From Candidatus Hydrogenedentota bacterium (GTDB lineage Bacteria; Hydrogenedentota; Hydrogenedentia; Hydrogenedentales; CAITNO01): a stretch of 32,706 nt of DNA. Where the stretch lies: the NCBI GenBank assembly GCA_903902895.1, contig CAIUWO010000541.1:1-32706 (forward strand), in the 5' to 3' direction. The notes beneath the pieces were generated by a model. It made no database searches. It saw nothing but the letters and a program-made list of their open reading frames with translations, and was not told the DNA's origin. The position numbers were made by a program, and so were the translations under genes. Positions 1 through 32,706 of the stretch are shown here, piece by piece (position 1 is the first letter of the stretch; every line of letters starts with the position of its first letter).

Positions 1-1472
1 GCGACGGCGTCGGATTCATCCGTGAGGAGCAGCATGGCGGCCGCAAGGAATGGGTCATCATGGAGCACGACGGCCCGGGCTGCCTGACCAAGTTATGGAC
101 CCCGTATTTCTATTACGACATCAACAACCATCGCGGTCCAAAAATACGCATCTATCTTGACGGCTCGCAAGAGCCGGTCATCAACGCGAACTTCATCGAA
201 CTGCTGACGCGCGGCGAATATGAGGGCGCGCCCGCCAGGGAAAACACAATCACCGTTCCGCGGCCCTTCGCCCAATACACCGCCCGGGCCGGCGACCTCT
301 ATCTGCCGATTCCCTTCGCGAAAAGCTGCAGAATTACGCTCGACAAGAAACCCTTTTACAATATCGTTGCCTGCCGCGCCTATCCGGCCGGCACACCGGT
401 GGACACGTTTACGGCCAAGGCCTATGCCGCCGCGCAGCCGCTGATGGAACAAACGGGCGCCGCGCTGGTCGCGGCCGCCGAACACGAGGGCGGCACGGTG
501 CTCACGCTGGGCCGCACCATTGCCCCGGGCGCGCGGGAATCGCTGCGCCTGCCCGACGGCGGCCATGCGGTGCGGCACCTGGAACTGCGACTGGGGCCGG
601 ACGCCTCGCGGCAGCGCCTGCGGTCCACCGTGCTGCGGATGACCTGCGACGGCGAGGAAACGGTTTGGGTTCCGGCGGGCGACTTCTTCTGCAGCGGCGA
701 CGGGGTCAACGCGTTTCACTCCTGGGAGCGCAGCGTGGCGGGCGACGGCGCCATGACCTGCCGCTGGGTCATGCCCTACCGGGATTCCGCCGAAATCAGC
801 CTGGTGAATCTCGGCCCCGACCCGGTGGAGGCGGCACTGCGCGTGCGCGTCTCGGAAGAGCCCTGGGACGGGGTCCGGTCCATGCACTTCCACGCCCATT
901 GGCGTACGGACGAACCCGTTCCGGGCACGCCCTTCCAAGACTGGAATTTCGTGGACATCCAGGGCCGGGGCGTGTACGTCGGCGACGCGTGGACCGTGCT
1001 GTGCCCGGACACGGGCTGGTGGGGAGAGGGCGACGAGAAGATATACATCGACGACGAATACGACGGCGCGAAGTTCCCCAGCCACTTCGGCACCGGGTCT
1101 GAGGACTACTACGGCTGGGCCGGGGGCGTAAACCCCACTGGGGCCGACGCATTCTCCACCCCGTTCCTGTCGAACGTGCGCATCGGCAACGCGGCCAACC
1201 CGCGCGGCTACAACATCTGCACCCGTTCGCGCGCGCTTGACGCCATTCCGTTCAACACCCGCCTGCGCTTCGACATGGAGGCATCATTTGGTGTCGACAT
1301 TCGCAACCCGTGGAACCTGCTGCACTACGCCGTCGTCACCTACTGGTACGCCCGGCCCGGCGTTGTCCACAACAGGCCGCCCCAGCCCGACTGGGCCGCC
1401 AAAGCGCCGATGACCCTCGACGAGCTGGATGCCCGGCAGGGTATCATCAAGGCGTCTCTCGGCAAACAGTAG
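1..1472 (+). CDS. GH172 (DUF2961) family glycosidase-like protein, 5' partial
   Basis: The reading frame is open from position 3 and continues into the ATG at 60 with family-like sequence (EWVIMEHDGPGCLTKLW spans that ATG), so the gene starts upstream of the window and the ATG at 60 is not the true start. DUF2961 proteins are now family GH172, which includes difructose-anhydride-forming or -hydrolysing enzymes and D-arabinofuranosidases; they form beta-jelly-roll assemblies. Visible family signatures are DGPGCLT near the start, GEGDEKIYIDDE and GTGSEDYYGWAGG in the second half. Glutamates in the latter two stretches are candidates for the catalytic pair. The C-terminus (YWYARPG followed by a short tail) looks complete. 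It precedes a secreted phosphoesterase by about 90 bp. The substrate cannot be read from the sequence. Family call is confident, activity is not. Confidence 0.85.
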   Translation, partial: DGVGFIREEQHGGRKEWVIMEHDGPGCLTKLWTPYFYYDINNHRGPKIRIYLDGSQEPVINANFIELLTRGEYEGAPARENTITVPRPFAQYTARAGDLYLPIPFAKSCRITLDKKPFYNIVACRAYPAGTPVDTFTAKAYAAAQPLMEQTGAALVAAAEHEGGTVLTLGRTIAPGARESLRLPDGGHAVRHLELRLGPDASRQRLRSTVLRMTCDGEETVWVPAGDFFCSGDGVNAFHSWERSVAGDGAMTCRWVMPYRDSAEISLVNLGPDPVEAALRVRVSEEPWDGVRSMHFHAHWRTDEPVPGTPFQDWNFVDIQGRGVYVGDAWTVLCPDTGWWGEGDEKIYIDDEYDGAKFPSHFGTGSEDYYGWAGGVNPTGADAFSTPFLSNVRIGNAANPRGYNICTRSRALDAIPFNTRLRFDMEASFGVDIRNPWNLLHYAVVTYWYARPGVVHNRPPQPDWAAKAPMTLDELDARQGIIKASLGKQ

Positions 1473-1564
1473 CACCGGGCGGAGCCTGTTTCCTTGCTTC
1501 TCCCGGGGGCTTTCTGGTGTATCATTCACCCGGCCCGGACGGGCAAAGAAAGCAGGTGAACGCG

Positions 1565-3376
1565 ATGAAGAGACACGCAGGCATCGGGGCTCTGGCCGTG
1601 CTGTTGGCGGCGTGCGGTTTGGCGGCCGCGAACGCGCGCGCGACCGCGCTGGAGAAGGCCACCGAACAGTTTCGCGCCAATTCTCCAATTTGCGGCGACT
1701 CGTTCGATTTCATTGTCATCGGCGACAACCAGAACTATGTCCCGACGGACCAGCCGGAATGCTTCAAGCAGATGCTGCGCGAGTTCAACATTCTGCAGCC
1801 GTCGTTTGTGATCGACGTGGGCGACATCATTCTGGGCGGCGCGGCGGAGGGGTTGCCGGAGCAGTGGGAAGCCTTTGAGCGGATCACGGGCGTGCTCAAG
1901 GTGCCGTTCCTGTCGGCACCGGGCAACCATGACATAAGCGACGAGGCCTCCGAAAAACTGTGGATGCAGCACATGGGGCCGACGCGGTACACCGTGCGCT
2001 ATGGCAACAGCCTGTTTGTGGTGCTGGACAGCGAGGAGGTGGGCGCGCTGGAACGGATACCGGACGCGCAGGTGGACTGGCTCAAGCGGGAACTGAAAGC
2101 CGCCGCGGACGTGAAGAACATCTTTCTGTTTCTGCACCAGCCGCTGTTCACGGACACGGACGAACTGGGAAAGCCGATGGACTGGGAGGGCCGCTGGTCC
2201 AACGTGGCCGAGGCGATCAAGGGATACCCGGTGCGGGCCTGCTTCGCGGGACATATCCACTGCTATCGTGACATCGGAGTGCGCGACGGGGTGCATTACG
2301 TGATTACCGGCGGGGCCGGCGTCGGCAGCGGCGGGGCCACCGAGGAGGAGGGTGACTTCAACCATTACCTGCTGGTGCGCGTGCGCGGTGATCAGGTGGG
2401 CTGGTCTGTGATCCGGCAGGGCAATGTGCTGCCCACCGACGTGGTGACCAGCAGGCGCATGGCGGAGATGTACACGGTGCGCCACGAATTGGTGTCCTGC
2501 GAGGAAGTGGACGTGCCCTATGGCGCCCCGCTGGACCGGGATGTTATTGTGACCGTTCAAAACCCGCACGACAAAGCCTTTGACGGCAAACTCTCTTGGG
2601 AGACGGTGCCGGGGTGGACCGTGACCCCGCCGGAGGCGGCCTACACGGCCCCGGCGAAGGGCGGCGTGCCGGTGGCATTCCGCATCGTTGCGAACGACCC
2701 CGCGCAGGTGCGCTACCCCGTGCCCCGGTACAACACCGCATATGGCATCGCCGAATACGGTCCGCCGGTGACGGTGTCCGTCGACCTGCCGCTGACGCCG
2801 ACCATGGACGTGCAGCGCGCGCCCGCCAGCCTCAAGATTGACGCGAACCTTTCCGAGTGGGCCGGTGCCGTGTGGGCGCCCGTTCCCTATCCGTCGGAAG
2901 GGTTTGACGCGGCGAAGACGGACGACCTGTCGAGCCGCATGTCGCTTCTTTGGGACGAGCAGTATTTGTACTTTGCCACCGAGACGACGGACAACGAGCA
3001 TGTGCAGCCCTTCGCGGGCGACATTGTGTGGTCGGCGGACAACATCGAATTCTTTATCGACGACTGGCACTGGGGATTCACCTTGACGAGGAAGGGGGCC
3101 GAGACTTTCCTGTACGAGGGCGTGGATGTGTCCGCCGAGACGGTGAACGCGGACGTGAAACTGGCGGTGCGGCGTGACGGCGCAATCACGCGCTACGAGG
3201 CGGCCATCCCGGCGGCGCTGATGAAACCGGCGCCGATGAAGGCGGGCACCGAATGCCGCGTGTGCATGATTATGAATGATCTGGACAACACGGGCGAGCG
3301 GCACTGGCTCGAACTGATGCCGGGCGCCGGTCTGGACAACGCGCGGGTCAGAAAGATTCGCGTGACGCTGAAATAG
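1565..3376 (+). CDS. Secreted calcineurin-like metallophosphoesterase with C-terminal CBM9-like domain
   Basis: 603 aa. The ATG at 1565 is chosen because a signal sequence (MKRHAG then a hydrophobic run) starts there and AGGTGA lies 5 bp upstream. LAAC around residue 17 resembles a lipobox, so it may be a lipoprotein; otherwise it is an ordinary Sec substrate. The metallophosphoesterase metal-binding set is complete: GDNQN (53-57), DVGD (84-87), GNHD (120-123), H191 and GHIH (229-232). Residues about 310-415 form a beta-rich linker domain. Residues about 418-603 (IDANLSEWAG, then LLWDEQYLYFATE and DNIEFFIDD) resemble CBM9/DOMON-like carbohydrate-binding modules. The expected role is hydrolysis of a phosphoester outside the cytoplasm while bound to polysaccharide; the substrate is unknown. 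It sits 24 bp before the next gene, so co-transcription is likely. Confidence 0.87.
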   Translation: MKRHAGIGALAVLLAACGLAAANARATALEKATEQFRANSPICGDSFDFIVIGDNQNYVPTDQPECFKQMLREFNILQPSFVIDVGDIILGGAAEGLPEQWEAFERITGVLKVPFLSAPGNHDISDEASEKLWMQHMGPTRYTVRYGNSLFVVLDSEEVGALERIPDAQVDWLKRELKAAADVKNIFLFLHQPLFTDTDELGKPMDWEGRWSNVAEAIKGYPVRACFAGHIHCYRDIGVRDGVHYVITGGAGVGSGGATEEEGDFNHYLLVRVRGDQVGWSVIRQGNVLPTDVVTSRRMAEMYTVRHELVSCEEVDVPYGAPLDRDVIVTVQNPHDKAFDGKLSWETVPGWTVTPPEAAYTAPAKGGVPVAFRIVANDPAQVRYPVPRYNTAYGIAEYGPPVTVSVDLPLTPTMDVQRAPASLKIDANLSEWAGAVWAPVPYPSEGFDAAKTDDLSSRMSLLWDEQYLYFATETTDNEHVQPFAGDIVWSADNIEFFIDDWHWGFTLTRKGAETFLYEGVDVSAETVNADVKLAVRRDGAITRYEAAIPAALMKPAPMKAGTECRVCMIMNDLDNTGERHWLELMPGAGLDNARVRKIRVTLK

Positions 3377-3400
3377 GAAAACGCAAAACGGAGACCTGCA

Positions 3401-5872
3401 ATGGGCCTGTATGCCAGAGTGATTACGGGGGGAGTGCTTGTCCTGGGCCTGGCCACTGTGGCGGCGACCGCGGCGAAGGGGCCTTTCACCAATTCCTGCG
3501 GGATGCGGATGCTGCCCATTCCGGCGGGTTCGTTCCTGATGGGCGAGACAGGACCGGTGCCCGAGGAACTGAGCGGTCCGGACTGGGGCGCATACGGCAA
3601 CCATGACGAGGTTCCGGTGCACAAAGTGGCGCTGAGCCGGTCTTTCCATATGGCTGAAACGGAAGTGACGGCGGAACAGTTTCGGCAGTTTCGGGCCGAT
3701 TATCAGGGACCGGAGCTCTTCGCGCCCTCTGCGGCCGGCATAAGCTGGACCGAGGCGGACGCTTTCTGTCATTGGCTCAGCGAGAAAGAAGGCAAGACCT
3801 ACCGCCTGCCCACCGAGGCGGAATGGGAGTATGCGTGCCGTGCCGGGACGATGGGGTTGTTTTGGTCGGGAGAGAAGACGCCCAAAGAAGACGCGAACCC
3901 CTTCGGGCTGAAAGGCATGCACTCGGGTGTCTCTGAATGGTGCCACGACTGGTACGGCCTCTACAGCTGGGAGGAGCAGACCGACCCGGTCGGCCGCGCG
4001 TCGGGTTTCACGCGCGTGGTGCGCGGGGGTGGGGTGGAGGTGCATCCTTTCGACAAGGACGACCTGCTCGGCAAGAGCGAGGGGCAAAAGTCCGAGGCGA
4101 CACAGGGGTTTCAAGACACCGCCTACGGGAACTTTCCGCCGTTCTACCGCCGTTCCGCCAACCGTGCCAGCCTGATGCCCAATTCCCCGCCTGCGGGAAA
4201 GGGGATGCCGTTGCAGCATTTCGTGGGGTTCCGTGTGGTTCAGGCAGCCCTGCCCGAAACGAAACCGCTGGCTGCGGAAGTGCCCTGGCCCATGCAGGGG
4301 ATAAAGCAGGAACAATGGGACGGCACGCAGGGGCCGGACCCGGCCAAGCCCTACTTTCATGTGCGGCCCATCCTTCCGATCCCGCCCGAGAACTGCCCCG
4401 ATGCGGACATCGCGGCAGTGGGCTTGAATCCGGGCGTCAAGGGGCACAACCACTCCGGGGCGATTGCCGTCTGCCCCAACGGCGACCTGTTGATGGTGTC
4501 GTTCAGTTCGGTCATGAAACAGTCCGAGGCGAGCAGCAACACGACGATGATGTGCACCCGCCTGCGGCGGGGTGCGGAGGCGTGGGACACGCCGGATGTC
4601 TTTGTGGATGTGGCCGATGCGAACGACCAGTCGGCGCTGCTGTGGAACGACAACGGGACGCTGTGGTTCTTCGGCGGCGGGCGCTACTTTGGGCCCGGTG
4701 AACAGGAACTGGGAAATGTGCCGTTCCGCTATTGCACCTCGACGGACAACGGCGCCACCTGGTCCGAATTGAAAGCGCCCGCGATTGACGGGCCGGTGCG
4801 CGGTTTTACCGCGCAGCCCATCAACAGCGCTTTCCGCGGCCCCGACGGCACGATATACTTCGGCATGGACGGTCCGGACGCGTCCTCATTGCTGTGGGCC
4901 AGCAGTGACGGGGGCAAAACATGGCGGGACACCTGGGGCATGACGCGGGCGCGCCACACCACCTTCGCGCTGCTCAAGGACAACCGCATACTGGCCATGG
5001 GCGGCAAGAACGCCGACATCGGGGGGTACACACCGAAATGCTATTCCTCCGACTGGGGCAAGACCTGGACAGAGGGCGAAAAGACGCCCTTTTCGGCGCT
5101 GGGCACCAACCAGCGGCCGACGCTTGTCCGGCTCAGGAGCGGACGTCTCTTCTTCGCCACGGACTGCCAGCATTTCAAGAACACACCGCCGGAAGGGCTT
5201 AAACTGCGCGGCGCCGTGGTGGCCTTGTCGGACGATGAAGGCGAAACCTGGCGCATAAAACCGCTTCCGCTGGCCACGCCCCACGAAAAGCACCGGGCCA
5301 AGACGGATGTATGGGAACCCAAGGACGGGCCGGACCACCGCTATCCGACGCTGGGCTATGCGGTGGCCACGCAGGCGTCGGACGGCATCATTCACCTGAT
5401 GAGTTCCATGAACCACCCGTCGCTGCATTTTGCGATGAACGAGGCGTGGATTCTGTCAGACGAGACGAAAGAAACCGTGACACCTGCGTCCGAAAGTGCC
5501 GCGGCACGGGCGGCGCATGAAGAACATTATCCGGACGGAACGCTTCGGATGACTTGGAGCAGTTGCATCGATGCTGAGGGGCGTTACCTGTTGGACGGAA
5601 CGGAAACGTGGTACTTTCCCGGCGGCGGAAAGCAGTACGAGGCCGTGTATGTTCGCGGTCGCAGGGTGGGTGAGGAAACGCTCTGGGACCAGAACGGGAA
5701 CAGGCGATGGTCCTGGACCCGGGATGCCGATGGGAAGGGCGTGTGGACGCAGTATTGGCCCGGGGGCGGCAGGCGAATCGAGTCGCATTGGTCCGGTTGC
5801 CGGGCGGAGGGTGCCATTACCCACTGGGATAGGGCGGGCAAAACGGTCTATTCCGGAACCGCGGCTTTCTGA
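3401..5872 (+). CDS. Secreted SUMF1-fold + BNR/sialidase-like propeller + YwqK/MORN-like repeat fusion
   Basis: 823 aa; the ATG at 3401 has GGAG 8 bp upstream and opens a signal peptide (residues 1-25). Residues about 28-282 are a SUMF1/formylglycine-generating-enzyme fold: IPAGSFLMGE, then RLPTEAEWEYACRAGT (135-150), VSEWCHDWYG and a final FVGFRVV. The region where the true enzyme has its two catalytic cysteines contains none, so it is probably not a sulfatase activator. Residues about 340-690 contain four Asp-box (BNR) motifs, STDNGATW (447), SSDGGKTW (501), SSDWGKTW (549) and SDDEGETW (610), typical of sialidase-fold propellers. Residues about 708-823 carry YPDGT, YFPGGGKQYE and YWPGGGRR units, as in YwqK/MORN-like repeats. 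Each module is familiar; this order in one secreted chain is unusual. It converges with the next gene with only 14 bp between. Confidence 0.82.
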   Translation: MGLYARVITGGVLVLGLATVAATAAKGPFTNSCGMRMLPIPAGSFLMGETGPVPEELSGPDWGAYGNHDEVPVHKVALSRSFHMAETEVTAEQFRQFRADYQGPELFAPSAAGISWTEADAFCHWLSEKEGKTYRLPTEAEWEYACRAGTMGLFWSGEKTPKEDANPFGLKGMHSGVSEWCHDWYGLYSWEEQTDPVGRASGFTRVVRGGGVEVHPFDKDDLLGKSEGQKSEATQGFQDTAYGNFPPFYRRSANRASLMPNSPPAGKGMPLQHFVGFRVVQAALPETKPLAAEVPWPMQGIKQEQWDGTQGPDPAKPYFHVRPILPIPPENCPDADIAAVGLNPGVKGHNHSGAIAVCPNGDLLMVSFSSVMKQSEASSNTTMMCTRLRRGAEAWDTPDVFVDVADANDQSALLWNDNGTLWFFGGGRYFGPGEQELGNVPFRYCTSTDNGATWSELKAPAIDGPVRGFTAQPINSAFRGPDGTIYFGMDGPDASSLLWASSDGGKTWRDTWGMTRARHTTFALLKDNRILAMGGKNADIGGYTPKCYSSDWGKTWTEGEKTPFSALGTNQRPTLVRLRSGRLFFATDCQHFKNTPPEGLKLRGAVVALSDDEGETWRIKPLPLATPHEKHRAKTDVWEPKDGPDHRYPTLGYAVATQASDGIIHLMSSMNHPSLHFAMNEAWILSDETKETVTPASESAAARAAHEEHYPDGTLRMTWSSCIDAEGRYLLDGTETWYFPGGGKQYEAVYVRGRRVGEETLWDQNGNRRWSWTRDADGKGVWTQYWPGGGRRIESHWSGCRAEGAITHWDRAGKTVYSGTAAF

Positions 5873-5886
5873 GAAGTTGACGGCAA

Positions 5887-6693
5887 TTAGCGTTGCGTGT
5901 CGTCCGGCACTTTCACGATGCGAAATCCGTAGTCGCCCCAGATGCCCGTGGCGGCCATGATGGCCCGGAATGCCGAACGGCATCCATCGCCGTTGTAGAA
6001 ACTGCCGCCGCGTGCCACGCGGTTGATCGCCGCCGCATCCTCCCAGGCGCTGCCGTCCGCGGGGGCGCCGTTGTAGCTCTGGTGCTCTGAATCCTGCACC
6101 CACTCCCAGACGTTGCCGTACATGTCGTAAATGCCCCATGCGTTTGGCTGTCTGGTGCCCACGTCGTGCGTGTCGCCGCCGCTGTTGCCATCGTGCCAGG
6201 CGTACTTGTCCAGTTCGGTGTCCGAAGGGTCGCTTCCCCAGATGTACGGCGTGGTCGTGCCCGCGCGGCAGGCATACTCCCACTCCGCCTCTGATGGCAG
6301 CCGGAAATTCATGCCCGGCCGCAGCGTGTTGATGGCTGCCAGGAAGGACTGGGTGTCGTTCCAGGAGACCTGTTCGACCGGGCGCTTGTCCAACCTGGCG
6401 GGGTGGCAGCCGTTGTAGTGCGGCAAACCGCCGCCCATGACCGCCAGCCACTGCTCCTCGGTGACCTCGTGTTTGGAAATCCAGAACCCCCGGCTAAAGG
6501 TGACCGGATGCTGCGGGTCCTCGCTGAAAAAGCCGTTCGGGTCGCCTGGGGCGCGCCCCATCTGGAACGTGCCCGCGGGGCACCACACAAACTCGATGCC
6601 GTCGATTACCTTGTCGCGGTTGTCGCATCCCGGCACGCCGAGCAGCACCGTCACCGCAACAACCGTGGCCGTGAACCCGTACGCGTGTTTCAT
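5887..6693 (-). CDS. SUMF1-domain lipoprotein (formylglycine-generating-enzyme fold)
   Basis: 268 aa. The start at 6693 follows AGAGAGGAAA on the minus strand and opens a lipoprotein-type signal with GVPGC, lipidated Cys at residue 23. The rest is one SUMF1 domain: CPAGTFQMG (38-46), ISKHEVTEEQWLAVMGG (72-88), PVEQVSWND (105-113), FRLPSEAEWEYACRAGT (130-146), YDMYGNVWEWVQD (189-201), RVARGGSFYNGDGCRSAFR (225-243) and YGFRIV at the end. Only one Cys lies in the last block and it is not in the paired arrangement of catalytic enzymes, so formylglycine synthesis is unlikely. Proteins of this type are often surface binding or scaffold proteins. It lies 70 bp downstream of the prepilin-like gene on the same strand and probably shares its transcript. 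Confidence 0.85.
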   Translation of the reverse strand: MKHAYGFTATVVAVTVLLGVPGCDNRDKVIDGIEFVWCPAGTFQMGRAPGDPNGFFSEDPQHPVTFSRGFWISKHEVTEEQWLAVMGGGLPHYNGCHPARLDKRPVEQVSWNDTQSFLAAINTLRPGMNFRLPSEAEWEYACRAGTTTPYIWGSDPSDTELDKYAWHDGNSGGDTHDVGTRQPNAWGIYDMYGNVWEWVQDSEHQSYNGAPADGSAWEDAAAINRVARGGSFYNGDGCRSAFRAIMAATGIWGDYGFRIVKVPDDTQR

Positions 6694-6763
6694 ATTCCGT
6701 TTCCTCTCTCGCGCCTTCGGAGGGCGCGCGCCTAAAGGGTCAGGAACCTTCCGACTGCCCGCC

Positions 6764-7708
6764 TCACCCGCCCTGGAAGTCAAACAGGTGCATGAAGGAT
6801 GCGGACAGTTTGTCGAGGGGCGGCGGGCCGGGATACTTGACGAACTCCACATGGCCGTCCATGTAGAGCACGTTGGACCCGCCGGGAATGTGGTTGAATT
6901 TCGACACCACGATGGACACGTTGTCCCACACCACGAAGATGCTGCTCTGCGCCCTGGCGCTGGCGCCGGGATTGTTGATGTCGGTGATGAGGAACCGCTC
7001 GATTCCCTCGCGAATCCGGTAGACCTTTGCGCCCGCGCCGTTGCCGTGGCCGGACTGCACCTCGCGGTCGTTGTCAAAGACGGAGCAGACGCCGTCATTG
7101 TTGCCGGTGAGCGCGTAGGGTGTCGCTTGGACCAGCACATACTGCATCTGTTCCATGAACTGGGCGGGCCCCTGCGTGATGGTCGGGTCCAGCGCGTTGA
7201 GCCCCAGTTGCGGAATGGTGCTGAGCAGCAGGGCCGGGATGGGCAGCATGTCCACGTCCAGACGGTCAAGGATCACGTCGGCAAAAGTGTAGCTGGCGTC
7301 GATGCCTTCAACCCCCTGGTTCCCGTTGCCGTTGATTTTGTCGGTCAGCGTCAGCCGTCCGGTGGCATCCTTGAAGTTCTGCAGCTTGTCCTGCGCGTCC
7401 GACGGGCAGAACACGATGGCCGGGTCTGTCAGATACTCGGGATATATCGCCGAGATGCGGGGCCCAAAGGCGATGCACGGCCGGCCGCCGCAGCCCAGTT
7501 CTATCTCAATCGTGGGGTATTTCTGTCCGGGCGATTCGCCCGAGTACATTTTGCATATGAGGCCCCACTGCTTGAGGTTGTTCTGGCAGCTGGCGCGACG
7601 GGCCGATTCGCGGGCGCGGGCCAGCGCCGGCAGGAGGATGGCCGCAAGAATGCCTATGATGGCGATGACCACCAGCAGTTCGATGAGTGTGAATCCGCGA
7701 CGTTCCAT
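6764..7708 (-). CDS. Prepilin-type N-terminal cleavage/methylation protein with H-Xn-DG tail motif
   Basis: 314 aa. The N-terminus is a textbook type IV prepilin/pseudopilin signal: [19 protein letters not shown], with Glu five residues after the glycine and a long hydrophobic helix, followed by [21 protein letters not shown] prepilin peptidase would cut before F6. Near the C-terminus [14 protein letters not shown] matches the H-X9-DG class seen in large prepilin-like paralogue families of Planctomycetes, Lentisphaerae and Hydrogenedentes, but the spacing here is ten residues. Such proteins are usually present in many copies and their function is mostly unknown. A sigma70-type promoter lies at 7772-7800. 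The pil assembly operon at 27265 onward could assemble it, but the 20 kb separation makes this only a possibility. Confidence 0.9.
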
Positions 7709-7771
7709 GCTGCCCGGCCTTTCGGTGTCGCCCTCGGTTTGCGGGGCTAAATTGGTCCCACCTTAATGACC

Positions 7772-7800
7772 ATGCTAGACCAAATGGCGCGTCCTGTCAA
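7772..7800 (-). promoter_or_regulatory. Sigma70-type promoter for the prepilin/SUMF1 pair
   Basis: On the minus strand TTGACA (7795-7800) is followed after exactly 17 bp by TAGCAT (7772-7777). The -35 is a full consensus match and the -10 matches at four of six positions. Transcription would begin near 7765 and give a leader of about 57 nt before the ATG at 7708. The nearby AATTGGTC/GACCAAAT imperfect inverted repeat (7750-7784) overlaps the -10 and could be an operator. Confidence 0.7.
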
Positions 7801-7977
7801 TGCATTTATGCTTTGGAGAGCGTGCCGCGCGCGGGGGAAAAGATGGGGTGAGCTTTTCAGCCGCACATTGTTCTGTAACGGAGCGCCCGCGAGGGTGTAT
7901 CCTCTTTAAGAAACATCCGATGCCGACCCGGCGCAGGCATGGGTCTTAACTGAAGAGGCAACAGGAGGAAGAACGGG

Positions 7978-8415
7978 ATGAGAAAAACATTTATTGGAAT
8001 TCTGTGCGCGGCGTGCTGCCTGGCGGCCGGGGCTTGGGGGGGGGACGGCCGGCTGCCAGTCTCGGGAAGACAGAACCCCGCCAGCCTGCTGCCCGTGGCC
8101 AAGCTGGATATAGCGCAGATGTTTGAGGCGGCCGATGTCAACGACGACGAGTTGGTGACTTTTCAAGAGGCGCACACCTACAACTTTCTCGTGACCCAGG
8201 CGCAGTTCGACACGTATGACACCAACCTTGACGGCTACATTGACCGGGCCGAGGCGGGGTTGCCGCCGATTGACCCGCCTGATCCGGGGGACGGGGGCTG
8301 CAGCGGTTGCAGTGGCTGTAGCAGCGCCAAGTCATTGCCCGCCTGGGGCGATTTGTTCACAATGGCGCTGAGCCTGCTTGGGCTGGCCGTCATGGCCAGG
8401 GTGGGCCGCCGCTAG
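7978..8415 (+). CDS. Small secreted EF-hand protein with Cys-rich C-terminal sorting-type tail
   Basis: 145 aa; AGGAGGAA lies 8 bp before the ATG. Residues 1-20 are a signal peptide. Two back-to-back canonical 12-residue EF-hand loops are visible: D53-N55-D57-L59-T61-E64 and D81-N83-D85-Y87-D89-E92, so calcium binding is very likely. A proline-rich spacer (PPIDPPDPGDGG) leads to GCSGCSGCSS (107-116), then a single hydrophobic helix (about 124-140) and a basic end RVGRR. Cys/Gly motif plus helix plus Arg cluster is the layout of bacterial C-terminal sorting signals such as MYXO-CTERM, Synerg-CTERM and GlyGly-CTERM; I cannot assign this one to a named class. It could also be a dockerin-like protein. 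It is a single-gene unit closed by a strong terminator. Confidence 0.8.
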   Translation: MRKTFIGILCAACCLAAGAWGGDGRLPVSGRQNPASLLPVAKLDIAQMFEAADVNDDELVTFQEAHTYNFLVTQAQFDTYDTNLDGYIDRAEAGLPPIDPPDPGDGGCSGCSGCSSAKSLPAWGDLFTMALSLLGLAVMARVGRR

Positions 8416-8465
8416 GGTTGGGAAAGCCCGTCCCGCAAGGGCACCCCAAAAGATATTCGCACCAT

Positions 8466-8497
8466 GCGCCCCCCGGCGATGCCGGGGGGCGCTTTTT
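8466..8497 (+). terminator. Rho-independent terminator after the EF-hand gene
   Basis: A perfect 12-bp GC stem (8466-8477 with 8481-8492, loop GAT) is followed by TTTTT (8493-8497). It separates the EF-hand gene from the oxidoreductase promoter that begins immediately downstream. Confidence 0.92.
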
Positions 8498-8499
8498 GC

Positions 8500-8528
8500 T
8501 TGCGGGGCTTTGTGTTTATGGATAGAAT
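8500..8528 (+). promoter_or_regulatory. Promoter for the Gfo/Idh/MocA gene
   Basis: TTGCGG (8500-8505), 17 bp, TAGAAT (8523-8528). The -10 matches five of six consensus positions. It sits right after the upstream terminator and would give a leader of about 40 nt before the ATG at 8575. Confidence 0.55.
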
Positions 8529-8574
8529 GACCCGCGCGATTCATTGGCGAAAACCCCGCAAAGGAGAACCGGAC

Positions 8575-9603
8575 ATGGGCAAGATCGGCGTGGGCATCAT
8601 TGGCACGGGCTGGGTGGCGGGCGAGCATCTGCGCGCGTGGCGCGCGAATCCGCACGCCGAGGTGCGCGCCATATGCGACCTTGACCCGGAGCGGGCGCGG
8701 GCGTTTGCGGCGGAGAACCGGTTGGAATGCGCCATTGCGGACACCTGGGAGGGGTTGGTGGCGCGGGACGACGTGCAGGCGGTGAGCATCACGTCGCCGC
8801 CGAACTGCCACAAGACGCAGGCGGTGGCCGCGGCCCGGGCCGGCAAGCACATGCTGCTGGAAAAGGCGATGGCGACAACGGTGGAAGACGCGCGCGCCAT
8901 CCGCGATGCCGTCGCGGCGGCGGGGGTGAAGTCGGTGGTGGGCTTTGTGCTGCGCTGGAACCCGCTGTTTGAACTGATCCGCGCGCAGCTAGCGGACAAC
9001 ACGGTGGGCCGCGTGTACTACGGCGAGGTGGACTACTGGCACGGCATCGGCCCGTGGTACAAGCAGTACGGGTGGAACGTGAAGAAGGATGTGGGTGTCA
9101 GTTCGCTGCTGTCGGCCGGACTCCACGCCATGGACGGACTGCGCTGGTTCATGGGCGGAAAGGTTGTGGAAGTCACCCAGTACGCCACCGACATTTGCGG
9201 GCCCGAGTTCAAGGAATACGAATACCCGCCGACGACGGTGACGATCTGCCGCTTTGACGACGGGCGCATTGGCAAGGTCGTTTCGGGCATCGCGTGCAGG
9301 CAGCCCTATGTGTTCAACATCAACCTGGTGGGCGAGCACGGCACCATCCGCAACAACCAGGTGTATTCAACCCTGAAGTATCCGGGCCAGACCAGTTGGG
9401 CCACGGTGCCCACGATCCTTCCCGACAGCGGCGACGTGAGCCATCACCCGTTCACGGGCGAGGTGGCGCACCTGGTTGAGTGCATCCAGACGGGCAAAGA
9501 GTCGCACGCCAACGCCGCGGACGCCTTCCTGACGCACGAGGTGTGCTTCGCGGCGGACCTGTCGGGCCAGATCGGCAAGGCCGTCGCGCTGCCGATGGCC
9601 TAA
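8575..9603 (+). CDS. Gfo/Idh/MocA family NAD(P)-dependent sugar oxidoreductase
   Basis: 342 aa. The ATG at 8575 is chosen because the Rossmann strand begins at once (MGKIGVGIIGTGWVAGEH) and AAAGGAGAA lies about 7 bp upstream. The dinucleotide-binding glycine motif is at 7-16. The usual EKP motif reads EKA here (96-98), keeping the catalytic Lys. The second domain has the conserved AGLHAMDGLRWFMGG (181-195), with H184 and D187 as the likely catalytic pair. The length is normal for the family. These enzymes oxidise or reduce sugars, inositols or their derivatives; the exact substrate is not readable. It lies about 110 bp upstream of a sugar-type ABC permease on the same strand, so a role in using an imported sugar is plausible. 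Confidence 0.93.
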   Translation: MGKIGVGIIGTGWVAGEHLRAWRANPHAEVRAICDLDPERARAFAAENRLECAIADTWEGLVARDDVQAVSITSPPNCHKTQAVAAARAGKHMLLEKAMATTVEDARAIRDAVAAAGVKSVVGFVLRWNPLFELIRAQLADNTVGRVYYGEVDYWHGIGPWYKQYGWNVKKDVGVSSLLSAGLHAMDGLRWFMGGKVVEVTQYATDICGPEFKEYEYPPTTVTICRFDDGRIGKVVSGIACRQPYVFNINLVGEHGTIRNNQVYSTLKYPGQTSWATVPTILPDSGDVSHHPFTGEVAHLVECIQTGKESHANAADAFLTHEVCFAADLSGQIGKAVALPMA

Positions 9604-9631
9604 ACCGGCCGGGACAGCGGCGACCCGTACC

Positions 9632-9648
9632 GCAGGCGCCCCGCCTGC
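9632..9648 (+). repeat. Short GC hairpin between oxidoreductase and permease genes
   Basis: GCAGGCG-CCC-CGCCTGC is a perfect 7-bp stem with a 3-nt loop, followed by CTTGTCTT. It may be a weak terminator or attenuator, or a REP-like unit. There is no clean T tract. Confidence 0.5.
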
Positions 9649-9714
9649 CTTGTCTTACCTGCCCGCGATTCGAAGCCGGTCAGACAGTTGGACAAAGCAG
9701 AAGAAGGAGCATTC

Positions 9715-10836
9715 ATGAAGCGTTTCATCGCTGACCACTCGGCGCTGCTCCTGCTGGCGGCGCTTTGCGTGGCGCTCGGCTGGTATCTGCCCGAATTTCG
9801 CATGGTGGACAACCTGCAAATCGTGGCGCTGCGCGCCGCCATGCTGGGCATGGTCGCGCTGGGCGGACTGCTCGTTATGATTACGGGCGGCATTGACCTG
9901 TCCGTGGGCGGCGTGGCCGCACTGGCCGGCGTGGCCGGGTGCCTGTCGATGCTGCGCGTGCAGACTTGGCTGTCCTCGGCATGGGTCCACGGCTGGATCA
10001 TAAAGCTGCCCCATTCCATGGAACCCTACCTGACGAACGGCCTTTTTCCGGCGCTGGTTTTCGCTTCGGGCATTGTAGTGGGCATCCTGTTGGGCTTCGG
10101 TTGCGGCCTGGTCAACGGCCTGCTTTGCGCGAAGGGCAGGAGGGTGCGGTCCATTATTATCACGCTGTGCATGATGGGGGCGGCCCGCGGCCTGGTCATG
10201 GTCATTCCTCAACAACCGCCAATGTCCGACCCGCCCAAGCTGTTTGCATGGTTGGGTGGCCCGCAGGCATGGTGGGTTCCAGTCGCGATTGCCTGCCAGC
10301 TTGGCGGAGTCTTTGCGGTCATGCTCGCCTACACCCAGTTTGGCCGAAACCTGTATGCCGTTGGCGGCAACGCCGAGGGGTCACGGCTCTCCGGCATCCC
10401 CGTGGGCCGCACACGACTAAAGGCGTTTGTCCTCAGCGGCACCGTGGCGGGACTTGCCGGGATGGTTCTGGCGTCGGGCACCGGCGCGGCCTCGCCGGAC
10501 GCGGCGGGGCTGTTCGAACTGGACGCGATAGCGGCCTGCGTGATCGGCGGCGCGAGCCTTGCCGGCGGCGTTGGGGGAGCCATCACGGTTCTTGTGGGCG
10601 CGCTGGTGCTGGCCATGCTCTACAATTTCTGCAGCATAAAAGGCCTCTCGCCCGACTGGCAAAAGGTGCTGCTGGGCGCGCTGCTGGTGAGCCTCGTGTG
10701 TTATGACAACTGGCGCCAGAGGCGGGCGGGGATTGTGAAAGAGCAGTGCGGGATGTCGAAACTGCCATGCATTCAGCATGGAGTCCATCAAAAAAGCCGC
10801 CGACTCGCGGCCCCGGAGGGGCCGGACAATAGATAG
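9715..10836 (+). CDS. RbsC-type sugar ABC transporter permease (orphan)
   Basis: 373 aa. The ATG at 9715 has AAGGAG 8 bp upstream. It is a polytopic membrane protein of the ribose/xylose/galactoside permease family: ITGGIDLSVGG (57-67), the cytoplasmic GRNLYAVGGNAEGSRLSGI coupling loop (210-228) and LDAIAACVIGGASLAGGVGG (269-288) are all typical. The family normally ends soon after the last helix (about residue 330). Here about 40 extra residues follow, and they are encoded by DNA rich in palindromes (10765-10781, 10808-10824), so the tail looks like read-through into repeat DNA. No ATPase or periplasmic binding-protein gene lies in the window, which is unusual because these are normally in one operon. 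The fold is certain, the substrate is unknown. Confidence 0.9.
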   Translation: MKRFIADHSALLLLAALCVALGWYLPEFRMVDNLQIVALRAAMLGMVALGGLLVMITGGIDLSVGGVAALAGVAGCLSMLRVQTWLSSAWVHGWIIKLPHSMEPYLTNGLFPALVFASGIVVGILLGFGCGLVNGLLCAKGRRVRSIIITLCMMGAARGLVMVIPQQPPMSDPPKLFAWLGGPQAWWVPVAIACQLGGVFAVMLAYTQFGRNLYAVGGNAEGSRLSGIPVGRTRLKAFVLSGTVAGLAGMVLASGTGAASPDAAGLFELDAIAACVIGGASLAGGVGGAITVLVGALVLAMLYNFCSIKGLSPDWQKVLLGALLVSLVCYDNWRQRRAGIVKEQCGMSKLPCIQHGVHQKSRRLAAPEGPDNR

Positions 10837-11040
10837 CCCGGGGTGATAGAAGGGAACCCAGGGTCAGGAGAACAACGCCACCGGTCCCCGAAGGGGGCGA
10901 ACTGCCCCGGGCCGCACGCACCACCTTGTTTGCCCCCTGGGGACAGCAGGCATTTCCTTTTTTCCACGGGTTCCGCCCGCCAAAGGCGGGTAAACTTCGC
11001 TCCACCCGTGGCTACTATTGTTCGCCCCCTTGCGGGGGCG
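10765..11040. repeat. Cluster of REP-like palindromes between convergent genes
   Basis: This stretch covers the permease gene's 3' end and the 221-bp spacer before the convergent MFS gene. It holds at least four hairpins. CCATGC/GCATGG is at 10765-10781. CGGCCCC-GGA-GGGGCCG is at 10808-10824. CCACGGGT (10964-10971) pairs with ACCCGTGG (11004-11011) and encloses CCCGCC-AAA-GGCGGG (10976-10990). CGCCCCC-TTGC-GGGGGCG is at 11023-11040. A longer imperfect inverted repeat joins GTCCCC (10885) to GGGGAC (10938). No gene is visible in the spacer. The layout is like repetitive extragenic palindromes and could also end transcription from both sides. Confidence 0.7.
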
Positions 11041-11057
11041 ATACACCGGCGCGTTTC

Positions 11058-12443
11058 TCAGTGCCCGCCGGTCACGCTCACGCCCTGCATGCTCTTGACG
11101 CCGCTGAATTTGGGCCACATGTAGCCGTAGAACGCGATGAACACGAAGCAGAACAGGGGCACGATGAAGCTCTTGGACATGTCGTACTGGTCCGCCACAT
11201 GGCCCATCAGCTTGGGCAGGAGCGCGCCGCCCATGATGGCCATGACGAGGAACGCGGAGGCCTTCTTGGCCTTGTCCCCCAACCCGAAGATGCCCAGGGC
11301 AAAGATGGTCGGGAACATGATGGACATGAAGAAGTAGCTGGCGAAAACGCTGACGGCGGAAATCCACCCCAGATTGCAGAAGACGAGCACGCAGGTGACG
11401 ACGTTGGCCGTGGCGTAGAAGCCCAGCACCTTGTGCGGGGAGAGCACCTTGAGCAGCATGGCGCCGCTGATCCGGCCCAGCAGGAAGCACACGAACGCCG
11501 CCGAGGCCAGTGTGGCCGCGCCCTGGGTGCTGATGTGCAGCAACCCGTCTTTTCCCGTTTCAAACAGGCTCTTCAGAACGCCGCTGTTCCAGGCTTCCGG
11601 AATGGCGGGCACCATCGTGAAGCCCGTTTTTGTGTCCACGGTCATGCAGTTGATGAAAAAGCTGAAGATGCCGGCCTGGGCCGCCACGTAGAGAAACTGC
11701 GCCACCACCGCAAACACAAAATGCCATCGCACCATAAGGGAGTGCGACACCGACGCCTGCGTGTCGTCAATGTGGTAGTCGTCCTCCATCTGGATGTCCG
11801 GCACATAGGCATACTTGAACACCACCGCCAGCAGGAGCACGACCACGGCTGTGCAGACATAGGGCAGGTAAATTTTTGGGTTCTCGGAGTAAAAGAACTG
11901 CGCGCCCACAATCGGGCCGAGAATCCAGCCGACCCCGTTGCACGACTGCGCCAGATTGATGCGGGTGGCGGCGTAACGCACCGGCCCGAGCACCGTGGTG
12001 TAGGGATTGGCCACGGTCTCCAGGAAGGTCAGCCCCCCCGCAATGGCGCAGACGCCGAGCAGGTAGCCGGCGAACGCGGTATTCTTGGACACGGTGCCGG
12101 CATCGGCGGCGCCCTGCAGCCATGTCGCTGGAATGAACCAGAATCCCCCCGCGCCCACCAGCAGCAGGCCGGCGATGATGCCGCCCTTCCAGCCAAAGCG
12201 CTTTGCCAGCCAGCCGGCCGGCAGCGCCATGAGGAAATACCCCAGATAATGCGCGAACTGGACATTGGCCGACTGTGATTTCGTCAGCCCCAGCACGTCC
12301 TGGAAATGCTTGTCCATCACGTCAATCATGCCGTTGCAGAATCCCCAGAGGAGAAACAGGCTGCTGACGAGAATGAAAGTGAACAGAACGCTTCTGCCGT
12401 CCGCTGTGACAAACATGCCTTGCTTGGGGTCGCTCGTGGACAT
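11058..12443 (-). CDS. FucP-like sugar:H+ symporter, MFS superfamily
   Basis: 461 aa. The start at 12443 is preceded on the minus strand by GGAGG with a 4-bp gap; longer in-frame extensions upstream look non-coding. Hydrophobic segments along the whole chain fit 12 transmembrane helices. The N-terminal FLLWGFCNGMIDVMDKHFQ closely resembles the FxLWGF...HFQ signature of L-fucose and glucose/galactose (FucP/GluP) permeases, and LTFLETVANPYTTVLGP and RINLAQSCNGVGWILGP are further family hallmarks. It should import a hexose, fucose or an amino sugar with protons across the inner membrane. It is convergent with the RbsC-like permease and divergent from the transglutaminase-like gene, so it is transcribed alone, from the promoter at 12482-12511. 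Confidence 0.92.
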   Translation of the reverse strand: MSTSDPKQGMFVTADGRSVLFTFILVSSLFLLWGFCNGMIDVMDKHFQDVLGLTKSQSANVQFAHYLGYFLMALPAGWLAKRFGWKGGIIAGLLLVGAGGFWFIPATWLQGAADAGTVSKNTAFAGYLLGVCAIAGGLTFLETVANPYTTVLGPVRYAATRINLAQSCNGVGWILGPIVGAQFFYSENPKIYLPYVCTAVVVLLLAVVFKYAYVPDIQMEDDYHIDDTQASVSHSLMVRWHFVFAVVAQFLYVAAQAGIFSFFINCMTVDTKTGFTMVPAIPEAWNSGVLKSLFETGKDGLLHISTQGAATLASAAFVCFLLGRISGAMLLKVLSPHKVLGFYATANVVTCVLVFCNLGWISAVSVFASYFFMSIMFPTIFALGIFGLGDKAKKASAFLVMAIMGGALLPKLMGHVADQYDMSKSFIVPLFCFVFIAFYGYMWPKFSGVKSMQGVSVTGGH

Positions 12444-12481
12444 AGAACCTCCAGTTTTCCGTTCGGTGCCGCCGGGCCTGC

Positions 12482-12511
12482 ATTCTCCCAGAAAGTCCGC
12501 GTGCGTGTCAA
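12482..12511 (-). promoter_or_regulatory. Sigma70-type promoter for the FucP-like gene
   Basis: On the minus strand TTGACA (12506-12511), 18 bp, GAGAAT (12482-12487). The -35 is perfect and the -10 matches four of six positions. The leader to the ATG at 12443 would be about 30 nt. Confidence 0.55.
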
Positions 12512-12563
12512 AAGGCCGGTGCCGCGTATTCGCCCTGCCGTGAGGCGTGCCGGAAGTCACGAA

Positions 12564-12593
12564 TTGTGAATTGCGCGTTGCCGATGATAGACT
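12564..12593 (+). promoter_or_regulatory. Weak candidate promoter for the transglutaminase-like gene
   Basis: TTGTGA (12564-12569), 18 bp, TAGACT (12588-12593), four of six matches in each hexamer. TCAC-GAATT-GTGA (12557-12569) is a small inverted repeat over the -35. Evidence is limited to these matches and the position in a divergent spacer. Confidence 0.35.
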
Positions 12594-12691
12594 TGGGCCA
12601 TTCAGCCGGACCTTGGCGGCGCTTGCGGGCGCGCCGCCGATTGTTCCGGTCCGTCACAACAACTGGCGTCGCCGCGGCGCGGGCATCCTGC

Positions 12692-13918
12692 ATGCGCAAG
12701 CCCATTGCAAATAGAAATATGTGGGTCAGGGGATTTCTTGTTGCGGCGATAGCCGCGCTCGCCGGCAGCTGCACGCGGGAGACTGCCCCACCGGCATCAC
12801 CCGCATCGGAATCCGGGCGGGAGCAGGCGCGACAGGCGGGCGCCGACTCGCTTGACCGCGCCTTTAATGTGTTTGAGGAGGATGTCAGCGGCGATGTCCT
12901 GCAGCACTTCACCGCGTTGTCACCCAATGAAAACCTAAAAATCCTCGATGAGGCGCTTGAACGCGTTTTTCCCAAGGGCGTTAAGAGCCCCGGCGAGTCC
13001 GATGTGCTGGGGGTGCTGTCTTATGTGGCGCAAACGATAAAACTAAAGTCCAGCGCGCGCCATCTGGGTTCCGAAGTGCTTTCAGACGGACAGGCTTACT
13101 GTTATGGCTTTGCGCGCGCTTTCGAGGCGCTTTGCCGCCGCATGGGGCTGCCCGCGCGCATAAACGCGGTGCATAATGTTGAGTACATGCAGGCGCACAA
13201 CATGGCTGAAGTGTTTTACGGCGGCCGGTGGCACCTGTTTGACCCCACATACGGTTCCTTCTTTTATGACCGAAAAGAGTATGACCGTTCGGGGCGTATT
13301 CCATCAGCCCGGGAAATGTTCTCGGGAAGCGTGTCCGGCAAAAACGTTTTCATGGTCTGTGACGCGCTGTGGACGGGTGAATACAAGCGCGATTGGACCG
13401 TGCAGCCCCTTGCCGACGACTTCCGGTATCGCGGCATGTTTACACAAAGGCAATTCTACGACCGGTTGTTCGCCACGGCCTTTCCGCTTGTTCAATCCGA
13501 ACTCGCCGCGTCCTCGTTTCCAATAACCATAGACATGGGCGACCGCAACCGGGTCTCCATTGGAGAGGTGAACGGGCAGCAGGAGGATTTGGAGGGGCGC
13601 CGGCAGGATTCAACCTATCCGCGCTATCAGGGAACCGGTTTTTTGGGTCAGGGAATCATGGGCCCCGCGTTTCACACCGTCACCTTCAAAGCAGCCACCC
13701 CCGGCCGTTTCAAAATGACCTACCATTTTCTCCCGCAAAGCCGCTTCGACGGCATGGGTACGGTGGAACTGCGGGATGTAATCATGGAGCGCGATGAACT
13801 GGCAAAGGACGCCTGGTCGGTATGGTTCCGGCTGCAAACCACGGAAGGACTGTTTTTGGTGGTAAACCGCCGTGACGCCGCCTTTCTGGACGCTGTCACC
13901 GTGGAGCGCGTCGAGTAG
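12692..13918 (+). CDS. Transglutaminase-like (papain-fold) lipoprotein
   Basis: 408 aa from the ATG at 12692; an ATG at 12719 is equally possible because neither has a good ribosome site. I chose the first because it gives a basic n-region before the hydrophobic stretch and lipobox-like ALAGSC (Cys 27). The transglutaminase-like core is clear: SDGQAYCYGFARAFEALCR (C137), AHNMAEVFYGGRW (H169) and HLFDPTYG (D184) form the Cys-His-Asp triad. The C-terminal half (about 200-408) is not recognised; it may be beta-rich. Bacterial members act as proteases, amidases or cross-linkers, often outside the cytoplasm, and the substrate here is unknown. It is preceded by the FucP-like gene on the opposite strand and followed by a nitrilase gene with its own promoter. 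Confidence 0.8.
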   Translation: MRKPIANRNMWVRGFLVAAIAALAGSCTRETAPPASPASESGREQARQAGADSLDRAFNVFEEDVSGDVLQHFTALSPNENLKILDEALERVFPKGVKSPGESDVLGVLSYVAQTIKLKSSARHLGSEVLSDGQAYCYGFARAFEALCRRMGLPARINAVHNVEYMQAHNMAEVFYGGRWHLFDPTYGSFFYDRKEYDRSGRIPSAREMFSGSVSGKNVFMVCDALWTGEYKRDWTVQPLADDFRYRGMFTQRQFYDRLFATAFPLVQSELAASSFPITIDMGDRNRVSIGEVNGQQEDLEGRRQDSTYPRYQGTGFLGQGIMGPAFHTVTFKAATPGRFKMTYHFLPQSRFDGMGTVELRDVIMERDELAKDAWSVWFRLQTTEGLFLVVNRRDAAFLDAVTVERVE

Positions 13919-14019
13919 AGCCCGTATGGTCCTGTGTGGATGGCGGCGGGCGTCCTGTAGCCGGGCAAGAATTGTGTGTCGCGCGGTGCGGAAGCGCCTA
14001 TTCAAAACGCGGCAGATTA

Positions 14020-14049
14020 TTGGCAACGGGACGAAATTGACGCTATAAT
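14020..14049 (+). promoter_or_regulatory. Promoter for the nitrilase-kinase pair
   Basis: TTGGCA (14020-14025), 18 bp, TATAAT (14044-14049). The -10 is a full consensus match. Transcription would begin near 14056, which rules out the in-frame ATG at 14048 as the start and supports the one at 14117. Confidence 0.72.
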
Positions 14050-14116
14050 GCGGACGTTCCTGGTCCAGGCGCCGCCGTCAAGTATTCCACAGAGGCTTCT
14101 CAGACAGGGTCAAGGC

Positions 14117-14989
14117 ATGGCGAGAACAGAAGCGGGCATCACCTCCCTGCAGGTGTCCTGCGTGCAGATGCATTGGGCAAAGCCCATTGCGTTCAACCTT
14201 GAACGGACCCTGCACCATATCGAAGGGGCGGCCGCCGCAGGGAGCCGGGTTGTCCTTTTTCCCGAAGCCAGCCTGACGGGCTACCATTTTCCCAACGTGC
14301 TTGCCCTGACGCCGAAATCGGTGCAGGCCGCACTGGACCGGACGCGGGAGGCTGCTGCGCGGCTCGGAATTTGGGTCATCGCGGGCACCTTGCGCCAGAC
14401 CCCCAGGCGCTATTTGAATCTGGCGCACGTGATCGCCCCGGACGGCGCAATAACCCACGAGTACGCCAAAGTGCACATGGCCGGACTGGACGAGAAGAAA
14501 CACTGCCGCGGCGGTGACAAACTGTCACTTTTCAAGATCGACGGCGTCGCCTGCACGCTGGCCATCTGCCGGGACGGCCGCCACCCGGAACTGTACCGGA
14601 TTCCGGCGATGGCGGGGGCGCAGATTCTGTTTCATCCATCGTGCAGTTCGGACGAGGTGGAGGCGGTCGCCTGGAAGCGGGTGTCCGGGCGCGCCCAGCA
14701 ACCGGCCGGTCCGAGCACGCGCATGTTCCACTGTGTGGCGAACACGGTGGGGCAGACGCCGGATGGAAAGCAGACCTCAAGCGGCGGGTCGTTTATCCGC
14801 GAGCCCAACGGCCTTCCGCTGGCCGAGGCGGGTTTCTATCAGGAGGAGATGGTCACGGCCGTGCTGGACCTGTCGCGCGCCGACCGCGCGTATGCGCTGG
14901 ACAGCCTGGAACGGCCGGCGTTTCTCAAGAAACACTGGAAGGCCATGATTGACGATGTGCGAAAGCGGGCGGACATCATGCCCAAGTAG
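14117..14989 (+). CDS. Carbon-nitrogen hydrolase (nitrilase superfamily)
   Basis: 290 aa. The start at 14117 is fixed by the promoter ending at 14049 and by the N-terminal strand that follows (ITSLQVSCVQMHW). The Glu-Lys-Cys catalytic triad is complete: E50 in LFPEASLTGYHF, K118 in HEYAKVHMAG and C151 in LAICRDGRHPELYR. The length is normal for the amidase-type branches. Family members cleave amides, N-carbamoyl groups or nitriles through a Cys thioester in the cytoplasm; the substrate class cannot be told from the motif alone. The next gene, a NahK-like sugar kinase, starts 53 bp downstream, so the two may act on one compound such as an amide-bearing sugar. That link is inference from position. 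Confidence 0.92.
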   Translation: MARTEAGITSLQVSCVQMHWAKPIAFNLERTLHHIEGAAAAGSRVVLFPEASLTGYHFPNVLALTPKSVQAALDRTREAAARLGIWVIAGTLRQTPRRYLNLAHVIAPDGAITHEYAKVHMAGLDEKKHCRGGDKLSLFKIDGVACTLAICRDGRHPELYRIPAMAGAQILFHPSCSSDEVEAVAWKRVSGRAQQPAGPSTRMFHCVANTVGQTPDGKQTSSGGSFIREPNGLPLAEAGFYQEEMVTAVLDLSRADRAYALDSLERPAFLKKHWKAMIDDVRKRADIMPK

Positions 14990-15042
14990 GCGGCATGGCG
15001 GGCATCGTCCGGATTACATGTGAACAAACAGGAGTACCAAGG

Positions 15043-16149
15043 GTGAAAGCAGCACTGATTGCGCCGAAATTTGACGTGGCCGGCCGTTTGGTCACGGTCG
15101 AGATGCTGGGTGACGGCAATGTGAACGACACCTACCTGGCCATTTTTAGGACGACCTTTTCCGAAGAGCGGATTGTTTTGCAGCGCATCAACCAGCGCGT
15201 TTTCCCAAATCCGGAATACATCATGAAGAACATGATGATGGTCACGGAGCATGTCCACCGGCGGCTGGAGGAGGAGGCGCATCTTTCGGACCGTATCTGG
15301 CAGTTGCCGCGCGTTATCCACGCGAAGGACGGGCAGGACTTTGTGATCGACGGCGAGGGCGAATACTGGCGGGCCATCACGCTGATCGCCTCGGCCCATT
15401 CCTACAACCAGGTCCAGAGCGTCGAGCACGCCCAAGAGGTGGGGTTCGTGCTGGGGCAGTTCCAGCGGCTTATCAGCGATATGGATGTCAACTACCTCTA
15501 CGACACCCTGCCGGGCTTCCACATCACGCCCGGATATTTTCAGAAACTCGACACCGCGCTGCAAACGGCCGAAGGCAAGGCGCGGCTCGCCTCGTCGATG
15601 GAGGCGCAGCGCTGCCTCCGTTTCTTGGAGGAGCGGCGCGCGTGGTGTTCCGTGCTTGAGGATGCCAAGGACCAGTGCAGACTGTCTTTGCGCGCGGTGC
15701 ACGGCGACCCGAAAATTTCCAACATCATGATTGACGACGCCACGGGCAAGGGGACCTGCATCGTCGATCTGGACACGGTCAAGCCGGGGCTCGTCCACTA
15801 CGACTTTGGCGACTGCCTGCGCTCCTGCTGCAATCCCTCGGGCGAGGAGACCCAGGACATGAGCCGGGTCCTTTTTGACACGGACCTCTGTGAGGCCATC
15901 GTGAAGGGGTATATGGTCCATGCGCGGTCCTTTCTGACCGCTGCGGACCGCGAGTATCTTTACGACGCCATTCGCCTCATCACTTATGAACTCGGCCTGC
16001 GCTTTTTTGCCGATTACATCGCCGGGGATGTCTATTTTAAGACGCGTTACGACGGGCAGAACCTGAACCGCGCGCGGGTGCAGTTCAAACTCACCGAAAG
16101 TATCGAGGTCCGGGAGAAGCAGATTCGCGGCATTCTGGGGGGGGCATAG
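15043..16149 (+). CDS. NahK-like sugar 1-kinase, aminoglycoside phosphotransferase fold
   Basis: 368 aa from the GTG at 15043, which has AGGAG 9 bp upstream; the in-frame ATG at 14995 lacks a ribosome site and adds unlikely sequence. The fold is that of choline/aminoglycoside kinases: a glycine-bearing LGDGNVNDTYL (22-32), the catalytic HGDPKISN (220-227) and the metal-binding VDLDTVKPGLVHYDFGD (241-257). The VDLDTVxPG and DFGD wording resembles N-acetylhexosamine 1-kinases more than antibiotic-modifying enzymes. The likely reaction is ATP-dependent phosphorylation of a sugar, perhaps N-acetylhexosamine, at C1. It follows the nitrilase gene and probably shares its transcript. Antibiotic resistance is not suggested. 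Family confidence is high, substrate moderate. Confidence 0.85.
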   Translation: MKAALIAPKFDVAGRLVTVEMLGDGNVNDTYLAIFRTTFSEERIVLQRINQRVFPNPEYIMKNMMMVTEHVHRRLEEEAHLSDRIWQLPRVIHAKDGQDFVIDGEGEYWRAITLIASAHSYNQVQSVEHAQEVGFVLGQFQRLISDMDVNYLYDTLPGFHITPGYFQKLDTALQTAEGKARLASSMEAQRCLRFLEERRAWCSVLEDAKDQCRLSLRAVHGDPKISNIMIDDATGKGTCIVDLDTVKPGLVHYDFGDCLRSCCNPSGEETQDMSRVLFDTDLCEAIVKGYMVHARSFLTAADREYLYDAIRLITYELGLRFFADYIAGDVYFKTRYDGQNLNRARVQFKLTESIEVREKQIRGILGGA

Positions 16150-16304
16150 GCGGGGATTGATTGGCAATTGGCGGTGGCCGGGGTGGTGTGACGCGGCGAA
16201 ACCACGGAACCCGTTGGCGGGTCTGATGTTGACCGCGGCCCGGTAGTGCGTTTTGGGTTGCGGTGCGCCATCGGCTGTCAGTACCAAGGAGTCAACCGTA
16301 CACC

Positions 16305-18707
16305 ATGCCTTCCGCCAGCACCCCGAACCCCGTTGGAAACCGCACTTCCACCCTGTATGCCGCAGCCGCTTTCCTGCTGATTTTTGGGGCGGTGGTTGGT
16401 GCGTACATCAACCAGGCCCCGCCCAGCCCCAAACCGGACAGCGTGCCGGTGGCCGAGTTCTCCGCCGTACGCGCGCTCAAGCACATTCGCGCCGTGTCGT
16501 CGGAGACCCATCCGGCCGGTTCCTTCGCCGACGACAAACTGCGCGACTATCTGCTCGCGCAGTTCAAGGAGATGGGGGTGGCGGCGGAGGTTCAGACGGC
16601 GGTCAATCTGAGCGGCGTGGGCGTGTACCACAATGTGCTTGCGCGCATTCCCGGTCTGGCGAACACCAAGGCTTTCGCGCTGGCGACGCATTACGACAGC
16701 GTGCCCTACGGTCCCGGCGCGGTGGACGACTGCGGGGGCTTGGGCGTGATGGTCGAACTGGCGCGCGCGGTAAAGGAGGGGCCGCCGCTCAAGAACGACG
16801 TCATTTTCTGCTTCACCGACGCCGAGGAGTTCAGCGGGGGGGGCGCCCACGCGTTCACGGAGCATCCGTGGGTCAAGAACGGCGAGATCGGCATCATCCT
16901 CAACTTTGAGGCGCGCGGCACATCGGGACCGTCCTACATGTTTGAAACCAGCCCCGGGAATGGATGGCTGATTGCCGAGATGGCCAAGTCCGGGGTGGAC
17001 GCGCGGGCCACGTCCGTCATGTACGACGTGTTCAAGAAATCTCCCTTTGGAAGTGATTTCAGCCAGTTCAAGCGCAGCGGCATGAAGGGCTACAACATCG
17101 CGTTTGTCGGCAGTTTCTGCAACTATCACACGCGCGACGACCATCCGGACGTGATTAGCCTCGCCAGCCTGCAGCACCACGGCGAGTACGCCTACGGGTT
17201 TGCACGGCACTTCGGCGGCATGGACTTCACCAACGTAACGGCCACGGCGCCCGATGCCACCTATTTCAACACCCTCGGCGGCCATCTGGTGCATTATCCA
17301 CAAACGTGGGGCAGGCCGCTGGCCATGCTGGCCACGGCGCTATTCGCCGCGTTTATCCTGGCGGGCCTGGTGCGGCGTCATCTCACGCCCCTCGGCCTGC
17401 TGCTCGGCGTGCTGTGTTCCGTGCTGTGCGCGGTGTGCGTGGCCGCGGTCTGTTTTGGGCTGACGACGCTGGCCTTCGGAGTTCACGGGCGCTATGTGCT
17501 TTACAACAACGGCCTGTACGCGACGGGCATTACGGTGGCCGCGATCGGTGTGGTGGCGGGGTTGTACACGCTGTTCCGCCGCGCGGTGACGGCGCAGAAC
17601 CTTGGCGCGGCGGTCTGTCTCGGCTGGCTGGCGCTCCTGTGGTGGTTTGAGCGCAACATGCCCGGGGGCGCCTACGTGGCGCTCTGGCCGCTTCTTTTCG
17701 GCATGGCGGGCATTGCAGTACTGTATGCGGCGTCGGCCGAGGAGGAACTGCCGCGCGGCCTGGCGCTTGGTTCGGCGGTCTTCGCGCTGCCGGCCGTCTT
17801 CATCCTGGTGCCCGGCCTTGTGTCGCTCATCACCATGGCCACCATGCTGACCGGTTTCATCGTGGGCGTGAGCGTGCTGCTGGTCGCCGGATTCCTGATG
17901 CCGGCATTGGCGCTGCTGGAACGGCCCAACCGCTACTGGTTGCCGCTGGGGGCGTGCGTGACGGGCGTTGCCATGGTTCTGTTTGGCGTGGCGAACAACG
18001 GGCCAAGCGCGAAGAAGCCGCATTTCAACTGCCTGACCTACGGGATGGATCTGGACGCGGGCAAGGCCTACTGGATCAGCAACGACCAGAAGCCGGACGA
18101 GTGGCTGTCGCAGTTTATCCCCGCCGGCACGCCGCGCGCGCGGATCGCCGAGTTCCTGCCGGGCGAGTACGACACCTATCCCAAGCCCGGCCCGCGCTCA
18201 CTTGGTGAACGGTTCAAGGACGCGCTGGTGCCGCCCTACAACGACCAGTACCTCAAGGCGTCCGCGCCGATGGCCCCGTTCGGCGGCCCGCAGGTGACGC
18301 TCAAGGGCAACGAGGTGGCGGACGGCAGGCGGACGCTGACGCTGCACATCGGCTCGGCCGAGGCGGTGACGCAGATGCGGCTGACGCTGGTGTCGCGGAC
18401 CGAACTGCTGGCCTGCTCCATTTTCGGAAAGGACGTGGACGGAGGCAAACAGGGATGGGAGAAGCATGTCGATCTGTTCCCGCGCGAGGGAGTGGATGCG
18501 GTATTCATCCTCAACGCAAACGACCCGTTCCGGCTCAACATGACGGAGAAAATATACGGGTTGCCCTATGCGGAGTTGAAAATGCCGCCGCGGCCGCCGC
18601 ACCTGATCACCGAACCCAACACGACCCTGGACTGGGGGCGCCCCCTGCGCAGTGAGCACACGTTTATCACCAAGACCTTCGATTTGAGCGCCCCGGCGGC
18701 CAACTGA
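16305..18707 (+). CDS. M28-family zinc aminopeptidase with multi-helix membrane domain
   Basis: 800 aa; AAGGAG lies rather far (14 bp) upstream of the ATG at 16305. One N-terminal helix (about 17-35) anchors an M28 domain with the complete two-zinc set: H129 in THYDSVP, D141 in GAVDDCGG, E174-E175 in DAEEFSGGG, E202 in LNFEARG and H275 in NYHTRDDH. Residues about 325-560 hold eight or so hydrophobic helices, and about 580-800 form a soluble C-terminal part. The order is that of eukaryotic ERMP1/Pff1-type membrane peptidases and their bacterial relatives, so it should cleave peptides on the outer face of the inner membrane. It stands between the sugar kinase and the corrinoid pair with no evident functional link. 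Confidence 0.9.
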   Translation: MPSASTPNPVGNRTSTLYAAAAFLLIFGAVVGAYINQAPPSPKPDSVPVAEFSAVRALKHIRAVSSETHPAGSFADDKLRDYLLAQFKEMGVAAEVQTAVNLSGVGVYHNVLARIPGLANTKAFALATHYDSVPYGPGAVDDCGGLGVMVELARAVKEGPPLKNDVIFCFTDAEEFSGGGAHAFTEHPWVKNGEIGIILNFEARGTSGPSYMFETSPGNGWLIAEMAKSGVDARATSVMYDVFKKSPFGSDFSQFKRSGMKGYNIAFVGSFCNYHTRDDHPDVISLASLQHHGEYAYGFARHFGGMDFTNVTATAPDATYFNTLGGHLVHYPQTWGRPLAMLATALFAAFILAGLVRRHLTPLGLLLGVLCSVLCAVCVAAVCFGLTTLAFGVHGRYVLYNNGLYATGITVAAIGVVAGLYTLFRRAVTAQNLGAAVCLGWLALLWWFERNMPGGAYVALWPLLFGMAGIAVLYAASAEEELPRGLALGSAVFALPAVFILVPGLVSLITMATMLTGFIVGVSVLLVAGFLMPALALLERPNRYWLPLGACVTGVAMVLFGVANNGPSAKKPHFNCLTYGMDLDAGKAYWISNDQKPDEWLSQFIPAGTPRARIAEFLPGEYDTYPKPGPRSLGERFKDALVPPYNDQYLKASAPMAPFGGPQVTLKGNEVADGRRTLTLHIGSAEAVTQMRLTLVSRTELLACSIFGKDVDGGKQGWEKHVDLFPREGVDAVFILNANDPFRLNMTEKIYGLPYAELKMPPRPPHLITEPNTTLDWGRPLRSEHTFITKTFDLSAPAAN

Positions 18708-18714
18708 CCGCGTG

Positions 18715-18743
18715 TTGCCCTGTCGCGTGCCGGCGGCTATCAT
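18715..18743 (+). promoter_or_regulatory. Promoter for the corrinoid methyltransferase pair
   Basis: TTGCCC (18715-18720), 17 bp, TATCAT (18738-18743); five of six matches in the -10. Transcription would begin near 18750, so the ATG at 18749 is unlikely and the one at 18782 is favoured. Confidence 0.6.
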
Positions 18744-18781
18744 GTGCCATGCCCGGCGCGGTGCCGGGCGCGGAGCGCATT

Positions 18782-19873
18782 ATGGCAAAAGACACAATGA
18801 CAGGCGTGGAGCGGACGGGGCGGATTCTGGCCCGCAAGCCCGTGGACCGGATTGGACTCTTTGAGCATTTCTGGGGCGACACGCTGACGCTCTGGCAGCA
18901 GCAGGGACGCATCCAGCCCGGTCAGAGCCTGGAAGACCATTTTGGCTTTGACATGCAGTGCTTCTGGCCGTTCAACACGGTGGCCCGGCTCGATTTTGAA
19001 CCCATAACGGTCGAGGAGACGGAAGAAACCGTGCTGCGCCGCGACGGCAACGGCGCGCTGCTGCGCGTGAGCAAGACCCACGATGCCACTCCGGAGCACG
19101 TGGACTTTCTGGTGAAGGACCGGGCGGGGTGGGAGGAGCACGTAAAGCCCTTCCTCACCCCGGACCATGCGCGCGTCAATTTCGAGGGCTACCGCGATGC
19201 CCGCCGCCATGCCGCCGCGCGGGACCGCTTTTTCTTCTGGTCCGGGGTCAACGTCTTCGAGCTGATGCACCCCGTTTGCGGCCACCAATACATGCTCATG
19301 GGCATGGCCGTCGACCCCGACTGGGTGCGCGACATGGTTGACAGCTATGCCAAACTCACCATTGACCTCATGGAAATTCTTTTCGAGGTGGAGGGGGCGC
19401 CCGACGGCGTCTGGTTCTACGAGGATATGGGTTTCAAGGGGCGGCCGTTCATGTCCCCCGAAATGTACCGGGAGATCATCCAGCCCGGCCACAAATCCAC
19501 GATAGATTACGCGAAGGCGATGGGGCTCCCGGTGGTCATGCACTCCTGCGGCTATGTGGAGCCGCTGGTGCCCGGCATGATTGAGGCCGGCATCGACTGC
19601 CTGCAGGTCATCGAGGTCAAGGCCGGCATGGACCTGCTCCAGCTCTACCGGGATTACGGCGACCGGCTCTCATTCATGGGTGGCATCGACGTGCGGGTGC
19701 TCTACACCAACGACCGGGCCGCCATCGACCGGGAACTGTCGGCCAAGGTGCCCGTGGTCAAGGGGGGGCATGGCTACGTGCTCCATTCCGACCACAGCAT
19801 TCCCAACCAGGTCTCCTATGATTCATACAAGTATTTTGTGGATCGGGGATTGGAATTGGGACGTTATGTGTAG
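18782..19873 (+). CDS. Uroporphyrinogen-decarboxylase-fold corrinoid methyltransferase (MtaA/CmuA-like)
   Basis: 363 aa; the start at 18782 has CGGAG 6 bp upstream and lies after the mapped promoter. The fold is UroD-like: ARKPVDRIGLFEHFWGDT at the start, DGVWFYEDMGFKGRPFMSP (208-226), VVMHSCGYVEPLVP (251-264) and a final GGHGYVLHSDHSIPNQVSY (328-346). H254-S-C256 corresponds to the His-X-Cys zinc pair of methylcobamide methyltransferases. The later Cys ligand of MtaA is not evident; HSDH occupies that region. It lacks the sequence context expected of a haem-pathway enzyme and is followed 48 bp later by a corrinoid protein, its probable partner. The likely reaction is methyl transfer to or from the corrinoid; the methyl donor and acceptor are unknown. 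Confidence 0.87.
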   Translation: MAKDTMTGVERTGRILARKPVDRIGLFEHFWGDTLTLWQQQGRIQPGQSLEDHFGFDMQCFWPFNTVARLDFEPITVEETEETVLRRDGNGALLRVSKTHDATPEHVDFLVKDRAGWEEHVKPFLTPDHARVNFEGYRDARRHAAARDRFFFWSGVNVFELMHPVCGHQYMLMGMAVDPDWVRDMVDSYAKLTIDLMEILFEVEGAPDGVWFYEDMGFKGRPFMSPEMYREIIQPGHKSTIDYAKAMGLPVVMHSCGYVEPLVPGMIEAGIDCLQVIEVKAGMDLLQLYRDYGDRLSFMGGIDVRVLYTNDRAAIDRELSAKVPVVKGGHGYVLHSDHSIPNQVSYDSYKYFVDRGLELGRYV

Positions 19874-19879
19874 TATATT
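19850..19879 (+). promoter_or_regulatory. Candidate internal promoter for the corrinoid protein
   Basis: TTGGAA (19850-19855), 18 bp, TATATT (19874-19879), straddling the stop codon of the methyltransferase gene. It would allow extra transcription of the corrinoid protein alone. Confidence 0.45.
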
Positions 19880-19921
19880 GCCGCAAGGTCAACCGCAATA
19901 ACGGGTTTGGAGAACACTGTC

Positions 19922-20611
19922 ATGGAACTCTTTGAACGCATCGCAACCTGCACGAGCCGGGGCAAGATCAACCAGAATTCGCCCTATCCGCCCGACCTTC
20001 GCGGTCAGGAGGGCGTGTTCGAACTCGTTCGTGACGCGCTTTCCGGCGGCGTGAACCCGAACGACATCCTGACTCAGGGGCTGATGGTCGGCATGAACGA
20101 CGTCGGCCGCAAGTTCAGCAAGAATGAGGTGTTTGTTCCGGACCTGCTCATGGCCGCCAAGGCCATGGCCGCCGGCATGGACCAGCTCAAGCCCGCCTTC
20201 GCCAGCGGTGCCGCCGTGTACAAGGGTGTCTTTGTCGTCGGCACCGTCAAGGGCGATCTGCACGACATCGGCAAGAATCTTGTCCGCATGATGATGGAAG
20301 GCGCCGGCTACGAGGTCATCGACCTCGGCGTCGACGTGTCCCCCGAGAAGTTCGTGGCCGAAGTTGAGAAGCACCCCGGTTGCATCGTCGGCCTGAGCGC
20401 CCTGCTCACCACCACCATGGTCAACATGGAGGCCACCACCAAACTCGTCAAGGAAAAAGACCCCAAGGCGGTCGTGGTCGTTGGCGGCGCCCCGCTCACC
20501 CAGGAATTCTGCGACAAGATCGGCGCCGACGCCTACTCGCCCGATCCGCAGGGCATCATCGACTGGCTCAACGCCCGCGGTGGCTGCGGCTGCGGCTGCG
20601 CCTGCAACTAG
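19922..20611 (+). CDS. Methyltransferase corrinoid (B12-binding) protein with Cys-Gly tail
   Basis: 229 aa; GGAG lies 8 bp before the ATG at 19922. Residues about 1-92 are the helical cap domain and 100-218 the Rossmann B12 domain. The base-off/His-on motif is intact, GDLHDIG (111-117, with H114 the lower cobalt ligand), with GLSALLTTTM (157-166) and VVVVGGAPLT (184-193) completing the cobalamin site. It resembles MtaC/MtbC/MtmC-type proteins. The last residues are NARGGCGCGCACN: Cys 222, 224, 226 and 228 alternate with small residues, which the family does not normally have. Codons end almost always in C or G, more strongly than in neighbouring genes, suggesting high expression. It is paired with the UroD-fold methyltransferase just upstream and followed by a strong terminator. 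Confidence 0.93.
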   Translation: MELFERIATCTSRGKINQNSPYPPDLRGQEGVFELVRDALSGGVNPNDILTQGLMVGMNDVGRKFSKNEVFVPDLLMAAKAMAAGMDQLKPAFASGAAVYKGVFVVGTVKGDLHDIGKNLVRMMMEGAGYEVIDLGVDVSPEKFVAEVEKHPGCIVGLSALLTTTMVNMEATTKLVKEKDPKAVVVVGGAPLTQEFCDKIGADAYSPDPQGIIDWLNARGGCGCGCACN

Positions 20612-20634
20612 ATCCAACCCCATTTGACACGCAT

Positions 20635-20671
20635 CGCCCCTTCACGCCAACGGCGCGAAGGGGCGGTTTTT
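20635..20671 (+). terminator. Rho-independent terminator after the corrinoid gene
   Basis: CGCCCCTTC (20635-20643) pairs perfectly with GAAGGGGCG (20657-20665); CGCC/GGCG extends the stem inside. TTTTT follows at 20667-20671. Confidence 0.92.
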
Positions 20672-20678
20672 GTTGAGT

Positions 20679-20767
20679 GCGGAGGCCATGCCACCGCTTT
20701 TCTTCGCCGGGGCCATGCCCCGGCAGGTGGAAGCATGGCTTCCGCCGGCCAAAGCGTCGGCATGCCG
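20679..20767. repeat. Array of four palindromes centred on CAT/ATG
   Basis: Four hairpins follow each other in 89 bp. They are GCGGAGGC-CAT-GCCACCGC (20679-20697, one A-A mismatch), GCCGGGGC-CAT-GCCCCGGC (20706-20724, perfect), GGAAGC-ATG-GCTTCC (20729-20743, perfect) and CGGCATGCCG (20758-20767). All share a GCATG or CATGC centre while the flanking stems differ. The array lies between the convergent corrinoid and propeller genes, beyond the terminator. No gene is visible here. Confidence 0.75.
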
Positions 20768-20800
20768 CGCGCGCTCAAGAAATGCACGAGCGCCCGGTAC

Positions 20801-23053
20801 TTAGTTCAGCACATCCGGCATGGGCGGGCCGTCATAGGGCACCGCGCCCAGCTGCAGACCGCGCCGTGGCACGGAGCTTAGCGCCGGGTCCGTGGTGTCC
20901 GGTGCCAAGATCATCCCGTAATAGCGGCCCATCCAGTAGGCGTCCAGCCATCCTGACGGGTCGCTCACACTCCCGCCGCCTTTGCCCTTGAGCGCTCCCT
21001 GGTTTTCGGTCCAGCGCCGGGGGTTGGTTTCGCGTGGGGACAGCGCCCTTTCCACCCCGACATAGGGGAGGTACCCCTTGGGTGGCTGAATGTCCAGCCG
21101 GTTCGTGTGGTCATAGGGGTAATGGCGCAGGTCGAGCGGCCAGGCGCGCAGGTGCTCCGCGGCCGGCCCGGCCTCGCAGTCGTTGCCCGTGAGCGCACCG
21201 TAGATGAAGTTGAACCAGGGCACCTGCTCGATGCGCTCAATCTCCCAACTGCGGTCCAGGCTGCGCCGGTAGACGCCGCGCCAATAGCGGTCCTGTTCCA
21301 GTTGCAGGAGCGTGTAGTAGCAGTAGAAGGCCAGCCGGTCATCGGAGTGGAAAATGCGCGGCGGCAGGACCTTCTTCTGGACGACAATCAGGTCCGCGTA
21401 CCCCTCTCCAATGAGTTTGTTGTAGGCATCGATATACTTCTGGTTGCCCGTGATGGCATGGGTCACCCGCAGATAGGTCAGAATCTCCATGCCGTTCAGG
21501 CCGCGCGCGTAGTCTCCCTTGCCGGCGAAATACTCCGGGTCCCACCGGCCCCAGACCGTGGGCTTGCCGTCCACGTCGCACAGGGTCCAGCCATGGTCAA
21601 TAATATGGTCCATGATGCGTGAGACGTGTTCGGCAACCTGGGCCTTCCCTTTCTGGTCAGCGACAAGCGTGTGGAATATCCACGCATAGTAAAACTGCGA
21701 GTCGATTTCGTCGCTGGACGTGTCCCCCTTCCATTCCCAGCGGTCATCGGGCGTGCGGTGCCATTCGGCGTCATAGCCGCCCGACCCACCCTCGGCCTGG
21801 TGCCCCGTCTCTCCCACGGCCCACACGGACCGTGCGGGGAAACCGGGGATGCCGCTAATTTCCTCGGACCATTTCATCGCATTGAACCCGTCCACCGCGT
21901 TCTGCCGGGCGGCGGCATCGCCGGTCACGGCATATTTGAACGCCTGGGCCGCCCAGTAGTGGGTGCTCCAGCCGACGTCATTGTCGCTCACCTCGCGGAC
22001 CCATCCGTCGCCCTTGCGGTCCAGCTTGTGCGTGAAGGCGCCCCGCTTCTGGCCCCATTCCTCGAGGTGCCGCTCGTAATAGTCCGCCTTCTTGAGCAGG
22101 GTGTAGGGTTCGTATTCGATGATGCCGATGCCCTTGTCCGTCGCAAAGTACACCGCGCGGCCCGCGCAGGCCAGCGCGTTGACATGCTCGTCCGGAAGCC
22201 AGCGGGAGGCGGTGAAATACTGGAACTCGCCGTTGACGCAGCGCATGGCCCCCTTGGTGGTGCCGGCCCAGAAACTGCGGTCAAACCCCTTCTCCAGACA
22301 GGTGACCTCATTGTGGGGGAGCCCGTCAAAACCGAGGATCGAACTGGCCGCCGTGCCGCGGATGACCCCCAGCCCGATGTGCGTGCCCACGATGAGCCGG
22401 TCGCCCATCGAGATCATGTCCCGCAGGTCCTTGGAGGGAAGCGACCCAAATTCGGTAATCTCCTGCCGTTGCGATACAAAGCGCAGCCCGTCGAACAGAA
22501 ACACCCGGTCAAAGCCCATGCAATAGAGCGTGTCCGCATGGCAGGCCAGCGCGCTGATGGGGCCAATCGTGGGGTCCTCCACGGACCAGGGTTCCAGCTT
22601 GCCGTCACGGTACCGGTACAGCCGGTTCTCCTTGGCGGCAATCACGTCCCCGCCAAAGCCGCACACATCCGCGAAAGGCCCCTCGGCCACGGCGGTCCAT
22701 GCCCCCTCAGAAAACCGGTGCAGTCCGCTCTTGGTCATGACCCAAAGCGCGTTGCCGACCGTTCTCATGCGGGTCACAAATTCGCGCGGCCCCTCCGCCA
22801 CGCCTTCCAGCCGGTCCCCGGCAAGGCGCATGACCCCGTCGCCGAAACCCGCGTAGACCTGGTCACCCAGCACCCCCACGGCGAACACCGGCCGGTCTGA
22901 CAGCACCTGCCGGCCCGATTCCTGCAAGAACACGCCATCTTTCACGGGCGTCCATTGCGCGTTCGGCACGGTGAACGGCGCGGCAGAGCCGGACAGGGAC
23001 GCAAAGAAAAAGGCAACCGGGAGCATCAGTGCGGGCACTGCAGGAAAGGTCAT
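20801..23053 (-). CDS. Secreted protein: N-terminal beta-propeller, C-terminal alpha/alpha-toroid-like domain
   Basis: 750 aa; AGGAGG stands 4 bp before the start on the minus strand. Residues 1-24 are a signal peptide. Residues about 50-320 are built from repeats of about 40 residues such as VYAGFGDGVMRL, LWVMTKSGLHRF and FWAGTTKGAMRCVNGEF, the pattern of two-component-regulator-type propeller blades. Residues about 340-650 are helical, rich in aromatic and acidic residues (DVGWSTHYWAAQAFKYAV, DEIDSQFYYAWIFHTLV, YARGLNGMEILTYLRV), which resembles alpha/alpha-toroid glycosidase or lyase scaffolds. I do not recognise a named family. No kinase or DNA-binding domain is attached, so it is not a standard hybrid sensor. 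A carbohydrate-active or binding role outside the cytoplasm is possible but unproven. Confidence 0.72.
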   Translation of the reverse strand: MTFPAVPALMLPVAFFFASLSGSAAPFTVPNAQWTPVKDGVFLQESGRQVLSDRPVFAVGVLGDQVYAGFGDGVMRLAGDRLEGVAEGPREFVTRMRTVGNALWVMTKSGLHRFSEGAWTAVAEGPFADVCGFGGDVIAAKENRLYRYRDGKLEPWSVEDPTIGPISALACHADTLYCMGFDRVFLFDGLRFVSQRQEITEFGSLPSKDLRDMISMGDRLIVGTHIGLGVIRGTAASSILGFDGLPHNEVTCLEKGFDRSFWAGTTKGAMRCVNGEFQYFTASRWLPDEHVNALACAGRAVYFATDKGIGIIEYEPYTLLKKADYYERHLEEWGQKRGAFTHKLDRKGDGWVREVSDNDVGWSTHYWAAQAFKYAVTGDAAARQNAVDGFNAMKWSEEISGIPGFPARSVWAVGETGHQAEGGSGGYDAEWHRTPDDRWEWKGDTSSDEIDSQFYYAWIFHTLVADQKGKAQVAEHVSRIMDHIIDHGWTLCDVDGKPTVWGRWDPEYFAGKGDYARGLNGMEILTYLRVTHAITGNQKYIDAYNKLIGEGYADLIVVQKKVLPPRIFHSDDRLAFYCYYTLLQLEQDRYWRGVYRRSLDRSWEIERIEQVPWFNFIYGALTGNDCEAGPAAEHLRAWPLDLRHYPYDHTNRLDIQPPKGYLPYVGVERALSPRETNPRRWTENQGALKGKGGGSVSDPSGWLDAYWMGRYYGMILAPDTTDPALSSVPRRGLQLGAVPYDGPPMPDVLN

Positions 23054-23188
23054 GGGGCCTCCTGGGGTAGGAAGTGACGCGGACAGCCGAAGCCCCGCAG
23101 CCGGGGCTTCTTGGGAAGGACCACCGCCGTCCCTGGATGGTTTCGCTCTTCACCCCAGAACCCGCCGTGCAAGTGCCGCCCGGCCTTG

Positions 23189-23197
23189 TGCTATAGT
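23189..23197 (+). promoter_or_regulatory. Extended -10 promoter candidate for the kinase gene
   Basis: TG-C-TATAGT (23189-23197) fits an extended -10 element; no convincing -35 lies at the usual distance. The predicted leader is about 50 nt to the GTG at 23256. Confidence 0.45.
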
Positions 23198-23255
23198 GAT
23201 TCTGTTGCGGCTGCGGGGCCGGTGAACCCGGGCCGCACATGGAGACACGCGCGCC

Positions 23256-25241
23256 GTGAAGTGTTCAAAATGCACGCATGAAAACCCTTCGGGGCTGAGC
23301 CACTGCCAGAAATGCCAGTCGCCTCTGGCGCTTTCGTCAGACAACGAGGCGACACGGCTCGGCGGAGACGCCCAGACCGATTTCGAGTTTCGCCGGGGGC
23401 AGGTCGTTAATGGCCGGTTTACCGTGCTCGACCTGATTGGCCGCGGCGGCATGGGCCGCATTTACAAGGCCCATGACAACGTCCTGGGCGAGGACGTTGC
23501 GCTCAAGACGCTGCTGCCCCAGTTCCTGCGCGACAAGATGGTGGTGGAGCGCTTTTTCAACGAGGCGCGCATCGCCCGGAAACTGGCCCACCCCAACATC
23601 GTGCGCGTGCATGATATCGGCAGCGCGGGCAAGGGCATGTACATCTCCATGGAGTACGTGCAGGGCGATTCGCTGCGCGGCATGATTGAAAAACTGCCGC
23701 CCGGCAAGCGCATCCCCCTCGGCGAGGTGCTGCGCATTGTGGACGAACTGTGCGGTGCCCTGGAATACGCCCACCAGTACACCATCCACCGCGACATAAA
23801 GCCCGAGAACATCATGCTCGACAGCGGGCGGCGTGTGAAGCTGATGGACTTCGGCATCTCGAAGCTGATGGACAACACCCGCATGACCGGTGCGTCGGTG
23901 GTCATGGGCACCCCCTATTACATGTCGCCCGAGCAGTTGCGCAACAGCCACGAGGTGGACCAGCGCGCCGACATATACAGCATCGGCGTGGTGCTCTACG
24001 AGGTGCTCACGGGCAACATGCCGACGGGGGTGCCGCGGCCCGCCTCGCAGATGCTCAAGGAAATCCCCCCCGCCATGGACGAGATCGTGGCGCGCTGCGT
24101 TGATCCCGACCCCGAGAAACGCTATCAAAACGCGGCCGAGCTGCGTGGCGCGCTCAAGCCGATCATGCAAATTGTCGCCTCTGGAAAGAATGTAGACAAG
24201 ACCCTGGCCAGACACCGGAAAATGCGCAACGCCAAGCCGGTTCCCTGGCGGCGCATGGCGGGCGTGGCGATTGTTGCCGCCCTCGTTGCGGGCATGATCG
24301 CGGGAAGCACGGCCGCCTATCGGCGCTGGCAGGCAACCGCCACGGTGCTCCCGGCCGCGGCCGGCGCAGCGGGCGACCGCTTCGCAGAGCTTGAGCAGCT
24401 GGTGAACAGCGTCCGCCCGCGGGTCGAACCGCTGGCACGGGGCAGCCAGGACATGCGCGCCATGTTTGAGTCCGCCGATGCGCGCTGGGGTGAGGCTGTG
24501 GCGGCGCGCCAGGATGGTGGCGGAGTTGCGGTGGCGGCCGCCGAAGAGGCGCTGCAGCGTTTTCTGGCCATGGCCCTGGTGCGCGAGGGCATGACCTTTG
24601 TGCCGCCGGGTCCCGTCATGATGGACGGCGCGCAGCAGGCGGTTTCGGCCTTCCTGATAGACACCACAGAGGTTTCCATCGGGCAGTATGCCGAATTCTG
24701 CCGCAGCGTGGAGGGCGGATGGCGCATTCCCGAGGAGCTACGCGCCGCTATGGATGCCTACACGGAATATCCGGTCGCCTGGGTGTCATGGTTCGACGCC
24801 CAGGCCTACGCCCTCTTCCGGGGCAAGGCGTTGCCGAGCCGCGCACAGTGGGCGCGTGCCGGATACGGGGGCAACAATGCCTCCGACCAGTACCCTTGGG
24901 GTGCCGAATGGCAGGGAAACGCCTGCAATTGCCAGGGCCAGGCGGCTGTGGCGGAAAAATCATTCGACCGGGACCGGACCTGGTCGGGCTGTTTCGACAT
25001 GGCTGGAAACGTCTCCGAATGGACCGCGTCCTGCCCGGTCGCGGAAGCGGCGAACCGGGCGCCTGACTTTGGCGACGGCATCGAGGTGTGCGGGGGCAGT
25101 TTCACCACGGGAGCCAGCCCCCTCAGTTCCGTTCGCAATCTGCCCTATGAGACGCGCGCGGCCGACCTCGGTTTTCGCTGCATCATCGCGATCGGCACGA
25201 CACCCACCGACGTGCAGGCGGCGCTGGCGCGGCTTCGATAG
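23256..25241 (+). CDS. Membrane Ser/Thr protein kinase with zinc ribbon and extracytoplasmic SUMF1 domain
   Basis: 661 aa from a GTG. The start is supported by an immediate zinc ribbon, C3-x2-C6 and C17-x2-C20, and by GGAGA upstream. The kinase domain (about 55-305) is complete: GRGGMG (62-67), K84 in VALK, HRDIKPEN (178-185), DFG (198-200), GTPYYMSPE (218-226). A single helix (about 335-355) crosses the membrane, a spacer follows, and residues about 440-645 form a SUMF1 domain (FVPPGPVMMD, WVSWFDAQAYALFRGKALP, FDMAGNVSEW, VCGGSF, LGFRC). Its catalytic Cys pair is absent. Kinase-SUMF1 fusions are known, for example Chlamydia Pkn1. The layout suggests an external ligand-sensing domain controlling an internal Hanks-type kinase. 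It is transcribed away from the propeller gene. Confidence 0.92.
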   Translation: MKCSKCTHENPSGLSHCQKCQSPLALSSDNEATRLGGDAQTDFEFRRGQVVNGRFTVLDLIGRGGMGRIYKAHDNVLGEDVALKTLLPQFLRDKMVVERFFNEARIARKLAHPNIVRVHDIGSAGKGMYISMEYVQGDSLRGMIEKLPPGKRIPLGEVLRIVDELCGALEYAHQYTIHRDIKPENIMLDSGRRVKLMDFGISKLMDNTRMTGASVVMGTPYYMSPEQLRNSHEVDQRADIYSIGVVLYEVLTGNMPTGVPRPASQMLKEIPPAMDEIVARCVDPDPEKRYQNAAELRGALKPIMQIVASGKNVDKTLARHRKMRNAKPVPWRRMAGVAIVAALVAGMIAGSTAAYRRWQATATVLPAAAGAAGDRFAELEQLVNSVRPRVEPLARGSQDMRAMFESADARWGEAVAARQDGGGVAVAAAEEALQRFLAMALVREGMTFVPPGPVMMDGAQQAVSAFLIDTTEVSIGQYAEFCRSVEGGWRIPEELRAAMDAYTEYPVAWVSWFDAQAYALFRGKALPSRAQWARAGYGGNNASDQYPWGAEWQGNACNCQGQAAVAEKSFDRDRTWSGCFDMAGNVSEWTASCPVAEAANRAPDFGDGIEVCGGSFTTGASPLSSVRNLPYETRAADLGFRCIIAIGTTPTDVQAALARLR

Positions 25242-25301
25242 GGGCGTCGCCGAGGGGAAGGGCCCCGAAACCCTGTCCAAGCCCCGGCAGTCGAAAGGAA
25301 T

Positions 25302-25326
25302 GGGCGCTTTGGCGCCCTTCAGTTTT
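25302..25326 (+). terminator. Possible weak terminator after the kinase gene
   Basis: GGGCGC (25302-25307), loop TTTG, GCGCCC (25312-25317), then TTCAGTTTT. The stem is perfect but short and the T tract is interrupted. Confidence 0.45.
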
Positions 25327-25375
25327 CAGCATAAACCCAGTTCGTTCGCGCCCGGCGCGGGTGGAGTTTTCGAAA

Positions 25376-26698
25376 ATGCTCAAGTTCCTCAAGAGAACCC
25401 TCGTCTTTATCGTTGGTCTTGCGCTGGTGCTGCTGGTTTCGGGTTACGTCTGGGTCCATCCCGGACGCGGCCCGGTAGCGAAGGTGGACCCCAACGAAAA
25501 GGGCTATTCCGAGGAAATTGACGGCACGCTGGTGTTGCACCTCAAGGGGTCGCCCTATGAAATGGGCTATCAGCGCGGCAGCCTGGCCAAGGATAAGGTC
25601 CAGCTCATGATGAGCCGTTTTGATGACCTTCTTGACCAGGCCAAGCAGGAGATGGGCCTGCCCAAGTTTGCCGCCAACCTGATTCTTGACGTCACCTACC
25701 AACTCTGCGCCCCCTACATCCCGGAGCGGTACAAGCGCGAAATGGAGGGCCTGGCGGACGGCAGCGGCGCCGACCTTCAGGTCATCCGGCGCGGCCAGGT
25801 CATCTCCGTCATCACCGAGCGCGGATGCAGCTCCTTCGCCCTCTGGGGCAAGGCCACAGCGGACGGGAAACTCTACCAGGGCCGAAACTTCGACTGGATT
25901 CTCAACGCCGGACTCGAAGACACCGCCATTTTGGCCCTATGCGAACCGGACGGCCGAAACCGTTTCGCCTCGGTGGGCTACGCCGGGCAAATCGGCGTGC
26001 TGAGCGGAATGAACATGGAGGGAATGTCCATCGCCCAGATTGGCGCCATTACCAAAGACAAATCGCTGCGCGGCATCCCGCTGGAGTTTGTGCTGCGCCG
26101 GATACTGGAGGAATGCTCCGACCTGGACCAGGTCACCAGCCTCATCAAGAGCGCCAAGCATACCGTGGGCTACAATTACGTCATCGCCGACGGCGACGCG
26201 CGCGATGCCCGGGCCTACGAGACCACGGCGCATCAGGTCGCAGTCTTTGGGCCCAATGACCCCAAGGAAACCTGCGAGTACGCCATTCGCATCGAGGACG
26301 CTGTCTTTCGCGCCGATGAGGCCATGGACCCGACCGTGCGGGGCCTGCAGGAATGCGCCAAAGCGCCGGGCCTACCCTACGGGTCCAACTCCTACGACCA
26401 CCGCTACAAGGGCATCGCCACCCGCGTCCAGCAGAATTTTGGCAAGATAGACCAGACCATCGCCCTCGACATACTGCGGGCCACCGCCATGGATGATGCC
26501 AATCTGCACGCCGTGCTGACCAACGCGACCGACAGCCAGATATGGGTTGCCCACGCCAAGAACGGCCAGAATGCCAGTCTCCAGAATTTTGTGCATTATG
26601 ACCTGAACCGCCTTTTTCAGCGGCCCGAAACGCGCTCCACGGAAACACCCCCCGCCCCGGCAGTTGCGCCCCCATCCGAGCCGCCTGCCGCCAAGTAA
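25376..26698 (+). CDS. C45-type Ntn hydrolase (acyl-CoA:6-APA acyltransferase-like), membrane-anchored
   Basis: 440 aa; the ATG at 25376 is chosen because an N-terminal hydrophobic helix (about 8-27) begins there and GGAG lies 9 bp upstream. The family hallmarks are LKGSPYEMGYQRGSLAKD (56-73), ERGCSSFALWG (148-158) with C151 as the expected nucleophile freed by self-cleavage, and LYQGRNFDWI (166-175). The family includes penicillin acyltransferase and linear amide hydrolases, as well as uncharacterised secreted members. The extracytoplasmic position implied by the N-terminal helix suggests action on external amides or on envelope acyl groups; the substrate is unknown. The C-terminus is a Pro/Ala-rich tail. 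It stands about 135 bp after the kinase gene. Confidence 0.85.
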   Translation: MLKFLKRTLVFIVGLALVLLVSGYVWVHPGRGPVAKVDPNEKGYSEEIDGTLVLHLKGSPYEMGYQRGSLAKDKVQLMMSRFDDLLDQAKQEMGLPKFAANLILDVTYQLCAPYIPERYKREMEGLADGSGADLQVIRRGQVISVITERGCSSFALWGKATADGKLYQGRNFDWILNAGLEDTAILALCEPDGRNRFASVGYAGQIGVLSGMNMEGMSIAQIGAITKDKSLRGIPLEFVLRRILEECSDLDQVTSLIKSAKHTVGYNYVIADGDARDARAYETTAHQVAVFGPNDPKETCEYAIRIEDAVFRADEAMDPTVRGLQECAKAPGLPYGSNSYDHRYKGIATRVQQNFGKIDQTIALDILRATAMDDANLHAVLTNATDSQIWVAHAKNGQNASLQNFVHYDLNRLFQRPETRSTETPPAPAVAPPSEPPAAK

Positions 26699-26895
26699 GA
26701 CGGGGTTCAACGCCCGTTTTGAAATGGACACCGCACCCAAATCGGGCAAAACGCCCTCTCCCCGGCCCTTCCATCGGGCAATGGATGACAACCTTCATTA
26801 TTCCCGTTCTTTCCCCCCCTTCACATCATGCCGCACCATTACTCCCGGCAAAATGATCGATTTTAAACAATGGGCGTTTTCCACGGTGGTCGCAG

Positions 26896-26937
26896 GGCAT
26901 TTTTCCATGGAGCAGTGCTGTTTCCGCTAAAAATGCC
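26896..26937. repeat. Inverted repeat GGCATTTTT/AAAAATGCC
   Basis: GGCATTTTT (26896-26904) and AAAAATGCC (26929-26937) are perfect 9-bp arms separated by 24 bp. It may be an operator, or a terminator that works on either strand. Confidence 0.5.
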
Positions 26938-27106
26938 AGACCAGCGCAATTGGAGTCAGCACGCCGTATCGCCGTTGGCGTGTTTCTGAATATCGCTTTC
27001 CGCCATCCGACCCTGCCATGCAACGCAGTAAAGACTGCCGTGTGTGTGGGGGTTGGGACTGCGAAAACCGTCTGCCGAATAATCTTTGAGAAAGAGTGCA
27101 GAGAAG

Positions 27107-27148
27107 TCTTGACAACGGAACTAAGGTTTACTACAATACGTGTCAAGA
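27107..27148 (+). promoter_or_regulatory. Strong promoter of the pil operon inside an 8-bp inverted repeat
   Basis: TTGACA (27109-27114), exactly 17 bp, TACAAT (27132-27137): the -35 is perfect and the -10 matches five of six positions. TCTTGACA (27107-27114) and TGTCAAGA (27141-27148) are perfect inverted arms, one covering the -35 and the other the expected transcription start near 27144. That geometry suggests a dimeric repressor site. Confidence 0.75.
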
Positions 27149-27264
27149 GTTTATTCGACGAACAGGCTCAGTCGTTACACTTTTCGCGGAGTTAACAGAA
27201 ACAGGGTGCCGTAGCGGTGGCGGGGTTGAGCGCCTCACACGGTCCAGGGGTTAAGAACGCGTAT

Positions 27265-29469
27265 ATGGCGACAGTATTGGCAGGGTGGAAAAAACGGCTT
27301 GTCTTGGATATTGGCACGAGCGCGGTGCGCTTGTGCGAAATGTCCAAGAGTAAGACCGGTTACACTTTGACGCGATTCGTCCAGCGCGAATTCGACTCCG
27401 ACCCGTCTCTGGACGAGGAGAAGCGGAAGGCGCTGCGGAGGGACGCTGTCAAGAGTGTTCTCAAGCAGGTCCGGGCACCCATGCGCAAGGTGGTCTTCGG
27501 GGTTGCCGGCCAGTCTGTTTTCACCCGCAGCCGCACACTGCCCCCTGTTCCCGAATACAAAGTCACGCAGATTGTAAAGTACGAAATTCAACAGCAGATT
27601 CCTTTTGGCCTCGACCAGATAGCGATGGATTATCAAATCCTCAGCCGCAATGAACAGGGCGGATATGAGGTGATGATGGCCGCCATCAAAGTCGATGTCG
27701 TGGACAAGGCGCTCGAAATACTCAAACCCACCAAGCGTGGGGTGGCCTTTGTGGATGTCTGTCCGCTGGCCGCCTACAACTGGCTCAAGCACGTGGGCGA
27801 TTTCGGAACCCAGGGCGAATGCGTGGCCATGGTCGACATCGGCGCGACCACCACCGACATCGTCATAGAGCGTGCCGGCCAGTTTCGCTTTACCCGCCCC
27901 CTCAATGTGGGCGGCAATGACGTCACCAAGGCCATGGCCGCCGCCTTCAGCATCGATTTTTCCGCCGCGGAAAAACTCAAGCGCGAGCGCGGTTTTGCGC
28001 CGACGGGCGACCCGCAGAAGGACGGCAAGGGCGGCGAGGTGGTTGGCCAGGCGCTCCAGCGTCTTTCTTCCGAGATTTTGCGGTCCTTCTCCTACTTCCG
28101 GTCTCTGCCGGGCGGCGGCCAGGTCAACCGCGTGGTGCTTAGCGGTGGCGGGGCCCGCCTGCGCAATCTGGTGCCCTTCCTTCAGCGCACCCTTGGCATG
28201 GATGTCAGGCTGGTTCAGCCGCTCAAGGGGCTGACCGTTGCCGCAGGCGCGGAATCCGTGAAGCAGTGCCCCGAGCAGGCCTGTGTGATTCTTGGCATGG
28301 CATTGCGCACCTGCGTGTCCGTGCCGCTGGAAATCGACCTCATACCGCCGCGTGTCGTTGAGGCGGCGCGGCGCAAGGTGCAGGTGCTCTACTGGGGCGT
28401 GTCCATCACAGCGCTGGTGTTTTCCGTGCTGTCCGTCGTGCCTGCGGCGAGAAACGCCAACAAACAGGTCATAGACCGCATCGACCAGCTCAAGAAGGCC
28501 ATTCACGCCTACGACCCCGAGATGGTGCAGCGCATCCGGGTGGGAGCCGCACCGCCGGTATCTGGCCTCAATGACAAGTTGACCGGCTGGAAGAACCAGT
28601 TAACCAGGGTGGAGGACCAGGTCAAAACCCTGGACAAGGCGCGCCGTTTGCGTCGCTTCTGGCTTGATGAGATTGCCTTTGTAAGTGAGGCACGGCCGGC
28701 CACCAAGGGCATGTGGTTCAGTTCTGTGGAAACCTCCCTGTTCCCCGATGAAAAGGGCAATCAGCCCGCCGGTGCCCAACCGGGCGCGCCACCGCAGCGG
28801 GGCGGCGGTCTCGCCTCGCAGACGGGCGTGAAGCAGGGCGGTGTCAGCGCCGGATTCCCGGGAATTGAATCGAAACTGGCACCCGGGGGGGCGGCTTCGC
28901 GCTCTGGGCCGGCAGGCGGCGGTCTGGGCGGCGGCGGTCTGAGTGGTGGCGGTGGCCGTGGTGTGTCACGGCAGAATGATGAGCTGATATCGGGGAAGAT
29001 GCCCCTTCAAGACGGGATGATCATACACGGCTTTGCCGAGTCCGACGAGGCCGTTTCAGAGTATCTGGATGAACTGAACCGGGCTTCCGTGCAGTTGCCG
29101 AACGGCATGTTCCTGAGTGCCGAGAAAGTGGTGTTCAGCGAGGGCACCGTGCAGAAGGTTCCCTGGGAGACACTTTACAACGCTCCCGTGGATTCGGGCA
29201 TCGTGGGGGGCGGCCCCGGAAGCGGTGGTCGTGCGGGAAACACGAATTACCAGCAAGCGGGGGCGCCAAGCCTCTTCTCGTTTACGATTGAGGTGAAGTT
29301 CCGCCGCGACAAGGACCGGCCCTCGCCCAACAAGAACAAGAACACGGAGCAGGCGCCCGCGCCGGGCGCTGCGCCGCCGCCGCCGCCCCCGGCAATGCCC
29401 GCCGTGGCGCCGAAACCGGCTGATAATGCGAGCCAGAACAGCAGCGCCGCGGGGGGGAACCCGGCGTGA
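27265..29469 (+). CDS. PilM-PilN fusion, inner-membrane assembly protein of a type IV pilus or related system
   Basis: 734 aa from the ATG at 27265 (a GTG at 27217 is possible; neither has an ideal ribosome site). Residues 9-350 are PilM, an actin-like ATPase fold: LVLDIGTSAVRL (12-23), MVDIGATTTDIVI (189-201) and LSGGGARLRN (292-301) are the nucleotide-binding loops. Residues 355-362, LEIDLIPP, resemble the INLLP motif at the start of PilN, which docks into PilM. They are followed by a transmembrane helix (about 373-393), a helical stretch (398-465) and a PilN-like C-terminal domain (about 583-680). A Gly/Pro/Ala-rich insert (about 495-570) and a Pro-rich tail are added. PilM and PilN are normally separate chains. 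The stop codon overlaps the next start. Confidence 0.85.
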   Translation: MATVLAGWKKRLVLDIGTSAVRLCEMSKSKTGYTLTRFVQREFDSDPSLDEEKRKALRRDAVKSVLKQVRAPMRKVVFGVAGQSVFTRSRTLPPVPEYKVTQIVKYEIQQQIPFGLDQIAMDYQILSRNEQGGYEVMMAAIKVDVVDKALEILKPTKRGVAFVDVCPLAAYNWLKHVGDFGTQGECVAMVDIGATTTDIVIERAGQFRFTRPLNVGGNDVTKAMAAAFSIDFSAAEKLKRERGFAPTGDPQKDGKGGEVVGQALQRLSSEILRSFSYFRSLPGGGQVNRVVLSGGGARLRNLVPFLQRTLGMDVRLVQPLKGLTVAAGAESVKQCPEQACVILGMALRTCVSVPLEIDLIPPRVVEAARRKVQVLYWGVSITALVFSVLSVVPAARNANKQVIDRIDQLKKAIHAYDPEMVQRIRVGAAPPVSGLNDKLTGWKNQLTRVEDQVKTLDKARRLRRFWLDEIAFVSEARPATKGMWFSSVETSLFPDEKGNQPAGAQPGAPPQRGGGLASQTGVKQGGVSAGFPGIESKLAPGGAASRSGPAGGGLGGGGLSGGGGRGVSRQNDELISGKMPLQDGMIIHGFAESDEAVSEYLDELNRASVQLPNGMFLSAEKVVFSEGTVQKVPWETLYNAPVDSGIVGGGPGSGGRAGNTNYQQAGAPSLFSFTIEVKFRRDKDRPSPNKNKNTEQAPAPGAAPPPPPPAMPAVAPKPADNASQNSSAAGGNPA

Positions 29470-30437
29470 AGAACAAAGGACGCATCATAGGAATTGTCGT
29501 GCTGCTGGCCATCTTCAGCGCCTTGGGGGCCGGCTATTTCCAGTACATAAAGCCGCAGTTCGAACAGTACGCAGCGGACGAAAAGTTGCGCGCTTCCCTT
29601 GAAGCGACCTACACGGACCTGTCAGGGACTTTTCAGGGTTTCCAACCCGAACTGCTCATGACCGCGTGGCAGGAAAAGCTTCAGCCGTGGCGCGGAGCCC
29701 GGGAGGAGCGCGCCGGATACTTCAACTACGGCGACTGGTACGACCACGAAAAGCCGGCCAAGGACTCGGACCGCATGGTCAAGTTCTGGTACGGTGACAC
29801 CGCGAACAAGATGGTTCAGGACTTCTACGGCGAGCTGTACAAAAAATACGGCCGTTACGACACCTACCCCCAGGACTTCCGCAACGCGCTGGGCGTTGCC
29901 ACGGATCAGGAGTGGCAGGGCCGCGACGTGACCGACGCCGAGGTCATCCGCAATTTGGACAAGCTGGCCTACGGGCTGTCCGTGTGCCGCCTGCTGTTGA
30001 AATACAACGTGCCGCAGGTGACCCAGATACGCATGTGGCCCCCGCGCATCACCAACGAGTACGAGCAGATGCTGATCGGCCAGACTGTCGGCCTGCAGTT
30101 CACCGTGTCAACGAAAGACCTCGTGAAAATGCTCGATGACCTGCGCACGGGGGACCGCTATTTCTCGGTCGACGCGCTGAAAATAACCTATCCCTACATC
30201 GCGTACAATGTCGAGCCGCAATTGCAGGTTTCCATGCTGCTCAGTCAGGCGAACTACCGCAAGGCGTTTATAGAAAAGAGCGAGGGCGACAAGGGCGGTG
30301 CCGGCGGGGCTAAGCCCGGGGGCGCCGTTGCTTCGATTGTGCCGACGCGTCCCCCCGCGGCGCCGTTGGCTCCCGAACCCGGCGCGGTCGGAAAAGTTTG
30401 GAAATGGATCAAGAACAACTTGCTGTACATGCACTAA
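29466..30437 (+). CDS. PilO-like inner-membrane pilus assembly protein (by position and layout)
   Basis: 323 aa. The GTG start overlaps the upstream stop in GTGA, so translation is probably coupled. A single N-terminal helix (about 6-25) is followed by a helical stretch and an alpha/beta region ending in LQFTVSTKDLVKMLDDLRTGDRYFSVDALKI-type sequence (about 205-250), the pattern of the PilO/GspM-type ferredoxin-like domain. Residues about 265-305 are Gly/Pro/Ala-rich. It is longer than typical PilO (about 200 aa), with an unrecognised middle part (50-180) rich in Tyr, Trp and Asp. Identity as PilO rests on gene order pilMN-O-P-Q and topology, not on a diagnostic motif. It should sit in the inner membrane with the PilM-PilN protein. 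Confidence 0.6.
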   Translation: MKNKGRIIGIVVLLAIFSALGAGYFQYIKPQFEQYAADEKLRASLEATYTDLSGTFQGFQPELLMTAWQEKLQPWRGAREERAGYFNYGDWYDHEKPAKDSDRMVKFWYGDTANKMVQDFYGELYKKYGRYDTYPQDFRNALGVATDQEWQGRDVTDAEVIRNLDKLAYGLSVCRLLLKYNVPQVTQIRMWPPRITNEYEQMLIGQTVGLQFTVSTKDLVKMLDDLRTGDRYFSVDALKITYPYIAYNVEPQLQVSMLLSQANYRKAFIEKSEGDKGGAGGAKPGGAVASIVPTRPPAAPLAPEPGAVGKVWKWIKNNLLYMH

Positions 30438-30478
30438 ACACACGGAAAGGAACGGCCCGGGGCCGCTGAGAGGTAGCG

Positions 30479-31003
30479 TTGAGAGACAAGTTCATAAAGG
30501 CAGGCAACTGGATTTGGCACGGCAAGGAGCTGATCGTCCTATTGGTGATGGTCTGCATACTTGTTTACCGTGTCTACGGCGTTGTCAACCCCCCGCCGCC
30601 GCCCAAGTGGTCGGCGATGCCCCTGCCGATAACCGAACTGCCCACCGACCCGCAAGAGGTGCAGGACTTAAAGCTTCCCGGCCAGCCCACACTCCGTCCC
30701 TCCATGGACGTTCCCAACTCATACGCAATGCTGTATAACAGGAACCCGTTCTGGTATTATTCCGGCCAACAGAAGCAGAACACCAAGCAGGATGTCACCG
30801 CGGCGGACCTGAATATCAAGCTGATGGACATCCAGAACGCGGGCGGCCGCCTGCGGGCGAAGTTGCGCACAGAGAGCGCCACGGCCTGGTACTCGGAGAA
30901 TGATCAGTTCGAGAAATACGAACTTCAGAAGATAGATCCCGATAGCAATACTGTTGAAATATATTCGGAGCGCTATGCGCGGACCTTTACCTTGTCAAAA
31001 TAA
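30479..31003 (+). CDS. PilP/GspC-like single-helix protein of the secretin complex (tentative)
   Basis: 174 aa from a TTG start at 30479. The TTG is accepted because GAGAGG lies about 5 bp upstream and the next in-frame ATG (30548) would cut the membrane helix. One helix (about 18-36) precedes a Pro-rich linker, then LYNRNPFWYYSGQ and a beta-rich C-terminal domain (about 105-174) that ends with YELQKIDPDSNTVEIYSE and a FTL strand. Short helix, Pro-rich linker and a small beta domain are the layout of PilP and GspC, which link the inner-membrane complex to the secretin. The gene lies 41 bp after the PilO-like gene and 64 bp before the secretin-like gene. Assignment is by position and layout. 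Confidence 0.6.
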   Translation: MRDKFIKAGNWIWHGKELIVLLVMVCILVYRVYGVVNPPPPPKWSAMPLPITELPTDPQEVQDLKLPGQPTLRPSMDVPNSYAMLYNRNPFWYYSGQQKQNTKQDVTAADLNIKLMDIQNAGGRLRAKLRTESATAWYSENDQFEKYELQKIDPDSNTVEIYSERYARTFTLSK

Positions 31004-31067
31004 CGGCGGTCTGACACTGAGTGGCATGTTCGACAGGTCTTGTGCCCAGAACCGCGGGAGGATGAGA

Positions 31068-32706
31068 ATGAGTACGCGTGACATACGGAACATCATGCTG
31101 GGTTGTGTTGCTGCTATGTTGCTGGCAGCCGTGCCCGTGCTGGCGCAAACCGCGCCGGCAGACGGCGCGCCGTCCGCGGTGGTAGTCGGAACGCCCTCGG
31201 TCGTTCCACCGCCTGCCGAGTCGGGCGCTGTGGCGGCGCCACCCATTGAGGCGTCACCCGGAGGCGCCGCCTCCGTTGATGCCGCGGGGGTTTCCGAGGC
31301 GGAGCTGTATTTCCGCCGCGGCGTGGACCTCTACAAGCGCGACCTCTACCGGGAAGCCCTCACGGAGTTCAACCGTGCGCTGGCCCTGGACCCAAACCAC
31401 CAGGAGGCGCGCCGTTTCCAGGAGAAGGCCAGCACCCGCCTTCAGCAGGCGCTCGTAGGCAGCGAGGCCGCCGACGCGCCGGCTGCTTTCGAGGCCATCG
31501 ACCCGGAGACAATCACCAAGCAGAGCGAGACGGCCCAGTTGTCAGCCGATGAAGTGCGCCGCGAGCGGGTCAAAAAACTGCTGGTGGATGCCCAGCGCTA
31601 CATGGAGGCCGAGCGCTACAGCGTTGCCGTTGAAATATACAACAACGTTCTGCTGATGGACCCCAGCAATCCCGATGCCAAGGACGGACTGCACAAGGCG
31701 ACGATTGGCGCCCATGACGCCGACGGCGTGGAAAGCCTGAAGGACGTGCAGGAAGACAGGGCGCTGATTCGCAATTACATCAACAATTCCAAGCGTCTGC
31801 CCGAGGGTGCCGACGCGCGCGGCATCAAGCCGTTCCGTTTCTCCGTGCCCCAGATCGAGGAGGAATACAGCCAGACCAAGGAAAAATCCCTCATCGAGTC
31901 GACACTGGAGTCCCCGGTCGCCATTGAATTTGAGGACATTCACCTTAGCGAAATAGTGAATTTCATCTCGGACAGCTGGGACATCAATATCGTTATTGAC
32001 AACCGCGCCGTTGACCCGCCCAAAAAGGTGCAGCCGCAGCCGGCCGGTGGCGCCGCGCCCGGCGGCCCGCCCTTTGGAGGCCCCCCCGGAGCATTTCCCG
32101 GTCCCGGCGCCGCGCCGGGCGCAATGCCGCCGATGGGTGGCGGAATGCCGCCAATGGGCGGACAGCAGCGTCCGGCCGGCCCCAACTATGGGGGAATGGC
32201 CAACATGCCCGGTGGTCCGAATGCACAGCGTCCGATGGGCAATGCCGGCGGCGGCGATGCCGTCTATGGCAGCAAGTCCAGCGGCATTGTGCCCTATATC
32301 AATCTCAAGAACGTCACCTTGGCCGAGGGGTTGCAGGCGCTGCTGCGTCCCCTTGGTCTTGACTATTCGATCCAGCCCGGATTCGTCTGGATCAGCAAGC
32401 CCGAAATCATCCGTCGGGAATCCTTTGAGAAGCTGGAAACCCGTTACTACGAACTGCGCAATGCCGGTTCTGAAACACTGTTCAAGCTTGTGCTCCGCAA
32501 CCGCTTTGGCGGCGCCGGCGGACAGCGCGGCGGCATGGGCGGCATGGGTGGCGGCATGGGCGGCATGAGCGGCGGCATGGGCGGCATGAGCGGCGGCATG
32601 GGCGGCATGGGCGGCATGAGCGGCGGCATGGGCGGCATGAGCGGCGGCATGGGCGGCGGCATGGGCGGCGGCATGGGCGGCATGAGCGGCGGCATGGGCG
32701 GCATGA
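31068..32706 (+). CDS. Secretin (PilQ-like) N-terminal region with TPRs, STN-type domain and Gly-Met repeat, 3' partial
   Basis: 546 codons in the window; the frame runs off the edge. The ATG at 31068 is preferred over the ATG at 31062 because GGGAGG is 6 bp from the former and touches the latter. Residues 1-27 are a signal peptide ending in LAQ. TPR-like helices occur at about 75-125 and 165-210 (AELYFRRGVDLYKRDLYREA and ERYSVAVEIYNNVLLMDPSN). Residues about 280-445 are a secretin N0/STN-type domain (VAIEFEDIHLSEIVNFIS, then NLKNVTLAEGLQALLRPLGL) split by a Pro/Gly/Met-rich insert (about 318-400). RYYELRNAG begins the next repeat, then residues 488-546 consist only of Gly, Met and Ser. The secretin core is outside the window, so the PilQ call rests on gene order and these domains. 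Confidence 0.75.
   Translation, partial: MSTRDIRNIMLGCVAAMLLAAVPVLAQTAPADGAPSAVVVGTPSVVPPPAESGAVAAPPIEASPGGAASVDAAGVSEAELYFRRGVDLYKRDLYREALTEFNRALALDPNHQEARRFQEKASTRLQQALVGSEAADAPAAFEAIDPETITKQSETAQLSADEVRRERVKKLLVDAQRYMEAERYSVAVEIYNNVLLMDPSNPDAKDGLHKATIGAHDADGVESLKDVQEDRALIRNYINNSKRLPEGADARGIKPFRFSVPQIEEEYSQTKEKSLIESTLESPVAIEFEDIHLSEIVNFISDSWDINIVIDNRAVDPPKKVQPQPAGGAAPGGPPFGGPPGAFPGPGAAPGAMPPMGGGMPPMGGQQRPAGPNYGGMANMPGGPNAQRPMGNAGGGDAVYGSKSSGIVPYINLKNVTLAEGLQALLRPLGLDYSIQPGFVWISKPEIIRRESFEKLETRYYELRNAGSETLFKLVLRNRFGGAGGQRGGMGGMGGGMGGMSGGMGGMSGGMGGMGGMSGGMGGMSGGMGGGMGGGMGGMSGGMGGM
32529..32706 (+). repeat. In-frame tandem repeat coding for Gly-Gly-Met units
   Basis: At least 178 bp of near-identical units, mostly GGCGGCATGGGC and GGCGGCATGAGC, all in frame. 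The 59 encoded residues include 17 Met; the rest are Gly and a few Ser. The array runs off the window edge, so its full length is unknown. Confidence 0.95.

Follow-up and report, generated by a model that had tools for sequence, protein, structure and literature searches.

A widespread PilM-PilN fusion protein with a conserved docking peptide at its junction, predicted from a Candidatus Hydrogenedentota genome

Introduction

In standard pili, PilM docks onto the N-terminal INLLP-like peptide of a separately encoded PilN. We report here that a single gene of Candidatus Hydrogenedentota, at 27265-29469, is by homology of both its halves a natural PilM-PilN fusion. The gene, which we call pilMN, lies in a window of 32,706 nucleotides (contig CAIUWO010000541.1, assembly GCA_903902895.1); the gene, its parts, the promoter candidate and the genes downstream are on the plus strand. 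At the level of sequence, it is identified by the fusion itself and both homologies, together with conservation of the peptide and of linker length, the operon order and its separation from canonical PilM. We consider it probable that the product serves a type IV filament machine as a fused PilMN platform subunit in which PilM still contacts the peptide. To our knowledge, PilM-PilN fusion is usually quoted only for GspL of the type II secretion system (T2SS). The fusion is also the rule in a large pilus-type family, which has retained the docking peptide along with intact nucleotide loops.

Results

The sequence-only reading of this DNA had placed a PilM part and a PilN part in one frame of 734 amino acids. 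Translation of 27265-29469 indeed gives 734 residues from an ATG without an internal stop; an in-frame GTG at 27217 provides an alternative start (750 residues). A candidate sigma-70-like promoter, TTGACA-17-TACAAT (27109-27137; consensus scan, 11 of 12 positions), lies 5' of the gene, though the scan gave 2 matches in the region where 1.4 were expected in shuffles. Could a sequencing or assembly error have deleted a stop codon between the two parts? The source genome is fragmented (1056 contigs, 6.7% contamination), which leaves room for such an error. However, the same fusion and linker occur in independent assemblies of dozens of species. The fused protein has a strong match in 54 of 60 related genomes (its own included), nearly all with one long frame through the junction, and its nearest homolog, from an independent assembly, is 82% identical over residues 1-734. 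Fused homologs also occur in other phyla. These independent homologs exclude sequencing error as the source of the fusion for practical purposes; the earlier reading had named a lost stop codon as what would refute it, and its single frame is confirmed.

The first half is a PilM actin-fold domain (residues 1-348, 27265-28308), predicted by AlphaFold (AF2) with a pLDDT of about 90. PilM_2 (PF11104) matches residues 14-349 at 3.5e-42 (145 bits, cut-off 27), and TIGR01175 (pilM) matches the same residues with 152.8 bits against a cut-off of 133. Three actin-fold nucleotide loops sit where the earlier reading had put them: the phosphate-1 loop, defined by alignment, at residues 12-23 (LVLDIGTSAVRL, 27298-27333) and, defined by sequence and alignment, the phosphate-2 loop at residues 189-201 (MVDIGATTTDIVI, 27829-27867) and the adenosine loop at residues 292-301 (LSGGGARLRN, 28138-28167). 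R22 of the phosphate-1 loop (27328-27330) occupies the position of K26 of Thermus PilM, a residue that contacts ATP (PMC6325625). This gives one lead on ATP binding: the position is Arg in 28/28 aligned Hydrogenedentota fused proteins, while separate PilM proteins, like the majority of fused ones from other phyla, keep Lys.

A linker of eight residues (349-356, 28309-28332) follows the PilM domain and leads into the peptide IDLIPP (residues 357-362, 28333-28350; family consensus INLIPP), which aligns with the PilN residues of PDB 5EOU. The motif had been reported as LEIDLIPP at 355-362, and it is found there, with its core at I357-P362. In Hydrogenedentota the linker varies in sequence and is fixed in length: exactly eight residues separate the conserved PilM end, LG[ML]ALR, from the peptide in 29/29 copies. 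In other lineages, 11 of the 13 fused proteins show the same spacing, and two have 9 and 10 residues. Among 28 Hydrogenedentota fused proteins, mean column entropy is 0.36 bits in the motif versus 1.63 in the linker; L359, P361 and P362 are invariant in all 28, and position 360 is I or V. Conservation is much stronger in the peptide than in the linker, and we argue from this that the peptide is still used. Under uniform residue use, a rough probability of <1e-4 applies to a chance [ILV][ND]L[ILV]P that begins within about 10 positions. In alignment, the peptide falls in register with INLLP in 42 PilN proteins that are encoded separately. Along with the fixed distance from PilM and a canonical PilM/PilN pair elsewhere in the genome (see below), this register upholds the claim that the junction motif is the PilN docking peptide. 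Some fused relatives have degenerate peptides (LSFAP in L105, FNLIF in L116, INILE in L113, INLEP in the Akkermansia type), so strict docking may not be universal.

We also considered whether the halves might act separately, through a second translation start inside the frame or proteolytic cleavage close to the junction. In-frame ATG (345), TTG (347) and GTG (351, 353) codons do lie 5' of the peptide. However, none has a Shine-Dalgarno-like purine run in the 18 bases before it, half of the homologs have L in place of M345, and separation would not demand a linker of fixed length. We regard this as very unlikely.

The second half resembles PilN in its layout and its profile. Behind the peptide come a transmembrane helix (about residues 373-395, 28381-28449), seen in the sequence and as a helix in the AF2 model and aligned with the PilN membrane helix, and a PilN-like coiled-coil region (about residues 396-460, 28450-28644). 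A PilN-like periplasmic fold follows in two parts (residues 467-491, 28663-28737, and 584-682, 29014-29310) on either side of a Gly-rich insertion (residues 497-579, 28753-29001) that is predicted to be disordered (pLDDT below 50). The coiled coil and both parts of the fold were assigned from the AF2 model and profile comparison, the second part also from family comparison. With its C-terminal part alone, no PilN family exceeded its cut-off (PF05137 gave E = 0.19, at the expected strand), and a sequence search of solved structures for the PilN-like part gave nothing useful. A profile of 28 C-terminal parts, by comparison with a profile of 42 separate PilN proteins, gave 97-99% probability and an E of about 2e-11 (local mode), with the alignment in register from the docking peptide onward. 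By profile and model, the chain thus has the cytoplasmic INLLP-type peptide, membrane helix, coiled coil and ferredoxin-like domain of PilN. Hence, 27265-29469 is, on homology, a natural fusion of PilM and PilN.

Gly/Pro-rich low complexity recurs in three neighbouring products: the insertion in the PilN domain (28753-29001), the tail of the PilO-like product (30285-30392) and the secretin (32527-32706), where a GGMGGM repeat has a 21-base unit in 7.8 copies.

Does the peptide fold back into the PilM groove? The earlier reading had proposed structure prediction of the full chain as a check, and we built an AlphaFold model from a 28-sequence alignment. It has a confident PilM domain, an extended and confident junction (351-360, pLDDT 88), a continuous helix at 362-416 and, on both sides of the disordered Gly-rich insertion, PilN-type strands (483-491 and 584-682). 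In Foldseek comparisons, the model fitted PilN-bound PilM with TM-scores of 0.80-0.81 for 5EOU (rmsd 4.1-4.3) and 0.84 for 2YCH, and the architectural model 3JC8 with 0.82, versus 0.69-0.72 (rmsd 5.6-5.9) for PilN-free Pseudomonas aeruginosa PilM. When the PilM domain was modelled without the peptide, the bound-state fit fell to 0.76 (5EOU), 0.80 (2YCH) and 0.76 (3JC8), the free-state fit hardly moved (0.68-0.71), the 5EOU alignment shrank from 360 to 348 columns, and AlphaFold confidence dropped around 71-90, 111-130, 161-170, 241-250 and 291-300. By TM-score the peptide-free model, too, lies nearer to bound than to free PilM; the differences in structure are modest in size, and AlphaFold may know this conformation from 5EOU and 2YCH. 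These model comparisons fit a docked peptide, indirectly: the full-chain model comes closer to PilM with PilN bound than to PilM without it, and 355-362 may accordingly lie in the groove.

Docking in cis, into the PilM groove of the peptide's own chain, seems likely to us from the model. The peptide might instead dock in trans, into the PilM domain of a neighbour, so that the cytoplasmic ring would be a domain-swapped chain. PilM and PilN have been modelled as rings in piliated machines (3JC8; PMC8389850), and a fixed short linker fits a swap as well as it fits cis docking. Against this, a single-chain model with no neighbour yields a confident junction (pLDDT 88) and a bound-like PilM, a monomer prediction being a limited test. 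We judge trans docking to be the less likely arrangement and favour the cis contact.

Three genes follow pilMN. A PilO / GspM / Amuc_1100-like gene (29466-30437, 323 residues) overlaps the pilMN stop; a one-TM protein of about 174 residues (30479-31003, start uncertain) lies in the PilP / GspC position; and a PilQ-like, Amuc_1098-like secretin (31068-32706, start uncertain) is cut by the contig end, leaving its TPR and N-terminal part. The first two are conserved in place. Members of the PilO-like family match Amuc_1100_fam in 6/28 cases, weakly (best 9.3e-5), and GspM_XpsM in 5/28 (best 0.0054); those of other phyla match more strongly (67 and 54 bits). Nothing useful came from a sequence search of solved structures for the PilO-like part. 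The PilP-position protein matched no family, and its assignment is positional only; a single match of its family to a flagellin hook IN motif chain (1.1e-4), with no stretch passing alone, was not trusted. The secretin in the window matches TPR, STN and Amuc_1098 models, and its full-length orthologs clearly carry the Secretin domain. In Hydrogenedentota, pilMN is followed by a ~320-residue gene, a ~175-residue gene and a large TPR-secretin gene, an order that most fused genes of other phyla share.

The genes upstream of pilMN are unrelated. Elsewhere in the window, 23256-25241 encodes a predicted Ser/Thr protein kinase joined in one chain to a domain like the formylglycine-generating enzyme (FGE-sulfatase), perhaps with a zinc ribbon at the N-terminus, and 3401-5872 is an 823-residue frame joining an FGE-sulfatase domain and a BNR-repeat (sialidase-like) domain. 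Two fused loci of other phyla have PilC-type or PilB-PilC-type genes upstream, GspF/PilC being confirmed at L096. In the source genome, motor genes are encoded elsewhere: ten PilT-family ATPases exceed the cut-off, and none could be tied to the pilMN locus. Ten seems many for one genome, and the 6.7% contamination may add to the number.

Three further PilM-type proteins are encoded in the source genome. Contig C207 carries a separate PilM (422 residues) followed by a separate PilN starting MIRINLLP, the pair that serves as internal control for the junction. On contigs C46 (L003) and C317 (L005), a gspK-like gene is followed by one for a fused protein resembling GspL, and the clusters also contain ATPase, platform and secretin genes. 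These two proteins have weak T2SSL and PilN matches, junctions reading ISLLPE and FDLLQ, and degenerate nucleotide loops. One of them keeps ISLLPE eight residues past its PilM-like end and is intermediate between GspL and PilMN. The source genome thus holds a canonical pair and two secretion-type fusions in addition to the pilMN fusion of the window.

Perhaps the pilMN product is itself the GspL of a T2SS and not a pilus platform protein? GspL shares this architecture, and publications on GspL/PulL regard it as PilM and PilN joined by nature (PMC6325625, PMC10191384). Some neighbouring products give weak GspM matches, and GspD scores of the orthologous secretins are a little above their PilQ scores. 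However, T2SSL (PF05134) gives no match at E 0.01, while the C46 and C317 proteins match it weakly. The pilMN product retains all three nucleotide loops, which have degenerated in those two proteins, and no GspG-K genes lie beside pilMN. We consider the GspL assignment improbable and retain that of a pilus-type platform subunit.

How widespread is the fusion? NCBIfam NF045709 (Amuc_1101_fam) covers residues 9-490 on profile positions 5-473, unbroken across the junction. The score of 260 bits is below the equivalog cut-off of 650; by profile score, the fused protein is a relative and not an equivalog member of the Amuc_1101 family. All 68 Hydrogenedentota genomes match the model at some level and none exceeds the cut-off. 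A match at 1e-60 or better occurs in 57/68, with several others split or missing at contig ends. The search across Hydrogenedentota and relatives that the sequence-only reading had suggested thus found the fusion to be widespread, with further copies in other phyla. Outside Hydrogenedentota, 223 genomes yielded sparse fused copies, whose peptides include SVNLIP, EISLLP, EVNLLPP and QINLLP. In a second phylum (that of genome G201), 116 of 145 genomes (about 80%) match at 1e-60 or better and 11 exceed the equivalog cut-off; there, too, PilO-like, PilP-position and secretin genes usually come next. We infer this phylum to be Verrucomicrobiota from the fit of its over-cut-off genomes to Akkermansia. 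Verrucomicrobiota-type proteins read GLALR-8-INLLPP, and the Akkermansia-type group INLEP or IDLEP; a few loci of this type with a wrong-strand frame were left out. Viral contigs contained no relatives of the fused protein, and in a viral structure library only generic actin/Hsp70 folds matched. We conclude that the fusion is a widespread, already catalogued family (Amuc_1101 and relatives) and no peculiarity of the source genome. One paper calls Amuc_1101 a predicted FtsA (PMC5332112); our search of the open-licence literature found no paper describing Amuc_1101-type proteins as PilM-PilN fusions, and we place Amuc_1101 as such.

In a PilM-domain tree, a 100/99 branch divides separate PilM domains from the fused domains of Hydrogenedentota, Verrucomicrobiota-type genomes and other phyla, the exception being the fused L113. 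The tree is unrooted, so it gives no direction to fusion versus fission. The first tree joined long branches, and those rows were omitted from the second. L113 (INILE) and L116 (FNLIF), both fused, group with separate PilM in the first tree; by their position, L113 is probably a separate fusion event and L116 another. Many independent fusions were rejected as an origin of the main family, since the fused/separate label needs just 2-3 changes on the tree. Fused and canonical PilM are, by this phylogeny, two old groups, and several genomes hold both types.

Discussion

We propose that the fused chain would act as an inner-membrane platform subunit of a type IV filament machine, with its N-terminal actin-fold domain in the cytoplasm. 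The INLIPP peptide, eight residues past the PilM end, would turn back and enter a PilM groove, either that of its own chain or possibly that of a ring neighbour, and would keep PilM at the membrane in the shape that it has with PilN bound. Beyond the peptide, the chain would cross the membrane, its PilN-like periplasmic domain pairing with the PilO-like product of the next gene, and the PilP-position protein would link this pair to the secretin. For docking there is indirect structural support; membrane topology and pairing with PilO we infer.

What might the fusion change? The sequence-only reading had suggested that it tethers the docking peptide and fixes a 1:1 stoichiometry, and a covalent 1:1 ratio follows trivially from fusion. 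It had gone on to suggest that the usual cycle of PilM release and the ATP response are altered. We find this second claim unsupported by our results. In GspL, too, the PilM part cannot be released. In Thermus, PilM and PilN co-purify even as separate proteins, and PilF is still bound and stimulated by PilN together with PilM(K26A), which is deficient in ATP binding (PMC6325625).

Since the peptide is kept despite the covalent tether, we argue that the contact itself, and not just tethering, is needed. We offer as a speculation that a broad class of filament machines, built of fused PilMN, a PilO-like protein, a PilP-position protein and an Amuc_1098-type secretin, runs with PilM permanently tethered and docked. 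That class would span Hydrogenedentota, Verrucomicrobiota-type genomes and other phyla. If so, PilM-PilN dissociation would not be part of its extension-retraction cycle, and PilM nucleotide would act only while PilM is docked.

Among known systems, canonical type IVa pili provide homologs of both halves, and the junction peptide corresponds to the PilN N-terminus (I-N-L-L-P). There, two genes are used and PilM is a separate soluble protein that docks a separate PilN, whereas here the PilM part is joined to the PilN part. GspL / EpsL / PulL has an actin-fold cytoplasmic domain, a single membrane helix and a PilN-like periplasmic domain in one chain, as does the fused protein, which differs in having no T2SSL match, in its intact nucleotide loops and in having no gspG-K genes beside it; as judged by eye, the peptide has no more than a remote counterpart in E. 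coli GspL (YDMLHG). BfpC of type IVb pili may be likened by description, its N-terminal part resembling the cytoplasmic domains of PilM and GspL (PMC4471445). Amuc_1101 of Akkermansia muciniphila (NF045709, "PilM-like pilus complex protein") likewise has PilM, junction peptide and a membrane/coiled-coil part in one chain, and its family shares the operon order with Amuc_1100- and Amuc_1098-like genes. The over-cut-off members that we read have the same 8-residue spacing before INLEP/IDLEP, where IDLIPP stands here. Amuc_1101 is about 616 residues long, versus 734 here with the Gly-rich insertion and a Pro-rich tail. Finally, 5EOU, an engineered Pseudomonas PilM:PilN1-12 chimera, also has a short linker from the PilM C-terminus to the PilN peptide, with 9 residues between the PilM LR and INLLP versus 8 in the fused protein, and aligns with residues 12-361 of the fused protein, through the junction. 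5EOU is engineered and truncated, without a membrane or periplasmic part, whereas the protein described here is natural and a full chain. Fused PilMN proteins would thus be natural counterparts of 5EOU and good material for the structure of a complete platform subunit with PilM docked.
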